Shown in pieces: positions 1-64,000 of a stretch of 64,000 nucleotides of DNA (positions are counted from its first letter, which is position 1; each line of letters starts with the position of its first letter). The stretch lies in assembly GCA_002841625.1 (NCBI GenBank), contig PHAG01000008.1, positions 124,001 to 188,000 on the forward strand, given 5' to 3'. The notes under the pieces were generated by a model, which saw only the letters and a program-made list of their open reading frames with translations, made no database searches and was not told where the DNA came from. The position numbers and the translations under genes are program-made. The DNA comes from Firmicutes bacterium HGW-Firmicutes-1. Lineage in GTDB: Bacteria > Bacillota > Clostridia > Lachnospirales > Vallitaleaceae.

Positions 1-47
1 CAATAAAGTTAATATATTGAGTCGCGTTTTGAATTCCATAACCTTTT

Positions 48-302
48 ATGGAATGGAGAATAAATATAAGAAAAAATTTGATTATTTGGGTATTTGCAGC
101 AGTGCTTGTTATTATTGCAATCTATACTGTGAAAAACAATCAAGACAAACAAATTACAGAAAATACAAATTCGAACAAAGGGAAAAATATTTCCGATAAC
201 AAAAAGGAGCAAAGCCAAGAAAGTAATCCTTCTAAAATCAAACAAAAAAGTGATCTTAGATATTTCAAGATCACTTTTAAGTATTGTAGTTTACGACATT
301 GA
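48..302 (+). CDS. Possible small membrane-anchored peptide (weak call)
   Basis: An 84-residue frame with a hydrophobic segment at about residues 9-25 (LIIWVFAAVLVIIAIY) followed by a Lys/Asn/Ser-rich hydrophilic tail. The segment would make a plausible single transmembrane anchor or signal. Against it, there is no convincing ribosome binding site before the ATG at 48, and the frame runs through the inverted repeat at 246-278 that probably ends the opposing gene. The last 25 or so residues therefore look non-coding. It may be the remnant of a longer gene. I do not recognise a family. Confidence 0.3.
   Translation: MEWRINIRKNLIIWVFAAVLVIIAIYTVKNNQDKQITENTNSNKGKNISDNKKEQSQESNPSKIKQKSDLRYFKITFKYCSLRH
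246..278 (-). terminator. Terminator of the CxxxC miniprotein genes
   Basis: A perfect 12-bp inverted repeat, AAAAGTGATCTT with a 9-nt loop, lies just past the stop of the 66-residue minus-strand gene and is followed on that strand by a T-rich stretch. It can also act on transcripts from the left. Confidence 0.75.
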
Positions 303-491
303 TGGATTTTGTAGTTCTTGAATCGAATATTGACATTCCTCAATACATAATTTTAGATGATGAGAGCCTTCTCTTAACATCATTTTTTCTTGAGGATTTG
401 TCGATTGTTCAGACATAGTATTAAGCTTTTTGACCGTTTGTTCACAGTTTTGCATACAAGTTTGAATATCATTTACTGCACTAGTTGCCAT
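291..491 (-). CDS. CxxxC two-helix miniprotein, copy 2 (66 aa)
   Basis: A 66-residue protein of two predicted helices around a Pro/Asn turn near residue 33. It carries CMQNC (C12, C16) and CIEEC (C49, C53), so Cys pairs sit one helical turn apart, and the first two Cys are 33 residues from the second two. It is also Met- and His-containing (HH just before C49). The gene upstream (535-708) has the same Cys spacing, so the two are paralogues. Paired CxxxC helices resemble Cys-lined helical bundles of copper-storage-type proteins, and the overall fold size resembles DUF1657 proteins of spore formers. Both parallels are inference. The ribosome binding site AAGGAG lies inside the palindrome AGGAGATCTCCT. 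Confidence 0.75.
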   Translation of the reverse strand: MATSAVNDIQTCMQNCEQTVKKLNTMSEQSTNPQEKMMLREGSHHLKLCIEECQYSIQELQNPSMS

Positions 492-534
492 GACAGGAGA
501 TCTCCTTTTTAAAAGATTTTAAAGACATATTGTT

Positions 535-708
535 TTATTGCATTGAAACATTTTCACATTGACGTATACACATCTCAATATGACCAGCTCCCAAAGTGAG
601 CATTTCTCTAATATTTGATTTTGGGATAGCGTTTGCTGATGAACGAATCATGTTAGCTGCATTGGTGCAATCATCAATGCATTGTTGAATATCTTGTTTT
701 GATGTCAA
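535..708 (-). CDS. CxxxC two-helix miniprotein, copy 1 (57 aa, TTG start)
   Basis: A short gene starting at TTG 708, supported by GGGAGG seven bases upstream. The 57-residue product has CIDDC (C10, C14) and CIRQC (C47, C51), the same 33-residue separation as the next gene downstream, with a shared GxGHxxxC-like approach to the second pair (GAGHIEMC here, GSHHLKLC there). It is helical, short and Met-containing. The two genes are 43 bp apart on the same strand and probably co-transcribed to the terminator at 246-278. Function unknown. A metal- or redox-linked role is plausible from the Cys geometry only. It could be missed by annotation because of its length and TTG start. Confidence 0.75.
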   Translation of the reverse strand: MTSKQDIQQCIDDCTNAANMIRSSANAIPKSNIREMLTLGAGHIEMCIRQCENVSMQ

Positions 709-868
709 AATAATACCTCCCTTCTAATAAATTTCTAAATAGATACAGTTATTTGCTACAAGTAATAACATATATTAGTATTTAAAAAAAATAATAACTT
801 TATCCGTTAATTTGAAATAATGAGTATGTTTTTAAATTATTGTCCTGATATAATTTTTTTAAGTCCTG

Positions 869-1126
869 CTATAGCTGAGTAACCTGCTGCATTTTTCCAT
901 CTCTCATTTCAGTAAACATCTGCCGTACTTCCGCATTTACCATACGTACTGCTGCTAAACTTGCAATCCCTGCTGCTACAAGGTAGTTGTGACCTGAAAG
1001 TATCGACAATTGCCGCTGTCTCATATATCTTGTAGTAATAATAAGTGCTATATATAGCAGTATTGCTCTTATAGAAAAAGCCCAAAACGGGAGCTCTTTA
1101 GCCCCAAACCATAAATCCTTCCACAT
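869..1126 (-). CDS. DUF421/YetF-like membrane protein, N-terminal part only
   Basis: An 85-residue product with two hydrophobic segments (about 14-32 and 45-60) joined by the basic stretch RYMRQRQLSILSGHNYLV. This matches my memory of the N-terminal membrane half of DUF421 (YetF) proteins, where a GKRQxxxLSxxDxVV segment is typical. Full-length members are about 200 residues or more and carry a soluble C-terminal domain that is absent here. The stop at 869 is followed by unrelated AT-rich sequence, so this is either a stand-alone membrane domain or a truncated gene. DUF421 proteins are known neighbours of small helical spore proteins in Bacillus spoVA-2mob operons, which makes the adjacent miniproteins interesting. 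Confidence 0.6.
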   Translation of the reverse strand: MWKDLWFGAKELPFWAFSIRAILLYIALIITTRYMRQRQLSILSGHNYLVAAGIASLAAVRMVNAEVRQMFTEMRDGKMQQVTQL

Positions 1127-1320
1127 CTTACATCGCCTTGGTTTATAGTTTCATACAACATCTTCACTTTTATTCTTAGTAGGTACAATTAAATGGAAAT
1201 GGGTTAACAATCCATATATTTTGTCATAGCTTTGGTGATAATTATTTATCTACATATAAACTTCATAAATGTTGTTTATAATAATGGCATTAGTAAAAAA
1301 AATATTGATGGAGGATTATC

Positions 1321-1470
1321 ATGAAAAAATTAGTGCAACTTAAACTGGATTTTAATGAGTCAGTTTCATCAGGTGACAAGAATCAGATTCTTGTAATAAG
1401 TAAGAGGCTTGATAAGCTAATTGATGATTTCATTAAGAAGAGTATACATATTGAGTTAAAGAAAAATTGA
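1321..1470 (+). CDS. Spo0E-like aspartyl-phosphate phosphatase (49 aa)
   Basis: A 49-residue gene with GGAGG six bases before ATG 1321. The core NQILVISKRLDKLIDDF carries the SxxxD signature (SKRLD) of Spo0E-like phosphatases, small helical hairpins that remove phosphate from Spo0A and so hold back sporulation. Length and motif position fit short family members. It stands alone between the divergent DUF421-like gene and rpoN. Its partner in this organism cannot be read from the window. Confidence 0.75.
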   Translation: MKKLVQLKLDFNESVSSGDKNQILVISKRLDKLIDDFIKKSIHIELKKN

Positions 1471-1540
1471 CTGGTAAAGATTCCTTAAATAATAATTACC
1501 GGAGTACTAATACTTATATAACAATCAAGTAGGTGGGATA

Positions 1541-2881
1541 ATGAATACTTCTCAAGGAAATCAGCTAATACAAAATCAGCGCTTGACACTTACCCCTAAA
1601 ATGATAGAAGAACTGAAACTATTGCATATGTGTAGCATTGAATTATGCCAATATATTGGGGAGGTATTAAATGAAAATCCGCTACTAGAGAGTGATCAAA
1701 AGAATGATTGGATAGAAAAACATGCTGAATATTGTCGTCTAAACAATGAAAAGACATATGCGAATTTTAATGACGCTGATCAAGCTTCAATAGATTATAC
1801 TGAATATACGGAAGCGCCTATATCTCTAAGGCAGTATTTGATTTCACAGCTAGGTGAAATTAAGATAGATTGTTTATCCAGAAAGATTGCAGAGTATATT
1901 ATTCAATGCATAGATGATAAGGGTTATTTTGAAGAAAATCTTTCGGAAGTTGGAATATCAATAGGTGCACCCTTAAAAAGAGTTGTAAAAGCATTAAAGC
2001 TTGTTCAGAATTTAGAACCAGCAGGTATAGGTGCAAGAAATCTAAAAGAATGTTTGCTATTGCAGTTAAAAAGAAGAAATATAATGAATCCTGAATTGAA
2101 AATGATCATTGAAGGGCATCTTGATTTATTGGCTGAGCATCGCTATAAGGAGATTGCTAAAAGGATTTCTATTAAAGAAGAGCAGGTTATAAGTTTACAT
2201 CAAGTTTTAAGAGATTTAAATCCAAAGCCAGGAATACAATTTTCAGGGCATACAATGAACTATGTTATACCTGAGTTGATCGTTAATGAGAGAGATGGTA
2301 AATATATAGTAGAGTTTATTGATGAATTAGTTCCATTACTTAAAATTAACACCTTTTATAAAGGATTAATGAAAAGTACAGAGTGTGGCTCAGAGGAAAT
2401 GAACTATATTAAAACAAAAATTATGAAAGCCACCGAAATTATTCAAGCCATTGAACAAAGAAAAAAGACGATCTTGGCAACGGCAAATTTTATTGTTCAA
2501 TATCAGGAAGGTTTTTTTAGAAAGGGGTATTCTTATCTGAAGCCAATGACGATGAAAATGGTTTCGAGTAGTATGGGTGTTCATGAGTCAACAATTAGTA
2601 GAACTGTAAATCAAAAATATATACAAACGAGTAGAGGTATTTTTGAACTAAAGTTCTTTTTTTCTTCTAGTCTAGAGGCATCAGGAGGTCAAGATGTTTC
2701 ATCTACATCTGTGAAAGAGCTTATTAAGTTGCTGGTACTTGAAGAGAATAAAAAAACCCCCTTAAGTGACATGGATATTGTTACTAGGCTTAAAGAGAAG
2801 GGTATTCATATTGCAAGAAGAACTATATCAAAATATAGGGAAGAGCTTATGATTCCTTCTTCAAGTAAGCGGAAATTATAA
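1541..2881 (+). CDS. rpoN: RNA polymerase sigma-54 factor, copy 1
   Basis: A 446-residue sigma-54. The Gln/Leu-rich region I at the N-terminus (QNQRLTLTPKMIEELKLLHM) contacts activators and core. A core-binding region follows at about 80-280, then an HTH near 330-385 (MGVHESTISRTVNQKYIQT), and the RpoN box near the C-terminus, ARRTISKYREELMIPSS, which reads the -24 element. The family consensus is ARRTVAKYRE, so the box is intact. The start is supported by AGGTGGG upstream of ATG 1541. A second, divergent sigma-54 gene lies at 17988-19367. This copy has no sigma-54 activator next to it and is followed by the DUF2933-like and Met-rich genes. Confidence 0.95.
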   Translation: MNTSQGNQLIQNQRLTLTPKMIEELKLLHMCSIELCQYIGEVLNENPLLESDQKNDWIEKHAEYCRLNNEKTYANFNDADQASIDYTEYTEAPISLRQYLISQLGEIKIDCLSRKIAEYIIQCIDDKGYFEENLSEVGISIGAPLKRVVKALKLVQNLEPAGIGARNLKECLLLQLKRRNIMNPELKMIIEGHLDLLAEHRYKEIAKRISIKEEQVISLHQVLRDLNPKPGIQFSGHTMNYVIPELIVNERDGKYIVEFIDELVPLLKINTFYKGLMKSTECGSEEMNYIKTKIMKATEIIQAIEQRKKTILATANFIVQYQEGFFRKGYSYLKPMTMKMVSSSMGVHESTISRTVNQKYIQTSRGIFELKFFFSSSLEASGGQDVSSTSVKELIKLLVLEENKKTPLSDMDIVTRLKEKGIHIARRTISKYREELMIPSSSKRKL

Positions 2882-2996
2882 ATAAAAAATCAATGTTAAA
2901 ATGCATTATTATAAATATTTTGCTTATAATGAAATCTTCATAAAAACCACACAAATATTTCATATACTTGTCATAACAAAAATAGGAGGCAAAAAA

Positions 2997-3236
2997 ATGA
3001 ATAAACATTGTGCAGAAAACAAACTTCATAAGGTTTTAATGGTTCTCTGCTGTGCTATACCAATTATTATTTTAGGTGTACTATATTTAGGGAAGGTTCA
3101 AGGAACATCATGGGGAAGTATGTTAAGTTTTGCTGCAATATTATTATGCCCACTACTGCATTTGATAATGATGCCATTAATGATGAGACGTAATAAAAAA
3201 GAAAGTACGGGAGAAAATAACTCAAGCTGTCATTAG
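2997..3236 (+). CDS. DUF2933-like small membrane protein
   Basis: A 79-residue protein starting at ATG 2997, which has AGGAGG at proper spacing. The frame extends further upstream but has no ribosome binding site there. Two hydrophobic helices (about 12-30 and 40-60) enclose a short loop, and the second ends in LLCPLLHLIMMPLMM. That CPLxHLxMM pattern is what I recall for DUF2933 proteins, small membrane proteins often found near heavy-metal (copper) handling genes. The C-terminus is polar and ends in Cys-His. It opens the run toward the YVTN lipoprotein and the Met-rich cluster. Confidence 0.7.
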   Translation: MNKHCAENKLHKVLMVLCCAIPIIILGVLYLGKVQGTSWGSMLSFAAILLCPLLHLIMMPLMMRRNKKESTGENNSSCH

Positions 3237-3332
3237 TCAAAAAGGGCAAGAACGAAGTAAATGAAGTAAATGTTTTGAATACTATTTATATTAATTCGAA
3301 TACTATAATTAAAAATTTATGGAGGTATTAAA

Positions 3333-4412
3333 ATGAAAAAAACAATTCTTGTGGTTGTTTTATTATTCACTATAATCTTGACCGTTGCTTGTTCTCCAAA
3401 ACAGACAAGCCCAAATTCAGAAACCCAACCAGAGGTTGAACCTGAAACAACGACTGAAGATGATATGGTAAAGGAAGATATGCCAGAGTATTTTGTATAT
3501 ACTGCAAATGAAGATGATGCAACAGTTTCTGTTATAAACATGGCAACCATGGAAACTACTACAACGATCTCAGTTGGTCAAGGACCTCATAATGTTCAAG
3601 TTTCACCAGATGGAAAGTATGTTTATGTGGCGGAGAATAAGGACAACACAGTTTCAGCCATAGATACATCTAACAATTCTGTAGTTAAAACAATAAGTGT
3701 AGGAGAAGGCCCTAGTCATGTCATTTTTTCACCAGATTCAAGCACTGCTTATGTGACTGTTAATGAAATGGCAGAAGATGAAACTGATTCAGATGATATG
3801 GATATGAAAACCACTGGAAATGTATACGTGATTAATGTCACAAGTGGTAATATTGAGACGAAAATCCCAGTTGGTTATATGCCTCATGGCTTAAGATTTT
3901 CATCTGATAATAAATATATTTTTGTAGCAAACAATGATTCCGATAATGTTTCTGTTATTGATGTAGCCACTAATCAAGTAACAAAAACAATTGAGGTCGG
4001 AAAGAAACCTGTGCAAGTTGCACCTACTCCAGACGGTAAATTTGTATTTGTATCCTTAAATGAGGATCATAGTGTTGCGGTTATTGATACGGCGACGTTG
4101 GAAGTAATTAAGACGATTCCTGTAGGCAAAAATCCTATACAACTATCTTCAACTCCAGATAGCAAATTTATTTATGTAGCAAATACAGAATCTGATAACA
4201 TAAGTGTTATTGATACAGCTACCCAATCCGTAATTAGTTTTATTCCGGCGGGAGATAAAGCACATGGAGTAGCTATTTCAAAAGATGGTAGTACAGTTTT
4301 TGTAACCAACACAGGTGCAAATAATATTACAGTAGTTGATACAGCAACAAACTCGGTTATTGATACTATTTCAGCAGGAAAAGCACCAAATGGCGTTACA
4401 ATAATGGAATAA
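3333..4412 (+). CDS. YVTN-repeat beta-propeller lipoprotein
   Basis: A 359-residue lipoprotein. A signal peptide ends in the lipobox LTVAC with Cys20 as lipidation site, then a short acidic linker to about 50. About seven repeats of roughly 40 residues follow, each with a V(Y/F)V(A/T)(N/E)xxxxxVxVID core and a PDGKYVYVAN-type turn. This is the YVTN/YncE beta-propeller family, extracellular scaffolds or ligand-binding surfaces without a common enzymatic activity. GGAGG precedes ATG 3333 and a hairpin terminator follows at 4470-4506. Its position before a Met-rich membrane operon suggests, but does not prove, a shared envelope role. Confidence 0.9.
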   Translation: MKKTILVVVLLFTIILTVACSPKQTSPNSETQPEVEPETTTEDDMVKEDMPEYFVYTANEDDATVSVINMATMETTTTISVGQGPHNVQVSPDGKYVYVAENKDNTVSAIDTSNNSVVKTISVGEGPSHVIFSPDSSTAYVTVNEMAEDETDSDDMDMKTTGNVYVINVTSGNIETKIPVGYMPHGLRFSSDNKYIFVANNDSDNVSVIDVATNQVTKTIEVGKKPVQVAPTPDGKFVFVSLNEDHSVAVIDTATLEVIKTIPVGKNPIQLSSTPDSKFIYVANTESDNISVIDTATQSVISFIPAGDKAHGVAISKDGSTVFVTNTGANNITVVDTATNSVIDTISAGKAPNGVTIME

Positions 4413-4469
4413 GTTAATTGCGAAAGCTTTATAGTAAGTCATCTCTTTCATATGATTTAACATAGACAT

Positions 4470-4506
4470 CCTGAATTTTAAGTTTCGAAATTCAGGGTGT
4501 TTTTTG
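4470..4506 (+). terminator. Terminator after the YVTN lipoprotein
   Basis: CCTGAATTT and AAATTCAGG form a 9-bp stem with a 9-nt loop, followed by GTGTTTTTT. Confidence 0.85.
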
Positions 4507-4670
4507 CGTTCTTTTATTGACAATAAGAAACCTACAGAAGTTGTTAGAAAACTGGTAAATTATAACAAAGGGTTTTTTATGAAAATAATCGTATATTTTT
4601 ATGTTTTATATATAACAATATAAGTGGGATTGAAATTATCCATACTGCTTTTATGATGGAGGGCACTAAG

Positions 4671-5813
4671 GTGAAGTTTTTAAAAGGGTTGTTTACTTTC
4701 TTTGTAATATTGGTTATTTTAGGAGGTTTAGTTTATATTGGTTACGCCGTTCTCGAGAGAGATATATTTCAATTACGTGTTGACACTACTCCAAACGCTC
4801 AGATGGAAGAAACGAATCAAGACAATATGAATATGAAAGGCATGGATAATTCGGCTCAAGAAAATGTTAAACCTGCATTACCAAATCCTTATGATGCGCA
4901 AAATAGGGAGAAAATGACTCAAGCTATAGGTATGATTGATCAGGCGTTAGAATTAATTACAATTGATCCTTATTCTAAAGCCACAATGCCTAGTTCAAAG
5001 GATTCAATGCAAATGGATAGTATGCAAGGACAAGAGCAAGGAAATGGTACAATCAATATCTATCCAAGTGATAACAGTTCAGTTAACATTGGACCGTCAG
5101 AAAACAATACGGATTCTGCAAATAACGAAGTAAACGCTACAGATGCTATGCAGGGAAATATGGACAGCATGACCATGAATCAAAGCAATAACTATGTTTA
5201 TGATCAAGGAAAACTACAACAGCTTCATAGTGGTATATTTACGATGGCACAAGGTGTCTTAGCAATAAATGAATTAAATGATGATCTTATTGAACAATCT
5301 ATGATGGTAGAAACAAATCCGTTAAGTTATCAAACCTATGTTTTAAGATATAGCACTGCTTTAAAGAATAAAACAAATTTAGAAAATGCTGTAGAAATGT
5401 TAAGCCAAGCCTCAGTGCTCATTAATATAAACCCTTATGCATCACAAAACGGATATGCTTATAACAATGATTCTATGAAGCAGCTTCATGAAGGCATTTA
5501 TAAACTGGCACAGGGTATGGCGTTGTTAAAAAGTTTAAATAATGATTTTACAACTCAAATGACATCAGCCACATTGCAAGCACAAAACATTGTATATAAT
5601 AATCAAATAAGTGTAGATGATATGGGGTATATGGGATATGGGATGTTTGAAAACATAAGTATATCTACAGTAATTAATTTAGTTATTATAGTTTTGGTGG
5701 CTGGATTAATTATAGGTATCTTAGGTGCAATATCAAGTTTATTTAAGAAAAACAAAAAAAATATAATTGTCAATCGAGATTATGAAGAGCACAGCCCTAC
5801 GGAAAGGGGATGA
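4671..5813 (+). CDS. Met-rich bitopic membrane protein with internal duplication
   Basis: A 380-residue protein. I choose GTG 4671 because GGAGGG lies eight bases before it. The in-frame ATG at 4653 precedes that site. One transmembrane helix lies at about 5-25 and another near 330-358. Between them is an outside domain with Met-rich linkers (MNMKGMD, DSMQMDSMQ, MDSMTMN). Two related units share the pattern A...QA..LI.I.PY ... QLH.GI..(M/L)AQG ... LN.D...Q, around residues 75-205 and 235-305. Methionine clusters of this MxM/MxxM type can bind Cu(I) or Ag(I); that is established for other copper proteins and only inferred here. No family recognised. It overlaps the next gene by 4 bp (ATGA). 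Confidence 0.8.
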   Translation: MKFLKGLFTFFVILVILGGLVYIGYAVLERDIFQLRVDTTPNAQMEETNQDNMNMKGMDNSAQENVKPALPNPYDAQNREKMTQAIGMIDQALELITIDPYSKATMPSSKDSMQMDSMQGQEQGNGTINIYPSDNSSVNIGPSENNTDSANNEVNATDAMQGNMDSMTMNQSNNYVYDQGKLQQLHSGIFTMAQGVLAINELNDDLIEQSMMVETNPLSYQTYVLRYSTALKNKTNLENAVEMLSQASVLININPYASQNGYAYNNDSMKQLHEGIYKLAQGMALLKSLNNDFTTQMTSATLQAQNIVYNNQISVDDMGYMGYGMFENISISTVINLVIIVLVAGLIIGILGAISSLFKKNKKNIIVNRDYEEHSPTERG

Positions 5814-6592
5814 AGCACATAATGAAAAATGATTGGATAATTAGAAACTTACTAAGCGTAATACTTGGAGCAATTGCATTTGGATTACTATTTAATATAT
5901 TTACAGGAGGTGGAAATGCTATGAACGAAAATATGATGGGAAATGGAATTGGATCATATGGAAATTCTATAAATGGATTTTTAGCTAGTTTACTTGTTTT
6001 ACTTGTGAAATTTCTTATGATTGTTCTTGTAATAGCAATCGTAGTTGGAGTTGTAATGTGGATTAAAAACAATTTATTTAAAGATACGCATATAAATATT
6101 TCTCAAGCAATCAATCACGATCCAATATTAAAAGCAATATTTGGTATTACAGTTGTTGTATTTGGTATTGTTCTTATAGGTTGGGTGTTTAACAATTTTG
6201 TTAATCCTAGTATGGGTTATGGTTATGGTATGGGGAATATGGATGGAAACAGTATGAATTATGCAAATGGACAAGGCATGATGAATGGATCAGGTATAAA
6301 TATGAATGGATTTAATACCACATTTGGCATAACAGGAGTTGTATCACTTTTAATTAAAGTATTATCCTATGTATTTATAATTTCTTTGATATTGGGTTTA
6401 GTTGCATATTTGAAGAAGCAATATGAAGCTGGAAGCTTTGATTTTCTAAAAGCAACGACTAATCAAGTTAATGCAGGTTCAGTTAATACAAGTCCAGTTG
6501 CATCAATCATTACGAACCCGAATATGGATCAAAAAACTGAACAAAAAATAGATCAAAAAACAGAAATAAAAACCGATCAAAAACCAAAATAA
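5810..6592 (+). CDS. Four-helix membrane protein with Gly/Asn/Met-rich loops
   Basis: A 260-residue product with four predicted transmembrane helices (about 13-31, 57-84, 105-128, 180-205). Two external loops are low complexity and Met-rich: NAMNENMMGNGIGSYGN, and a loop at about 137-167 beginning GYGYGMGNMDGNSMN. The C-terminus is polar and Gln/Lys-rich (DQKTEQKIDQKTE). The start overlaps the stop of the previous gene, so translation is probably coupled; ATG 5822 is an alternative start. The architecture looks like a duplicated two-helix unit with a loop in each half. No family recognised. Confidence 0.8.
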   Translation: MKHIMKNDWIIRNLLSVILGAIAFGLLFNIFTGGGNAMNENMMGNGIGSYGNSINGFLASLLVLLVKFLMIVLVIAIVVGVVMWIKNNLFKDTHINISQAINHDPILKAIFGITVVVFGIVLIGWVFNNFVNPSMGYGYGMGNMDGNSMNYANGQGMMNGSGINMNGFNTTFGITGVVSLLIKVLSYVFIISLILGLVAYLKKQYEAGSFDFLKATTNQVNAGSVNTSPVASIITNPNMDQKTEQKIDQKTEIKTDQKPK

Positions 6593-6626
6593 TAAAAAAT
6601 GATGGCACTGTAAGGGAGAATATAGG

Positions 6627-7145
6627 GTGAAAACAAGGTTTGACTTTATCATTCATTGGCTTTGGACAATTGTATTTGCCATATTAGCCGTTAGCGGTAT
6701 TGCAATGATAGGAGTAAAGTATGGTTGGATTTTAAATTATGATATTTCTTCAGCAGATTTAACACATCGTATAGTTGCGGCAGTATTTGTAATTCTTACA
6801 TCTATAACCATTGGTTATGAAGTAATACGTGGAATCAAGAATGATGAAAAAAAGTTAGCATGGTTGATTATCGGAAAAAGTGGATATCAACTCTTTACCT
6901 TTATAACAACCTTAATTTTTATTATTACAGGAGTGATAATTTGGGTGTGTATGGGTACAAATTCAAATATGTCAGCTATAGCTTTTTCACTATATATTCA
7001 CGAAAAGTTAACTTATGTTGTTGTTGCAAGTGTTATATGGCATATATATGAAAAATGCCATGCACTTACTTGGAATAAGAAGTTAGTTAAATGTAATTTG
7101 GTTAAAGAGAGGAAAAAGGACGATGATGCAAAAGGCATGGTTTAA
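6627..7145 (+). CDS. b-type cytochrome, cytochrome b561/formate dehydrogenase gamma-like
   Basis: A 172-residue protein with four transmembrane helices, starting at GTG 6627 after AAGGGAG. The first helix begins RFDFIIHWLWTIVF and continues to SGIAM, and the second begins LTHRIVAAVF. Both match the R..HW / L.HR pattern of b-type cytochrome membrane subunits, with H10 and H47 as likely haem ligands. H125 and H139 in the last helices could complete one or two sites. Such subunits pass electrons between quinone and an outside or inside partner. No partner oxidoreductase is visible; the neighbours are Met-rich membrane proteins. It overlaps the next gene by 23 bp. Confidence 0.8.
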   Translation: MKTRFDFIIHWLWTIVFAILAVSGIAMIGVKYGWILNYDISSADLTHRIVAAVFVILTSITIGYEVIRGIKNDEKKLAWLIIGKSGYQLFTFITTLIFIITGVIIWVCMGTNSNMSAIAFSLYIHEKLTYVVVASVIWHIYEKCHALTWNKKLVKCNLVKERKKDDDAKGMV

Positions 7146-7428
7146 AACATTTATATGGTTTGTTTCAACCGCCATGTTCTTCCTTATATCAAGCATTATA
7201 ATATCTGAGTTTAGTCCTGAACCATCTGAGCAAGAAGTAATGGCCTATATGGCTGGAATGATGCAAGCTATGGAAACGTCATTAATGGGACTTTCAATGA
7301 CTATTGAACAAGATGTAGAATTAAAACGCTTCATTTTAAACGCAACATCAATTACTTTCCCTCTTGTTTTTATAGGCATAGCAGGGGGTATTTTCATTAG
7401 AGTTACTAGGAGGAAAAATAGTGGTTAA
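7123..7428 (+). CDS. Small two-helix membrane protein
   Basis: A 101-residue protein starting at ATG 7123 or the adjacent ATG 7126 (AAGGA just upstream, inside the previous gene). Hydrophobic helices lie at about 8-27 and 75-93. The outside loop contains MAYMAGMMQAMETSLMGLSM, again unusually rich in Met. It overlaps both neighbours, so it belongs to the same translationally coupled operon. No family recognised. Confidence 0.75.
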   Translation: MMQKAWFKTFIWFVSTAMFFLISSIIISEFSPEPSEQEVMAYMAGMMQAMETSLMGLSMTIEQDVELKRFILNATSITFPLVFIGIAGGIFIRVTRRKNSG

Positions 7429-7798
7429 AAAAAAGTTGGCCTTTATAAAACTTTCAGCTTTCTTTGGAATGATAACTCTTTTAACTATATTTTTCTTATG
7501 GGGTAATAAATCTAGTACAACTTCACCTGCTAGTATGATGGGACAAAGTATGGGAGACATGATGAGTGGTGAGCATTTACAAGACATTACAGTCAGAGAG
7601 CTTATACTACAACAAGATCAAATAGAAGAATCTCAAGATATAGATTCACAAGCAAGTCATCATAGTTCCGAAGGATTTCTTAAAACAGCCCACTATTTAT
7701 CAACAGCAACGATAGTAATTTTGCTTCCATTTATACTAGCTGGAACGATCTTTCTAGCAATCATCTGGCTAAATACAAAATCGGAGGTAAAAAGGTGA
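7421..7798 (+). CDS. Small two-helix Met/His-containing membrane protein
   Basis: A 125-residue protein starting at GTG 7421, eight bases inside the preceding gene, with AGGAGG upstream. Helices lie at about 8-27 and 92-117, with an outside loop containing ASMMGQSMGDMMSGEH and a later SHH. It has the same two-helix plan and Met-cluster loop as the gene before it, suggesting an old duplication. Its stop overlaps the next start (GTGA). No family recognised. Confidence 0.75.
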   Translation: MVKKKLAFIKLSAFFGMITLLTIFFLWGNKSSTTSPASMMGQSMGDMMSGEHLQDITVRELILQQDQIEESQDIDSQASHHSSEGFLKTAHYLSTATIVILLPFILAGTIFLAIIWLNTKSEVKR

Positions 7799-8475
7799 AT
7801 TTAGGTAATGTTGGTTCTTTTTATATGGTATTTCTTATTTTACTTCTTATTGTAGGGTTGGGCATGTTAGCTATGGGCTTGATCACATATATGTTCAAAC
7901 CTATAAACAAAAAATCACTCAAAAATGAAGGAGGTAATTTTATGCAAAATAATAATTGGTTAAAGCTAGCGTTATTTTCATTTATAGGTATCATGATTTC
8001 AGTCATAATTTTAGGGTTTCTATCACCTAATGGCTTTACGGGAAGTAGTACATCAGGACACGGTGATATTCTATCGCAGCAGATGGGTAATATGAATAAT
8101 GCTTCAGGCGGAATGATGAATGGTAATGCTACTATTATGAATTCATCTGGAAATATGAGTGGGATGGGAACAATTGGTTATTCGCAAGCAGACAATAATG
8201 TAATGATGAACAATTTTTATCAGATGCAATTGCAAATTAACCAAATACAATTGCAAATAACTCAATTGCAACAAATGATGAATAGTACTGGAAGTATGCA
8301 AATGCAATCCTCACCTGCAAGTAATTCATCAGGTATGAGTGGAATGGGAATGATGAATATGGGAGGAATGTCTGGTGGAGGTACTGGAAGTACTATGACT
8401 ACAACAATGCCAGCATCGGCTCCAGCTCCAGATCCAGCTCCAGCAGGGGGCGGTATGAGTATGCCGATGATGTAG
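7795..8475 (+). CDS. Met/Gln/Gly-rich membrane protein, last gene of the cluster
   Basis: A 226-residue protein with two N-terminal transmembrane helices (about 8-30 and 56-74). A long outside tail of about 150 residues follows, full of Met, Asn, Gln and Gly. It contains a Gln/Ile heptad-like stretch (MQLQINQIQLQITQLQQM, probable coiled coil) and a terminal SGMGMMNMGGMSGGG segment with a short Pro-Ala run. An internal in-frame ATG at 7942 has its own GGAGG site, so a shorter form lacking the first helix may also be made. The tail could be a metal-binding or surface polymer. No family recognised. Confidence 0.75.
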   Translation: MNLGNVGSFYMVFLILLLIVGLGMLAMGLITYMFKPINKKSLKNEGGNFMQNNNWLKLALFSFIGIMISVIILGFLSPNGFTGSSTSGHGDILSQQMGNMNNASGGMMNGNATIMNSSGNMSGMGTIGYSQADNNVMMNNFYQMQLQINQIQLQITQLQQMMNSTGSMQMQSSPASNSSGMSGMGMMNMGGMSGGGTGSTMTTTMPASAPAPDPAPAGGGMSMPMM

Positions 8476-8541
8476 ATTTTAGTTTTGACGAATGAATAAG
8501 AACTATTTAAGAAAATGTAGTATTTCATATGTAATAAATTA

Positions 8542-8583
8542 AAAGCCCATATCCTAGGTTGAAAATCTAGTATAGGGCTTTAT
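8542..8583. terminator. Bidirectional terminator between convergent genes
   Basis: AAAGCCC and GGGCTTT close an imperfect hairpin with inner TAT/ATA and CTAG/CTAG pairing. It has A and T runs on either side and serves the Met-rich operon and the fetB-like gene. Confidence 0.8.
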
Positions 8584-8607
8584 ATAAATAATTAAATTGA
8601 TTGCTAC

Positions 8608-9393
8608 CTATTCCTCAATAACCAACTGACTTTCCTCATTAAAGAAAGTCTTATACCCCAAAGTAACCAATAGTATAACCGTTAATGCAACACTCCCAAG
8701 AATACCTAGCATAATGGCTATTTGATATTCGATAGCAGTGGTAGGTGCTGTGCCAGACAATATTTGTCCCGTCATCATCCCCGGTAAAAACACAATCCCC
8801 ATACCCACCATAGAATTAATTGTTGGAAGTATAGCAGAATCAAAGGCGTTGTCCACGATTGCCTTAGTAGCCATCTTGGGAGTCGCACCTAGCATTAAAG
8901 CGGATTCAACAAGATGCTTTTGCGTATTCATACCATCTACTAGTCTTGATACTCCCAATGAAATCCCTGTCATTGAATTACCTATGAACATACCAGCGAT
9001 AGGTATAAAGTATCTAGGATTATACCAAGGAGTGATATTCACTACAACAAATAAGAAATAGGTAAGACTTGATAATGTGCCAAATAGCATGGAAACAGCA
9101 ATAATTCTTTTAAAGGATTTTGATAGTTTCGTTTTCGCTCTTTTATATATATTATGGATTGCAAATACTTCCATAAATGATATCGCCAATATTGTATAGA
9201 CTGGATTAGCATTTTTAAATAAATAAACCAGAATATAACCGGTTAATATAAGTTGAACTGTCATTCTAACAGAAGAAATTAGTATTTCTTTTTCTCTGGA
9301 AATGCCCCTTGCTCTTACAATAAATAGTAAGATTACAATAAAAACATATGCAGCAACAATTTGCATCAATTTTAAATCTATTACTCCATCCAT
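8608..9393 (-). CDS. fetB: FetB-type ABC transporter permease (UPF0014)
   Basis: A 261-residue polytopic membrane protein of the FetB/YbbM family. Family features include RMTVQLILTGYILVYLF near the second helix, PIAGMFIGNSMTGISLGVSRL in the middle, and a late FLPGMMTGQILSGTAP followed by AIEYQIAIML. About seven transmembrane helices are predicted. FetAB pairs are linked to iron or metal export under oxidative stress in E. coli. It lies 3 bp downstream of the ATPase gene and shares its operon with a PadR-type regulator. Confidence 0.9.
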   Translation of the reverse strand: MDGVIDLKLMQIVAAYVFIVILLFIVRARGISREKEILISSVRMTVQLILTGYILVYLFKNANPVYTILAISFMEVFAIHNIYKRAKTKLSKSFKRIIAVSMLFGTLSSLTYFLFVVVNITPWYNPRYFIPIAGMFIGNSMTGISLGVSRLVDGMNTQKHLVESALMLGATPKMATKAIVDNAFDSAILPTINSMVGMGIVFLPGMMTGQILSGTAPTTAIEYQIAIMLGILGSVALTVILLVTLGYKTFFNEESQLVIEE

Positions 9394-9396
9394 CGG

Positions 9397-10035
9397 CTAA
9401 ACCTCCCCTTCATCAATGAGCATGCCATTTTTGATTTCAATAATTTGATCAGAAAAGTGATGGGCTACTTTTTTAGAATGAGTAACCATAATCAGCGTCT
9501 TATTATTATCTTTTGTATATTTTACCAAGGCCTCAAAAATCAAATGCTCTGTATCTTCATCTAGTGCAGAAGAAGGCTCATCTAACAATAGAACTTCAGG
9601 CTTTAGTAGAATTACCCTTCCAAGTGCTACTCTTTGTTTTTCTCCACCAGATAGTTTATCTGCATCTTCGTTTAAATCTTTTTTTAAATTCACAAGCTTT
9701 AATATTTCTATTAATTCATCATCTGAAACAAATGTCTTTTCAGCAAATTTCAGGCCAATCAATAGGTTGTCTTTTATGCTACCAGAAAAAATAGCAGGTG
9801 ATTGTGGAAGCATAACAACATTTCTTCTTAGTTCAATAGAATTAATATCCTTAAGTGATTGATTGTCATAAAAAACTTCTCCACGATCACAGCTGATCAA
9901 TTTATTTAAAAGTCTAAGGATAGTAGTTTTTCCACTACCACTTTCGCCGATAATACAAGTGATTTTGTTTTTGGGGATCTGAAGTGCTTTAATATCGATA
10001 ATGTCTTTATATTTAACATCTTTAAGTACAAACAT
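9397..10035 (-). CDS. fetA: FetA-type ABC transporter ATPase
   Basis: A 212-residue ATPase. Start ATG 10035 has AAGGAGG eight bases upstream; the longer frame to 10083 would overlap the regulator gene and has no such site. Motifs are Walker A GESGSGKTT, Q-loop MLPQSP, signature LSGGEKQRVALGR, Walker B VLLLDEPSSALD and the switch His in MVTHSKK. It pairs with the FetB-like permease directly downstream. The product is short because it has no C-terminal regulatory domain. Confidence 0.9.
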   Translation of the reverse strand: MFVLKDVKYKDIIDIKALQIPKNKITCIIGESGSGKTTILRLLNKLISCDRGEVFYDNQSLKDINSIELRRNVVMLPQSPAIFSGSIKDNLLIGLKFAEKTFVSDDELIEILKLVNLKKDLNEDADKLSGGEKQRVALGRVILLKPEVLLLDEPSSALDEDTEHLIFEALVKYTKDNNKTLIMVTHSKKVAHHFSDQIIEIKNGMLIDEGEV

Positions 10036-10054
10036 AAAAATGTCCTCCTTGTAA

Positions 10055-10363
10055 TTAGTCTTTAATCTCTTTAAATAATTCATAGGCTTTTTTTCTTGCT
10101 TCTTCTAAAACAATATTACCCAGTTCGGTTATTTTGTAGTATTTTCTAATTTTTCCATCAACAGTAATTACCTCTTTCTGCAATAATGCGCTTTTTTGCA
10201 TGCTGTGAAGTAAAGGATATAATGTTCCGGGACTCATATTATAGCCATGCTCCTTAAGCTCTTCTATCATCCAAGCACCATAAAAGGGGTTCTTTTTTGC
10301 ATGATGAAGTATATGAATTTGAATAAAGCCTAAGAAAAATTTTCTTAAAATTTGGTCTTGCAT
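10055..10363 (-). CDS. PadR-family transcriptional regulator
   Basis: A 102-residue protein with a winged-helix core: YGAWMIEELKEHGYNMSPGT, then LYPLLHSMQKSALL and a wing containing DGKIRKYYKIT, the usual PadR layout. The C-terminal helix for dimerisation is short, as in subfamily 2. GGAG precedes ATG 10363. It is the first gene of the operon with fetAB, and an inverted repeat covers its promoter (10391-10420). It therefore probably represses its own operon and is relieved by an unknown metal or drug-like ligand. Confidence 0.88.
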   Translation of the reverse strand: MQDQILRKFFLGFIQIHILHHAKKNPFYGAWMIEELKEHGYNMSPGTLYPLLHSMQKSALLQKEVITVDGKIRKYYKITELGNIVLEEARKKAYELFKEIKD

Positions 10364-10385
10364 TTTTATTCTCCTCTGTATATAA

Positions 10386-10420
10386 TTAACATATCGAAAG
10401 TCGATATCAAGTTACGATAT
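10386..10420 (-). promoter_or_regulatory. Probable autoregulatory operator and promoter of the padR-fetAB operon
   Basis: ATATCG (10391-10396), CGATAT (10402-10407) and CGATAT (10415-10420) form a dyad ATATCG-N5-CGATAT plus a third half-site. Reading leftwards on the minus strand, TTGATA and AATTAT lie 17 bp apart over the same stretch, so a protein bound here would block the promoter. Confidence 0.55.
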
Positions 10421-10538
10421 TAATATAACATATTTATTTATCTTTTTCAATAGTCTTTATTTTAGTATATACCTAACAATGAAAATGAAAGATAAACTTA
10501 AAAAAAGGGTAGAATAAACAAGGAAAGCGAGGTATTTT

Positions 10539-11633
10539 ATGAAAGAAATAATTTTATATTTCCTTAAGATAGGGTTATTCGGATTTGGTGGACCCATGGC
10601 ACATATCGCTATGATGGATGATGAATTGATTGAAAAACGAAAGTGGGCTTCAAAGGAAGAATTTTTAGATGGCTTAGCAGTTTGTAATATGCTACCAGGA
10701 CCAGCATCAACACAATTAGGAATATATATGGGATACGTAAGAGGTGGGGTATTAGGTGGAATTTTGGCAGGAATAGCTTTTATTTTACCGGCTTTTTTAA
10801 TAATCACGTTACTAAGCTTCTTATACTTCAACTACGGAGCAATTCCTCAAGTAAAAGGTATACTATATGGAGTAAATGCAGTAGTAATTGCATTGATTAG
10901 TTCTGCACTTTATAAAATGGGTAAGAAGTCTATTGATGATGTGAAAGGTACTTTAATATTTATTGGAAGCGCTCTTCTTATTTATCTAGTTAAGGTAAAT
11001 ATGATTCTGGTATTGATTGTCGGAGGTATACTAGGGATTTTGATTTATTATAAAAGTCAAAATAGTAAAATAAATTGTTTCATAGCTGTTCCTTTCGTTG
11101 CATTGGATTCAAGGCTACTGAGACTATTCGCCTTTTTTATTAAGGTGGGCTCATTTATTTATGGTGGAGGCTTAGTCGTCATACCTTTTATTGAACAAGA
11201 AGTAGTAGAAAAACTAGGGTGGATGACCCAACAAGAATTTTTAACAGGAATTTCTTTTGGACAAATTACACCTGGCCCAGTAGTGATTACCTCTGCTTTT
11301 ATCGGCTACAAGGTATACGGTGTATTAGGAGCATTTGTTGCAAGCTTTGCAATTTTCCTGCCATCCTTTGCTTTTATTTTAATTGCGGCGCCCTATTTAA
11401 AAAAAGTAAAAAATATTCCATGGGTAAAAGCATTTCTAAAAGGAATCAATGCAGCAGTTATAGGAACTATTTTAGCATCAATACTAACCTTAATTCCGAA
11501 TGCCTTAATTGATATATGGACTATTTTGATTGCTGTAGGTGGATTTATCGCATTATGGAAGTTTAAAGTTAATGTGTTTTATTGTGTAGGGGCTGCAGCA
11601 ATACTAGGAGTAATTATCACTAATTTTATATAG
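10539..11633 (+). CDS. chrA: ChrA-type chromate transporter, two-domain form
   Basis: A 364-residue membrane protein built of two homologous halves. Half one has FGFGGPMAHIAMMDDELIEKR, shortened to its core GFGGP, and NMLPGPASTQLGIYMG. Half two has FIYGGGLVVIPFIEQEVVE and FGQITPGPVVITSAFIGY. The GGP/GGG and PGP motifs are those of the CHR family, which exports chromate or, in many Firmicutes, has no tested substrate. About ten helices. GAGG precedes ATG 10539. It is transcribed away from the padR operon. Confidence 0.9.
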   Translation: MKEIILYFLKIGLFGFGGPMAHIAMMDDELIEKRKWASKEEFLDGLAVCNMLPGPASTQLGIYMGYVRGGVLGGILAGIAFILPAFLIITLLSFLYFNYGAIPQVKGILYGVNAVVIALISSALYKMGKKSIDDVKGTLIFIGSALLIYLVKVNMILVLIVGGILGILIYYKSQNSKINCFIAVPFVALDSRLLRLFAFFIKVGSFIYGGGLVVIPFIEQEVVEKLGWMTQQEFLTGISFGQITPGPVVITSAFIGYKVYGVLGAFVASFAIFLPSFAFILIAAPYLKKVKNIPWVKAFLKGINAAVIGTILASILTLIPNALIDIWTILIAVGGFIALWKFKVNVFYCVGAAAILGVIITNFI

Positions 11634-11694
11634 TCATAAATGTAAAAAAGTGATATGATTATTCTACAAAAGAGTAAAATATGAGGAGGATACT

Positions 11695-12624
11695 ATGAAA
11701 AAAATAAGAATATCAGCAACACTACTTATTATCATGCTTTTAATTACTATGCTAGGGGCCTGTAACAAGGACCAAAAAACCAAGCCTACAATGGATGAAC
11801 CTGAGGAAGAAAAGAGTGAAGAAAAATTAGTAATTGATAAGGAAGACTATCCCGTTGTTGATGGTTCAACCGCTACGATACCATTATCTTTAGCGGCTTA
11901 TATGCAGCTAACAGGTGCTGCCGCTGAAGAAGCGGAGGTAGCAATAAAACATACTAGAACAAGCAATTCATATGTTCGACTAATGAATAAAGAGGTTGAT
12001 CTTCTAATTGTATATTCAGCACCTGAAAGCATTCAACAAGAGATAGACAAAAGCAATGTTAAACTAAACATCAAACCAATTGGCAAAGATGCATTGGTAT
12101 TTATTACAAATGAATCAAATCCAGTTGAGGGGCTGACAACTGAGCAGATTAAGGATATTTATAATGGAAACATTACGAACTGGTCAGAGGTGGATGGCGA
12201 GGATCTGGATATTATTGCATTCCAACGACCAGATGAATCAGGTAGTCAAGCTCTTATGAAGAGCTTAGTCATGAAGGATGAGAAAATGTCTGATGCGCCA
12301 ACCTTTCAAAAGCCAGCTGAAATGGGAATGCTAATAGATGCCCTTGTGGAATATAACAACGAAGCCAATGCAATTGGCTATTCAGTATTTTATTATGCAA
12401 ATTATATGTATGATCAACCAGGGCTTAAATTTATAGCGGTGGATGGTGTTATACCTGAAAATGATACGATTCAATCAGGAAAATATCCACATGTTAAGGA
12501 TTTCTATGCTGTCATAAGAGAAGAAGAAGACAAAGACTCAACTACATATCAAGTATTTGAGTGGCTAACTTCTAAGGATGGACAACAACTCATTAGCGAA
12601 AATGGTTATGTAAGTATGGAATAG
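11695..12624 (+). CDS. PstS-like phosphate-binding lipoprotein
   Basis: A 309-residue lipoprotein with lipobox MLGAC (Cys23). The mature part has the periplasmic-binding fold of PstS-like proteins: VVDGSTATIPLS near 58-69, VDLLIVYSAPES, LTTEQIKDIYNGNITNWSEV and a QRPDESGSQ phosphate-loop-like motif. Such proteins hand phosphate or related anions to an ABC importer, but no PstCAB genes are nearby. It may instead be a sensor or scavenger. It is preceded by GAGGAG and followed 19 bp later by a WG-repeat lipoprotein in the same direction, so the two are probably co-transcribed. Confidence 0.85.
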   Translation: MKKIRISATLLIIMLLITMLGACNKDQKTKPTMDEPEEEKSEEKLVIDKEDYPVVDGSTATIPLSLAAYMQLTGAAAEEAEVAIKHTRTSNSYVRLMNKEVDLLIVYSAPESIQQEIDKSNVKLNIKPIGKDALVFITNESNPVEGLTTEQIKDIYNGNITNWSEVDGEDLDIIAFQRPDESGSQALMKSLVMKDEKMSDAPTFQKPAEMGMLIDALVEYNNEANAIGYSVFYYANYMYDQPGLKFIAVDGVIPENDTIQSGKYPHVKDFYAVIREEEDKDSTTYQVFEWLTSKDGQQLISENGYVSME

Positions 12625-12642
12625 AAAAGGGAGGGTACCTGT

Positions 12643-14106
12643 GTGAAGAGAATTGCATGTTTTATTATACTAATTAGTATGACACTTGTTTCATTTAGTG
12701 GATGTAAAAAAGACTTTTTAGAAAGCTTTAAGGATGTTGAAGAATCCACAAAGAAATCAACGCAGGAAAATGTAACAAAAACAGCGGTATATTCCTATAA
12801 AACACCAATACTTAAGAAAAGCTTATTAAAGATGGATGAAGTATTTCTTTTGGGAAATGATTTGACTGTTATTTCTGAAGGTATTTATTATAATCAGTAT
12901 TTTGATAATCTTTACATAATAAGTGGTAAAGGTGAGTTGATTAAGCAATTTCAGAATGTGGAGTTGCTAGGTCAACCAGGGATATTGAATGTCAATAAAA
13001 ATCTATACATGGGAACTTATACGAATGAAGGTTATCTTTATGGATTATATGATTTCAAAAAACTCGATTGGAGTATTAAGCCCCAATACAGCAATATGAT
13101 TCCCATATCAGAAAATTTTTACAAAGTAATTGATCAAGATGAAAATAGCGGCGTTATAAATAGTGAAGGTAAGGTCATAATCCCATTTAAATATCCTTCT
13201 AATTACAGCTTTAGGATGGCTGAGGATTATTTTATTTGTAGTAGTTATGAGGAGAACCAAGTTCTTATACTTGAAGAGGGAGGTAAAGTTATAACCATAA
13301 TAGAGGGTTGTGATGCTGAGGCAATCGGTAACAATTTATTGGTTTATCATATTGATGGTAACAACTCATTATATGACCTTCAAGGAAAGCCAGTTTTTGA
13401 TAATCTATCACAAGAATACTTTTTTGACAGCTATTATAAAAAGATAGTAGAGCATGAAGGGAATCATTATCGTATTTATAATGAAGATTTAAGGATGCTT
13501 TGTGAGCTTCAATTAAAAGAAGGTCAAGAATTATATACCCAAGAGAACTTCTTTACTGTAAATATAGAAAATAATGGAGCATATATCCAAGAGTATTATG
13601 ATTATGATGGAAATTTATTGACAGATGAAAGTGGCAAACCATTTACGCATGTGTATTCCAGTTATTTATATTCAAGGCAAAATACAACTACAAATATTTT
13701 GGATACGAAAACGATGAAACACATTACTTTACAAGAATCGATAACCGATGATATGTCAATTGTTGAAATTGGAAAAGGGTTTTTTGGAATTACCAACTAT
13801 ACAAATGATTACTATAGAATGAACATTTATAATGATCAGGGTGAGAAACTACCATCTAAAGAGTTTGAATGGGCATATACGTTTGGTGATTATATTGTTG
13901 GAACCAGTGAACCCGAATACATCTATGATTACAACTTCATATGTACTATAATAGACTTTAAAGGAAAGGTTTTATATGAATCAAGTGACCGTGAGAATAT
14001 ATCACCTGTTTCAGATTCAATATTATTTGCCAAACGTGGTAATTTTATTGGTATAATAGATATGGATGGTAAATGGATATTTAAAACTTTTCTAGCTAAT
14101 GAATGA
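12643..14106 (+). CDS. WG-repeat-like lipoprotein
   Basis: A 487-residue lipoprotein starting at GTG 12643 with GGGAGG upstream. The signal peptide ends in the lipobox FSGC (Cys21). The mature protein repeats a pattern of the WG/KWG type (GLYDFKKLDWSIKPQYSNM, GVINSEGKVIIPFKYP, GIIDMDGKWIFKTF) and is mostly beta, probably a propeller or solenoid on the outer face of the membrane. No catalytic motif seen. It shares the transcription unit of the PstS-like lipoprotein. Confidence 0.8.
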   Translation: MKRIACFIILISMTLVSFSGCKKDFLESFKDVEESTKKSTQENVTKTAVYSYKTPILKKSLLKMDEVFLLGNDLTVISEGIYYNQYFDNLYIISGKGELIKQFQNVELLGQPGILNVNKNLYMGTYTNEGYLYGLYDFKKLDWSIKPQYSNMIPISENFYKVIDQDENSGVINSEGKVIIPFKYPSNYSFRMAEDYFICSSYEENQVLILEEGGKVITIIEGCDAEAIGNNLLVYHIDGNNSLYDLQGKPVFDNLSQEYFFDSYYKKIVEHEGNHYRIYNEDLRMLCELQLKEGQELYTQENFFTVNIENNGAYIQEYYDYDGNLLTDESGKPFTHVYSSYLYSRQNTTTNILDTKTMKHITLQESITDDMSIVEIGKGFFGITNYTNDYYRMNIYNDQGEKLPSKEFEWAYTFGDYIVGTSEPEYIYDYNFICTIIDFKGKVLYESSDRENISPVSDSILFAKRGNFIGIIDMDGKWIFKTFLANE

Positions 14107-14118
14107 TGTTTCACTATA

Positions 14119-14297
14119 CCCGTTTTTCTTGATAACGATAGTATTACATATGCAATTGGAAAAGCGGCGGATATATGTCAAAGGTTTAATTTTACGTAGC
14201 CGTTTTTCTTGATAACTAAGATAGTATTATATATGCAATTGGAAAAGCGGCGGATATATGTCAAAGGTTTAATTTTACATAGCCGTTTTTCTTGATT
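14119..14297 (+). repeat. Interspersed hairpin repeat family, tandem copies (locus 1)
   Basis: About 2.2 units of 80-83 bp. Each has GCAATTGGAAAAGCGGC, then about 30 variable bases, then GTAGCCGTTTTTCTTGAT. CGTTTTTCTT recurs at 14121, 14201 and 14284. The arms GGAAAAGCGGC and GCCG(A/T)TTTTC are imperfectly complementary. The same core recurs at 24735-24879, 41238-41414 and 43780-43832. Confidence 0.9.
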
Positions 14298-14321
14298 CAA
14301 TGAAAACAGAGGTGATGATCT

Positions 14322-15611
14322 ATGAGAGTGCTTGTAGTTGATGATGATAAATTGAATTTGAAAGTAGCAGATGGTTTTTTGAAGAATTGTTTCACAGATT
14401 ATTATGTCATTCTTTGTCAAGAACCGACAAAGGTAATGGGCATTTTAGAGGCAGAAAATATTGACATTCTTTTGCTTGACATTATAATGCCTGAACTAAG
14501 TGGTATAGATTTATTAAGACAAATAAGAAGCAATGATTTCTATCGTGATATTCAAGTTATCATGTTGACCTCGCTTAATGACAAGGATAGCTTTAAAGCC
14601 TGTTTTGAGTTAGGCGCAAACGATTATATTTTGAAGCCCATAGATATAACAGAATTTCAAGCTAGGTTACATGCCGCAGAAAAGGCAAGAAATAATACAC
14701 GTATGTTAAGAGAAATGTTAGATATGATGAAAGAACAAAATAATGAACTGAAAACAGTAAATTCATTGCTTAAGGATACCCAGTTTCATTTAATTCAATC
14801 AGGAAAGATGTCTGCTATTGGTGAGTTAGCCACCGGTGTTGCCAATGATATTAATGCACCGATTGGTGATGTTTACAATCAATTAAAGGAATTATCGGGT
14901 TATCATAAAATAGTTAAGGATTACATTGACTTTAGTACAGATAGTCTTGATAAGATAGCGAGTAGAGTTGAAGATGAAGATACCTTAAAAATAATTGAAG
15001 CGGTGAGGAATAAGCATTCGAAATTAAATATGAAAGACGTCACAAAAAATGTTGACTCAATTGTGGAAGAATCCCAAAAAGACCTCACATGTGCATCAGA
15101 GATAGTTCAATCTCTTCTAAACCTTTCGTGGATTAACCCGCAAAAGAATAATGCCAGGTGTAGGATAGACAAACTAATTGAACAAGTACTACTAGTGATT
15201 AGAAATGAAGCTAGTAAGGTTGTAGAAATAACTAATTTGGTTCCAGAACTCTCAGAGGTGTATTGTAACCAAGGAGAAATAGGTCAAGTAATTCTTAATA
15301 TTGTAATAAATGCTGTACAGGCTATTAAACATGAGGAAAAAGAAGGATTAGGTCATATCTATTTCAATGGGTATGAAGAGGAAAACTATATTAGCATAAG
15401 GATATATGATGATGGACCAGGAATACCACGAGAAAATTTAGATAAAATTTTCAAGCCATTTTTTACTTGTAAGGAAGGGCAAGGAACTGGTCTCGGTCTT
15501 AGTATTTCCTATGATATCATTGTGAATAAACATAAGGGTATGATATATGCTGAAAGTGAACTTGAAAAAGGAGCTGCATTTATAATTAAGCTCCCTAAAG
15601 TAACAAATTAA
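14322..15611 (+). CDS. Receiver-histidine kinase hybrid lacking the phosphoacceptor His
   Basis: A 429-residue soluble protein with a receiver domain first (1-120): DDD at 7-9, phosphoacceptor D53 in LLLDIIMP, and K105 in ILKP. A coiled-coil linker follows (about 125-160), then a dimerisation-like segment and an ATPase domain with N box [11 protein letters not shown]1 DDGPGIP, F box FKPFF and G2 GTGLGLS. In the dimerisation segment the usual GELAxGIAHEINNP reads [14 protein letters not shown], so the phosphorylatable His is Asn175. It could bind ATP but not autophosphorylate in the normal way. No transmembrane helix. It is followed 14 bp later by ecsC-like and CDF genes. Confidence 0.88.
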
Positions 15612-15625
15612 CTGGAGTGAAATTG

Positions 15626-16384
15626 ATGAATAATTATGAAAATAAAGTAAAAAGAGAAATGCTTATTTGGGAAAAGGAACTGCTAAAGAACCCTAGTTTA
15701 TCAAGCCGGTTTGCAAAAGGCTTACAAAACAGAGTAAATAATATGATCCCAGCTAATATACATCAAATTGTAACGCAAGCAATCAAAAGGATGGTTAAGG
15801 TTGTCCTTTTTGGTTTTGAGTTTATGAGTAAAAAGCCTTTGAGGGGTACTACAATTGCTCATAGAGAAAAAAAGGTATTAGAAAAAATTGATCAATATAA
15901 AACGTTAGCAATAGCGAGTGGATTTGGTACAGGAGCTGGAGGTATTTTTATTGGTATGGCAGATTTTCCAATATTATTGTCTATAAAAATGAAATTCTTG
16001 TTTGAAGTTGCAAGCTTATATGGTTTTGACGTTAAGAACTATAAAGAGCGTGTTTTTATTCTTTATGTTTTTCAGTTAGCATTTTCAAGTCAGCAATCTA
16101 GACAAGAAGTTTATAAGAAAATTGTGAACTGGGAAGAATATGCAAAAAGTCTCCCTACGAAGGAAGATATATTTGACTGGAGATCTTTTCAACAGGAATA
16201 TAGAGATTATATTGATTTTGAAAAAATGCTTCAATTGGTTCCGGGTATAGGTGCTGTTGTAGGTGCATATGCGAACAATAAGCTTATGAAGCAACTTGGA
16301 AATGTAGCCATGCAAGCCTATAGATTAAGGCTATTAGGTTCACCAAATACAACTATAGAGCATACTATAATTACAGAGAATTAA
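15626..16384 (+). CDS. EcsC-family protein
   Basis: A 252-residue protein resembling the EcsC family, named after the third gene of the Bacillus ecs locus. Start ATG 15626 has GGAG at eight bases; the GTG at 15617 does not. The family-like core is the glycine-rich hydrophobic segment SGFGTGAGGIFIGMADFP, and a second hydrophobic segment appears near 205-220 (VPGIGAVVGAYAN). Molecular role unknown, possibly membrane-associated. It sits between the hybrid kinase and a CDF transporter, all in the same direction with short gaps. Confidence 0.8.
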   Translation: MNNYENKVKREMLIWEKELLKNPSLSSRFAKGLQNRVNNMIPANIHQIVTQAIKRMVKVVLFGFEFMSKKPLRGTTIAHREKKVLEKIDQYKTLAIASGFGTGAGGIFIGMADFPILLSIKMKFLFEVASLYGFDVKNYKERVFILYVFQLAFSSQQSRQEVYKKIVNWEEYAKSLPTKEDIFDWRSFQQEYRDYIDFEKMLQLVPGIGAVVGAYANNKLMKQLGNVAMQAYRLRLLGSPNTTIEHTIITEN

Positions 16385-16401
16385 TTGGGGATGTTAATTG
16401 G

Positions 16402-17283
16402 GTGAAAGAACGTTTTGTTAAAATTGCAAGAGTACTCTGGATGCTGCTCTTTGCAAATGTGCTAGTTGCAGTGTTGAAAATCTTTGTTGGTAGTATTACC
16501 AATAGTGTGAGTATGACAGCGGATGGATTTCATTCATTATCAGATGGTTCATCAAATGTTATCGGTTTAATCGGGATAAAAATTGCTTCAAAGCCAGTGG
16601 ATGAAAGTCATCCTTATGGACATAGAAAGTTTGAGACGTTATCGGGACTTTTTATATCTGGTATGTTATTTTATATTGCTATAAAGACAATATATGGAGC
16701 GATTATAAGATTTGCATATCCTAAAGCACTAAACATTTCTATAGGAAGTGTTGCTGTATTACTTATAACAATTGGTATTAATCTAGCAGTTTCGATTTAT
16801 GAATACAAAAAAGGATTAATGCTTAACAGTGAAGTTCTAATTTCGGATGCGATTCATACAAGAAGTGATATTTTTATTTCAATAGGTGTTCTTATATCAC
16901 TACTAAGTATTAAGCTAGGCTTGCCTCCGATGGTGGATTCCATTGGTTCAATGGTAGTTGCGATTTTTATTATTCATGCTTCTTATGAAATATTTATATC
17001 TACAAGCAGTATTCTAGTTGATAAAAGCGTGATAGACGAACATACCCTCAAACAAATCGTTATGAGTTATTCTCAGGTAAAGGAAGCTCATAAGATTAGA
17101 AGTAGGGGGAAAAAGGACGATGTTTTTATAGATATGCATATTTTAACTGATCCTGAAATGAGTATAGAAGAGTCGCATACACTCATGCATATAATTGAAG
17201 AAAGATTTAAAGAAGATTTAAATAGTAATATTCAACTGATTGTTCACTTTGAACCGTTTTATATTAAGAATTTGTCCACGTAG
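16402..17283 (+). CDS. Cation diffusion facilitator (zinc/iron/manganese exporter)
   Basis: A 293-residue CDF-family exporter. Six transmembrane helices lie in the first 210 residues, followed by a C-terminal cytoplasmic domain (about 210-290) containing RGKKDDVFIDMHILTDP. The metal site residues are D41/H44/D48 in TADGFHSLSD of helix 2 and D149/H152/D156 in SDAIHTRSD of helix 5; both are intact. The HPYGHRKFE loop is also typical. It exchanges divalent metal for protons. The start is GTG 16402 with only a weak ribosome binding site. Confidence 0.93.
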   Translation: MKERFVKIARVLWMLLFANVLVAVLKIFVGSITNSVSMTADGFHSLSDGSSNVIGLIGIKIASKPVDESHPYGHRKFETLSGLFISGMLFYIAIKTIYGAIIRFAYPKALNISIGSVAVLLITIGINLAVSIYEYKKGLMLNSEVLISDAIHTRSDIFISIGVLISLLSIKLGLPPMVDSIGSMVVAIFIIHASYEIFISTSSILVDKSVIDEHTLKQIVMSYSQVKEAHKIRSRGKKDDVFIDMHILTDPEMSIEESHTLMHIIEERFKEDLNSNIQLIVHFEPFYIKNLST

Positions 17284-17375
17284 AAAAAATAAATTATATA
17301 TAATCGATTCATTTCTTGTACCAAACAGAAGTCATATAGAATAAGATAAACTAAGACTTGTAATGAGGTAAAGAA

Positions 17376-17888
17376 ATGGCTATGAATGATGACTTGTATT
17401 ATGATTATGAAGGTTATGACGATTTTGACGATTATGATGATTATGAAGATTATGACCAAATAGAAAGCATGCAACGCGTACCTGATATTGATGATTATCC
17501 AGATCTTCCATTTGATCAACGTAGAAGAAGGCGTCCTAGAAGAAGGCCACCAATTGGAAATATTCCAGGAAGACCACCTCAAGGCCTACCACAAGGACCA
17601 CCCCAAGGACCTCCGGGATCACCTTCTGGTTCTATGCCACAAGGACCACCTCCGAGTAGGATACCAAGAAGATCCCTTGGTGGACCTAGTTTATATGCTG
17701 TTGATCCAGGAGCTATTTGGAATTGTAGATATAAATACACTTATATATGGCTTGAGGATGGACGTAGTTTTTGGTCATGGTTGGTTTTCGTTGGAAGAAG
17801 ATCCGTTGCTGGCTATCGTTGGATAGGTTATGGTTGGGTATATTTTGGAACTGATTTAGATAATATTTCGGATTTTGTTTGTTATTAA
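17376..17888 (+). CDS. Low-complexity protein with conserved Trp/Tyr-rich C-terminal domain
   Basis: A 170-residue protein in three parts: an extremely acidic Asp/Tyr stretch (4-28), an Arg/Pro block (RRRRRPRRRPP, then GPPQGPP-type collagen-like repeats, about 49-95), and a C-terminal domain of about 65 residues rich in Trp, Tyr and Gly (YKYTYIWLEDGRSFWSWL, FVGRRSVAGYRWIGYGWVYF). I recall the C-terminal pattern from uncharacterised Clostridia proteins, where it follows variable low-complexity leaders. A surface or spore-coat role is a guess. GAGG precedes ATG 17376 and a strong terminator follows. Confidence 0.75.
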   Translation: MAMNDDLYYDYEGYDDFDDYDDYEDYDQIESMQRVPDIDDYPDLPFDQRRRRRPRRRPPIGNIPGRPPQGLPQGPPQGPPGSPSGSMPQGPPPSRIPRRSLGGPSLYAVDPGAIWNCRYKYTYIWLEDGRSFWSWLVFVGRRSVAGYRWIGYGWVYFGTDLDNISDFVCY

Positions 17889-17901
17889 AATAAGATTAAT
17901 T

Positions 17902-17938
17902 GAGAAGGCCAGTAAAACGGCCTTCTTGCTTTTTTTAT
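17902..17938 (+). terminator. Terminator
   Basis: GAGAAGGCC and GGCCTTCTT form a 9-bp stem with an 8-nt loop, followed by GCTTTTTTT. Confidence 0.9.
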
Positions 17939-17987
17939 TTTACTTAGCTATAATAATGGTATACAGATGGTTGTGAGGTGATGCATT

Positions 17988-19367
17988 TTGGACTTAGAAA
18001 TGAATATGAATCTTGCTCAAGAACAGAGACTACTAATGACTCCACAGCTTGAATACTCGCTGAAAATACTGAAAATGAATAACGAAGAACTACTTGAACT
18101 TATTGATGAAGAGGTTCAAGCTAATCCAATACTTGAATACGCGGAGAATACTTCAAAGCCAAGTCGAAACATGAAAGATTCAATCAAAGATACAAGCTAC
18201 TATGATGAATATGGGACAGCCAACTTTAATGAAGAGAATGATGAATTTAACTATATAAATTCTATACCGGATGCTTCAAGCTTAAAACCAAGCTTGGTGC
18301 AACATCTTTTGCTCCAACTTCATACAGAAAAGATTTCCGGCATAATGATGGAATTATGTGAATTTATCATTGAAAGTATTGATTCAAACGGATATTTTAC
18401 CATGAATGAAAAAGAAATAAAACAAGTGATTCCTAGTACTTCTAAAGAGATTTTGAGAGCAATTGAGTTGGTTCAAAGCTTTGATCCTCCAGGAGTGGGT
18501 GCAAGAAATCTTAAGGAATGTTTACTGCTTCAAATTGTAAGGAATAATATGAAGGATAGAAATCTAATTATAATGGTAGATAACTATCTAGAAGATATTG
18601 CAGCGAATAGAATCCCTTATTTATCTCAAGTATTAGGACTAGAAATTCCACGGATAAATCAGTTAATTGCTATGATTAAAGGTTTGGATCCTAAACCCGG
18701 AAGCAGATTTTCTTTAGAAATAGCTAGATATATTAAACCAGATGTTGTAGTATGCAAAAATGATGATCAGTTTGAAGTAATGATAAATAAAGAACAGCTT
18801 CCGAATCTTAATGTCAGTACATATTACAGTGGTCTATTAACAAATAGAAAACAGCTTAATTCTGAAGAATATAGTTATATAAATAAAAACTATACTAGCG
18901 CTACATGGTTGATGCGTTGCATAGAGCAACGATTGAATACATTAGAGAGAGTAACTTCTGCTATAGTGCTTCATCAAATTGCATTTTTTGAATTTGGGAA
19001 AAAGCATTTGATGCCTTTGACATTAAAAGAAATTGCTTATGAGCTCGATATTCATGAATCAACAGTAAGTAGGGCCGTCAATGAAAAATATCTATTGTGT
19101 CAATGGGGAGTATATGAACTAAAATATTTCTTTTCTAGTAAAACAATTAGAGCGGCAAATGGCGAGGATGTCTCTTCATCAAATGCAAAGCTTGTTTTGA
19201 AAGAAATCATTGATGAGGAGGATAAATCGAATCCTCTAAGTGATACAACAATATGTAAAATTTTACAAGAAAAAGATATCTTTATTTCTAGAAGAACAGT
19301 TGCAAAATATCGAGCTCAACTTAAGATTCCAACGATGGACTTAAGAAAACATTTTAATAATGGGTAA
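17988..19367 (+). CDS. rpoN: RNA polymerase sigma-54 factor, copy 2
   Basis: A 459-residue sigma-54, with TTG 17988 chosen for GAGGTGAT upstream. Region I is Leu/Gln-rich (LAQEQRLLMTPQLEYSLKIL), followed by an acidic stretch (60-90). The core-binding region holds FDPPGVGARNLKECLLLQ and LDPKPGSRFS. The HTH is near 345-375 (LDIHESTVSRAVNEKYLL), and the RpoN box SRRTVAKYRAQLKIP is near the end. It is about 30-40% like copy 1 by eye. It sits immediately before an HPr-domain activator and a dha operon with perfect sigma-54 promoters, so dedication to that regulon is a reasonable inference. Confidence 0.95.
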   Translation: MDLEMNMNLAQEQRLLMTPQLEYSLKILKMNNEELLELIDEEVQANPILEYAENTSKPSRNMKDSIKDTSYYDEYGTANFNEENDEFNYINSIPDASSLKPSLVQHLLLQLHTEKISGIMMELCEFIIESIDSNGYFTMNEKEIKQVIPSTSKEILRAIELVQSFDPPGVGARNLKECLLLQIVRNNMKDRNLIIMVDNYLEDIAANRIPYLSQVLGLEIPRINQLIAMIKGLDPKPGSRFSLEIARYIKPDVVVCKNDDQFEVMINKEQLPNLNVSTYYSGLLTNRKQLNSEEYSYINKNYTSATWLMRCIEQRLNTLERVTSAIVLHQIAFFEFGKKHLMPLTLKEIAYELDIHESTVSRAVNEKYLLCQWGVYELKYFFSSKTIRAANGEDVSSSNAKLVLKEIIDEEDKSNPLSDTTICKILQEKDIFISRRTVAKYRAQLKIPTMDLRKHFNNG

Positions 19368-19370
19368 AAA

Positions 19371-19399
19371 TTGACAACAAATAACTTGGTTGATATATA
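19371..19399 (+). promoter_or_regulatory. Sigma-A-type promoter of the HPr-domain activator gene
   Basis: TTGACA (19371-19376), a 17-bp spacer and TATATA (19394-19399) sit directly after the rpoN stop. The same TTG could be misread as a start codon, but it is better explained as a -35 box, placing the real start near 19515. Confidence 0.75.
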
Positions 19400-19514
19400 T
19401 TACCCTAACATCGGAAAGTACTGGTTAGAATTAATCATGTATAGTAATAAAAGCTGGCATGCTTATTGCTTACTTAATATCATTATGACTCACAAAGAGA
19501 AGAGGACAAAGGAT

Positions 19515-21551
19515 ATGATGATACAAAATATAACAAGAAAAGTCATAATAAACCATGAAAAAGGGCTGCATGCTAGGGTTGCAGCTATGATTGTGCAAAA
19601 AGCTGAAGAATTGCAAAAAAAATATAATGTTATCTTTAAGGTGAAAAAAGGTGCCTATAAGGAAGTGCCACTGAGCAGTATACTATTATTGATATCAATG
19701 AAAATCAAAGCAAAGGATGAAATTGAAATCATTACTAGTGGCGAGGATGTTAAAATTGCGACTCAATTGATGGGGGATTTTTTGGAAAGTGATTTTGTCT
19801 ATGATCAGAGTTCCATTAGCAAGGTAGACATTCTTCTACAAGACAACATATTAACCGCAGAGAATATCTTCAGCAATATGGCAAATGGATTGTTAGCGAT
19901 TGATGAAAATGATGTAATTATTATATTTAATCAAGAAGCAGAGCGAATGTTTGGTATGACCTCGGATGATGTGATTGGCAAAAATATTCAACAAGTATTT
20001 CCGGATTCTAAACTTCCTCAAATAAGTAGCACTAAAACATCTGAAATTGGATATACACAACAAATTCGCAATTACACAGTAGTCACAAGTAGCACACCAA
20101 TCCTTGTTGAAAATGAAAGTAAGGGTGCTATAAGCATTTTTGAAGATATCTCTAAGCTTGTAAATATTTCTTGGCAATTAATAGAAATAAAGGAGTTAAA
20201 AGAAAAATATCAACTCATTTTAGAATCTGTTCAAGATGGCATTTGTGTATTAGATGAAAAAGGTGAGATCACTTATGCAAATGCTTCTTATGTACGAATT
20301 ACAGGTCAAGAATTAGCCAATCTAACTGGTAAGAATATAGTTGATGTATCGCCAAGCGGAGATAGAGTGAAGGTGCTTAAAACAGGTGTGCCTATCTTAG
20401 GAAGCATTCGCACAAAAGAAAATGGAGTAGTAGTTGTAGCAAATGTGAATCCAATTATTGTTGATGGGCAGATTTTAGGGGCAATTTCAGTAATCAAAGA
20501 TATTACGGAGGTTCAAGACCTAGCAGAAAAACTTAATCAAATGTCCGCAAAAGCAGAATATTTGCAAGAAGAGCTCATTCGAACTAAAAAATTAGGGCCT
20601 GCATTTGATGGTATTATCGGTATTAGTGGAAAAATATTTGATTCTATGGCTATAGCAGCAAAAGCTTCGATGAGTCACTATACTGTTTTGGTACGTGGTG
20701 AGAGTGGAACAGGAAAAGAACTGATTGCTGAAGCGATTCATTATTCTAGCGATAGAAGTAATGAACCCTTTATACGTGTTAATTGTGCAGCTATTCCACC
20801 AACGCTGCTGGAAAGTGAGCTTTTTGGGCATGAAAAAGGAGCTTTTACTGGAGCCTTTAAAACAAAGCTTGGCAGATTTGAACTTGCGAATAAAGGAACC
20901 ATTTTTTTAGATGAAATTGGCGAGATGGATAAAAGTATGCAGGTTAAGTTACTAAGGGCAGTTCAAAAGAAGGAGTTTCAAAGAGTAGGTGGAGAAAGAA
21001 CAATAAAAGTTGATGTTAGAATCGTCGCAGCGACCAATCAAAATTTAGAAGAATTGGTTAAAACAGGTGATTTCAGAGAAGATTTATATTATAGATTAAA
21101 TGTAATTCCTATTTGGCTACCACCCTTAAGAGAAAGAAAAGAAGATATTCCTGTACTTGTTGAATACTTTGCACAGAAAATATGTGATGAATTAGGTAAG
21201 GAGAAGGTGCAGATTGACAAAGCAGCTATCAATGCGCTGTTTTACTATAATTGGCCAGGCAATATAAGGGAATTAGAAAATATTATGGAAAGAACAATCA
21301 TTCTATTAGATGATAATACAATAAGGCTAAATAACCTGCCTAAATACATCTATGAAAATGGCAACAACTCCAATGCAGTAGATGAAGTATTGGCTTTATC
21401 AGAGCTATTAACCTGGGAAGAATATGAAAGAATAATCATTGAAAAGGCATTAAATAAATATACAAGCTTTAATGCTGCGGGTAAGGCTCTGGGGTTAACA
21501 CACAATACAATTTCTTCCAAGGCGAAGAAATACAATCTTGTGAAAGAATAA
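19515..21551 (+). CDS. Sigma-54-dependent activator with HPr-like and PAS domains (dha regulator)
   Basis: A 678-residue enhancer-binding protein. Start ATG 19515 has GAGGA at eight bases; the upstream frame overlaps the promoter at 19371-19399. The N-terminus is an HPr-like domain (about 6-90) with GLHARVAAMIVQKAEEL, keeping the phosphorylatable His (H19) but with Val where HPr has Pro. PAS domains lie at about 115-215 and 235-335. An AAA+ domain follows with Walker A GESGTGKE (395-402), the sigma-54 contact loop GAFTGA (442-447) and an arginine-finger region, then a Fis-type HTH (AAGKALGLTHNTISSKAKKY). It probably activates the -24/-12 promoters at 21556 and 24880 in response to PTS phosphorylation state. 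Confidence 0.92.
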   Translation: MMIQNITRKVIINHEKGLHARVAAMIVQKAEELQKKYNVIFKVKKGAYKEVPLSSILLLISMKIKAKDEIEIITSGEDVKIATQLMGDFLESDFVYDQSSISKVDILLQDNILTAENIFSNMANGLLAIDENDVIIIFNQEAERMFGMTSDDVIGKNIQQVFPDSKLPQISSTKTSEIGYTQQIRNYTVVTSSTPILVENESKGAISIFEDISKLVNISWQLIEIKELKEKYQLILESVQDGICVLDEKGEITYANASYVRITGQELANLTGKNIVDVSPSGDRVKVLKTGVPILGSIRTKENGVVVVANVNPIIVDGQILGAISVIKDITEVQDLAEKLNQMSAKAEYLQEELIRTKKLGPAFDGIIGISGKIFDSMAIAAKASMSHYTVLVRGESGTGKELIAEAIHYSSDRSNEPFIRVNCAAIPPTLLESELFGHEKGAFTGAFKTKLGRFELANKGTIFLDEIGEMDKSMQVKLLRAVQKKEFQRVGGERTIKVDVRIVAATNQNLEELVKTGDFREDLYYRLNVIPIWLPPLRERKEDIPVLVEYFAQKICDELGKEKVQIDKAAINALFYYNWPGNIRELENIMERTIILLDDNTIRLNNLPKYIYENGNNSNAVDEVLALSELLTWEEYERIIIEKALNKYTSFNAAGKALGLTHNTISSKAKKYNLVKE

Positions 21552-21555
21552 TTGC

Positions 21556-21571
21556 TGGCACACTTCTTGCT
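21556..21571 (+). promoter_or_regulatory. Sigma-54 (-24/-12) promoter of the dhaLM-HPr-EI operon
   Basis: TGGCAC-N5-TTGCT matches the sigma-54 consensus exactly, lies 100 bp before dhaL and directly follows the activator gene. Confidence 0.9.
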
Positions 21572-21670
21572 TATTAGATTATTATTGATTCATAATCTTA
21601 ATAAGGAGGCGATTGCAGCATAAACAATATTACCGATAAATGGTAATACATAAATAATGGAGGGATAAAA

Positions 21671-22306
21671 ATGGCAGCAACAATTAATAGCTTTATTAAT
21701 TCAATCAATGACGAGCTAAACAAAAACAAGGAATACTTAACGGAGTTGGATGGGGCAATTGGAGATGCAGATCATGGAATCAATATGGCTAGAGGCTTCA
21801 ATGCTGTAGTATCAAAAGTAACAGACGAAGATACAGATATTGGATTAACACTGAAAAAAATTGGTATGACTTTAATTTCTACAGTTGGAGGTGCATCTGG
21901 TCCGTTATATGGAACAGCATTCATGAAAGCAGGTAGTGAATCCCTTGGTAAGACAACACTTGATGCTGAGGAAGTTGTGAAAATGCTTACTGCGGCATTA
22001 AATGGAATTAAGGATAGAGGAAAAGCCGTTAAGGGCGAAAAAACGATGATCGATGCGATTGAACCTGCATTAGAGGCAATTCAAGTAGGAATAGAAAAGG
22101 GTGCATCACTTGTACAATGTCTTGAACTGGCTATTGAAGCGGCAGAAGCAGGAATTGAATATACGAAGACTGTAAGAGCAACAAAAGGTAGAGCAAGCTA
22201 TTTAGGAGATAGAAGCATAGGACATCAAGATCCTGGAGCGACATCCTCGTTGATTATACTTCAAGCAGTAACTAATCATTATAAATCAAAAGTTTTGGAG
22301 GTCTAA
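21671..22306 (+). CDS. dhaL: Dihydroxyacetone kinase ADP-binding subunit DhaL
   Basis: A 211-residue subunit that carries ADP as a phosphoryl relay and passes phosphate from DhaM to dihydroxyacetone held by DhaK. The Mg-ADP motif LDGAIGDADHGINM is at 26-39, with D27, D32 and D34 as metal ligands, and GGASGPLYGTAF follows at about 78-89. RATKGRASYLGDRSIGHQDP near residue 175 is also conserved in the family. GGAGG precedes ATG 21671. First gene of a four-gene operon behind a sigma-54 promoter. Confidence 0.95.
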   Translation: MAATINSFINSINDELNKNKEYLTELDGAIGDADHGINMARGFNAVVSKVTDEDTDIGLTLKKIGMTLISTVGGASGPLYGTAFMKAGSESLGKTTLDAEEVVKMLTAALNGIKDRGKAVKGEKTMIDAIEPALEAIQVGIEKGASLVQCLELAIEAAEAGIEYTKTVRATKGRASYLGDRSIGHQDPGATSSLIILQAVTNHYKSKVLEV

Positions 22307-22307
22307 T

Positions 22308-22706
22308 ATGGTAGGTATCGTTATTGTATCTCATAGCTTTAAAGTTGCCGAAGGCATTAAAGAGCTAGCTATGCAGATGGCTGGCCCAGAACAAAAAATC
22401 ATTGCAGCTGGAGGCATGGATGATGGTAGTATTGGAACAGACGCTGTCAAAATTTGTGAAGCGATTCAAAGTGCTGACAGTGGCAAAGGTGTGGTAATAT
22501 TGGTTGACCTCGGTAGTGCAGTTTTAAGTTCTAGCATGGCAATTGAGTTATTACAAGAAAGTGGAGCAAATATTGAGGTGGTCATAGCAGATGCACCGGT
22601 TTTAGAAGGAGCTATAAGTGCAGCAGTTCAGGCATATATTGGTAGTAATATAAAAGAGGTTGTTGAAGCTGCTGAGCTAGCACGTGAAGTGTTGAAACTA
22701 TTGTAA
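22308..22706 (+). CDS. dhaM: PTS-dependent dihydroxyacetone kinase phosphotransferase subunit DhaM (EIIA only)
   Basis: A 132-residue EIIA-mannose-like protein with the phosphorylated His in IVIVSHSFKVAEG (H9) and the GGMDDGSIGTDA and LVDLGSAVLSSSMA motifs of DhaM. It takes phosphate from HPr and regenerates ATP on DhaL. In E. coli DhaM is fused to HPr- and EI-like domains; here those functions are separate genes just downstream. It follows dhaL by one base. Confidence 0.93.
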   Translation: MVGIVIVSHSFKVAEGIKELAMQMAGPEQKIIAAGGMDDGSIGTDAVKICEAIQSADSGKGVVILVDLGSAVLSSSMAIELLQESGANIEVVIADAPVLEGAISAAVQAYIGSNIKEVVEAAELAREVLKLL

Positions 22707-22763
22707 GAAAAGAAGGATAGAATATGAAAATAAAAAAGACTATAGTTGCCTGGAGGTATGTAC

Positions 22764-23030
22764 ATGAAAGAAGCTAAATTTATGATTGGAAATGCTTTGG
22801 GCATACATGCTAGACCAGCTGCGGAAATTGCTAAAATAGCATCACAGTTTGAAAGCATAATAACCCTTTTTGGAAATGATAGAAAGGCGAATGCGAAAAG
22901 TTTATTAATGATTATGTCAATGGGTGTTAAAAATAGCCAAGAATTAACAGTTTCTACTGATGGAAAGGATGAAAATGAGGCAATCGAGGCTCTAAGTCAG
23001 CTTATTTCTAATAATTTTTATGAAAATTAG
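22764..23030 (+). CDS. HPr-family phosphocarrier encoded in the dha operon
   Basis: An 88-residue HPr. Start ATG 22764 has GGAGG at seven bases; the TTG at 22746 does not. The active site GIHARPAAE gives H15, and S46 in NAKSLLMIMSMGV is at the exact position of the HPr kinase target, so both catalytic and regulatory phosphorylation sites are present. It lies between dhaM and an EI gene. It may be a dedicated carrier for dihydroxyacetone kinase or the general HPr of the cell. Confidence 0.93.
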   Translation: MKEAKFMIGNALGIHARPAAEIAKIASQFESIITLFGNDRKANAKSLLMIMSMGVKNSQELTVSTDGKDENEAIEALSQLISNNFYEN

Positions 23031-23040
23031 AGGTGTTTGA

Positions 23041-24759
23041 ATGGAATATCAAGGAAAAAGTGTTGTTGAAGGAATTGCACTAGGGACAGTACAGTATATT
23101 CAAGACTCTTTTGATGAAATACTTCAAGAATATGTAATAGAAGATCAAGAGCATGAGAAATTGAAGTATGTACAAGCGCTATCTGAGGCAGCTAAACAAC
23201 TAAGAGTAATCGTTACGAATGCAAAAGAAGCTAACAACAAGGAACAAATCGAAATTATGGAAGCTCATTTATTTATGCTACAAGATCCTATGCTTGATGA
23301 TAGTATAAATCTACAAATTGAAGCAGGTGAATCAGCACCAAAGGCTATAATAAAGGCATCAGATGAGCTGGCAAATATGTTAGAAAACTTAGAGGATGCT
23401 TATTTAAGAGAACGAGCTGCAGACGTTAAAGATGTTGGTAAAAGGCTTCTTAGGAGAATTCTTAATATAGAAGAACCTAAAATTGACCAAGAAGGAATCA
23501 TTTTATGTGGTGAAGATATTGAACCATCCCTCATTGCAAATCTTTCATCAGATCAAGTGTCAGGAATTGTTATGGGAAGTGGAAGTTCAACATCCCATGC
23601 AGTTATTATAGCGAAAGCAAAAGGTTTAGTGACAATAGTTGGATTAGGGACAGCAATGAAAGACTTGAAAAATGGATCAATGGCTATTATAGATGGATAT
23701 AAAGGTAAGTTTATTGTAGAACCTAGTATAGAGATTATGAATGAATATCAAAAGAAGGCTGAGTTAGAAAAGCAAAGAAAAGCATATTACTTAAGCTTGG
23801 CTGATTTACCGGGAATTACCAAGGATGGCTATAAAGTTACACTTGCTACAAACATCGGAAATCCAAAAGACATTGATGATGCCTTGAAATACGGTTGTCA
23901 AGGAGTAGGCTTATATCGAACTGAATTTATCTTCATGGGGAAGAAGCAGCTACCAACTGAAGATGAGCAATATAAAGCCTATAGATATGTAGTAGAAAAG
24001 GCAAATGGACAGCTATGTGTCATACGAACAATGGATATTGGTGGTGACAAACCCCTTGAATATTTATCCATTGGAAAAGAAGAAAATCCATTTCTAGGTT
24101 GGAGAGCCATTAGAATTTGCCTAGAAAGAACAGACATATTTATGACTCAAATTAAAGCAATTCTAAGAGCAAGTGCCTATGGTAAGGTTGCAATTATGCT
24201 TCCTATGATTATTAACTTAGAAGAAATTAAACAAGCAAAAGTGTTGATTGAAAGAGCAAAGTTAGAACTCACTGAAGCAGCAGTTGCATTTGCTGAAGAT
24301 GTTCAAGTAGGAATCATGATTGAAACGCCAGCAGCTGCAGTAATGGCTTCTGTTTTTGCAAAGGAAGTTGACTTTTTTAGCATAGGAACGAATGACCTTG
24401 TGCAATACACCTTAGCGGTTGACAGAGGTAACCAAAAAGTAAGTTATTTATACGATCACTTTAATATCGCGGTTATTCACTTGATTACCAAGATTGTAGA
24501 AGCTGCTCATGCAAATGGAAAGTGGGTAGGTGTATGTGGCGAAATGGCAAGTGATCCATTAGCAGTTGTGTTGTTTATGGAAATGGCTATAGATGAGCTG
24601 AGTATGAGTGCCCCATCGATACCAAAAATTAAGGAAGTAATTAGGGGTTGTAGAAGAGATGGGAAAGTTTTGGAGCAGGTTTTAAAGCTAACGGAAGCGG
24701 CTAAGATAAGAGAGTTTTTATCTACGTGTATAGTAAGTGGAAAAGCGGCAGAAGTGTAA
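23041..24759 (+). CDS. ptsI: Phosphoenolpyruvate-protein phosphotransferase (Enzyme I)
   Basis: A 572-residue EI, which takes phosphate from PEP and gives it to HPr. The N-terminal domain holds the active His in GSGSSTSHAVIIAKAKG (H186). The PEP-binding barrel contains GLYRTEFIFM, RTMDIGGDKPLEY, NPFLGWRAIRI, FFSIGTNDLVQYTLA and the active Cys in GVCGEMASDP. Length is normal. The last residues, SGKAAEV, are encoded by an interspersed repeat that begins inside the gene (24735). It is in the dha operon rather than a general pts operon, but could serve both. Confidence 0.93.
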   Translation: MEYQGKSVVEGIALGTVQYIQDSFDEILQEYVIEDQEHEKLKYVQALSEAAKQLRVIVTNAKEANNKEQIEIMEAHLFMLQDPMLDDSINLQIEAGESAPKAIIKASDELANMLENLEDAYLRERAADVKDVGKRLLRRILNIEEPKIDQEGIILCGEDIEPSLIANLSSDQVSGIVMGSGSSTSHAVIIAKAKGLVTIVGLGTAMKDLKNGSMAIIDGYKGKFIVEPSIEIMNEYQKKAELEKQRKAYYLSLADLPGITKDGYKVTLATNIGNPKDIDDALKYGCQGVGLYRTEFIFMGKKQLPTEDEQYKAYRYVVEKANGQLCVIRTMDIGGDKPLEYLSIGKEENPFLGWRAIRICLERTDIFMTQIKAILRASAYGKVAIMLPMIINLEEIKQAKVLIERAKLELTEAAVAFAEDVQVGIMIETPAAAVMASVFAKEVDFFSIGTNDLVQYTLAVDRGNQKVSYLYDHFNIAVIHLITKIVEAAHANGKWVGVCGEMASDPLAVVLFMEMAIDELSMSAPSIPKIKEVIRGCRRDGKVLEQVLKLTEAAKIREFLSTCIVSGKAAEV

Positions 24760-24879
24760 GGAGGAATTTGATTTAGCGTAGTGGATTTTCTTTTTGTTAA
24801 GAAGTTTTAGCAAATGCAATTGGAAAAGCGGCGGAAGTGTGACGAGAATTTTAATTGCGGCGTAGCCGATTTTCCTTTC
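24735..24879 (+). repeat. Interspersed hairpin repeat family, two copies (locus 2)
   Basis: Copy one (24735-24798) begins in the last codons of the EI gene with TGGAAAAGCGGCAGAAGTG and ends GCGTAGTGGATTTTC. Copy two (24810-24879) runs from CAAATGCAATTGGAAAAGC to GCGTAGCCGATTTTCC and stops at the base before the sigma-54 promoter of dhaK. Together they fill most of the gap between EI and dhaK. Confidence 0.88.
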
Positions 24880-24895
24880 TGGCACGCTTCTTGCT
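24880..24895 (+). promoter_or_regulatory. Sigma-54 (-24/-12) promoter of dhaK
   Basis: TGGCAC-GCTTC-TTGCT is a perfect -24/-12 element and matches the dhaL promoter at 21556 base for base apart from one spacer position. It is 41 bp from the dhaK start. Confidence 0.9.
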
Positions 24896-24936
24896 AATAA
24901 TATTAATGATACTATCAATAAATAGGAGGATTTATT

Positions 24937-25932
24937 ATGAAGAAAATTATTAACCAACCAGACAATGTAGTTGATGAAATGTTAAAGGGGATTGTTGCTG
25001 CTCATCCAACATATGTAAAGAGAGTAGATGGTTTTGAGATACTTGTTAGAGCTAACAGTCCACAACCAAAGGTTGCATTAGTAAGTGGTGGTGGTAGCGG
25101 CCATGAACCTTCTCATGGGGGATTTGTTGGTAAGGGTATGTTAGATGGCGCTGTTGCGGGGGCAGTGTTTACCTCACCTACACCTGATCAAGTATTTGAA
25201 GCGGTAAAAGCAGTGAATGGTGGTAAAGGGGTTTTATTAGTTGTTAAGAATTATACTGGTGATATCATGAACTTTGAAATGGCAGCTGAAATGGCGGCTG
25301 AAGAAGGCATCCAAGTTGAACATGTTGTTGTAAATGATGACGTTGCAGTTGAAGATAGTACTTGGACAACAGGAAGAAGAGGTATCGCTGGAACAGTATT
25401 TGTACATAAAATAGCTGGTGCTAAGGCAGAAGCTGGTGGTGACTTACAAGAAGTGAAAAGAGTTGCTGAAAAAGTAATCAAAAATGTAAAATCCATGGGT
25501 ATGGCACTTACAACTTGTACAGTACCTGCAGCAGGAAAACCAAGCTTTGTACTTCCAGAAAATGAAGTGGAGATTGGTATGGGTATTCACGGCGAGCCAG
25601 GTACTCATAGAGAAGTTCTTAGATCTGCAGACGAAACAGTTGATCATTTATTGGAAAAAATATTTGCTGACATAAATCCTACATCAGGAGATGAAGTAGC
25701 AGTATTGGTAAATGGTCTTGGTGGAACACCTATCATGGAACTATACGTTGCGAATTTGAGAGTAGCAAACGTATTAGGTGATAAGGGTGTTAAGATTGCT
25801 AAAACTTATGTAGGAAATTACATGACATCTTTAGATATGGCTGGATTCTCAATTTCTATACTTAAATTAGATGCTGAGTTAAAAGAATTGTTATTTGCTG
25901 CAGCAGATACGCCAGCATTGGTACAAAACTAG
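24937..25932 (+). CDS. dhaK: Dihydroxyacetone kinase substrate-binding subunit DhaK
   Basis: A 331-residue subunit that binds dihydroxyacetone covalently. Motifs are SGGGSGHEPSHGGFVGKG (50-67, H56) and MGIHGEPGTHRE, with the hemiaminal-forming His at 218, the same number as in E. coli DhaK. GDIMNFEMAAEMA is the usual substrate-pocket segment. AGGAGG precedes ATG 24937. It has its own sigma-54 promoter, separated from dhaLM-HPr-EI by the repeat pair, and a terminator follows. Confidence 0.95.
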   Translation: MKKIINQPDNVVDEMLKGIVAAHPTYVKRVDGFEILVRANSPQPKVALVSGGGSGHEPSHGGFVGKGMLDGAVAGAVFTSPTPDQVFEAVKAVNGGKGVLLVVKNYTGDIMNFEMAAEMAAEEGIQVEHVVVNDDVAVEDSTWTTGRRGIAGTVFVHKIAGAKAEAGGDLQEVKRVAEKVIKNVKSMGMALTTCTVPAAGKPSFVLPENEVEIGMGIHGEPGTHREVLRSADETVDHLLEKIFADINPTSGDEVAVLVNGLGGTPIMELYVANLRVANVLGDKGVKIAKTYVGNYMTSLDMAGFSISILKLDAELKELLFAAADTPALVQN

Positions 25933-25965
25933 ATTAATTGTTGATAAATAAATATATAAATTTTG

Positions 25966-26001
25966 AAAGGGCGATTAAGAAGGTGTTAATCGCTCTTTTT
26001 C
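25966..26001. terminator. Bidirectional terminator between dhaK and the rsb operon
   Basis: AAAGGGCGATTAA and TTAATCGCTCTTTTT form a long stem between two convergent genes. Confidence 0.88.
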
Positions 26002-26011
26002 TATAAAATGC

Positions 26012-27181
26012 TTATTGTGATAACCGGATGAGCATCATTGCAACATCATCGGTAAAATCCGTATGATTTGCCTTATGAATCATGTGAAAAGCATAGAAAA
26101 TCTCTTCTAAAAATTCTTCCGGATTAGTTAAGAGGGCTTTTTTTAAGTATCCTGCCAGAGAGAACACTTTATTCCATCCGGTAAAATCCGTTCCTTCTCC
26201 GGAGCAAAACAGCCCGTCCGTATAAAGAAATATAAAATCGTTCTTTTTTAGCTGTATTTGTTCTGTCTCAAATTCAACGTCTTCCATCATTCCTATCAGA
26301 AAACCGTTTTGGTGAATTTCTTCAAACTGTTCTATTTCATTAACATAAATCATTGGATATGGCTGGCCGGCGTTTGCATAGTACAACATGTTGTTTTCTA
26401 TAATCCCTACAAACGCAGTAAAAACAACATAATGATCCTTACCTGCAAAATCAAAATACTGAAAGATGGAATTGTTCATATCCTCTAAGATTTCATGAGG
26501 CAAAATCCCCTTTTTTTCTATGCTTTTTCGATATAGAATTTTGATCATCGAAGAAGCCATTCCGGCAGCAATTCCATGTCCGGTTACATCTGCAACCATA
26601 AAATGAATTCTTCCATCACTTTCTACGCAATCGAAGAAATCCCCTCCTATTCCGAGGGAAGGATGATATTTTATAAACAAATCTACTCCCTTAAAACTAT
26701 TGGATTTTGGCAACATAATATTGGCAAAGGCATTGGCATTTTTCAATTCCTCATGAATATGTTTGTTCAGCTCAATAATAATTTGATTTTGTTCATACAT
26801 TATCAATGCATTTTTTGCTTTTAATGGCAGGATAATATTCATATCATTTGTTGAAAGAGGTTTTGTAAAATAATCCACTGCGCCTTTATTTAACGTGTCT
26901 TCTATGGACTTTATTTCTGTGATGGCGCTGTTTACGATAACCGGAATATCTTTGTGCTGCTCATTTTGTTTTAATCTGGTTAAGGTTTCATAACCGTCTA
27001 AGACCGGCATAATTAAATCCAAAATAATCAAATCCACTTGGACCAGCTCAACAATATCCAACACTTCTTGCCCATTGACTGCTTCTTCAAAAACAATATC
27101 CTCTAAGCTTTGTGCTAATATGTTCTTTATCAGCAATCGATTCATTGCCGCATCATCTGCTATCAGAATGCGATACTTCAT
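26012..27181 (-). CDS. Receiver-PP2C phosphatase (RsbU-like)
   Basis: A 389-residue protein. Start ATG 27181 has GGAGGG at about ten bases; an upstream extension lacks one. The receiver domain at 1-125 has phosphoacceptor D55 in LIILDLIMP and K in YFTKP. A helical linker follows, then a SpoIIE/RsbU-type Ser/Thr phosphatase with metal-binding motifs IGGDFFD, MVADVTGHGIAAGMA, LYTDGL and TDDVAMMLI, all intact. It likely dephosphorylates the STAS protein encoded next to it when the receiver is phosphorylated, releasing a sigma factor or other target. Last gene of the minus-strand operon starting at 29877. Confidence 0.92.
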   Translation of the reverse strand: MKYRILIADDAAMNRLLIKNILAQSLEDIVFEEAVNGQEVLDIVELVQVDLIILDLIMPVLDGYETLTRLKQNEQHKDIPVIVNSAITEIKSIEDTLNKGAVDYFTKPLSTNDMNIILPLKAKNALIMYEQNQIIIELNKHIHEELKNANAFANIMLPKSNSFKGVDLFIKYHPSLGIGGDFFDCVESDGRIHFMVADVTGHGIAAGMASSMIKILYRKSIEKKGILPHEILEDMNNSIFQYFDFAGKDHYVVFTAFVGIIENNMLYYANAGQPYPMIYVNEIEQFEEIHQNGFLIGMMEDVEFETEQIQLKKNDFIFLYTDGLFCSGEGTDFTGWNKVFSLAGYLKKALLTNPEEFLEEIFYAFHMIHKANHTDFTDDVAMMLIRLSQ

Positions 27182-27296
27182 GTTACTTTTCCCTCCGGTT
27201 GCTACTGCGTGATTTTGCTTTTTATAAAGTGCCAGCTTTCTGTTACACTTATTTAGCATTGCCATTTCTTAGGTTTTATCTTTTGCACTCTTTATA

Positions 27297-27602
27297 TCAG
27301 CTTTGCATATCAAAAAACTTGTCAAGCTTCATCAGCTTGAATAAGCATTGAACATCTTCGTTGGCGCCTGCCACACAAAAGTTTTTTTCTATTGCTTTCA
27401 TTTTTTTGTACATACCGATTACAAAGGTCACTCCGGCAGAATCGATATTATTTGTTAGGGCCAGATTTAAAATACATTCATCATATGCCCCAGGTTCAGG
27501 TAGTAATTCCTCCAGATTCTGATTGTACTGAGGGATTTTATTCGCTGTTAATCCTTCTGAAATTGTAAAAATAACTCTTTTTCCTTCTATTGTTTTTTTC
27601 AT
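27297..27602 (-). CDS. STAS-domain anti-sigma factor antagonist (RsbV-like)
   Basis: A 101-residue STAS protein with the phosphorylation-site motif NNIDSAGVTFVIG (S55). It would bind the RsbW-like kinase when unphosphorylated. GGAGGAATAACAAA precedes ATG 27602. It lies 4 bp after the RsbW-like gene, as in rsbVW pairs, although in the reverse gene order. No sigma-B-like factor is encoded here, so the output is unknown. Confidence 0.85.
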   Translation of the reverse strand: MKKTIEGKRVIFTISEGLTANKIPQYNQNLEELLPEPGAYDECILNLALTNNIDSAGVTFVIGMYKKMKAIEKNFCVAGANEDVQCLFKLMKLDKFFDMQS

Positions 27603-27606
27603 TTTG

Positions 27607-28020
27607 TTATTCCTCCTGACTTAAGTCTAGTACAACCTTAACCTGATTGCCTGATACACTGACGCTTAATGCCATTTCCATAAGTAATTGATATCCCCTG
27701 TTTCTGTCTCTTAGAATTGTATCCACATCTTCAGAATCAAATACCTGATTTGGTAAAATGATTCCTTCGCCTTCGTCAGTTACTTCCAGTATCAGATAAG
27801 GGGATTCTTTTATGATACGGCACAGGACCTTTTTACCAGGAGCAAATTTATTGCCATGTTCTACTGCATTATTCATAATTTCTCTCAGCAAAAAATTGAT
27901 TTTAAATACTATTTTTTTGTCCAGCAATGACCATTGTGCCGTTAATAATTGAAGTATTTCTTCAACAGCTTCATGGACTGCCTGAAAAGAAGATTCAATA
28001 TTCTTCTCATATACAATCAT
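27607..28020 (-). CDS. RsbW-like serine kinase/ATPase
   Basis: A 137-residue GHKL ATPase of the RsbW/SpoIIAB type. Start ATG 28020 has GAGG at eight bases; the GTG at 28029 overlaps that site. N box LLREIMNNAVEHGN and G1 motif TDEGEGI are clear, and GYQLLMEMA replaces the usual GLGLxLI stretch. It would phosphorylate the STAS partner next door and hold a target protein. It lies between the antiporter and the STAS gene. Confidence 0.85.
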   Translation of the reverse strand: MIVYEKNIESSFQAVHEAVEEILQLLTAQWSLLDKKIVFKINFLLREIMNNAVEHGNKFAPGKKVLCRIIKESPYLILEVTDEGEGIILPNQVFDSEDVDTILRDRNRGYQLLMEMALSVSVSGNQVKVVLDLSQEE

Positions 28021-28038
28021 TCTGATCACCTCGTTGAA

Positions 28039-29877
28039 TTATTTTAACAGGTAAAAGACAGCGGCAGTAATAATAGTTGGCAAGAGTGCGTACTTTAATA
28101 AAAGACCTGACGAAATACCATTGTCGAAATATTTTTTTAAAATCGATTGTCCAACTGGATTCGGTGCATTGGCGATTAATGTCAATCCCCCGCCTGTAAT
28201 CGCACCTGTAACAATTGCATATTTGAGTTCATCCGGAAAATCCGTGACCAATGTGCTTAAATAGGTTATTGCTGCATTGTCATTGAAAGCCGTCAGAACA
28301 ATTGCTGTCAAATTCAACCCCAGTTCCGGCAGACTTCCCAATAATGGTGCAATCCACCATCCTTGAAGCGTACCATGAATCATTAAACCTGCAAGGAAAA
28401 AAGCAACCAATAGAGGTGGTTTCAAATCTAAACGGTTTTGGTAAAAAGAAGTCACCTGATAAAACCCTAAAAAGAATAGAAATCCTGCCAAAAATAAAAC
28501 TGGTTCATGAGCATTCACTACTGTCCATATCAAAAAGACCAAATGAACGATGATTATCCAAGACGGCACAAAATCTTCCCGTTGGTCCCAGTTAGGATCC
28601 ATATAGAGCGGTCTTTTGTGTTCCGGCAAAAGCCCTGGAATTGTTCTGCACATTTGCTCGTATTTAATCCCGTTAAATTTTTCATCAATTGCATTTTCAA
28701 TATCATAGAGCTCACATTCTTCGGGGGTAAGCTTTTCTTTTGCCAACTCTTTAATATTCTCTTGAAGAATCACACTATATGCATCCAGCTCACTGGAAAA
28801 AGAAACCCTTTTATCTACAATTTGTTCAAACTGTTCAAAGCTTTCTTCAAGTTCTTTTTTACTGATAAACAGTTTTTGAATATATCTTTTATACAAATAA
28901 TTATCATATGCACTTTTTAGTTGCTTCAAATCATTTTTTAATAATAGATAATAAGTTGTCGTGGAAAAAACAATTGCAAGTACTGCCTTCCATCCAAAGT
29001 TCATCACCATAAAGGCCATATCCCAATTCCATACTTCAGCCACCATCAAAATAGGCGGTGCTGCAAAGTTGGTTAATACCCCGCCAATTGATACGTTGAC
29101 AAAGAGCAGTGCAAGTGTCACATATTTCAATTTATTGGAAGGATTTAAACTGTAAAATTTATCTGCTAGCAAAAAAGCTCCGATTGTCATTGCCGCCGGT
29201 TCTGTAATGAAAGAACCTAGCAATGGAGCTAGAATCAGAATTGTCAGCCACCAAGCTTCTAACGTGTTTCCAAATAGCTTTACCACTCTGCTCAATAGGA
29301 TTTCAAAGAACTTAATGACTGGCCTGCTTGAAGCTATATTCATCACGACAATAACAAACAAAGGCTCAGAATAATGTAGTGAATTCACATAATGTACAAA
29401 AGTGCCCCAATCATAGTAAAAAGCAATAGCACCAGCCAGTATAACAGACCAGAATCCAAAAACAACTTCAACTTCTCCCAAAAGATGCAATAAACTTGCA
29501 GGAATGGAATGAGAATTCTTTTCTTTTAATCCCTGCTTAATCAGCGATTGATAGTGAACTTCTAAATGATGGGCTTTTTTTTGAAAGAGACTGGTCAGCA
29601 TTGTATGCAGAATAGCCATAAAAAATATCAGTGTTGCAAGAACATTAAAAGGTTCTTCTTTTACACGATGTTTTATGATCTGGGAATACTGTTTTAGATG
29701 TTTATCGGCATAGGATTCCTGAGATTTGGGAAATGTATTGATTTCTGGGCTTTCATGAGAGGTAGAATTTATCGTGGTCTCCTTTTCCTGGCCATAAACG
29801 GTTAATGATATAAATCCAATGATTAAGAAACACAGAAAAAGCAAAACTCTTAATTTTTGACTGATGTACTTTGACAT
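28039..29877 (-). CDS. Putative Na+/H+ antiporter (PF07399-like)
   Basis: A 612-residue membrane protein. Start ATG 29877 has GGGAG at seven bases. A signal-like first helix and an outside stretch (25-75) precede about eleven helices. A long cytoplasmic loop (about 320-430) rich in charged residues contains LYMDPNWDQREDFVPSW. The last third has TAFNDNAAITYLSTLV and GAITGGGLTLIANAPNP, which recall the ion-site segments of the ArsB/NhaD superfamily and the putative Na+/H+ antiporter family. First gene of an operon with three Rsb-type regulators, an uncommon pairing that suggests control of the transporter or a shared salt-stress response. Confidence 0.8.
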   Translation of the reverse strand: MSKYISQKLRVLLFLCFLIIGFISLTVYGQEKETTINSTSHESPEINTFPKSQESYADKHLKQYSQIIKHRVKEEPFNVLATLIFFMAILHTMLTSLFQKKAHHLEVHYQSLIKQGLKEKNSHSIPASLLHLLGEVEVVFGFWSVILAGAIAFYYDWGTFVHYVNSLHYSEPLFVIVVMNIASSRPVIKFFEILLSRVVKLFGNTLEAWWLTILILAPLLGSFITEPAAMTIGAFLLADKFYSLNPSNKLKYVTLALLFVNVSIGGVLTNFAAPPILMVAEVWNWDMAFMVMNFGWKAVLAIVFSTTTYYLLLKNDLKQLKSAYDNYLYKRYIQKLFISKKELEESFEQFEQIVDKRVSFSSELDAYSVILQENIKELAKEKLTPEECELYDIENAIDEKFNGIKYEQMCRTIPGLLPEHKRPLYMDPNWDQREDFVPSWIIIVHLVFLIWTVVNAHEPVLFLAGFLFFLGFYQVTSFYQNRLDLKPPLLVAFFLAGLMIHGTLQGWWIAPLLGSLPELGLNLTAIVLTAFNDNAAITYLSTLVTDFPDELKYAIVTGAITGGGLTLIANAPNPVGQSILKKYFDNGISSGLLLKYALLPTIITAAVFYLLK

Positions 29878-30012
29878 ATATTCGCTCCCTTTTATCTGAA
29901 TTTCAATCTCTTTTCCAAATTCCTTATCCCCGGACCTTGCTCTCAAATGCTAAAAATCATTTCTTTTATTGTACCATTTACTTTGAGAATTTTCCATGAT
30001 ATCTTTGTGTTT

Positions 30013-30041
30013 TTGAAATTTTCTGTTTCCGTTTCATAACA
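30013..30041 (+). promoter_or_regulatory. Possible promoter of a leader RNA upstream of the FAD dehydrogenase
   Basis: TTGAAA (30013-30018), a 16-17 bp spacer and CATAAC/ATAACA, a weak -10. A plus-strand hairpin terminator follows within about 100 bases, and no plus-strand gene lies between. Confidence 0.3.
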
Positions 30042-30077
30042 AGAGTAATACAGTGGGGGAGTTATCATAGAAGGGTT

Positions 30078-30146
30078 AAAATCGTAGGATTCATAAAACC
30101 TTTACCATAGGAACAGACAATTTGAATTCGCCTTACGATTTTTTTG
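30078..30146 (+). terminator. Terminator or attenuator in the leader of the FAD dehydrogenase gene
   Basis: AAATCGTAGG (30078-30087) pairs with CCTTACGATTT (30131-30141) with a one-base bulge, followed by seven T. The 43-nt loop is long enough to hold alternative structure. It lies 70 bp before ATG 30215 and downstream of a divergent operon, so it cannot be terminating a preceding plus-strand gene. An attenuator or small RNA is more likely. Confidence 0.55.
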
Positions 30147-30214
30147 TATATTTTTGACTGAATATTTGATATAATAATTTGTCAGTGAAATTTTAAAGAA
30201 ATTGAGGTGTTTTT

Positions 30215-31579
30215 ATGTATGATTTAATTATAGTAGGAGCAGGTGCCGCAGGTGTATTTTGCGCTTATGAACTTGTTAAAGAGGGTGTTGATAAAAAAGT
30301 TTTAATGATAGAAAAAGGTTTTCCTCTTCACAAAAGAAAATGTCCTAAAAATATATCATCCAATGTTAAGGAATGTAATTGTAAGTCTTGTAGCATTATG
30401 GAGGGTTTTTATGGTGCAGGTGGGTTTTCAGATGGGAAATATAATATAACGAATAATTTTGGTGGGGAATTATTTAGATTTATTGGTAGTGAGAAAGCGA
30501 TAGATTTAATGTGGGAAGTAGATGATATTAATCTGAAAATGGGTGGTGCTGAAGCTAAGCTTTATTCTACAGCAAATAGTGATCTTAAGACAAAAGCCCT
30601 AAGACACGACCTTCATTTATTAGATGCTCAAGTGAGACATCTTGGAACAGATAGAAATCTTGTTATAGCAGAGAATATGTACAATTATATCAAAGATAAG
30701 ATTGATATTCAATTTGAAACAGAGGTTCTAAATGTCGAAAAGATAAATGATGAGTTTATTGTTGAAACAAAGGATGAGACCTATAAGAGCAAACACTTAG
30801 TTGTAGCAACGGGTAGAACTGGTTCTAAATGGATTGGTAAGGTTTGTGAAAAATTCAATATTAAGACTGAAAATAATAGAGTAGACATTGGAGTTAGAGT
30901 TGAGATTCCTGCTTTGGTATTTAAACATATTACAGATGATGTTTATGAAAGTAAAATTGTATATAAGACTAAAAAATACAATGATGTCGTTAGAACCTTT
31001 TGTATGAACCCATATGGTAAGGTAGTAACTGAAAATTATGGAGATATTGTAACGGTTAACGGGCATAGTTATTCAAATGAAGCCTTACACACTGAAAATA
31101 CTAACTTTGCGTTACTTGTTTCCAACCGTTTTACTGAGCCCTTTAAAAACAGTAATGAATATGGAGAGTCAATTGCAAGACTAAGTAATATGTTAGGTGG
31201 AGGCGTTTTAATGCAACGCTTCGGGGATTTGGTAAAAGGAAGAAGAAGCAGTGATAGAAGAATGCTTAAGTCTTTCTTAAAACCGACGTTAAATGCAACT
31301 CCGGGAGATTTGAGTCTTGTACTACCTAAAAGACAGCTAGATGACATTGTGGAAATGATTTATGCTTTGGATAAAATAGCACCAGGTACAGCAAATGAAG
31401 ATACTCTTTTATATGGTGTTGAAGTTAAGTTTTACAATTCAAATGTTGAAGTAGATGAGAATCTAGAGACAAGTGTTAAAGGTTTGTATGTATTAGGGGA
31501 TTGTTCGGGGGTTACTCACTCACTATCTCAAGCTGCGGCAAGTGGTATACATGTTGCAAGAATAGTTAGCAAACTATAA
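30215..31579 (+). CDS. FAD-dependent dehydrogenase (COG2509-type)
   Basis: A 454-residue flavoprotein. The dinucleotide-binding motif VGAGAAGVFCAYEL is at 8-21, then a Cys cluster CPKNISSNVKECNCKSCS with the FYGAGGFSDGK segment, a second ATGRTG motif near 200, and the C-terminal FAD motif YVLGDCSGVTHSLSQAAASG. This matches the uncharacterised FAD-dependent dehydrogenase group common in Clostridia and other anaerobes. The four Cys (CX9CXCXXC) could hold a metal or Fe-S cluster. Substrate unknown. Monocistronic, with a possible attenuator upstream. Confidence 0.88.
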   Translation: MYDLIIVGAGAAGVFCAYELVKEGVDKKVLMIEKGFPLHKRKCPKNISSNVKECNCKSCSIMEGFYGAGGFSDGKYNITNNFGGELFRFIGSEKAIDLMWEVDDINLKMGGAEAKLYSTANSDLKTKALRHDLHLLDAQVRHLGTDRNLVIAENMYNYIKDKIDIQFETEVLNVEKINDEFIVETKDETYKSKHLVVATGRTGSKWIGKVCEKFNIKTENNRVDIGVRVEIPALVFKHITDDVYESKIVYKTKKYNDVVRTFCMNPYGKVVTENYGDIVTVNGHSYSNEALHTENTNFALLVSNRFTEPFKNSNEYGESIARLSNMLGGGVLMQRFGDLVKGRRSSDRRMLKSFLKPTLNATPGDLSLVLPKRQLDDIVEMIYALDKIAPGTANEDTLLYGVEVKFYNSNVEVDENLETSVKGLYVLGDCSGVTHSLSQAAASGIHVARIVSKL

Positions 31580-31677
31580 TATTTATCAATAAATTTGCCT
31601 TCAGATGTTGACTCATCAGGAGGTTTTTTTATATACTAGATAGAGGTAGAGATAGAGAAGAAATGGGGGGAATCAAT

Positions 31678-33597
31678 ATGGAAAAAGAGCGGTTTTTTGA
31701 GCAGTTAAAAGATGTTCATAAAATTATTTTAACAGAACAACAATATGAGGGCGTTATTCATACGGAAGGTAGGAACCTGCTTCTGGCATGTCCAGGCTCT
31801 GGTAAAACTACTGTTATGGTTATTAAAACAGCATATTTAATTGATGTTATTGGAGTTTTGCCTAACCAAGTTTTATCATTAACATTTAGCAAAGCTGGAG
31901 CGAATGATATGCAAAAAAGATTTTGCAATCTATTTGGTAATAGATCAATCATGCCACAATTTTCCACAATACATGGTTTTTGCAATAAATTAATGAAAAC
32001 TTACTTTGCAAAAAAAGGAATTGTAAAAGAAAATATTGAAGGGAATAATAGCAGAAATGATTCAAAGAAAAAGTTCATTGCTTTGATTTATGAGAAGGTT
32101 TTTTATAAAAAACCTTCTGAGGAAATTGTTGAAGAAATCGCAAATGCAATTTCTATTATTAAGAATTCAATGTTTTCATGGGATAATTTTAACGAATATC
32201 AATTCAATATTAGATTCCTTAAAGATATATTTCGTCAGTATGAGCTTTATAAGGACAAGTACCATTATTATGACTTTGACGATATGCTTCTATTCGGCTA
32301 TCAGATACTTGTAAATGATCATCATTTATTAAACAAATTAAGAAAACAGTTTTTATATATTCAAGTAGATGAAGCACAAGACAACTCGAAAATTCAAAAT
32401 AAAATAATTAGTTTACTTGCTGCAGAAAAAAACAATCTCTTCATGGTGGCAGATGATGATCAAACCATATACGAATTTAGAGGTGCTGATCCAGAATGGA
32501 TACTAAGGTTCAGTGAGAACTATGTCGATTCAAGTATTCATCATATGGAGCAAAACTTTAGATCAAGTAAAAATATAGTCGATGTATCAAATCTATTCAT
32601 TCAAAATAATCTGAACAGATATTCTAAAAATTTAACAACTCAAAACACATCTCATAATCCAATTCAAATTGTAAAACTGAATCCATCTGAAGATCAATAT
32701 GAATATGCTATAAAGCTTATAAACGACAGAAATTTGTCTAACTATGCTTTTTTGTTCAGAAATAATCTTTCGGCCCTACTTCTAGCATACAGGCTACAAG
32801 AGGCTGGCTTAAAATTTTTTATTAAGAACTATAATGAAACTTTTTTCAATCATTGGATTGTTAATGACATCGCAGCTTTTTTATTGTTTTCCATAACAGG
32901 CAGAACTGAATATTTTGAAAGAATTTACTACAAAAATTTTGCGTATATTTCTAAAAACGAATTTGAATTAGGTAAAATGGGGGTAACAAAAAGGCACTCC
33001 ATTATTGATGCAATTTATCATAATTGTCAGAGGAATGGCTGTCAAAAACAGAAGCTATTATACCTTAAAAGACAGTTGAAAATACTTGGAAAAAATAAAA
33101 CCCATCAAGCATTACTAATTATTAGAAAGGAATTGGGATATGAGCGGTGGATGAAAAGCATGATAGATGGTCAAGCAATTTCGACGGAGGGAGTTAATCA
33201 TATATGGATGATATTAGATTACATAGCAAAGGAATCTAAGGACTTCTATGATTTTTTAAATCGATTGAATAGACTTCAGATTACATTAAAAGCTTCTTCT
33301 TCAAATAATAGCCTAAATGCGGTAGCTCTATTGACACTTCATGGATCCAAGGGACTGGAATTTGATACAGTATTTATGGTTGACCTAGATCAAGGAGTAA
33401 TTCCGTCTTTAGAGTCACTAGAAAATATAAAACAGTTTGAGGCTGAAAGACGATTATTTTATGTAGGAATGACAAGAGCGAAGTACAACCTTTTCTTATT
33501 GAGCACATCAAGTAAAAAAGAGAAAAGTTCCTTATTTATTAACGAAGTGGAAAAAATTCTAGGCATAATAAATAGTATGAAGGAAGAGAATAATTGA
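31678..33597 (+). CDS. UvrD/Rep-family ATP-dependent DNA helicase
   Basis: A 639-residue superfamily 1A helicase. Start ATG 31678 has GGGGG at seven bases. Motifs are Q motif LTEQQYEGV, Walker A ACPGSGKTT (37-45), Ia SLTFSKAGANDM, II VDEAQD (230-235), III VADDDQTIYEFRGADP, IV-like EQNFRSS, V LHGSKGLEF and VI RRLFYVGMTRA. It lacks the long C-terminal tail of UvrD/PcrA, so it is probably an accessory repair helicase. No partner nuclease is adjacent. Confidence 0.93.
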   Translation: MEKERFFEQLKDVHKIILTEQQYEGVIHTEGRNLLLACPGSGKTTVMVIKTAYLIDVIGVLPNQVLSLTFSKAGANDMQKRFCNLFGNRSIMPQFSTIHGFCNKLMKTYFAKKGIVKENIEGNNSRNDSKKKFIALIYEKVFYKKPSEEIVEEIANAISIIKNSMFSWDNFNEYQFNIRFLKDIFRQYELYKDKYHYYDFDDMLLFGYQILVNDHHLLNKLRKQFLYIQVDEAQDNSKIQNKIISLLAAEKNNLFMVADDDQTIYEFRGADPEWILRFSENYVDSSIHHMEQNFRSSKNIVDVSNLFIQNNLNRYSKNLTTQNTSHNPIQIVKLNPSEDQYEYAIKLINDRNLSNYAFLFRNNLSALLLAYRLQEAGLKFFIKNYNETFFNHWIVNDIAAFLLFSITGRTEYFERIYYKNFAYISKNEFELGKMGVTKRHSIIDAIYHNCQRNGCQKQKLLYLKRQLKILGKNKTHQALLIIRKELGYERWMKSMIDGQAISTEGVNHIWMILDYIAKESKDFYDFLNRLNRLQITLKASSSNNSLNAVALLTLHGSKGLEFDTVFMVDLDQGVIPSLESLENIKQFEAERRLFYVGMTRAKYNLFLLSTSSKKEKSSLFINEVEKILGIINSMKEENN

Positions 33598-33680
33598 CTA
33601 ATTAGCTTAGGAATTGTATAATTATGGTATTGATGTAGAGTGCTGAATGGTTATAATCTTAAAATAACCAAGTATTTAAA

Positions 33681-33712
33681 AGAAAAAAGGCCAATAGTAG
33701 TATCGGCCAAAA
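33681..33712 (-). terminator. Terminator of the 47-residue hydrophilic gene
   Basis: On the minus strand GGCCGAT and ATTGGCC pair around a 6-nt loop and are followed by TTTTTTC. Confidence 0.75.
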
Positions 33713-33718
33713 AATATA

Positions 33719-33862
33719 TTACTGATTCTTTTTTGGAAATTTTAAATGGGTAGAATCATTATCTTTATCAGGTGTTTCAAAGTCATCAGGATTTAGATTG
33801 GTGCTTCTAATAAAATCTGATTTAGTTGGGTTGTTTTTGGCGTTGTTTTTATCTTCTTTCAA
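33719..33862 (-). CDS. Small hydrophilic protein (47 aa, TTG start)
   Basis: An overlooked 47-residue gene. TTG 33862 has AAAGGATG seven bases upstream; the ATG at 33880 overlaps that site. The product is highly charged and Asn/Lys/Asp-rich (KEDKNNAKNNPTKSDF, NPDDFETPDKDND), with no Cys and no hydrophobic core, so it is probably unfolded alone. Composition resembles minor small spore proteins and the 62-residue protein at 41525, but I cannot place it in a family. Flanked by its own terminator. Confidence 0.55.
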   Translation of the reverse strand: MKEDKNNAKNNPTKSDFIRSTNLNPDDFETPDKDNDSTHLKFPKKNQ

Positions 33863-34013
33863 GTGAACACATCCTTTCATATTATATGATAGTATTATTA
33901 GCTAATTTGTTTAAAATATTAATTATTTTATTTGTTGTTGGTACTGGATATTTGCTATCGGCTTTTTTGAAGGCATGGTAGCACTAAAATAAAAGAATGA
34001 TGGAGGTATTAAG

Positions 34014-34517
34014 ATGGAGGCAAGGTCAAGTATTTCAAAGATATTGGTGGTAGTTTTGATTATATCCATGCTGCTTATGGCAACAAGTTGTGGTAAAATC
34101 AAAGACAAAATTGGGGAAAAATTTACAGAAAAGGTTACTGAAAAAGTTCTTGGTGAGGATGTTGAGATTAATGGAGATGGATTTAAAGTCAATGGTGAGG
34201 ATGGAAGTTTTGAAACTGGAGAGGACCTTGATTGGCCAGAGGATGTAATGGGGGACTTACCTGAGTTCAAAGGTAACATTACAACCTTATGGAAAGATGA
34301 AAAGAGCTGCTCAATTGTATTTGCTGATGGTGATGAAGACGATGTAAAAGATTACGCTGAAGAGTTAGAAGATATCGACTTTGAAGATGGTATAGAAACA
34401 GATCAAGATGACATCTTCATGTTTTCGGGAACGAGAGAAAGTGAAGGAGATACGATTACGATTACATATTCGGGTACAGATGATACAGTAACAATATTTT
34501 ATAATAAAGAACAATAG
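34014..34517 (+). CDS. Acidic lipoprotein
   Basis: A 167-residue lipoprotein. Signal helix at 8-24, lipobox MATSC (Cys26). The mature part is strongly acidic (VKDYAEELEDIDFEDGIETD) and beta-rich at the end (GDTITITYSGTDDTVTIFYN). GGAGG precedes ATG 34014. No enzymatic motif. Stand-alone gene with a terminator shared with the convergent secreted protein. Confidence 0.8.
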   Translation: MEARSSISKILVVVLIISMLLMATSCGKIKDKIGEKFTEKVTEKVLGEDVEINGDGFKVNGEDGSFETGEDLDWPEDVMGDLPEFKGNITTLWKDEKSCSIVFADGDEDDVKDYAEELEDIDFEDGIETDQDDIFMFSGTRESEGDTITITYSGTDDTVTIFYNKEQ

Positions 34518-34553
34518 AATATGAACAAAAGCAATGAACAAGAACGATAAAAC

Positions 34554-34597
34554 AAAAGGATCTGGCAAACTAGCCGGATCCTTTTGATGTTTTTTAT
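34554..34597. terminator. Bidirectional terminator
   Basis: AAAAGGATC-T-GGC and GCC-G-GATCCTTTT form a strong stem followed by GATGTTTTTTAT, between convergent genes. Confidence 0.88.
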
Positions 34598-34617
34598 ATT
34601 GTATTTAATTTTTAGAA

Positions 34618-35904
34618 TTATTTAAGAGTAAAGGTATACTCGTTTGGTCCATCACTAAAATCGGGATAGCCAGTAATGCAAATGTAGTAAGGTGCTGGAA
34701 CGTTTTCGGGATCATCATTTGTAAATGTTCCAGATACAGTACCTTGGTGTGTTTGAGCAGAATCAATGTGATATCCTTCTTTATCATATAAAGTAATTTC
34801 GGTAGTAAACTTTGCGTTTAAAGTATAGCTTAAGCTTGATGTAGTAGAATCGGAAATATAGTACCAATCACTATTATCTGGACCACCAAGATCATCTGCA
34901 CCACCTAAGGTGCCAGTGATACTAGTGTTCACCTTTGCTGCTGTTGCCTTTTCGTATTCATCGTTAAGTTCAATATCTTGTGGGTAGGCTTTAAAAGAAG
35001 TATCAATTTTATAGCTAGCAGCACCTGAATGACTACGAAGTTCAAGGAAATAAGTACCGGGTTTAACAGCGATTGAAAAGGTATAATTATCTTCATAAGG
35101 CATATCATCAGAATAAATTGTATGATTTTCTTTAGATACCAAATAAATTGATAATTGTGCTTCATTTGCACCAGCTACAGTATAAGTGAAAACTCCACTT
35201 TGCGTAAAATCGAGTTTAAAATAATCATCTAAATCTTGTTCGGATTGAATGGTTTCACCAACAACACCTTTCATTTTGCCACCATTAACAGGCAATGGAT
35301 TAGCTGTTTTTATTGTATCGTTTCCTTCTGATTCAACAGAGTATCCGTCCTTAGCAACTTCTACATAACCATCCGTAGCGATGGTAATTGTTTTTGATGG
35401 ATTATCATAATCTACCTTGATGCCAAGTAATGGACCAACTGCTCTAAGTGGTAGATAAGAACGACCATCGACGATAATTGGATAAACAATATCTCCAGCA
35501 GCATTTCTTGGAAAAGTAATAGATCCATTTAATTCAATAGCCATGTCTTTTACTTCTACAGCTTTTTTGTTTACACCAGTTTGGGTTTTGGTATCTGCAC
35601 CGTAAATAGGTGTTATTTTTGTCTTAGTATCAATCATAATCGTTCTAGTTGGGTTATCATAGGTTACTGTTATGCCAAGCAGATTTCCCAATGCTTTTAA
35701 AGGCAAGTAAGATACACCATCAATAACCATAGGATAAGCTGTTGTACCAGCTGTTGCTTCTGCTGAAACGAGCTTTCCGTTAAGCTGGATGTGAAAATGT
35801 TTTGCTTCAACCGCTGTTTTATTTGTAGCGTCCGCAGCATTTACTACGAATGAGCTCAAGATGAGCACCATAACTAAAAAGATAATTCCAATACGTTTTT
35901 TCAT
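34618..35904 (-). CDS. Secreted protein with two copper-amine-oxidase-N/stalk domains and PPC-like repeats
   Basis: A 428-residue secreted protein with a Sec signal (1-23, cut near VNA-AD). Two stalk domains follow at about 30-100 and 115-180, each with the GxSYLPLxAxxxLLGxxVxYDNPxxTI pattern (DGVSYLPLKALGNLLGITV; DGRSYLPLRAVGPLLGIKV). Two beta domains of pre-peptidase C-terminal type follow (about 195-310 and 315-428), containing DDYFKLDFTQSGVFTYTV and SDWYYISDSTTSSLSY. Such proteins are wall- or spore-associated and non-catalytic; the amine oxidase name is historical. AGGAGG precedes ATG 35904. Confidence 0.88.
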   Translation of the reverse strand: MKKRIGIIFLVMVLILSSFVVNAADATNKTAVEAKHFHIQLNGKLVSAEATAGTTAYPMVIDGVSYLPLKALGNLLGITVTYDNPTRTIMIDTKTKITPIYGADTKTQTGVNKKAVEVKDMAIELNGSITFPRNAAGDIVYPIIVDGRSYLPLRAVGPLLGIKVDYDNPSKTITIATDGYVEVAKDGYSVESEGNDTIKTANPLPVNGGKMKGVVGETIQSEQDLDDYFKLDFTQSGVFTYTVAGANEAQLSIYLVSKENHTIYSDDMPYEDNYTFSIAVKPGTYFLELRSHSGAASYKIDTSFKAYPQDIELNDEYEKATAAKVNTSITGTLGGADDLGGPDNSDWYYISDSTTSSLSYTLNAKFTTEITLYDKEGYHIDSAQTHQGTVSGTFTNDDPENVPAPYYICITGYPDFSDGPNEYTFTLK

Positions 35905-36054
35905 TTAAATATCCTCCTGTAAAATAGTTTAGAAACACGACCCTGAATGCTATACAATATTGTTTTCATGATGAGCTAGCATTCTATTACTATATATTAC
36001 CACTCGAAAATGAAACATACAAGTATATTTTGTAAAGTTGTAGTAATATTAGCC

Positions 36055-36091
36055 TTTAAAAAGAGCAGTACTGGAAGATAATCCAATACTG
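36055..36091 (-). terminator. Terminator of gdhA
   Basis: On the minus strand CAGTATTGG and CCAGTACTG pair around an 8-nt loop, followed by CTCTTTTT. Confidence 0.85.
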
Positions 36092-36127
36092 CCCCAATGC
36101 TTTGATCGAAAGTAAAGTGTTTAAATC

Positions 36128-37603
<1,476 letters not shown>

Positions 37604-37772
37604 AAGAGCTATGAAGATAAGTTTTTGACATAATCCTAGAAAAAAATGAATAAAATAAATCACAATATTGCAAATACAAATTAAATCTTTCATTTTTTCC
37701 TTAACAATATTATAATAAATATATTATATTAAATGAAAGCACTTAAAAAACATTAATGGAGGGGTTTATATT

Positions 37773-38621
37773 ATGTTTAAGATTGTAAAAAAACAAGTTT
37801 TGAACTCAAACGTAAAGCTGATGGAAATTGATGCGCCCTATGTTGCTAAAAAAGCAGAGCCTGGACAATTCATAATCCTGAGAGTAAATGAATTTGGCGA
37901 GCGTATGCCATTAACCATTGCTGATTACGATAGAGTTAAGGGTACGATAACGATTATTTTTCAAGAGGTTGGTCAAACAACAAAGCTACTAGGTGCATTA
38001 GAAGAAGGCGAATACATATTAGATTTTGTTGGGCCATTAGGAACAGCATCACATTTTAACAATATTAAAAAAGTTGCAGTTGTTGGCGGTGGTCTGGGTA
38101 CGGCAATTGCATATCCACAAGCTAAAAAGCTACATGCACTTGGTGCTGAGGTAGATTCAATCATAGGATTTAGAAATGAAGAATTCATTTTACTTGAAGA
38201 TGAAATGAAGGCAGTAAGTAATCGATTATTTATCACAACAGATGATGGATCTAATGGAAACAAAGGATTTGTTACAGATACGTTAAAAGCATTAATAGAA
38301 GAAGGAAATCAATATGATCTTGTGATAGCAATTGGACCGTTAATTATGATGAAGTTTGTAAGCAAACTAACTAAGGAACATGGTATCCCGACAATCGTGA
38401 GTATGAATCCGGTTATGATTGATGGAACAGGAATGTGTGGAGGTTGTCGTGTAACTGTAGGCGGACTTACTAAATTTGCTTGTGTTGATGGGCCTGATTT
38501 TGACGGTCATGAAGTAGATTTTGATGAAGCTATTCGAAGGCAACAAATGTATAAATCAGAGGAAAAAGACTCAGAGCATCATTGTAAGATGGAAACGATG
38601 GGAGGAAACAACAATGCCTAA
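37773..38621 (+). CDS. nfnA: NfnA: NADH-binding subunit of NADH-dependent ferredoxin:NADP+ oxidoreductase
   Basis: A 282-residue flavoprotein of the sulfide dehydrogenase/PyrK-like family. An FAD domain at 1-95 has RMPLTIADYD, an NAD domain has VVGGGLGTAIAYPQAKKL, and a C-terminal 2Fe-2S segment has GTGMCGGCRVTVGG with a later CVDGPDFDG. With NfnB it couples NADH and reduced ferredoxin to NADPH by electron bifurcation. GGAGGGG precedes ATG 37773. It overlaps nfnB by 8 bp. Confidence 0.92.
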   Translation: MFKIVKKQVLNSNVKLMEIDAPYVAKKAEPGQFIILRVNEFGERMPLTIADYDRVKGTITIIFQEVGQTTKLLGALEEGEYILDFVGPLGTASHFNNIKKVAVVGGGLGTAIAYPQAKKLHALGAEVDSIIGFRNEEFILLEDEMKAVSNRLFITTDDGSNGNKGFVTDTLKALIEEGNQYDLVIAIGPLIMMKFVSKLTKEHGIPTIVSMNPVMIDGTGMCGGCRVTVGGLTKFACVDGPDFDGHEVDFDEAIRRQQMYKSEEKDSEHHCKMETMGGNNNA

Positions 38622-40005
38622 TATGTCTATCAAGAAAGTTGAAATGCCGGAACAAGACCCAAATGTTAGAAATAAAAATTATCTTGAAGTATCATTAGGA
38701 TATACTGAGGAGATGGCTATTGAGGAAGCGACAAGATGTCTTAATTGTAAGACAAAGCCATGTGTTGCAGGTTGTCCTGTAAATGTTCAAATTCCAGAAT
38801 TTATTAGTCTAATTGCTGAAGGAAAATTTGAAGATGCGTATCTTAAAATAAAAGAAACAAATTCATTGCCAGCTGTATGTGGAAGAGTTTGTCCTCAAGA
38901 ATCTCAATGTGAAGAACTTTGCGTACGAACTAAAAAAGGGGATTCTGTCGGTATTGGTAGGCTTGAAAGATTTGCTGCTGATTGGTATATGCATAATTGT
39001 TCTGAAACGATAGAGTTAGCCAAGCCTTTAAATAGAAAGGTAGCTGTGATTGGATCAGGACCTGCATCGTTAACCTGTGCCGGAGATTTAGCTAAACTAG
39101 GTTATGAAGTTACTGTTTTTGAAGCCTTTCATGTTCCTGGTGGTGTTTTGATGTATGGTATTCCAGAATTTAGGCTTCCTAAAAAATTAGTTCAAAGAGA
39201 AATTGACACAATCAAACAATTAGGTGTTGAGATTAAAACAAACATGGTTATTGGCAAGTCATTGTCAATTGAAGATTTGAAGGAAGAAGGATATGAAGCT
39301 GTATTTATTGGTTCAGGCGCTGGACTTCCAAGCTTTATGAATATTCCTGGAGAGAATTATAATGGTGTATACTCAGCAAATGAATTCTTAACTAGGATTA
39401 ATTTAATGAAGGCATATGAATTTCCGAAATATAGTACACCTGTGAAGGTCGGTAAAAGCGTAGCAGTAGTTGGTGGCGGTAATGTGGCTATGGATGCTGC
39501 TAGATGTGCCAAAAGACTGGGTGCTGAAAATGTTTATATCGTTTACCGCCGTTCTGAAAATGAAATGCCTGCTAGATTGGAAGAAGTACATCATGCCAAA
39601 GAGGAAGGAATCATATTTAAACTATTAACAAATCCAACACGTATACTAGGCACTGACGATGGTTGGGTATGTGGTATGGAATGTGTTCAGATGGAGCTTA
39701 GTGAACCTGATGAATCAGGAAGAAGAAGACCTGTTGTAATTAAGGGTTCAGAGCATACAATTGATATTGAAACAGCTATTATTGCAATTGGACAGAGTCC
39801 TAACCCACTTATCAAAGCTACAACAGAAGGGTTGGAAACTCAAAAATGGGGCGGAATAATTGCTGATGAGGAGACTGGATCAACGAGCTTGGCAGGAGTT
39901 TATGCTGGAGGAGACGCTGTAACAGGTGCTGCTACTGTAATACTAGCAATGGGTGCAGGAAAAAAAGCTGCAACTGCTATAGATTTATATTTAAAAAACA
40001 TGTAA
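38614..40005 (+). CDS. nfnB: NfnB: NADPH-binding subunit (GltD-like)
   Basis: A 463-residue flavoprotein. Start ATG 38614 has GGAGG eight bases upstream inside nfnA; the frame continues upstream without a site. Two 4Fe-4S motifs at the N-terminus are RCLNCKTKPCVAGCP and CGRVCPQESQCEELC. Dinucleotide folds are GSGPASLTCAGDLAKLG and VVGGGNVAMDAARCAKRLG, and the FAD-binding C-terminus has GVYAGGDAVTGAATV. GltD-type proteins look alike, but the overlap with nfnA and absence of gltB support NfnB. Confidence 0.92.
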   Translation: MPNMSIKKVEMPEQDPNVRNKNYLEVSLGYTEEMAIEEATRCLNCKTKPCVAGCPVNVQIPEFISLIAEGKFEDAYLKIKETNSLPAVCGRVCPQESQCEELCVRTKKGDSVGIGRLERFAADWYMHNCSETIELAKPLNRKVAVIGSGPASLTCAGDLAKLGYEVTVFEAFHVPGGVLMYGIPEFRLPKKLVQREIDTIKQLGVEIKTNMVIGKSLSIEDLKEEGYEAVFIGSGAGLPSFMNIPGENYNGVYSANEFLTRINLMKAYEFPKYSTPVKVGKSVAVVGGGNVAMDAARCAKRLGAENVYIVYRRSENEMPARLEEVHHAKEEGIIFKLLTNPTRILGTDDGWVCGMECVQMELSEPDESGRRRPVVIKGSEHTIDIETAIIAIGQSPNPLIKATTEGLETQKWGGIIADEETGSTSLAGVYAGGDAVTGAATVILAMGAGKKAATAIDLYLKNM

Positions 40006-40010
40006 TAGTA

Positions 40011-40039
40011 TTGACAAGCCTTGCAGACTTTGATATATA
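40011..40039 (+). promoter_or_regulatory. Promoter of the TMEM165-type transporter gene
   Basis: TTGACA, a 17-bp spacer and TATATA, immediately downstream of nfnB. Confidence 0.7.
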
Positions 40040-40074
40040 TTACCTACGACAATTAGACCCATTAGGAGGAAAGT

Positions 40075-41217
40075 ATGTTAGGCGAATATATTAAAGCGTT
40101 ATTTCTGATTTTTTTTGCTGAAATGGGAGATAAGACTCAAATTTTAGCTATGATGTTTGCAACACGCTTTAAGGTTTCTAAGGTAATGTTAGGGATCCTA
40201 ATTGGTTCCTTTTTAAATCATGGGATAGCAGTAGCCTTTGGTAAATATATAGGTGGAAGAATTCCTGCGCATTTGCTTCAAATGATAGCGGGTATAGCCT
40301 TCATTATGTTTGCGATTTGGACCTTAAGTGAAGATGGTGAAGAAGAGGATGATAAAACAGCGTCTAATAAGAAAAAAGGTGGAGCTGTAATTACTGTTGC
40401 CTCAGCATTTTTTATTGGAGAGCTAGGCGATAAAACTCAACTTACTGCAATTACATTATCAGTAGATGCTGTGTTTCCTTTCGTTGTATTACTAGGAACA
40501 GTGAGTGGCATGCTTGTAACGAGTGGTATAGGAATTTATATTGGAAGCAAACTTGGCGATAGAATTCCAGATATACTAATCAAGATAATATCTGGAACCG
40601 TGTTTATGGTTTTTGGAATACAAAAGCTTTATTCAGCTACACCTGTACAATATATTAATCCAATTACTGTAAGTATCTTTGCCCTAGTTGTTCTCGTGAC
40701 GGTTACATTACTTATTCGCACTATCCTTTTGGCTCGTAAATTAGGGAAGGTATCTCCGTATAAAAGAGCAGCGGGATTGCTGCATGACTATGTTGAAAAG
40801 GTGAAAAATACTGTAGATGATATATGTCTTGGACCGGATTATTGTGGACATTGCGAAAAAGGTGCTTGTGCAATTGGATACATCAGAGAGTTGACCAAAG
40901 ACATCATTAAAATTCCGATAGATCATAGTGAAGAGAACCTACGTCAGGAAGTGAGGTATTACAAGAATAAATTTGATGTTTATAAGCTTACATATGTATT
41001 GGCAGTTACGTTGAATTATTTAGATGTAAGTATGGATGATAGGAAAGAGAGAAGAGTAAATGAAATTAGAAATGTTTTGGAAATGATGCTATTTGATACG
41101 ATATTGCCTTGGAATGATGATTTGGATGATTATTTGGAAAGGGCTGAGGTAGTTAATAAGGAAGTTAAAATGTTGGTGATAAGGCATTTGGATGGTGTTA
41201 AAGGGGGCCGCTTGTAA
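40075..41217 (+). CDS. TMEM165/GDT1 (UPF0016) cation transporter with a Cys-containing C-terminal extension
   Basis: A 380-residue protein. The first 190 residues are the GDT1 fold with its two signature motifs, EMGDKTQ (E16-Q22) and ELGDKTQ (E116-Q122), which form the Mn2+/Ca2+ site. A further helix at about 196-220 leads to a soluble tail of about 160 residues absent from ordinary members. The tail holds C251, C257, C260 and C265 (CX5CX2CX4C) followed by charged helices. The family exports or imports Mn2+; the tail may sense metal or bind a cluster. AGGAGG precedes ATG 40075. The terminator stem begins in the last codons. Confidence 0.85.
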   Translation: MLGEYIKALFLIFFAEMGDKTQILAMMFATRFKVSKVMLGILIGSFLNHGIAVAFGKYIGGRIPAHLLQMIAGIAFIMFAIWTLSEDGEEEDDKTASNKKKGGAVITVASAFFIGELGDKTQLTAITLSVDAVFPFVVLLGTVSGMLVTSGIGIYIGSKLGDRIPDILIKIISGTVFMVFGIQKLYSATPVQYINPITVSIFALVVLVTVTLLIRTILLARKLGKVSPYKRAAGLLHDYVEKVKNTVDDICLGPDYCGHCEKGACAIGYIRELTKDIIKIPIDHSEENLRQEVRYYKNKFDVYKLTYVLAVTLNYLDVSMDDRKERRVNEIRNVLEMMLFDTILPWNDDLDDYLERAEVVNKEVKMLVIRHLDGVKGGRL

Positions 41218-41234
41218 ATAGAAGTGGCCTTTTT
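41206..41234 (+). terminator. Terminator overlapping the stop codon of the TMEM165-type gene
   Basis: GGCCGCTT and AAGTGGCC pair around an 8-nt loop containing the TAA stop, followed by eight T. Confidence 0.85.
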
Positions 41235-41237
41235 TTT

Positions 41238-41414
41238 GCTGTGAAAGTTCTGCATAAACAATTGGAAAAGCGGCAGATAGGTAACGAGTGCTTTAACCCG
41301 GCGTAGCCGATTTTCTTTTTTTGCTGTGATTTGCTGTGAAAGTTCTGCATAAACAATTGGAAAAGCGGCAGATAGGTAATGAGTGCTTTAACTCGGCGTA
41401 GCCGATTTTCTTGT
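41238..41414 (+). repeat. Interspersed hairpin repeat family, tandem copies (locus 3)
   Basis: Two near-identical units (41238-41322 and 41333-41412), each GCTGTGAAAGTTCTGCATAA then ACAATTGGAAAAGCGGCAG through GGCGTAGCCGATTTTCTT. They differ from each other at only a few bases, so the duplication is recent. They directly follow the terminator of the TMEM165-type gene. Confidence 0.92.
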
Positions 41415-41524
41415 GACAGAGAGTGAGGGATAAAGTTTATATTATATGAGAAAGTCTGTATAAAATGCCAACTATTACAAATAATATGGTTGTAATACAT
41501 TAATTTAATTATGGAGGAATGAAG

Positions 41525-41713
41525 ATGGATCAAAAGAAAGATAGAAATAATTCAAACGTTAATAAGGATAATAAAGGGGGGGATAAGGTTAATCCAACTA
41601 CAGATACGTATACAACCAAACCTAAGGTAAGAGATACTGAATACAGCAGAGAAATTTCAGAAATTCCTGATGAGTATAATTATGATAAGGATGATGAAAA
41701 TTCTGATTTTTAA
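41525..41713 (+). CDS. Small hydrophilic protein upstream of ku
   Basis: A 62-residue protein. ATG 41525 has GGAGG at seven bases; ATG 41519 is too close to it. It is Lys/Asp/Asn-rich throughout (KKDRNNSNVNKDNKGGDK) with an acidic end (YNYDKDDENSDF) and no hydrophobic core, so it is probably disordered. The gap to ku is 13 bp, so they are co-transcribed. Composition resembles minor small spore proteins, consistent with the sspH gene at the end of the cluster; function unknown. Confidence 0.65.
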   Translation: MDQKKDRNNSNVNKDNKGGDKVNPTTDTYTTKPKVRDTEYSREISEIPDEYNYDKDDENSDF

Positions 41714-41726
41714 GCAGGTGATTTAA

Positions 41727-42578
41727 ATGCAAACCATGTTTAAAGGGTCTATTAGCTTTGGATTGGTAAACATACCCATAAAAATGTTCGCCGCAACCGA
41801 AGATAAAGATGTTCGATTTAAATATCTTCATAAGACTTGCAATAGTCCGATCAAATATCACAAAAAATGTCCGACTTGTAATCAAGAAATTCAGCAAGAG
41901 GATATTGTAAAAGGATTTGAATATGAACCTGGTAGATTTGTTATTTTAACGGATGAAGATTTTGATGCTGTACAATCTGAGGTCCAGGGTAGAGTGATTG
42001 ATATATTGGATTTTGTAAGTCTTTCAGAAATAGATCCGATATTTTTTGATAAGTCTTATTATCTTGCACCTCAGGAAATTGGAGCAGGAGCAAAAGCCTA
42101 TAACTTATTACAGAAGGCTATGTTAGAGTCGGGTAAAATAGCGATTGCCAAAATCACTATTAGAAATAAGCAAACGCTAGCAGCTCTTCGGGTATATGAT
42201 AAGGTTCTTGTACTAGAAACTATTTTTTACCCAGATGAGGTGAGAGATACGAAATTAGTACCTGGGTTGCCAGAAAACATGGAAGCAGACCCTAAAGAAC
42301 TTGAAATAGCACAAAAATTAATTGACCATTTGACGCAAGGCTTCGATCCTAATAAATACAAGGATGATTATAGAGAGGCGTTGAAAGCACTAATTGAAAA
42401 GAAAATACAAGGGAAGGAGGTTAAAATGGCCCCTGATTTACCTGAAAAGAATGTCATTGATTTAATGGAAGCACTGCAAGCGAGTTTAAAGGAAAGTAAA
42501 AACAAAACTATCAAAGCTACTAGGAAAAAGGGGGATCAAAAAACAAGTGTTGAGGATAAATTAAAAAAAACAAGGTGA
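41727..42578 (+). CDS. ku: Ku protein, DNA end-binding (NHEJ)
   Basis: A 283-residue bacterial Ku. The core begins FKGSISFGLVNIPIKMF, the DNA-ring segment follows, and a zinc-ribbon-like CNSPIKYHKKCPTCNQE (C38, C48, C51) is typical of longer Ku in spore formers. The C-terminus is Lys-rich (KATRKKGDQK), the usual ligase- and DNA-stimulating tail. It binds broken DNA ends and recruits the ligase encoded 4 bp downstream. Confidence 0.95.
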   Translation: MQTMFKGSISFGLVNIPIKMFAATEDKDVRFKYLHKTCNSPIKYHKKCPTCNQEIQQEDIVKGFEYEPGRFVILTDEDFDAVQSEVQGRVIDILDFVSLSEIDPIFFDKSYYLAPQEIGAGAKAYNLLQKAMLESGKIAIAKITIRNKQTLAALRVYDKVLVLETIFYPDEVRDTKLVPGLPENMEADPKELEIAQKLIDHLTQGFDPNKYKDDYREALKALIEKKIQGKEVKMAPDLPEKNVIDLMEALQASLKESKNKTIKATRKKGDQKTSVEDKLKKTR

Positions 42579-42582
42579 ATAT

Positions 42583-43527
42583 ATGGAAATCATAAAACCA
42601 ATGGAACCCATTTTGTCTAAAATTATTCCTCAATGTGATGAATGGATTCATCAAATTAAATGGGATGGTATAAGAGGCTTAAGCTATATTAACAACAATT
42701 CAATTGTAGTGCTTACTAAGAAAGGTAATGAACGTACAGCATTTTACCCCGAATTGCAAGAGGTTATTCAGCTGCTTCAAGGAAAAGAAGCCATCTTAGA
42801 TGGAGAAATGGTCGTTTTTGATAATCAAGGACGACCATCTTTTGCAAATATACTAATGAGAGAACGCATAAGAACCTTTGAACGATTAAATCAATATTTA
42901 GTAAAATATCCAGTTAAGTATATAGTATTTGATATTTTGTATTTAGATGGGAAAGATTTACGAAAAAAATCATTGATTCAGAGGAAAAAAATATTAAATG
43001 ATAAAATGAGTAAAAGTCCTAACATATCAATAACGGATGATTTTGATGATGGACATGCTTTGTATAAGTTGATGAAGGATCAAAACTTAGAAGGAATTGT
43101 ATCGAAGAAAAAAAACAGCGTCTATATAGAAGGTAAGAGCCACAATGAGTGGTTAAAGATCAAAGCGCTTAAAAAAATATTAGTAATTGTAGGTGGTATT
43201 CAGCTTAAGAACGATTATCCTAGTTCCTTAATGATAGGAGTTTATAGGGATGCTCAATTAGAATACATTGGGAATGTTTCCTCTGGGTTGAAGTCTTCAG
43301 ATTATCAACTGTTACAATCATATAAAGAAGAGCTTGGTTCCACGGTAAGTCCGTTCGTTAATTATCAAAAGTCTGACAAAGGACATTTTTGGATAAGGGC
43401 TACAATTACATGCTGGGTACAATTTATGGAATGGACTTCAACAGGTGGATTAAGGCATCCGACGCTCATTGGCTTTAGTAGCTTAGATGTACTAGAAGCA
43501 AATGGCAAGGAATATATATTAGACTAG
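42583..43527 (+). CDS. ligD: ATP-dependent DNA ligase, stand-alone LigD ligase domain
   Basis: A 314-residue ATP-dependent ligase. Adenylation motif KWDGIRG (catalytic K26), LDGEMVVFD, FDILYLDGKDL, EGIVSKKKNSVY and WLKIK are motifs I-V, and the OB domain follows (VGGIQLKNDYPSSLMIGVY). It has no polymerase or nuclease domain, unlike full LigD, so those activities, if any, come from elsewhere. Directly behind ku. Confidence 0.93.
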   Translation: MEIIKPMEPILSKIIPQCDEWIHQIKWDGIRGLSYINNNSIVVLTKKGNERTAFYPELQEVIQLLQGKEAILDGEMVVFDNQGRPSFANILMRERIRTFERLNQYLVKYPVKYIVFDILYLDGKDLRKKSLIQRKKILNDKMSKSPNISITDDFDDGHALYKLMKDQNLEGIVSKKKNSVYIEGKSHNEWLKIKALKKILVIVGGIQLKNDYPSSLMIGVYRDAQLEYIGNVSSGLKSSDYQLLQSYKEELGSTVSPFVNYQKSDKGHFWIRATITCWVQFMEWTSTGGLRHPTLIGFSSLDVLEANGKEYILD

Positions 43528-43554
43528 TACATTATTTGATTATAGGAGGATGCA

Positions 43555-43740
43555 ATGGATATTGAAAATGTGCAACGTATTATGGAGTCAAACGGAGTAA
43601 TAGAGGTTGATTATATGGGCCAATCTATTTGGATTCAAGGCTATAATAAGGATGAGCAGACAGTTGAAATAGGATTGATTGGTAGCAAGGAGAGTAAGGT
43701 TGTAAATGCCAATGAATTAAATGAGGTAGATGGTGGATGA
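43555..43740 (+). CDS. sspH: H-type small acid-soluble spore protein
   Basis: A 61-residue protein with the SspH layout: an N-terminal helix (IENVQRIMESNGVIEV), then YMGQSIWIQGYNKDEQTVEIG and a C-terminal SKESKVVNANELNEV. GGAGG precedes ATG 43555. SspH-family proteins are forespore-made minor spore components. Its place at the end of the ku-ligD run suggests that repair and spore genes are co-expressed, so breaks can be joined during germination. Confidence 0.85.
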   Translation: MDIENVQRIMESNGVIEVDYMGQSIWIQGYNKDEQTVEIGLIGSKESKVVNANELNEVDGG

Positions 43741-43748
43741 ATGTTTTG

Positions 43749-43772
43749 GGCGTAGAATGTTACGCCTTTTTT
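43749..43772 (+). terminator. Terminator of the ku-ligD-sspH cluster
   Basis: GGCGTA and TACGCC pair around a 6-nt loop, followed by six T. Confidence 0.88.
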
Positions 43773-43779
43773 GTTTGGT

Positions 43780-43832
43780 GGGAAAGTTCTGCATATGCAA
43801 TTGGAAAAGCGGTGCGTAGCCGATTTTCTTGC
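43780..43832 (+). repeat. Interspersed hairpin repeat family, short copy (locus 4)
   Basis: GGGAAAGTTCTGCATATGCA leads into ATTGGAAAAGCGG, directly joined to TGCGTAGCCGATTTTCTTGC. The roughly 30-bp variable middle of the longer copies is missing, leaving a compact hairpin. It follows the cluster terminator. The remaining sequence to 44028 shows nothing else I can identify. Confidence 0.88.
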
Positions 43833-44028
43833 TTTAAATAAAATTTTCATGTAATATTAACACGAACTTGAGAGAAATAATACATGAAATTTCAGTGTTT
43901 AATAACGAGTTTCAGCTTGTTGGGAAATTTAACATAATCAATTGAAAAGGTAACAAATAATGACTAGATATGCGCTCGAATGGACTGTTTTACTAACATA
44001 TTTTGTCATGGTAAAGTATGGGTGAAAC

Positions 44029-44057
44029 TTGACAATCTACATAAGATAGCATATAAT
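44029..44057 (+). promoter_or_regulatory. Consensus sigma-A promoter upstream of the MCP gene
   Basis: TTGACA, a 17-bp spacer and TATAAT, a perfect consensus. It leaves an untranslated leader of about 235 bases before ATG 44299 in which I see no known riboswitch. Confidence 0.85.
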
Positions 44058-44298
44058 AACAAAGTGTAAAGATATAATTAGGGAGAATAATAGGCTTAAG
44101 TTAGAAATGATTGGTCTATTTTTATTTTGATGTTTAAGCTTTTCGCTAATATAGTTTAATCATGAAAATAAGGTTGTATAAAGCGAGTTCTTGTTATAAT
44201 GTAATTGGCGGAATATATCGATACAATACTATGAGAAAAAATATGTTCGGCTAAAACTTTTTAGATGATTTTTACTATAAAAACGGGGTGGTGGAATA

Positions 44299-46206
44299 AT
44301 GAATCTAAAGACAAAGTTTTATTTGGTTTCTGGCATTGGCATTATAATTATTCAAGGCATATCATTCTTCCTTAGGCTAGGAGGACTAATTAACTTCTTA
44401 TTCTCAGCAGTATGTAGCATTATAATTATTTTCCTTGCGGATTGGATGTTTAATAAGTCTGAACTTCAACAGGTGAGGCAAAATGAACCGCAAACTAAGA
44501 TTGCTTCAGTAGAAGGGATTAAGGATGGTCTTGATGAAAAGCTATTTAATATAGCAGAAAGTATGGGATTTGATTCTCAACAACTTTTATGGTTGTCACA
44601 AGATAACATTAACACATTTGATAAGCTTGCAAAGATATCCTATGAGATTGAAAAATTTAGTGAACAAAATGCAGCTAGTTCTCAAGAAATCAATGCTAGT
44701 ATAAACGAACTGGTTGATACTTCAACTAATCTTAATACAAGTGTTGTTGAAATTGAAAAACATTCAAAAACATCAATTGAGATGCTTGAGAAAAACAAAA
44801 AGACAATCAATAGTATTGGTGATTTTATTTTAAGTTTAACAGATGTAATAACAGTTGCGTCAGATAATAATGTAGAACTACAAAGTTCGTCTAATAAAAT
44901 AAATGAAATTGTAGATTACATTAGAAAAATATCTAGTCAAACCAATCTGCTGGCATTAAATGCTGCAATTGAAGCGGCTAGAGCTGGTGAAGCAGGTAGA
45001 GGCTTCTCGGTTGTAGCAAGTGAAATTAGAAAGCTTGCTGAACAAACAGATGATGCCATTTCTGTAATCGAAGGCGTTGTAAAAAACATCATTGTTAAAA
45101 TTTCGACATCAAATAATGCTATGAGTGAAATTGGCGAAAAAATGAACAACGTAGATAATGTCATTAAGGAATCATCAGTTGTTATTAGTGAAATTGGATT
45201 GATCCTTAACGAAGTAAATACGAATATTGGGGAATTAAGTGAATTATCACTCGTTCAAAAAAACACTGCGATGGAAATTGAAAAGGCAGTAGAAGATGTT
45301 GCAATAGCAGTTGAAGAGACACACAATGTTACGTATAAATCAATTCAAATGGTTGAAATACAAAATAAAAAGAATAAGGAAGTACTTGTTTTCTGTAACA
45401 AGATCAGTGATGTAGCTGAAGCCTTACAAAAAGAAGCAGTTAATTTCAAAAAGAGTAATGAAATCATATTTGGGGTAAACCCATTTATGGAACCAGAAAG
45501 TATTAAGAGAATGTATGTGCCAATTCTTGAAAGAGTATGCGCGAGTATTGGACTTAAAGCTAGAATTATTATTGTAAGAAGTTATGATGCTTTAAGTGAA
45601 GGTGTTGAAAAAGGAATTATTGATATTGGATGGTTCTCGCCGTTTGCATATGTAAACGCTCATGATAAATGTGGAGTAAAAGCAGTGGTTACGCCTAGGG
45701 TTGGTGGTAAGAGCTCATATAATGGATATATTATCGCCCGTAAAGACGGAGAAGTTAAAAACATGAATGATTTGAAGGGCAAATCTTTTGGTTATGTTGA
45801 TCAAAATAGTGCTTCTGGTTATTTATATGCAAGAGATAGTATGAAGAATAGCAATTTAAATCCAGATAAGATATTTAATAAGGTTGTATTCTTAGGAAAT
45901 CACGATAATGTTATTAATGCAGTAATGCAAAGAGAAATAGATGCTGGAGCTACCTATAACGAAGCAATGGAAAAAGCACAAGCAAACGGCATTGCAGTTA
46001 ATGAGTTGAATATTATATCTAAAACAGATGACATTCCAAAGGATGCTTTAGCAGCTAGGAAAGACATGCCAGATGATATGATAGAGAAGATTAGAAAGGC
46101 CTTTGTTGAGTTCAATGACTACCAAGGCATTGACACTAAGGTTCAAGGCTTTATTGAGAGCAGCGACGAGCATTATGATATTATTAGAAAGTTAAATAGC
46201 AGATAA
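44299..46206 (+). CDS. Methyl-accepting chemotaxis protein with C-terminal PhnD-like domain
   Basis: A 635-residue receptor. Two adjacent hydrophobic segments (about 7-25 and 28-48) form a membrane hairpin with no outside domain. The signalling domain follows (about 90-380) with the hairpin tip [20 protein letters not shown]. After a linker, residues from about 390 match a PhnD/phosphonate-type periplasmic-binding protein ([60 protein letters not shown]). With no signal sequence for that part it must lie in the cytoplasm, so it could sense an internal phosphonate- or phosphate-like ligand. GGTGG precedes ATG 44299. Confidence 0.9.
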
Positions 46207-46224
46207 ATTAAAGATGAAATTATG

Positions 46225-46261
46225 AGAGGGCTTAACACATGTGTTGAGCCCTCATTTTATT
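46225..46261 (+). terminator. Terminator of the MCP gene
   Basis: GAGGGCTTAACAC and GTGTTGAGCCCTC form a 13-bp near-perfect stem followed by ATTTTATT. From here to 46650 the DNA is AT-rich and I see no gene. Confidence 0.9.
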
Positions 46262-46653
46262 GAATTATTACTTTTGTGGAATCAGATTAGCGTAGGAAAA
46301 TAAGACGAACAGGAAGTCAAATGAGGGAGTATAGCAATATCAAAGCAAATTAGAGTGAATAATGGCGAATATACAAGGCATAAGACATAAGATTAGCTAC
46401 TATTAAAAATAAAGTATTGCTACATGTCCATGGTTTTTAGAGTTATTATAGAATAAATAAATAAAATAAATCTAATTAGTGAATATAAATACAATAATAG
46501 TGAATACTAATTTACGAGTGAATAAGCACAAGAAGCTTGTAAAATAGGGGATAAGTGGTACTATTAACCTAATTTATTCAATATACATATTGTTATATAT
46601 TTAACGATAAATATAGAGATCGAATTGGTGATATAGACAGGGATTGATTAAAC

Positions 46654-46682
46654 TTGACAATAAATTATGTATATAGTACAAT
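46654..46682 (+). promoter_or_regulatory. Promoter of the glpP leader
   Basis: TTGACA, a 17-bp spacer and TACAAT. The transcript would begin near 46689 and meet a terminator within about 60 bases. Confidence 0.75.
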
Positions 46683-46711
46683 AACTACAAAATATTTTTT
46701 ACGAATAATAT

Positions 46712-46750
46712 AACCGCATGTATTCTTTAAGGATATTGATGCGGTTTTTT
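46712..46750 (+). terminator. Early terminator (attenuator) between promoter and glpP
   Basis: AACCGCAT and ATGCGGTT pair around a 19-nt loop, followed by T4 beyond the stem. It lies about 90 bp before ATG 46841, so glpP may be controlled by read-through. Confidence 0.75.
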
Positions 46751-46840
46751 GTTGGGTTAGGTAGTTTGATGCTTTTTACCATGTTAAATAGCGATATAAT
46801 CCCTACCCTTAACCGGTTAATAGTGAATTAGGAGGCAACA

Positions 46841-47410
46841 ATGAAGAAAAAAGATGTATATGAAATACTTGTTAACAACCCAATCATAGCTGCTGTAAGT
46901 GACAGAGAAAAACTAGATAAAGCACTCAAATCTCCGTGCGAAGTCATTTTTATGCTTTATGGAGACATTTTTACGCTAAAGGAAGATGTTCAAGCTGTAT
47001 TAGATCAAGATAAGTATGTTTTTGTGCACCTTGACTTAATAAAGGGCTTTTCGAATGATGCTTATTCCCTGAAATATATACAAGAACAGATTAAACCAAG
47101 CGGTGTAGTGACTACGAAAACAAGTCTAGTTAAGAAGGCTAAGGAACTGAACTGCTTTGTTGTACAAAGGTTATTTATATTAGATTCTAAGTCCATTCAA
47201 GCTGGAATTCAAACAATACATCAAGTAACACCTGATGCAGTTGAAATTATGCCTGGTGTAGTTCCTAAGATTACAAAGGAAATTAATAAGGCTGTAAGAG
47301 TTCCAATCATCACTGGAGGGTTAATAGAAACCAAGCATGAAATTATTGAAAGTCTAGACGCAGGTGCAACTTGCATTTCGACAAGCTGTGAAAAGATCTG
47401 GTATAGTTAA
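46841..47410 (+). CDS. glpP: GlpP, glycerol-3-phosphate-responsive antiterminator
   Basis: A 189-residue barrel protein of the GlpP family. Typical stretches are NPIIAAVSDREKLDKAL, VIFMLYGDIFTLKE, VFVHLDLIKGFSNDAYSLKYI, GVVTTKTSLVKKAKEL and EIMPGVVPKITKEI, ending GGLIETKHEI. With glycerol-3-phosphate it binds leader RNA of glp genes and prevents termination, as known in Bacillus. Two downstream leaders here share a candidate target (47590 and 50156). AGGAGGC precedes ATG 46841. Confidence 0.93.
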   Translation: MKKKDVYEILVNNPIIAAVSDREKLDKALKSPCEVIFMLYGDIFTLKEDVQAVLDQDKYVFVHLDLIKGFSNDAYSLKYIQEQIKPSGVVTTKTSLVKKAKELNCFVVQRLFILDSKSIQAGIQTIHQVTPDAVEIMPGVVPKITKEINKAVRVPIITGGLIETKHEIIESLDAGATCISTSCEKIWYS

Positions 47411-47526
47411 AACATACAAAAATTGAACTCAAAACCAACGCACAGCTAAATAAAGTGAGTTAAATTGTTAACAATTATCCATCATTTGCCTATTCAATAT
47501 ACAATGTGAATTAAAAAAAATAAATA

Positions 47527-47556
47527 TTGACAAAATAGTTGTTTGTTTTGTATAAT
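47527..47556 (+). promoter_or_regulatory. Promoter of the glycerol transporter-glpK operon
   Basis: TTGACA, an 18-bp spacer and TATAAT, about 230 bp before the first gene. Confidence 0.75.
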
Positions 47557-47589
47557 GAATCTATAATTTAATAACGTTTAGGCTGAGAC

Positions 47590-47710
47590 GATGAGAGCCG
47601 TATTTGTAATATGTATATATTATATAACTTATTATATAAACTTTTATTTAATTAAAAGTAATGAGTTGTTAATATTAATAATATGTATATGATACAGCTT
47701 TTATTTTTTT
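47590..47710 (+). promoter_or_regulatory. Candidate GlpP-responsive leader of the glycerol operon
   Basis: GATGAGAGCCGTAT (47590-47603) is shared with the leader at 50156. Its GCCGTAT half can pair, with one mismatch, with ATACAGC at 47692-47698, followed by TTTTATTTTTTT, giving a terminator-like structure with a long loop. GlpP binding to the GATGAGA part would favour read-through into the membrane protein genes and glpK. Confidence 0.55.
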
Positions 47711-47787
47711 GGGCGAATAGCTCAATGGGGAAATTATCTCAATTCTAAGCGTTACAACAATTAATTAAATTTAAGGGAGGCAATAAC

Positions 47788-48141
47788 ATGAAACATGTAG
47801 GTACGATTTTAGGAGCTGCATTAGCTGGACTTTTCGTTTTCGGTGTATGGGGAAAATTTGCTGCAGCGTACGGAATTGGTGGAGGTTGGTTTGCTGGTTT
47901 AGCGATTATTAGTATCATGTGGTTTATGAATCACTTCGTTGGTCTTATTAACAATGATGGAGCTTTCGTTGACCAAGGACTTGCAGTAGGTATTGCAGGA
48001 ACAACTATGGGTGGATTTAATGACGGTTTTGATACTATAGCAGCATCATTCCCTACATTAGGTTTAGTATTACTCGGAGCATGCTGTGGTGGTATTACTG
48101 CAGGTTTATTCCAAAAATATCAAGCTAACAAAGCAAACTAA
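47788..48141 (+). CDS. Putative glycerol transporter subunit, Lin0368-like
   Basis: A 117-residue protein with about three hydrophobic segments and many Gly residues (GTILGAALAGLFVFGVW, GIAGTTMGGFNDGFDTI, LVLLGACCGGITAGLF). It resembles the Lin0368 family as I remember it, small paired membrane proteins annotated as putative glycerol transporter subunits. No GlpF aquaglyceroporin is in the window, so this gene and the next are the best candidates for glycerol entry. GGGAGG precedes ATG 47788. It is also slightly similar to its neighbour. Confidence 0.75.
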   Translation: MKHVGTILGAALAGLFVFGVWGKFAAAYGIGGGWFAGLAIISIMWFMNHFVGLINNDGAFVDQGLAVGIAGTTMGGFNDGFDTIAASFPTLGLVLLGACCGGITAGLFQKYQANKAN

Positions 48142-48161
48142 TTAAAAGGAGGAGAACTTAA

Positions 48162-48500
48162 ATGACAACTCAATTAGCAATAGGAACATTTTTTGGAGGG
48201 TTTTTATTTCCATTCATCATTCGTTTATGCTGGGGTAAACTTTGTGAAACATTAGGACCAATCGGCGGATGGGTAGCAGCAGGCTTTATCGTAGGTACAG
48301 CTTGGACATTGAATCATGGTGCAGGCTTAATTTTCCAATCTGGAACAGCTTGGATCGACATGGGGTGGGCAGCTGGAACTGGTTTATTTGTAGCAAATAT
48401 TGTAGTTGATAAAGCAGACATCGGAAAAGGCTTTGTTAATTTAATTATGGTAGCACTTGGTGGGACTTTAGGCGGATTCTTAGTATCTTGTATTGGATAA
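48162..48500 (+). CDS. Putative glycerol transporter subunit, second component
   Basis: A 112-residue membrane protein with three hydrophobic segments (FFGGFLFPFIIRLCW, GPIGGWVAAGFIVGTAWTLN, VNLIMVALGGTLGGFLVSC). The plan is the same as the gene 20 bp upstream: the GGGW/IGGWVAAG and W.(M/L)NH features appear in both, suggesting a heteromeric pair from an old duplication. GGAGGAG precedes ATG 48162. It is followed by glpK. Confidence 0.75.
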   Translation: MTTQLAIGTFFGGFLFPFIIRLCWGKLCETLGPIGGWVAAGFIVGTAWTLNHGAGLIFQSGTAWIDMGWAAGTGLFVANIVVDKADIGKGFVNLIMVALGGTLGGFLVSCIG

Positions 48501-48581
48501 GAATTAATTTTATCAAATAAAAGATATTAAATTTTTGAGAATACAAATTTTATGTTTATATTAATGAACTATTAAAATTAA

Positions 48582-50090
<1,509 letters not shown>

Positions 50091-50101
50091 TCAATTTAGA
50101 C

Positions 50102-50130
50102 TTGATATTTATTTAAAAATTTAGTAAAAT
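50102..50130 (+). promoter_or_regulatory. Promoter of the glycerol-3-phosphate dehydrogenase operon
   Basis: TTGATA, a 17-bp spacer and TAAAAT, directly after glpK. Confidence 0.5.
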
Positions 50131-50155
50131 ATAATATATAAAATAGTGGCATGAT

Positions 50156-50219
50156 GATGAGAAGCCGTATGAGTAGAGTTAAATTAATAGCTTTATCTAA
50201 TACGGCTTCTTTTATTCTT
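50156..50219 (+). promoter_or_regulatory. Candidate GlpP-responsive attenuator of the glycerol-3-phosphate dehydrogenase operon
   Basis: GATGAGAAGCCGTAT (50156-50170) overlaps a perfect terminator stem, GAAGCCGTAT with ATACGGCTTC (50200-50209), followed by TTTTATTC. The same motif appears in the transporter-glpK leader. Binding of GlpP to the 5' half would stop the hairpin forming. Confidence 0.7.
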
Positions 50220-50260
50220 TATTACTATATAATTAAGGAAATATATAAGGAGGCAACACA

Positions 50261-51703
50261 ATGTATGATGTAGTAGTTATTGGTGCTGGTATTGCAGGCA
50301 CATTCATTGCAAGAGAATTATCACGTTATGATTTAAAAATCGCTATTGTTGAAAAAACAAATGATGTAGCAAATTCTACGACTATGGCAAACAGTGCGAT
50401 AATTCATGCAGGTTATGATGCTCCAGCAAACAAGAAGAAAGGTTATTTTAATGCAAAGGGTAATGCATTATATGATCAAGTTTGTGAAGAGTTAGATGTT
50501 CCGTTTAAAAGAATCGGTTCATTAGTAGTAGCTTTTTCTGAAGAGGATAAAATCACATTACAAAAGCTATATGAAAATGGATTAGAGGTTGGGGTTCCTG
50601 GTATGGAAATCCTTAATCAAGAACAAGTACTTGCTATGGAGCCAAACTTAAATAAAGAAATCCTTGGTGCTTTACATGCTCCATCAGGTGGCGTTATATC
50701 CCCTTGGGAAATGGCTATTGCCTTAGCTGAAAATGCTATGGAAAATGGTGCTGAATTATTCCTAAACAAAGAAGTAAAAGATATGAAAAAAGAAGATGAT
50801 AAATTTACTATTTTCTTTGAAGATGGTACTATGGAAGCTAAATATGTCATTAATTGTGCAGGTCTTTACTCAGATAAAATTAACAACATGGTTGCAACTC
50901 CACTTTTCGAAATCAAACCTCGTAAAGGTGAATATTTTATTTTAGATAAGAGCGAAGGTAATTTAGTAAGTAAGGTTATTTTCCAATGTCCAAGTGAAAA
51001 AGGAAAAGGTATTTTAGTATCTCCAACGGTACACGGTAACCTATTAGTAGGTCCTGACTCCGAACCGATTGATGATAGAGATGATATCAGTACTTCAAGA
51101 GATGCTCTTGAGATGATTAGAGAGACTGCTTTATTAACATGTAAAAATATTCCTTATGGTAAAGTTATTCGTTCCTTCTCAGGTGTAAGATCTACAGCTG
51201 ATTATGGAGACTTTATAATTGGCGAATCACCAGAGGTAAAAGGATTAATCAATATTGGTGGTTTTGAATCACCTGGTTTATCTTCTGCGCCTGCTGTTGC
51301 TCAATATGTTGTTGATCTTATGAAAACCATTACAGGTGGTTTAACTGAAAAAGCTGATTTTAATCCAAGAAGAAGACCTTTTGTAAGGTTTGAAGAATTA
51401 TCTGAAGTAGAAAAAGCAGAACTAGTTAAAAATAATCCAAAATATGGACGTGTTATTTGCCGTTGTGAAACAATTACAGAAGGCGAAATCATTGATTCAA
51501 TCCATAGAAAAGCTGGAGCAACTACTGTAAAAGGCGTTAAGAAAAGAACTAGAGCTGGTATGGGACGTTGTCAAGGTGGATTCTGCTCACCAAGAGTAGT
51601 TGAAATTTTAGCAAGAGAGCTTAATTGTGATATTAAAGATATCAAATTAGACGGACAAAGCAGTTATATCTTATCTGATAGAACTAAAAACGTAGAAGAA
51701 TAA
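50261..51703 (+). CDS. glpA: FAD-dependent glycerol-3-phosphate dehydrogenase, GlpA-type with 2Fe-2S domain
   Basis: A 480-residue flavoprotein. The FAD motif VVIGAGIAGTFIAREL is at the N-terminus, the DAO substrate domain contains IRSFSGVRSTADYGDF, and a BFD-like 2Fe-2S domain ends the protein with ICRCETITEGEI and GMGRCQGGFCSPRVVE. It oxidises glycerol-3-phosphate to dihydroxyacetone phosphate and passes electrons to the GlpB-like protein downstream. No GlpC membrane anchor is present, as is usual in Clostridia. AGGAGGC precedes ATG 50261. Confidence 0.92.
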   Translation: MYDVVVIGAGIAGTFIARELSRYDLKIAIVEKTNDVANSTTMANSAIIHAGYDAPANKKKGYFNAKGNALYDQVCEELDVPFKRIGSLVVAFSEEDKITLQKLYENGLEVGVPGMEILNQEQVLAMEPNLNKEILGALHAPSGGVISPWEMAIALAENAMENGAELFLNKEVKDMKKEDDKFTIFFEDGTMEAKYVINCAGLYSDKINNMVATPLFEIKPRKGEYFILDKSEGNLVSKVIFQCPSEKGKGILVSPTVHGNLLVGPDSEPIDDRDDISTSRDALEMIRETALLTCKNIPYGKVIRSFSGVRSTADYGDFIIGESPEVKGLINIGGFESPGLSSAPAVAQYVVDLMKTITGGLTEKADFNPRRRPFVRFEELSEVEKAELVKNNPKYGRVICRCETITEGEIIDSIHRKAGATTVKGVKKRTRAGMGRCQGGFCSPRVVEILARELNCDIKDIKLDGQSSYILSDRTKNVEE

Positions 51704-51727
51704 AGAATAAGAAGAGAGGTGATAAAG

Positions 51728-52993
51728 ATGCGTGATTATGAAATAGTTGTAGTAGGTGGAGGCCCAGCAGGACTTGCAGCAGCCATTGAAGCGAAGAAAA
51801 ATGGAGCAGATAATATACTTATAATAGAACGTGATAGAGAGTTAGGCGGTATTTTACAACAATGTATTCACAACGGCTTCGGCTTACATATTTTCAAAGA
51901 GCAATTAACTGGACCAGAATACGCAGAACGTTTTATTGTTGAATTAAAAGAAAATGGTATTGATTACCTTACAGATACGATTGTGCTTGAAGTTGGAGAC
52001 AATAAAAAGGTTCATGCTATGAATCCTAAAGATGGCTACTTTATCGTTCAAGCCAAAGCTGTTATTTTAGCTATGGGTTGTAGAGAAAGAACTAGAGGAG
52101 CAATTACGATTCCTGGTTATAGACCTGCTGGTGTATTTACTGCTGGAACAGCACAAAGATATACGAACATGGAAGGTTATATGCCAGGTAAAAAAGTATT
52201 TATCCTTGGTTCAGGTGATATCGGATTGATTATGGCTCGCCGTATGGTTTTAGAAGGCGCAGAAGTAATTGGTGTTGCTGAAGTACTACCATTCTCTGGT
52301 GGTTTAAAACGTAACATCGTTCAATGTTTAGATGATTATAATATTCCACTATATTTAAGCCATACAATTACTGAAATTAGAGGTAAGGAAAGACTTGAAG
52401 GTATCACTGTAGCTAAAGTAGATGAAAACAGAATACCAATAGTTGGTTCAGAAAAATACTATGAATGTGATACATTATTACTTTCAGTTGGATTAATTCC
52501 AGAAAATGAGTTATCTAGACAAGCTGGTATTGTGATTAATCCTAAAACATCAGGACCTATTGTAAATGAATCAATGGAAACTAGTGTTGAAGGTATCTTT
52601 GCTTGTGGTAATGTTGTTCATGTACATGATCTTGTTGACTTCGTTACAGAAGAAAGCCGTCGTGCTGGATTAAATGCTGCAAGATATGTAAAGGGTGAGC
52701 TAAAAGCAGAAGGCCATTTAGTGTCAACTGAAGCAGGTCCTGGTATTGTTTATATAGTACCAAGTAAGATTCGTGTAGAAAATATCGAAAGTAGTTTAGA
52801 CTTATTTATGCGTGTAAATAATGTTTACCATAATGCTAAGCTTCAACTTATTTCTGATGGTAAAGTTTACAAAGAATATAAGAAAAAACACTTAGCACCA
52901 GGTGAAATGGAAAAAATTAGATTGAATAAAAAGCAACTTCAAGAACTAGGAAATGACCTACAAATTAAAGTTGTAGTAGAGGAGGTAGTTTAG
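51728..52993 (+). CDS. GlpB-like FAD/NAD(P) oxidoreductase
   Basis: A 421-residue flavoprotein. Start ATG 51728 has GAGG at eight bases; the GTG at 51719 overlaps it. Motifs are VVVGGGPAGLAAAIEAKKNG, an ERDRELGGILQQCIHNGFG substrate-side segment, a second fold FILGSGDIGLIMARRMVLEG and FACGNVVHVHDLVDFV. It is the standard partner between the GlpA-like and DUF1667 proteins in Firmicutes glycerol operons, probably passing electrons to NAD(P) or another carrier. Confidence 0.85.
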   Translation: MRDYEIVVVGGGPAGLAAAIEAKKNGADNILIIERDRELGGILQQCIHNGFGLHIFKEQLTGPEYAERFIVELKENGIDYLTDTIVLEVGDNKKVHAMNPKDGYFIVQAKAVILAMGCRERTRGAITIPGYRPAGVFTAGTAQRYTNMEGYMPGKKVFILGSGDIGLIMARRMVLEGAEVIGVAEVLPFSGGLKRNIVQCLDDYNIPLYLSHTITEIRGKERLEGITVAKVDENRIPIVGSEKYYECDTLLLSVGLIPENELSRQAGIVINPKTSGPIVNESMETSVEGIFACGNVVHVHDLVDFVTEESRRAGLNAARYVKGELKAEGHLVSTEAGPGIVYIVPSKIRVENIESSLDLFMRVNNVYHNAKLQLISDGKVYKEYKKKHLAPGEMEKIRLNKKQLQELGNDLQIKVVVEEVV

Positions 52994-53356
52994 ATGTCAG
53001 TAAAAAGTTTAACATGTATCGCATGTCCTGTTGGATGTCAACTTGAAGTAACAATCAAAGGCGATGACATTACTGTAACTGGAAATGCGTGTAATCGTGG
53101 TCCGGAATATGCAGTTAATGAACTAACCAATCCTACTAGAGTATTGACTACAACAGTTGCTGTTAAAGATGGTTTCTTAAATCGTTTACCAGTAAATACA
53201 AACATAGAAATCCCAAAAGGACTTTTATTCGAAGCTATGGAAATAATCAATAAGACTATGGTTCAAGCACCTGTTAAAGTAAGAGACGTAATTATTAAAG
53301 ATATTCTTGGTACAGGCGCAGATGTTCTTGCATCAAGAAGTATGAGCAAGAAGTAA
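52994..53356 (+). CDS. DUF1667 protein with four Cys
   Basis: A 120-residue protein with CIACPVGC (C8, C11, C15) and C33 in NACNRG, the arrangement of a small Fe-S or zinc site. The rest is beta-rich with LTTTVAVKDGFLNRLPVNTN. It always travels with GlpA/GlpB-like oxidoreductases in anaerobes and probably completes their electron path. ATG 52994 directly follows the preceding stop, with GAGGAGG inside that gene. Confidence 0.85.
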   Translation: MSVKSLTCIACPVGCQLEVTIKGDDITVTGNACNRGPEYAVNELTNPTRVLTTTVAVKDGFLNRLPVNTNIEIPKGLLFEAMEIINKTMVQAPVKVRDVIIKDILGTGADVLASRSMSKK

Positions 53357-53386
53357 TATTAGTTCAACTTTATACCATTAAGAAAG

Positions 53387-53414
53387 TGGAGCTAATAATA
53401 GCTCCTTTTTCTTT
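53387..53414 (+). terminator. Terminator of the glpA operon
   Basis: GGAGCT and AGCTCC pair around a 6-nt loop, followed by TTTTTC. Confidence 0.88.
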
Positions 53415-53529
53415 TGAACTAATACATTAATGATAATTTTACTAAGTAGGATGAAAAAGTTTTTCTAATTATAGAAAACCAATTCATCTTATCTGAAATG
53501 ACAATTCATTAATTTTATCTGAAATGATA

Positions 53530-53558
53530 TTGACATCAACAAATGGTTATGTTAACAT
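53530..53558 (+). promoter_or_regulatory. Promoter of the riboflavin operon
   Basis: TTGACA, a 17-bp spacer and TAACAT, just upstream of the riboswitch. A 13-base direct repeat TTATCTGAAATGA at 53489 and 53515 precedes it. Confidence 0.75.
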
Positions 53559-53576
53559 TATGTCAATTAAATAGTG

Positions 53577-53682
53577 TTCTTCGGGGCAGGGTGTAATTCC
53601 CTACCGGCGGTAAAGTCCGCGAGCCAATTGGCTGACTTGGTGTAATTCCAAGACCGACAGTATAGTCTGGATGAGAGAAGAA
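53577..53682 (+). promoter_or_regulatory. FMN riboswitch (RFN element)
   Basis: The signature strings TCTTCGGGGCAGGGTG, ATTCCCTACCGGCGGTAAAG, CCGCGAGC, TTGGTGTAATTCCAAGACCG and ACAGTATAGTCTGGATG occur in order, closed by TTCTTC and GAAGAA. FMN binding would favour the terminator at 53717 and lower riboflavin synthesis. Confidence 0.97.
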
Positions 53683-53716
53683 TAGTAATCTGTATTTTTA
53701 ATGTATAGATGAGCTA

Positions 53717-53752
53717 GGCCCTGAAGAATTAATATCTTTAGGGTCTTTATTT
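53717..53752 (+). terminator. Riboswitch-controlled terminator of the rib operon
   Basis: GGCCCTGAAGA and TCTTTAGGGTC pair around an 8-nt loop, followed by TTTATTTAT. It lies between aptamer and ribD, as expected for transcriptional control. Confidence 0.85.
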
Positions 53753-53804
53753 ATATTGTTAAGTAGTTATAGGTAATATAACGTGGAAAGAAGGGTAGAT
53801 TCAA

Positions 53805-54893
53805 ATGAAGTACGAATTCATGAAAAGAGCTATTGAATTGTCTAAGCTTGGCATTGGTCATGTGAATCCTAATCCACTTGTTGGTGCAGTTCTCGTAAGA
53901 GATGACATTATTATTGGCGAAGGATACCATGAATACTATGGTGGAAATCATGCCGAAGTAAATGCATTCTTAAATGCGAATGAAGATGTGACAAATGCGC
54001 ATATTTATGTTACCTTGGAGCCCTGCTCACATTATGGTAAGACCCCGCCTTGTGTTGACAAGATAATTGAAAAGAAAATTTCCAAAGTATTTATAGGAAT
54101 GAAAGATCCCAATCCTCTGGTTATGGGAAGAGGAATCAATAAGTTGTTAGAAAATGGTATAGAAGTAGAGGTTGGATTATATGAAGATGAAATTAAACAA
54201 CTAAATGAAATATTTATAAAATATATTACTACTAAAATGCCCTTCTGTATTTTGAAAACAGCAATGACTCTTGATGGTAAGATAGCAACGAGAACTGGTG
54301 AATCCAAGTGGATTACAAATGAAAAATCAAGAAATTATGTGCATCAATTAAGAAATAGAGTAGCTGGAATAATGGTAGGAATTGGTACAGTTATCAAAGA
54401 TAACCCATCCCTAGACACACGTCTTGATGGTGTTAAGAGTAGAAATCCTATTAAAATCATTATTGATTCGAGGTGTAGAATCCCAATTGATTCCAAGCTA
54501 TTTCTTACTGGATCCAAGTCTTCAATTATCATAGCAGTAACGAAAACAATAGATAATAAGCACTTAGATGCTATAAAAGAAAAAGCTGAAATTATTGTAA
54601 CGCCAGAAAAGGATGGACAAGTTGATCTTAGTTATTTGTTCGAAAAGCTAGGAGAAAGAGGCATTGATAGTGTTCTGATTGAAGGGGGTGGCAATGTTAA
54701 TTATAGTGCTGTTAGAGCAAATATTGTTGATAAGCTGGTTACATTTATTGGTCCAAAGATAATCGGCGGTAAAGATGCCTTAACTTCCTTTGAAGGAGAA
54801 GGTATTGAAAAAATGGAGGATGCCATCTTATTAAAAAAATCAAAGATTTATCAATTTGATGATGACATTATGATTGAAAGTTATTTTTCTTAA
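53805..54893 (+). CDS. ribD: Riboflavin biosynthesis deaminase/reductase RibD
   Basis: A 362-residue two-domain enzyme. The zinc deaminase has NPLVGAV, HAE (H49, E51) and PCSHYGKTPPC (C74, C83). The reductase has LKTAMTLDGKIATRTGESKWI, VGIGTVIKDNPSLDTR and LIEGGGNVNYS. It carries out the second and third steps after GTP cyclohydrolase II. GAAAGAAGGG precedes ATG 53805. First gene of ribDE-BA-H behind the FMN riboswitch. Confidence 0.96.
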   Translation: MKYEFMKRAIELSKLGIGHVNPNPLVGAVLVRDDIIIGEGYHEYYGGNHAEVNAFLNANEDVTNAHIYVTLEPCSHYGKTPPCVDKIIEKKISKVFIGMKDPNPLVMGRGINKLLENGIEVEVGLYEDEIKQLNEIFIKYITTKMPFCILKTAMTLDGKIATRTGESKWITNEKSRNYVHQLRNRVAGIMVGIGTVIKDNPSLDTRLDGVKSRNPIKIIIDSRCRIPIDSKLFLTGSKSSIIIAVTKTIDNKHLDAIKEKAEIIVTPEKDGQVDLSYLFEKLGERGIDSVLIEGGGNVNYSAVRANIVDKLVTFIGPKIIGGKDALTSFEGEGIEKMEDAILLKKSKIYQFDDDIMIESYFS

Positions 54894-54932
54894 TAAGATG
54901 TTTGAATATACGGTTATGAAGGAGGTGTTACA

Positions 54933-55577
54933 ATGTTCACAGGACTTATTGAAGAAGTTGGAACTATAAAGGATATTTCAAAAGGTACTAAATCTGCAAT
55001 ATTAACTATTAAAGCGAGTGAAGTTTTGAAAGAAGCAAGAGTGGGAGATAGCATTTGCACGAATGGTGTTTGCTTGACGGTTACAAAGTTGTCTAATGAT
55101 ACTTTTTCTGTTGATGTAATGCCTGAAACAATGAGGATGAGTAATCTAGGAAACTTATCAAATGGTAGTAAAGTGAATTTAGAAAGAGCTCTGAAAGTTT
55201 CGGATAGAATGGGAGGACATATCGTATCAGGCCATATTGATGATACGGGTATCATAACAAATATTGAAGATGAAGATAATGCAACTTGGATAACAATTAA
55301 GCCTCCAAAAGAGCTTATGAAATATATTATCAATAAGGGTTCTATTGCGATAGATGGAACGAGCTTAACGGTAGCAAATGTTGATGAAGTCAGTTTTAAA
55401 GTATCCATTATACCGTTAACAAAAGATAAAACAATATTATTAACGAAAAAGGTTGGTCATACGGTTAATCTGGAGTGTGATGTTGTTGGAAAATATATTG
55501 AAAAATTACTTTCATTTACCAATGATAAAAAAGAAAGCAACATAACAATGGATTTCTTAAGACAAAATGGATTTTAG
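54933..55577 (+). CDS. ribE: Riboflavin synthase alpha chain
   Basis: A 214-residue protein of two homologous barrels. MFTGLIEEVG opens the first with SICTNGVCLTVTKL; the second has GGHIVSGHIDDTG and SIAIDGTSLTVANV. It converts two lumazine molecules into riboflavin plus the pyrimidine substrate. GGAGG precedes ATG 54933. A tandem repeat array separates it from ribBA. Confidence 0.95.
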   Translation: MFTGLIEEVGTIKDISKGTKSAILTIKASEVLKEARVGDSICTNGVCLTVTKLSNDTFSVDVMPETMRMSNLGNLSNGSKVNLERALKVSDRMGGHIVSGHIDDTGIITNIEDEDNATWITIKPPKELMKYIINKGSIAIDGTSLTVANVDEVSFKVSIIPLTKDKTILLTKKVGHTVNLECDVVGKYIEKLLSFTNDKKESNITMDFLRQNGF

Positions 55578-55584
55578 TCAATAT

Positions 55585-55842
55585 TGAGACGATACTAATG
55601 AGACGATGCTAATTAAGACGATACTAATGAGACGATGCTAATTAAGACGATACTAATTGAGACGATGCTAATTAAGACGATACTAATGAGACGATGCATA
55701 CTAATTGAGACGATGCTAATTAAGACGATACTAGTTGAGACGATACTAGTTGAGATGATACTAATTGAGACCATACCACTAGAGACCATACCACTTGAGA
55801 CCATACGACTAGAGACTATAAGATTAGAGACCATATAACTTA
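55585..55842 (+). repeat. 15-bp tandem repeat array between ribE and ribBA
   Basis: About 17 degenerate copies of a 13-16 bp unit, consensus GAGACGATACTAATT. The left half reads GAGACGAT(A/G)CTAATTA, and the right half drifts through GAGATGATACTAATT to GAGACCATACCACTT and GAGACTATAAGATTA. The dominant period of 15 leaves an open frame encoding LIETI-type pentapeptides (55635-55838), but it has no ribosome binding site. Nothing else lies in this 346-bp gap except the ribBA ribosome binding site. Confidence 0.95.
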
Positions 55843-55923
55843 GCGTTAACCAATTCCATAGAATATGTGGGCATGTTGAAAGTGATAGAATAAATAGAAA
55901 CATAAGAAAGAAAGGCGGTTATT

Positions 55924-57123
55924 ATGATTAAATTTAATACAATCGAAGAAGCAATTGAAGACATAAGACAAGGGAAAATGATTGTAGTTGTAGACGATGA
56001 AAACAGAGAGAATGAGGGTGATCTAGTATTAGCAGCTGAAAAGGTAACCTCAGAGGCAGTAAATTTTATGGCTACATATGGTAGAGGACTTATTTGTACA
56101 CCAATGATGGCTGGTCGTTTACAAGAACTTAATATCGGGAAAATGGTAGATCAAAATACGGATCCTAAGGAAACAGCCTTTACTGTGTCTGTGGACCATA
56201 GAGATACTACTACTGGAATTTCTTCTTACGAAAGAGCATTAACGATTGCAAAGTTAGTGAGTCCAGATACAAAGCCTGAAGAATTTACGAAACCAGGTCA
56301 TATTTTCCCCTTGATTGCTAAAGAGGGTGGTGTATTAAAAAGAGCTGGTCATACAGAAGCTGCAGTAGATCTAGCTAAGCTTGCAGGTCTTACTCCTGCC
56401 GGTGTTATTTGTGAAATAATGAATGATGATGGAACTATGGCAAGAGTTCCAGAGCTTTTAGAGTATGTCAAAAAACATAACCTTAAATTTATATCAATTG
56501 TAGATTTGATTGCGCACAGACGTAAAACTGAAAGTTTGATTGAAAGAGTGTCTGTTGCTGATATGCCTACAATGTATGGAGACTTTAAGATTGTGGGATA
56601 TATAAATAAATTAAACGGTGAGCATCATGTTGCCTTAGTAAAAGGTGATATAACTCAGGATGATGAAGTATTAATACGAGTTCATTCTGAATGCTTAACA
56701 GGGGATGTTTTTGGATCAGTACGTTGTGATTGTGGAGAACAATTGGCGTATGCCTTAGAGAAAATCGATGAGGCAGGAAAAGGTATATTGTTATATATGA
56801 GGCAAGAAGGTAGAGGTATTGGACTGATTAATAAGATTAAAGCCTATGCCTTACAAGATGGAGGAATGGACACTGTAGAAGCAAATATTGCTTTAGGTTT
56901 CCCCGAAGATATGAGAGATTATGGAATAGGAGCACAAATTCTTGCTGACTTAAATGTTAGAAAGATTAGACTGATGACTAATAATCCTCAAAAATTAAGT
57001 GGTGTATCTGGATATGGTTTAGAGATAGTAGAAAGAGTACCAATTGAAATGGAAACACATGCTGCAAATACACATTATTTACACACTAAAAAAGAAAAAA
57101 TGGGACACATATTACACTTTTAA
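55924..57123 (+). CDS. ribBA: RibBA: DHBP synthase and GTP cyclohydrolase II
   Basis: A 399-residue bifunctional enzyme. DHBP synthase part (1-200): [22 protein letters not shown] and [17 protein letters not shown] cyclohydrolase II part (205-399): [15 protein letters not shown]-like string (here [15 protein letters not shown]) with zinc Cys in CLTG and RCDCG, then RQEGRGIGL and [11 protein letters not shown]. It supplies both riboflavin precursors. AAAGGCGG precedes ATG 55924, after the repeat array. Confidence 0.96.
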
Positions 57124-57138
57124 AGGAGAATGAAAAAA

Positions 57139-57600
57139 ATGAAAACATTTGAAGGAAATTTAATTGCTGAGGATTTAAAAGTTACAATAGTTGCTGCAAG
57201 GTTCAATGATTTTATTGTATCTAAGTTAGTTGAAGGTGCACTGGATGGATTAAAAAGACATGGGGTTAGTGAAGAAAAAATTGATATCGTTTGGGTTCCA
57301 GGCGCATATGAAATACCATTGGTAGCAAAGAAAGTGGCTAAAGCTGGTAAAAGCGATGCAGTAATATGTCTTGGAGCAGTAATCAGAGGAGCTACACCAC
57401 ATTTTGATTTCGTTGCAGGCGAGGTTTCTAAAGGTGTTGCAAGTGTATCATTGGAAATGGAAATACCTGTTGTATTTGGAGTAATTACGACTGAAAATAT
57501 TGAACAAGCAATTGAGAGAGCGGGTACAAAAGCTGGAAATAAAGGTTTTGAAGCTGCTATGACCGCTATTGAAATGGCAAATTTATTAAAACAACTTTAG
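57139..57600 (+). CDS. ribH: Lumazine synthase
   Basis: A 153-residue enzyme. ATG 57139 is preferred since ATG 57130 touches the AGGAG site. Motifs are [42 protein letters not shown] with the catalytic His, and [13 protein letters not shown]. It condenses the pyrimidine and butanone phosphate into the riboflavin synthase substrate. Gap to ribBA 15 bp. Confidence 0.96.
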
Positions 57601-57614
57601 AGAGAGGGTATTTA

Positions 57615-58274
57615 ATGAAGGAAAACAACACCATTAAAACAATCTTTTTAGACTATGATGGCACTATTCACGATAGTATTCAAATATATGCACCTTCTTT
57701 TAGGATGGCATATGATTTCTTGATTGATCAAGGATTAGTTGAAAAAAGAGAATGGACTAATCAAGAAATCTCCCGCTGGATGGGATTTAGTAGTAAAGAA
57801 ATGTGGGAACAATTTATGCCACATTTAGATGAAGAAATTCAAAAAAAAGCTAGCAAAATTGTTGGTGAAGAAATAATCAACCAAATTAAGCAAGGTAATG
57901 CTAAGCTTTTTGATGGGGCACTTGAAACTTTAGAATATCTTAAGTCAAAAGGTTATGTATTGATTTTTATTAGTAATTGTAACAGTTATTATAAAGAAAT
58001 TCATAAATCAACCTTTCAATTGGATCGTTATTTTACTGAACTTGTTGGTTCAGAAGAATTTAATTACATTCCAAAGTCAAGCATTATGGAAATAGTAATG
58101 CAAAAATATGAGTCAGATATGTGTATGATTGGAGATAGGTTACAAGACATGAGTGCAGGACGTATGAATGGATTGAAAACCTTTGGATGCTTATACGGAT
58201 ATGGTTCCCAAAGTGAATTAGAAGATGCAGATATCAAAATAAATAGCATTACTGAGCTCAAAAAGTATTTTTAA
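57615..58274 (+). CDS. HAD-family hydrolase in the rib operon
   Basis: A 219-residue HAD phosphatase of the beta-phosphoglucomutase/PGP-like subclass. Motif I FLDYDGTIHDS, a helical cap with WMGFSSKEMWEQF, motif II FISNCNS, a Lys in PKSSIMEIV, and motif III MIGDRLQDMSAGRMNGLKT. Riboflavin synthesis needs a phosphatase for 5-amino-6-ribitylamino-uracil 5'-phosphate, a step often done by unlinked HAD proteins. A gene 14 bp behind ribH is a good candidate. It could instead act on FMN or a sugar phosphate. GAGAGGG precedes ATG 57615. Confidence 0.85.
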   Translation: MKENNTIKTIFLDYDGTIHDSIQIYAPSFRMAYDFLIDQGLVEKREWTNQEISRWMGFSSKEMWEQFMPHLDEEIQKKASKIVGEEIINQIKQGNAKLFDGALETLEYLKSKGYVLIFISNCNSYYKEIHKSTFQLDRYFTELVGSEEFNYIPKSSIMEIVMQKYESDMCMIGDRLQDMSAGRMNGLKTFGCLYGYGSQSELEDADIKINSITELKKYF

Positions 58275-58282
58275 GATATTTT

Positions 58283-58325
58283 AAAACAGTATAAGTTCGA
58301 GAATCACTCTCTCTTAGGCTGTTTT
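58283..58325 (+). terminator. Terminator of the rib operon
   Basis: AAAACAG-TA-TAAG pairs with CTTA-GG-CTGTTTT. Confidence 0.75.
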
Positions 58326-58371
58326 ATGTTAGAGATGGCTATATAGGAACGCGCATTAAAAAAAATATGAC

Positions 58372-58400
58372 TTGAAATAAAGATCAAATTATGTTAGAGT
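58372..58400 (+). promoter_or_regulatory. Promoter of the citrate synthase gene
   Basis: TTGAAA, a 17-bp spacer and TAGAGT. It leaves a leader of about 210 bases that contains a hairpin (58409-58452) and a tandem repeat (58501-58570). Confidence 0.55.
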
Positions 58401-58408
58401 GTATATTA

Positions 58409-58452
58409 GGGATTCCAGCAGCTGAAATAGTATTTTAGCACAATGGAACCCC
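58409..58452 (+). promoter_or_regulatory. Hairpin in the citrate synthase leader
   Basis: GGGATTCCA pairs with TGGAACCCC, with an inner GCTGAAA/TTTTAGC stem, at the very start of the predicted transcript. TCATTTTCTAAT follows, so it could terminate weakly or stabilise the message. Confidence 0.5.
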
Positions 58453-58500
58453 TCATTTTCTAATAAAAATTAATTAGGAATGTATAAAAAACAGTGTTTC

Positions 58501-58570
58501 GCCAAAGGCAAACATAAAGTCAAAGGCAAACATGAAGTCAAAGGCAACATGAAGCCAAAAGGCAAATATA
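58501..58570 (+). repeat. Four tandem 17-18 bp repeats in the citrate synthase leader
   Basis: Units start GCCAAAGGCAAACATAAA, GTCAAAGGCAAACATGAA, GTCAAAGGCAACATGAA and GCCAAAAGGCAAATATA. They lie about 45 bp before the start codon. Confidence 0.85.
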
Positions 58571-58615
58571 GGAAATTTCTGACGTTCCTATACAAAAATA
58601 TTAAGGGAGGTAAAA

Positions 58616-59980
58616 ATGATGAGTGGTAAGCAACCTGAACAAAAGATAATCGAAAATTGGAGTGAATTAGCCAGAGCTTGTAACAAAGTTGATCCAGAGC
58701 TATATAAGAAATATGAAGTTAAAAGAGGTTTACGTGATATTAACGGAAAAGGTGTACTTGCAGGATTAACTCGAATTGGTGAGGTTCATTCTTATATCAT
58801 TGATGAAAACGAAATGATTCCTGTACCTGGAAGATTAATCTATAGAGGAATTGATATTGAAAATTTGGTTGACGGTTTCCTTAGTGATAATCAATTTGGC
58901 TTTGAAGAAACTTGCTATTTACTCCTATTCGGAGATTTACCAAACCGTACTCAATTAGATGAATATAACAAGGTTATTTCAGATTGTAGAAAATTACCAG
59001 ATGACTTTGTTAGAGATATGATTATGAAGGCTCCTAGCAAGGATATGATGAATGTTTTAGCTAGAAGTGTACTTGCATTATATAGTTTTGACGATCGTGC
59101 AGATGATACAAGCATACAAAATGTACTTAGACAGAGCTTAGAAATGATAGCATATTTCCCATTACTTGCTGTTTATGGATATCAAGCTTATGCACATTAT
59201 CATGGCAATAGTAGTTTATTTATACATAGTCCTAAACCGGAACTAAGCACTGCTCAAAACATCTTACATATGCTTAGAGCTGATAACAAATATACTGAGC
59301 TAGAAGCGAAGCTTTTAGATCTTGCATTAGTGCTACATGCTGAGCATGGTGGTGGAAACAATTCATCCTTTACAACTCATGTAGTTACATCTTCTGGGAC
59401 AGATACATATTCTACGATAGCTGCTGCACTCGGTTCATTAAAAGGGCCAAGACATGGTGGCGCAAACATTAAGGTAATACAAATGTTTGAAGATATTAAA
59501 GCGAACGTAGATGATTGGGAAGATGATGAAAAGGTTAGTCAATATCTAGAACTTATCTTAAATAAACAAGCTTTTGACCATTCTGGTTTAATTTATGGAA
59601 TTGGTCATGCAGTATATTCTGTTTCTGATCCAAGAGCAATTATATTTAAAGGTTATGTTGAATCGCTCGCAAAGGAAAAAGGATTAGAAAAAGAGTTTGA
59701 ATTATATGATCGTGTAGAACGTATAGCTCCAGAAGTTATTGGGAGAATTCGTAGGATGTATAAAGGTGTTAGTGCAAATGTCGACTTTTATTCAGGCTTT
59801 GTTTATAACATGTTAGATATTCCACAAGAACTGTATACACCGATTTTTGCGATTTCTAGAATTGTTGGATGGTGTGCACATCGTATTGAAGAATTGGTAA
59901 ATGAAGGAAAGATAACACGTCCTGCATACAAGAGTGTAGCGCCAAGACGTGAATACATACCAATTGATGAACGTGAATAA
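58616..59980 (+). CDS. gltA: Citrate synthase
   Basis: A 454-residue Si-type citrate (or methylcitrate) synthase. Active-site elements are VLHAEHGGGNNSSFTTHVV, LKGPRHGGANIK, IYGIGHAVYSVSDPRA with the catalytic His, and VNVDFYSGFVYNMLDIP with the catalytic Asp. The long N-terminus (about 60 residues, GVLAGLTRIGEVHSY) and DPRA ending place it with the anaerobe group that has a helical leader. GGGAGG precedes ATG 58616. No other TCA gene is adjacent, so it probably feeds glutamate synthesis. Confidence 0.93.
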   Translation: MMSGKQPEQKIIENWSELARACNKVDPELYKKYEVKRGLRDINGKGVLAGLTRIGEVHSYIIDENEMIPVPGRLIYRGIDIENLVDGFLSDNQFGFEETCYLLLFGDLPNRTQLDEYNKVISDCRKLPDDFVRDMIMKAPSKDMMNVLARSVLALYSFDDRADDTSIQNVLRQSLEMIAYFPLLAVYGYQAYAHYHGNSSLFIHSPKPELSTAQNILHMLRADNKYTELEAKLLDLALVLHAEHGGGNNSSFTTHVVTSSGTDTYSTIAAALGSLKGPRHGGANIKVIQMFEDIKANVDDWEDDEKVSQYLELILNKQAFDHSGLIYGIGHAVYSVSDPRAIIFKGYVESLAKEKGLEKEFELYDRVERIAPEVIGRIRRMYKGVSANVDFYSGFVYNMLDIPQELYTPIFAISRIVGWCAHRIEELVNEGKITRPAYKSVAPRREYIPIDERE

Positions 59981-60065
59981 TTTTGGTTTTCTTACTTAAT
60001 TAATAGTATGGTTTTATCATAAAGTAAGATTTAGAATTTTGTTAATTGTGTTTTTCAACTATAAG

Positions 60066-60098
60066 AAAAAGCGTTCAGTTTACTTGAACGCTTTTTTT
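60066..60098. terminator. Bidirectional terminator
   Basis: AAAAAGCGTTCA and TTGAACGCTTTTTTT form a strong stem between the convergent citrate synthase and CBS-ACT genes. Confidence 0.92.
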
Positions 60099-60129
60099 GT
60101 TTCTAACAATTCATTCTATTATAACGGTT

Positions 60130-60762
60130 TTATTCGCAAAACTCTCGTATTTCTATTCCATGATCTCTGAGTTGTTTAACTACCTTATGAATGTCATTCG
60201 ATTCGACGCGAAGAGTGATTTCTTGGTAACCCATTACTTCAGTATCAGTTTGAACAATATTTTTAATACTTCCACCTGCTTTTGAGATAATGCCCATTAT
60301 CTGTGCAAGTTTACCCTTGAAATCGTATATATACATTACCAATTTAGGATGTTCTAAACCAAAGAAGTCTTTGTATTTTTCAAGCAATTTACCAGATGTA
60401 ATAATTCCCTTTAGTTTACCCGAGTGTTCATCAACGATTGGAAGAAATGTCATTTTCTTTTCAAATAAAAGAAGAGCAGCTTCTTCGATAAAGATATTAT
60501 CTTTTGTCACTGGTATTTTAGCCTTTATAAATTCGCTAACTTTTCTTTTGAAAAATGTTTCTTTATCATACTCTAAATTATTGAAAAATTCTTCATAAAT
60601 ATATCTCCTAGAAAGTACACCTACAAAGTGATCTTGTTCATCAATAACCGGTAAGGACAAAAAGCCATTATCAATTATTTGTTGTAAAGCTGTTCCGACC
60701 TCTTGATCAGTTCTAAGAATATGCAATTCTTCAAATGGTATCATGATTGATTTTACGTGCAT
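60130..60762 (-). CDS. CBS-pair and ACT-domain regulatory protein (AcuB-like)
   Basis: A 210-residue cytoplasmic protein. CBS1 (about 5-60) has IIDNGFLSLPVIDEQDHFVG, and CBS2 (about 75-135) has LFEKKMTFLPIVDEHSGKLK. A C-terminal ACT domain (about 137-207) follows, beginning MYIYDFKGKLAQIMGIISKAGG. CBS pairs bind adenosine nucleotides and ACT binds amino acids, so it senses both. AcuB in Bacillus has the same order. It stands alone, between citrate synthase and the lysine genes. Target unknown. Confidence 0.88.
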   Translation of the reverse strand: MHVKSIMIPFEELHILRTDQEVGTALQQIIDNGFLSLPVIDEQDHFVGVLSRRYIYEEFFNNLEYDKETFFKRKVSEFIKAKIPVTKDNIFIEEAALLLFEKKMTFLPIVDEHSGKLKGIITSGKLLEKYKDFFGLEHPKLVMYIYDFKGKLAQIMGIISKAGGSIKNIVQTDTEVMGYQEITLRVESNDIHKVVKQLRDHGIEIREFCE

Positions 60763-60879
60763 ATGAACACCCCTTATGAAATTATTTGGTCAAGTAAACA
60801 ATTGGAATGAAATATTTCCTTCATTACACTAATAATATTCAATGAAACCATTTGATTTCCTCTTTTATAATTGGGTTTA

Positions 60880-61635
60880 TTAACCAATTACATGCCCCAT
60901 ATTATAAAGACCTGCAGGTTTACCAGCAAGGAACTTTGCAGCATTTACAGCACCAACAGCAAATATTTCTTTTGACAAAGCACTGTGCTTTAATTCAATA
61001 ATTTCATCTTGACCGGCATAAATGATGCTATGCTCTCCTACAATTGTGCCACCACGAATTGCATGCATTCCAATCTCTTTTTTGTCTCTTTTTTTTCGTT
61101 CAACAGATCTATCATATTGATAGGTGTATTCGTTGTTCAAGGTTTCATTTATTGCATCTGCAATTGCTAGAGCAGTACCACTAGGTGCATCAATCTTTTG
61201 ATTATGATGTTTTTCAATTATTTCAATATCAAAGTTGGCATTTGTTAAAATAGAAGTAGCCTTTTGAGCTAAATTAATAAGAAGATTAACGCCAAGGGAC
61301 ATATTTGCAGAAAATAATATTGGAATTTTGCTACTAGCTTCATTTATAGCAGTAATAATATCTTCCCCAATTCCAGTCGTGCATAATACCAAAGGTACTT
61401 TTTTTTGTGTTGCATACTCAAGTAAGGGCTTAATTGCATGTGCAGTTGAAAAATCAATAATGACATCTGCATCAACATCACAGGTATCAAATGATGAAAA
61501 AACCGGATAAGAATTATTCACTCCATTGAATGGATCAATACCTGCAATCATTTCTGAATTTGAATCATTAGCAACTAGGGTAGAAATTACTTGCCCCATT
61601 CTACCATTACATCCGTGCATTATAATTTTTATCAT
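60880..61635 (-). CDS. dapB: 4-hydroxy-tetrahydrodipicolinate reductase
   Basis: A 251-residue NAD(P)H-dependent reductase. The nucleotide motif HGCNGRMGQVIS is near the N-terminus, VIDFSTAHAI follows, and the family box is IEIIEKHHNQKIDAPSGTAL with the catalytic His-His-Lys, then the GEHSII stretch. It reduces the product of dapA, 13 bp upstream, toward lysine, cell wall diaminopimelate and spore dipicolinate. Confidence 0.96.
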   Translation of the reverse strand: MIKIIMHGCNGRMGQVISTLVANDSNSEMIAGIDPFNGVNNSYPVFSSFDTCDVDADVIIDFSTAHAIKPLLEYATQKKVPLVLCTTGIGEDIITAINEASSKIPILFSANMSLGVNLLINLAQKATSILTNANFDIEIIEKHHNQKIDAPSGTALAIADAINETLNNEYTYQYDRSVERKKRDKKEIGMHAIRGGTIVGEHSIIYAGQDEIIELKHSALSKEIFAVGAVNAAKFLAGKPAGLYNMGHVIG

Positions 61636-61648
61636 AGGGTACTCCTTA

Positions 61649-62542
61649 TCAAATTATAGACATTCCATAGTTTTTCATTTCTGTTTTCAAAAGCTCAATA
61701 TGAGCAGGCTCCATAGTAGTCAATGGTCTTCTACCAATTCCTGAATTAAATTTTGGTCCCATCATAGAAAGTGCGGCTTTTACAGGAATTGGATTCACTT
61801 CACAGAAAAGAGCATCAATTAAGCTATGCATTTTCAACTGAAGATCAAGACTACCTTTAATATCCCCATTTAAAAACATTTCAACAATACGATGAGTTTC
61901 TCTAGGTAAAATATTTGCTACAACAGATATTACACCTAAACCGCCTAGTGCTAATAGTGGGACAATTTGATCGTCATTTCCAGAGTATAAATCAAGGCGA
62001 CCTTCACATCTTTTTACCGTATCTATTACTTGAGCAATATTACCACTCGCTTCTTTTATTGCTACAATGTTTTCGATGTGTGATAAGGTTGCTGCTGTTT
62101 GGGAAGTAATGTTTAAGCCAGTACGGGATGGAACATTATAGAGTACGATTGGGATATCAACGCTACTTGCAATTGCTGTAAAGTGTTCAACAAGTCCTTT
62201 TTGGGTAGTTTTGTTGTAATAAGGAGTAACTTGTAGTAGACCATCTACACCAAGTGCGGCTGCGTTTCGTGACAACTCTATACCGTGGTTCGTATCATTG
62301 CTACCTGTTCCGGCAATTACTGGAACACGTTTGTTTGTTTGCTCTACTGCAATACGAATACATTCTATTTGTTCTGCATCTGTTAAAGTAGAGGCTTCGC
62401 CAGTAGTACCACAAACAACAATACAATCAGTACCGTTCTCGATTTGAAAATCAATTAAAGTTCTAAGCTGATTAAAGTTAATGCTTAAGTCTTGGTTAAA
62501 AGGTGTAACAATTGCCACACCAGAGCCTGTAAAAATTGCCAT
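61649..62542 (-). CDS. dapA: 4-hydroxy-tetrahydrodipicolinate synthase
   Basis: A 297-residue aldolase. Start ATG 62542 has GGAGG at nine bases; the frame runs 14 codons further without one. Motifs are FTGSGVAIVTPF, VVCGTTGEASTLTD, VTPYYNKTTQKG, VLYNVPSRTGLN with the catalytic Tyr, and AIKEASGN with the Schiff-base Lys. It joins pyruvate and aspartate semialdehyde. First gene of dapAB. Confidence 0.96.
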   Translation of the reverse strand: MAIFTGSGVAIVTPFNQDLSINFNQLRTLIDFQIENGTDCIVVCGTTGEASTLTDAEQIECIRIAVEQTNKRVPVIAGTGSNDTNHGIELSRNAAALGVDGLLQVTPYYNKTTQKGLVEHFTAIASSVDIPIVLYNVPSRTGLNITSQTAATLSHIENIVAIKEASGNIAQVIDTVKRCEGRLDLYSGNDDQIVPLLALGGLGVISVVANILPRETHRIVEMFLNGDIKGSLDLQLKMHSLIDALFCEVNPIPVKAALSMMGPKFNSGIGRRPLTTMEPAHIELLKTEMKNYGMSII

Positions 62543-63243
62543 TAGGATCATCCTCCAGATCGATTGGTTTTTATGTAGAAGCAAATTTTCCTGTAAATGC
62601 TTCCTTATTATAGTATATTAATTTTTTTTGCATAGTTTGCTTAATTTGGTGAAAAAGAGTATATGAACTATTGCTAGTAAACTAGACCCTTTCATATTAT
62701 ATTACTTTTTCAACCATTTGTCGAACCAAATAATGCATAGTTTTCAACATTCAAGACGAATTATGCGATAAAAAGGAAATAAAAAAACAGTCGACAAGTG
62801 CCAACTGTGAATAGACAAATAAATTCCTTCACAAGTAGCACTCCAAATAATCATAGCTCAAAATCTAGTTACTATAACTAAATGACAGTCAATAAGCTCT
62901 TAACTTATAAACCAGATAAAAAACCAACAGGGGTTTTCCTCTTCGGCATTTTTTCCTTTCATCAAGTCTCATCTATGCCTGAACATATCAAAAATGATTA
63001 ATTATAAAAAATGCACCTCTACTGTAGTTCATATTAAATTTTGTTAATAATATCATTTTTCCTTCGAAAAGTCAATGCTAACTTTCTTTTATAGCAACTG
63101 GAGGGCAATAATTAGCACTAATAATTAGTGAAATAGCAATATTTTTCAAAAAGTGTTTAGCAAATTATAGCTTTTATGGTATAATATGGATGAGAAATTG
63201 GTAGTAAAATAGGTAAGATCAATTTAATAACATGGAGGAGATT
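62543..63243. other. Intergenic region without a recognisable gene
   Basis: About 700 bp of AT-rich sequence between divergent genes. On the minus strand an AAAACC/GGTTTT inverted repeat near 62920-62937 is followed by a short T run and could be a weak terminator. On the plus strand TTAGCA, 17 bp and TATAAT (63157-63185) is a plausible promoter for the next gene. I see no RNA gene or ORF of note. Confidence 0.6.
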
Positions 63244-64000
63244 ATGAAGAAAATATTAATAGTAGTTTTAGCAGTTATTATTTTAGCAGGTGGGACAGGG
63301 GGATTTTATTATGCAAAAGTATATGCAAATCCTTATAACAGAACATTAAAGGCAATACAAAAATCAACTGAAGCAACAAGTGGGGATGTTACCTGTAAGA
63401 TGAAGTTCACTTTAGTACCTGAAAAATATGAAGAAGTTACAGGTATGGCACTGACTAAAGATCAAGAAGATATGATGAATTATGCAAATGTATTACTTGA
63501 GAAGACAATATTTGAACTTAATTATAAGCAACAATTGAATAAAAAAAATCCTATTGATAGCAAACTTCAATATTCATTAAGCTGGCTATATGATAATGAA
63601 AAGTTATTGGATATCATGCTAGGTATGGATGAAGAAAAATTTGAATTACTAATGCCATCATTAATGGAGAAAACAATTTTTATGAACAAAACGGATATCT
63701 ATGATCAAATGGGTCTGGATATGAAAGATTTTGATTTCGAGAAATACTTTTCTATCATAAAAGACAATGAAAAACTATTTAATAAAGTTGATCAAGAAGA
63801 ATATTATAAGATAATATTAGATTCATTTGAAGATAGCATCACAAAGGGTGATTCAGTTAGTGTAGCTTTAGCAAATGGGAAAAAAGTAAAGTGTAGAGAA
63901 TATACAATTGAAATGAATTATGAAGATATGGTTAAAATGATGGAAGATGTAAAAAAACAAATGGAAGACGATGATGCTCTAAAAGAATATATTCGAGTTG
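63244..64000 (+). CDS. Membrane-anchored or secreted protein, cut by the window end
   Basis: An open frame of 252 codons without a stop before the end of the window. GGAGG lies a few bases before ATG 63244. The N-terminus is one hydrophobic segment (KILIVVLAVIILAGGTGGFY, 3-22). The rest is charged and soluble, with Lys/Glu/Asp-rich, Met-containing helices (DMVKMMEDVKKQMEDDD near the end) and one Cys pair (residues about 52 and 218). Orientation relative to the membrane suggests an outside domain. No family recognised. Confidence 0.8.
   Translation, partial: MKKILIVVLAVIILAGGTGGFYYAKVYANPYNRTLKAIQKSTEATSGDVTCKMKFTLVPEKYEEVTGMALTKDQEDMMNYANVLLEKTIFELNYKQQLNKKNPIDSKLQYSLSWLYDNEKLLDIMLGMDEEKFELLMPSLMEKTIFMNKTDIYDQMGLDMKDFDFEKYFSIIKDNEKLFNKVDQEEYYKIILDSFEDSITKGDSVSVALANGKKVKCREYTIEMNYEDMVKMMEDVKKQMEDDDALKEYIRV

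Follow-up and report, generated by a model that had tools for sequence, protein, structure and literature searches.

Six genes of Firmicutes bacterium HGW-Firmicutes-1, designated here A to F, probably encode a membrane complex that handles copper at the outer face with the aid of an electron-carrying cytochrome. They occupy positions 4671–8475 on the + strand of the window, the whole stretch of 64,000 nucleotides that was analyzed, and inspection of the open reading frames showed that they overlap or abut. The unit defines at least five unnamed protein families. No operon of this kind was found described in the literature searched, in agreement with the first-pass annotation of the sequence, which knew of no system with this gene order. 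The unit would link outer-face copper handling with a transmembrane cytochrome, in bacteria for which no such system was found described.

Organization and conservation of the gene unit

Gene A (4671–5813) encodes a protein with N- and C-terminal transmembrane helices, a large outer domain, a Met/Asn-rich linker and a predicted four-helix part. It overlaps by 4 nt gene B (5810–6592), whose product has four transmembrane helices and two outer loops rich in Met, Gly, Asn and Tyr. A gap of 34 nt separates B from gene C (6627–7145), the putative b-type cytochrome, which resembles FdnI and HyaC. Genes D (7123–7428, overlapping C by 23 nt) and E (7421–7798, overlapping D by 8 nt) code for proteins with two transmembrane helices each and an outer loop, which is Met-conserved in D and has the form MxxxMGxxM ... 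HH in E. Gene F (7795–8475) overlaps E by 4 nt and specifies two transmembrane helices and an outer, Met/Gly-rich C-terminal tail of 150 residues, 26 of them Met. All six genes are on the + strand, and the layout and junctions agree with those listed in the first-pass annotation. For A, the GTG at 4671 was preferred as start codon over the ATG at 4653 of the mechanically generated list because GGAGGG is located 7 nt upstream of the GTG.

As had been claimed earlier, A is preceded on the same strand by genes for a small DUF2933-like membrane protein (2991–3236; Pfam PF11666, E 2e-4, 21.8 bits, barely over the cut-off of 21) and for a YVTN beta-propeller lipoprotein (3333–4412; a clear match to NCBIfam TIGR02276, E 3.8e-74, with a lipobox recognized by eye). 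The YVTN protein was rejected as an L-NosZ or hydrazine synthase, with model scores far under the cut-offs. A hairpin resembling a terminator separates the YVTN gene from A (4464–4502, + strand) and hints that A–F are a separate transcript, a weak sign as the region has four terminator-like sites versus 2.7 expected. Promoter-like sites were fewer than in shuffled sequences (22 versus 34.5) and were given no weight, and a comparison of shared 10-mers established no common regulator site upstream of A.

The unit keeps its order across distantly related bacteria. With profile searches confined to its own phylum, 26 copies were identified in 18 genomes, and 20 of them have all six genes in order, which argues that A–F are not a chance grouping. 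Among the six incomplete copies, three are truncated where the available sequence begins, two lack B (L073 and L076), and in L011_10817, where both apply, A is followed by C and then the sequence ends. The homologues are thus not scattered singly in unrelated contexts, an outcome that had been named as evidence against a functional unit: in the genomes identified through C, the order is kept up to the ends of the sequences, with the qualifications that B is absent from three copies and that B-like and F-like genes are also found as satellite pairs. A second full copy in the HGW-Firmicutes-1 genome ends 14 kb before the window copy, and two old operon types occur together in six genomes. For A, C, D and E, the distance matrices correlate with one another (r 0.84 to 0.92; none of 2000 permutations reached any of these values). 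A scan of the genome contigs with A alone found no relative, its peptide patterns being mostly in variable Met-rich stretches; a scan with alignment A1 of C identified eight loci. Matches to E in genomes G011 and G239 (E about 7e-4) lie within open frames of ~560 aa and were judged unrelated. Relatives of the operon include a His-His microprotein of 30–38 residues. DUF2933 relatives are located between or beside operons in L009 and L012, and YVTN relatives adjoin the operon in G068, G197, G444 and G422.

A predicted cytochrome and its Met-rich partners

A match of the genes to named families with another role had been proposed as contrary evidence. Only C resembles a named family; none scored over its cut-off in Pfam or NCBIfam for A, B, D, E or F. 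C matched Pfam Ni_hydr_CYTB (PF01292) with E 7.9e-7 and 29.5 bits, just below the cut-off of 30.1, and its homologue in L069 scored above it (39.0 bits). In the alignment with PDB 1kqf_C (E 2.4e-5), C residues H10, H47, H125 and H139 correspond to FdnI H18, H57, H155 and H169, which we take to be the haem ligands. In the pooled alignment, H47, H125 and H139 are present in 25/25 copies and H10 in 23/25. The top Foldseek matches, to HyaC (6g94_B, E 0.018; 4gd3_A, E 0.023), were weak. Judged by its family resemblance and the four haem-ligand His, C is a likely b-type cytochrome, as proposed in the first reading of the sequence, which noted paired His, and it is predicted to bind haem b. The possibility that C is a CopD/YcnJ copper resistance protein was discarded (PF05425, E 0.29, 12.0 versus 32.1 bits), and PepSY_TM was absent among the Pfam matches of A–F at E values up to 1.

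The best Pfam match of B, WLS-like_TM, was under the cut-off (21.9 versus 28.3 bits), and none in NCBIfam was over it. Some B homologues have a C-terminal zinc-ribbon-like CxxC domain, and a B paralogue in the HGW-Firmicutes-1 genome has zinc-ribbon matches under the cut-off. The structural model of A (mean pLDDT 57.7), which is poor outside the helices, includes outer helices at residues 79–103, 185–221, 226–257 and 272–319 (numbered from the 4653 start). A fold search against the PDB with this protein produced no convincing match (best E 0.1).

The topology was assigned by simple hydropathy and the positive-inside rule, which placed the Met-rich stretches of A, B, D, E and F outside. The outer segments contain 24 Met in 308 residues in A, 3 in 28 and 7 in 52 in B, 7 in 46 in D, 5 in 70 in E and 26 in 150 in F. 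Over the whole proteins, Met accounts for 6.7, 5.8, 2.3, 9.9, 4.8 and 14.2% of the residues of A to F, respectively, and the baseline, 193 mechanically chosen open reading frames of at least 120 aa from most of the same contig, has a mean of 3.1% (sd 1.3, 99th percentile 8.6, maximum 11.2). Against this baseline, D and F are extreme and A and B high; Met content is only slightly raised in E and ordinary in C. What stands out in E is the conservation of positions rather than a strongly raised Met content.

Position-wise conservation of Met and His was analyzed over all copies for A, C, D and E. Each of the D outer-loop residues Met 43, 46, 47, 50, 55 and 59 is kept in 22 to 24 of 24 copies. In the outer loop of E, M40 is kept in 23/24 copies, M44 and M48 in 24/24, and H80 and H81 in 22/24. 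Conserved positions comprise 7 of the 10 Met of D (including the start Met) versus 9 of its 91 other residues (Fisher p 6e-5), and 5 of the 10 Met and His of E versus 12 of its 115 others (Fisher p 0.004). The Met clusters of A have no such conservation; H192, kept in 22/22 copies, is the sole Met or His of A to reach 90%. The expectation that Met residues are conserved across relatives thus holds for D and E, where it extends to the His of E, and fails for A. The outer Met/His clusters of A, B, D, E and F may bind Cu(I).

Copper and haem genes associated with the unit

Copper markers (CopA, CopZ, HMA-DsbD_2-cupredoxin, MCO and DUF326) were identified by tblastn homology within a 12-kb radius of 25 copies, one near-identical copy having been dropped. 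HMA hits inside CopA were set aside, and the HMA_DsbD2 hits in L009 (CopA HMA domains) and L067 (partial) were left out of the count. A raw count found a copper gene within 12 kb of 19/25 copies. The six copies with no marker in this radius are the window copy, the second copy of the same genome, which has an MCO remnant only, L069, L076, and L073 and L077, where the sequence spans merely ~7 kb. Near the window copy just DUF2933 and YVTN of the marker set were found, and the CopA gene of this genome is on another contig (C11). An MCO or its remnant is located within 12 kb of 11/25 copies. In L012, L065 and L067 the MCO gene follows F by 168, 66 and 4 nt, and its product has all four copper motifs and a hydrophobic N-terminus (an anchor, as judged by eye). 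A remnant lies behind F of the second HGW-Firmicutes-1 copy and another, recognized by eye and tentative, near F in L066. A DUF326 protein adjoins the operon in three genomes, and FtrD-like neighbors (PF10080) are near 9/25 copies. L011, from a metagenome assembly, has a single open reading frame of 1087 aa in which CopA carries the outer domain of A at its C-terminus, and the isolate Pseudobacteroides has the same arrangement, frame-broken. This fusion provides a concrete docking hypothesis. A search for copper P-type ATPases near relatives, suggested at the outset, thus uncovered CopA along with CopZ, MCO and DUF326. The copper link originally drawn from the Met clusters gains from these neighbors and from the CopA-A fusion and draws nothing from the surroundings of the window copy; gene context makes it probable.

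None of the haem and menaquinone synthesis markers NirJ2, ferrochelatase, menD and PF02621 was convincing in the HGW-Firmicutes-1 genome, which is 99% complete. Its best NirJ2 match (77.8 bits) is under the cut-off, as are those to ferrochelatase and menD; one PF02621 match of 30.4 bits is over the lenient 26-bit cut-off but far from the 231–260 bits of the clear matches found in five carriers. Consequently, any haem in C would need to be imported in this organism, and a quinone-linked path is unsupported there. NirJ2 matches over 130 bits and ferrochelatase matches are absent from the same genome and from G591, G444, G422 and G445 (80, 100, 88 and 61% complete). That the cytochrome b is conserved in genomes lacking the tested haem-synthesis markers is a puzzle in itself. 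NirJ2 is over the cut-off in 6/14 carrier genomes versus 2/245 class genomes (Fisher p 2e-7), a suggestive enrichment that is biased because five of the six positives belong to other classes and four carriers (G000, G422, G444 and G445) are themselves among the 245. Within the own class, 1/7 carriers is positive (G068), and G197 has a match interrupted near a contig end. NirJ/Ahb haem-synthesis genes adjoin the operon in G068, G197, Geosporobacter, Pseudobacteroides and G699.

A proposed copper relay and its alternatives

On balance, we favor the proposal that A–F are a membrane-bound Cu(I) relay on the outer face with a built-in transmembrane electron carrier. CopA would export Cu(I), the helical domain of A would take it at the outer face, and Met/His sites in D and E, together with Met-rich segments in B and F, would then pass it on. 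C would move electrons across the membrane to the Met/His copper sites and most likely hold the copper as Cu(I), acting as a cupric reductase. Copper kept as Cu(I) could be stored, returned or delivered to a partner, e.g., the MCO found behind F in some relatives. A bolder version, which we consider rather unlikely, is that the cytochrome b is wired to a chain of Met-bound copper serving as an electron wire, made of five unnamed families and the His-His microprotein, with the cell exchanging electrons with copper, an outer MCO or an outside acceptor.

The MCO genes directly behind F, the presence of MCO or remnants near 11 copies and the haem-synthesis genes adjoining the operon in five genomes would also suit a copper-linked oxidase that scavenges O2, in which the MCO reduces O2 to water with electrons reaching it from inside via C and Met-bound copper. 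This is unlikely: at none of the loci read, including the window copy, does an intact MCO lie directly behind a type 1 F, and the MCO has decayed in HGW-Firmicutes-1 and Pseudobacteroides with the operon retained. Electrons could instead flow inward from Cu(I) through C, so that toxic Cu(I) would become Cu(II) with no need for O2. The electrons of FdnI, whose haem pattern C shares, run from the outer side inward, and CopA, CopZ and DUF326 as neighbors suit detoxification. We nonetheless judge this improbable since, by general chemistry, the potential of Cu(I) bound at Met sites should be high, making transfer to low-potential acceptors uphill, and since the HGW-Firmicutes-1 genome has no convincing menaquinone marker.

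It is quite doubtful that the unit is a scaffold for Cu(I) storage or delivery in which C is merely structural or uses its His for copper rather than haem. The five genomes without NirJ2 or ferrochelatase matches, in a family where the His of C are kept anyway, speak for it; against it, the four-His pattern of C equals a haem site, and elsewhere among the carriers NirJ2 passes the cut-off or haem-synthesis genes adjoin the operon. Little probability is likewise given to a role without copper, with the Met stretches as low-complexity surface and C in extracellular electron transfer, e.g., to iron. The loops are of simple composition, FtrD-like neighbors are seen near 9/25 copies, and one carrier, Geosporobacter ferrireducens, is named after iron reduction. 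However, Met and His of D and E are conserved by position, beyond composition, and the copper neighbors and the CopA fusion also argue against this role.

The proposed relay resembles several known systems in part. C probably belongs to the same sequence family as FdnI/HyaC-type b cytochromes, with the four haem His at matching places, but the contexts differ: the loci read by eye show no formate dehydrogenase or hydrogenase genes, and A–F include five Met-rich membrane proteins. CrpH (PepSY_TM) is described as a haem-containing membrane protein that aids copper use and supports haem-copper oxidoreductases (PMC13038864) and CcoG as a cupric reductase (PMC13344008). The role proposed for A–F, in which a membrane protein gives electrons to copper, is similar, but A–F have no PepSY_TM match and CrpH serves haem-copper oxidoreductases. 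Relatives share MCO, CopA and CopZ neighbors with CueO/PcoA-type MCO systems, but A–F were in none of those found described and the window copy has no MCO. Csp bundles are thiolate-lined (PMC10155185), and A was rejected as a Csp copper-storage protein because it has no Cys, and it has no DUF326 match; the likeness lies in its predicted helices and in the DUF326 proteins beside the operon. In favor of the relay, a kinase encoded beside the operon in Geosporobacter has BaeS and heavy-metal CopS among its closest models, with scores under the cut-offs.

Gene order and distribution of the A–F unit

Genes A to F were read as ORFs at 4671-8475 on the plus strand of the window. C encodes the b-type cytochrome, and A, B, D, E and F encode Met-rich membrane proteins. 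The ORF analysis found the same overlaps as the first-pass annotation, and the GTG at 4671 proposed there as the start of A is preferable to the ATG at 4653, with GGAGGG located upstream of the GTG. The Met-rich stretches of the five proteins are predicted by hydropathy and charge to lie outside the membrane. Compared with 193 mechanically chosen ORFs that cover the greater part of the same contig (3.1% Met on average, sd 1.3, maximum 11.2), the Met content is extreme in D and F, high in A and B, slightly raised in E and ordinary in C. Scans of A, B, D, E and F against Pfam and NCBIfam produced no match over cut-off, the best being that of B to WLS-like_TM (21.9 bits, cut-off 28.3), and scans of 13 homologues for each of the proteins A, D and E yielded only scattered weak matches to unrelated families. 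C matched Ni_hydr_CYTB just under the cut-off. The window also includes two ORFs of RpoN (sigma-54) type by eye (1541-2881 and 17988-19367), and an ORF near the operon in locus L009 is 45% identical to the first of them.

When A was used as the query against 116 relatives, the operon turned up in two genomes only, the own one and G068; G001, of the same genus, had no match to A or E. The own genome includes a second full copy at C8:110626-114511 of the same contig, which ends about 14 kb ahead of the window's A and 9.5 kb ahead of the window. A profile of E had real matches in three of 295 genomes of the order (own, G068 and G197), and two further weak matches were judged unrelated. A profile of C, at E values up to 1e-15, identified 5/391 genomes of the class and 8/398 of the phylum, the own genome being included in both counts. 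Two peptide patterns of C, which would miss more distant relatives, detected eight loci in seven genomes of a collection of 84,980 species; the titles of these genomes are Clostridia or Bacillota bacteria, Geosporobacter ferrireducens and Pseudobacteroides cellulosolvens. After removal of duplicate loci (L006, L019, L070 and L071), the pooled total was 26 operon copies in 18 genomes, and carriers are rare and scattered among the genomes searched. The question raised by the first-pass annotation, whether the six genes stay together, was answered by the 20 of 26 copies that have the full set in the same order on one strand. In the incomplete copies L011_826, L065_677 and L077 the sequence begins inside the operon; L073 and L076 lack B, and L011_10817 has A followed by C, with no B, after which the sequence ends.

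Conserved residues and two operon types

Residue conservation was assessed in 22 to 25 copies per gene, with one near-identical copy left out. Met residues 43, 46, 47, 50, 55 and 59 of D are each found in 22 to 24 of 24 copies, as are M40, M44 and M48 (23 to 24 of 24) and H80 and H81 (22/24) of E. At the 90% level, D keeps 7/10 Met (start Met included) versus 9/91 other positions (Fisher p 6e-5) and E keeps 5/10 Met and His versus 12/115 (Fisher p 0.004), values that serve as a guide only since the sequences are related. H192 of A is present in 22/22 copies, but its 26 Met all fall short of 90%. Conservation of Met across relatives thus holds by position for D and for E, in the latter also for His, and fails for A.

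In C, H47, H125 and H139 are invariant (25/25 copies) and H10 is found in 23/25. In the PDB, a profile of C matched the formate dehydrogenase N cytochrome subunit FdnI (1kqf_C, E 2.4e-5). The haem ligands of FdnI are H18, H57, H155 and H169, and the four His of C align on them. When C was modelled with AlphaFold (mean pLDDT 72), the best structural match, a weak one, was the hydrogenase-1 cytochrome b.

Distances among 21 copies were concordant between the genes A, C, D and E (r between 0.84 and 0.92; 0/2000 permutations as high), and these genes are read as one unit. The C tree separates a type 1, with 11 rows (support 96/98) that include the window copy, from a type 2, with eight rows (support 97/92) that include the own second copy. 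Six genomes have both types (own, SKW257, SKW182, Pseudobacteroides, G591 and G444), and the nearest row was of the same type for C (19/19), D (18/18), E (18/18) and A (16/16), the types being defined on C. These observations fit an ancient duplication of the entire operon with retention of both forms.

Copper genes near the operon and a candidate relay

Five marker types (CopA, CopZ, HMA-DsbD_2-cupredoxin, multicopper oxidase or MCO for short, and a DUF326 copper-storage-like protein) were considered within 12 kb of 25 copies, one near-identical copy being dropped. As a raw count, at least one marker was found near 19/25 copies; CopA was near 10/25, an MCO or MCO remnant near 11/25 and a response regulator that looks OmpR-like near 13/25. 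The copper link guessed in the first-pass annotation is supported by the neighbours found in relatives and not by those of the window copy, which has none of the five marker types within 12 kb. The MCO gene is located 168, 66 and 4 nt 3′ of F in L012, L065 and L067, and its products have the motifs HWHG, WYHSH, HPMHLHG and HCHELHH as well as a hydrophobic N-terminal stretch resembling a membrane anchor. In the own second copy, F is followed by what is left of an MCO C-terminus, 39 residues and a stop (L007 about 6690-6820, G000:C8:114692-114820), and Pseudobacteroides has a 71-residue remnant. In the metagenome assembly L011, CopA is fused with the TM and outer domain of A in a single ORF of 1087 residues; the isolate Pseudobacteroides shows this layout too, but with a broken frame. 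Another contig of the own genome carries CopA along with two ORFs read by eye as an HMA protein and as CsoR-like, and the adjoining histidine kinase shares 52% identity with the kinase linked to the operon in Geosporobacter.

The preferred reading is that the whole unit works as a Cu(I) relay at the outer face of the membrane. In this relay, A would receive Cu(I) from CopA; the copper would be held and passed on by D, E, F and B; and C would move electrons across the membrane so that the copper stays reduced. Support for the putative copper half comes from the CopA-A fusion, the copper genes beside the operon in relatives and the conservation of Met. The basis for the proposed electron half is the haem pattern of C, together with chemistry. 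PMC13038864 offers a precedent in CrpH, a membrane haem protein that supports copper use. PMC13344008 considers whether Bacillus subtilis might need a cupric reductase in its membrane and states that Firmicutes have no CcoG homologue. Among the matches listed in full-text searches, mostly outside subscription journals, no title or opening of an abstract describes such an operon.

FtrD-like (PF10080) relatives lie within 12 kb of 9/25 copies (for example, L006 15451-16074, L012 2203-2712 and L013 18817-19326), and their recurrence hints at an iron-sulfur or iron link.

Haem and quinone supply and companion genes

Haem genes of the sirohaem route (NirJ1, NirJ2, AhbA and AhbB-type) adjoin the operon in Geosporobacter, Pseudobacteroides, G068 and G699, and part of a NirJ/Ahb-type set is beside it at a contig end in G197. 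The AhbA-D route to haem is described in PMC3942049, where the naming of NirJ1 and NirJ2 is opposite to that of NCBIfam. NirJ2 in the NCBIfam sense is the closer of the two to AhbD. It was over cut-off in 6/14 carriers, five of them outside the class, versus 2/245 class genomes; within the class the count was 1/7. The own genome had no NirJ2 over cut-off (best 77.8 bits), and AhbD would be expected to score well with this model. Ferrochelatase was over cut-off in none of eight genomes (own, six other carriers and one non-carrier), with a weak match in G699. The own genome thus lacks NirJ2, ferrochelatase and menD over cut-off, yet C keeps the four haem His in both copies; its haem would have to be imported or made by a route outside the markers searched. 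None of the 14 carriers had menD over cut-off. PF02621, of the futalosine route, passed its 26-bit cut-off in 7/14: five carriers, none of them in the class, scored 231-260 bits, while the own genome and G197 each scored 30 bits. A menaquinone partner is therefore unsupported in the own genome.

A seventh part is a single-TM protein of 30-38 residues that ends in [IV]HH[MLA] and a few more residues and has a good Shine-Dalgarno site. Its gene lies ahead of A or within a satellite cluster of B-like and F-like genes in SKW257, Geosporobacter, L014, Pseudobacteroides, L016, L074/L075 and L076. Examples are at L009 3035-3130 and 7765-7878, L012 7755-7850 and 14288-14434 (the second given from an upstream start), L013 7736-7843, L014 1653-1745, L015 4098-4199, L016 13858-13950, L074 8879-8980 and L076 16113-16205; L072 has a YHL variant. 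One example scanned against Pfam had no match. The window copy is without this microprotein, and a broken stretch ahead of A in the own second copy resembles, by eye, a remnant of it.

In six loci an actin-like gene (Pfam ALP_N), with 62-80% identity to the L013 copy, lies some 4 kb or less from a copy of the operon: L009 14996-16138, L013 12427-13572, L016 4231-5415, L065 5340-6482, L066 11285-12427 and L074 15680-16840. No such gene was found in contig C8 of the own genome, covered in all but its last 0.7 kb. Satellite pairs of B-like and F-like genes adjoin a full operon at L007 11085-11886 and also in L011, L014, L016, L067, L069, L074 and L076, and those of L007 and L067 are accompanied by an NtrY/NtrC-like pair.
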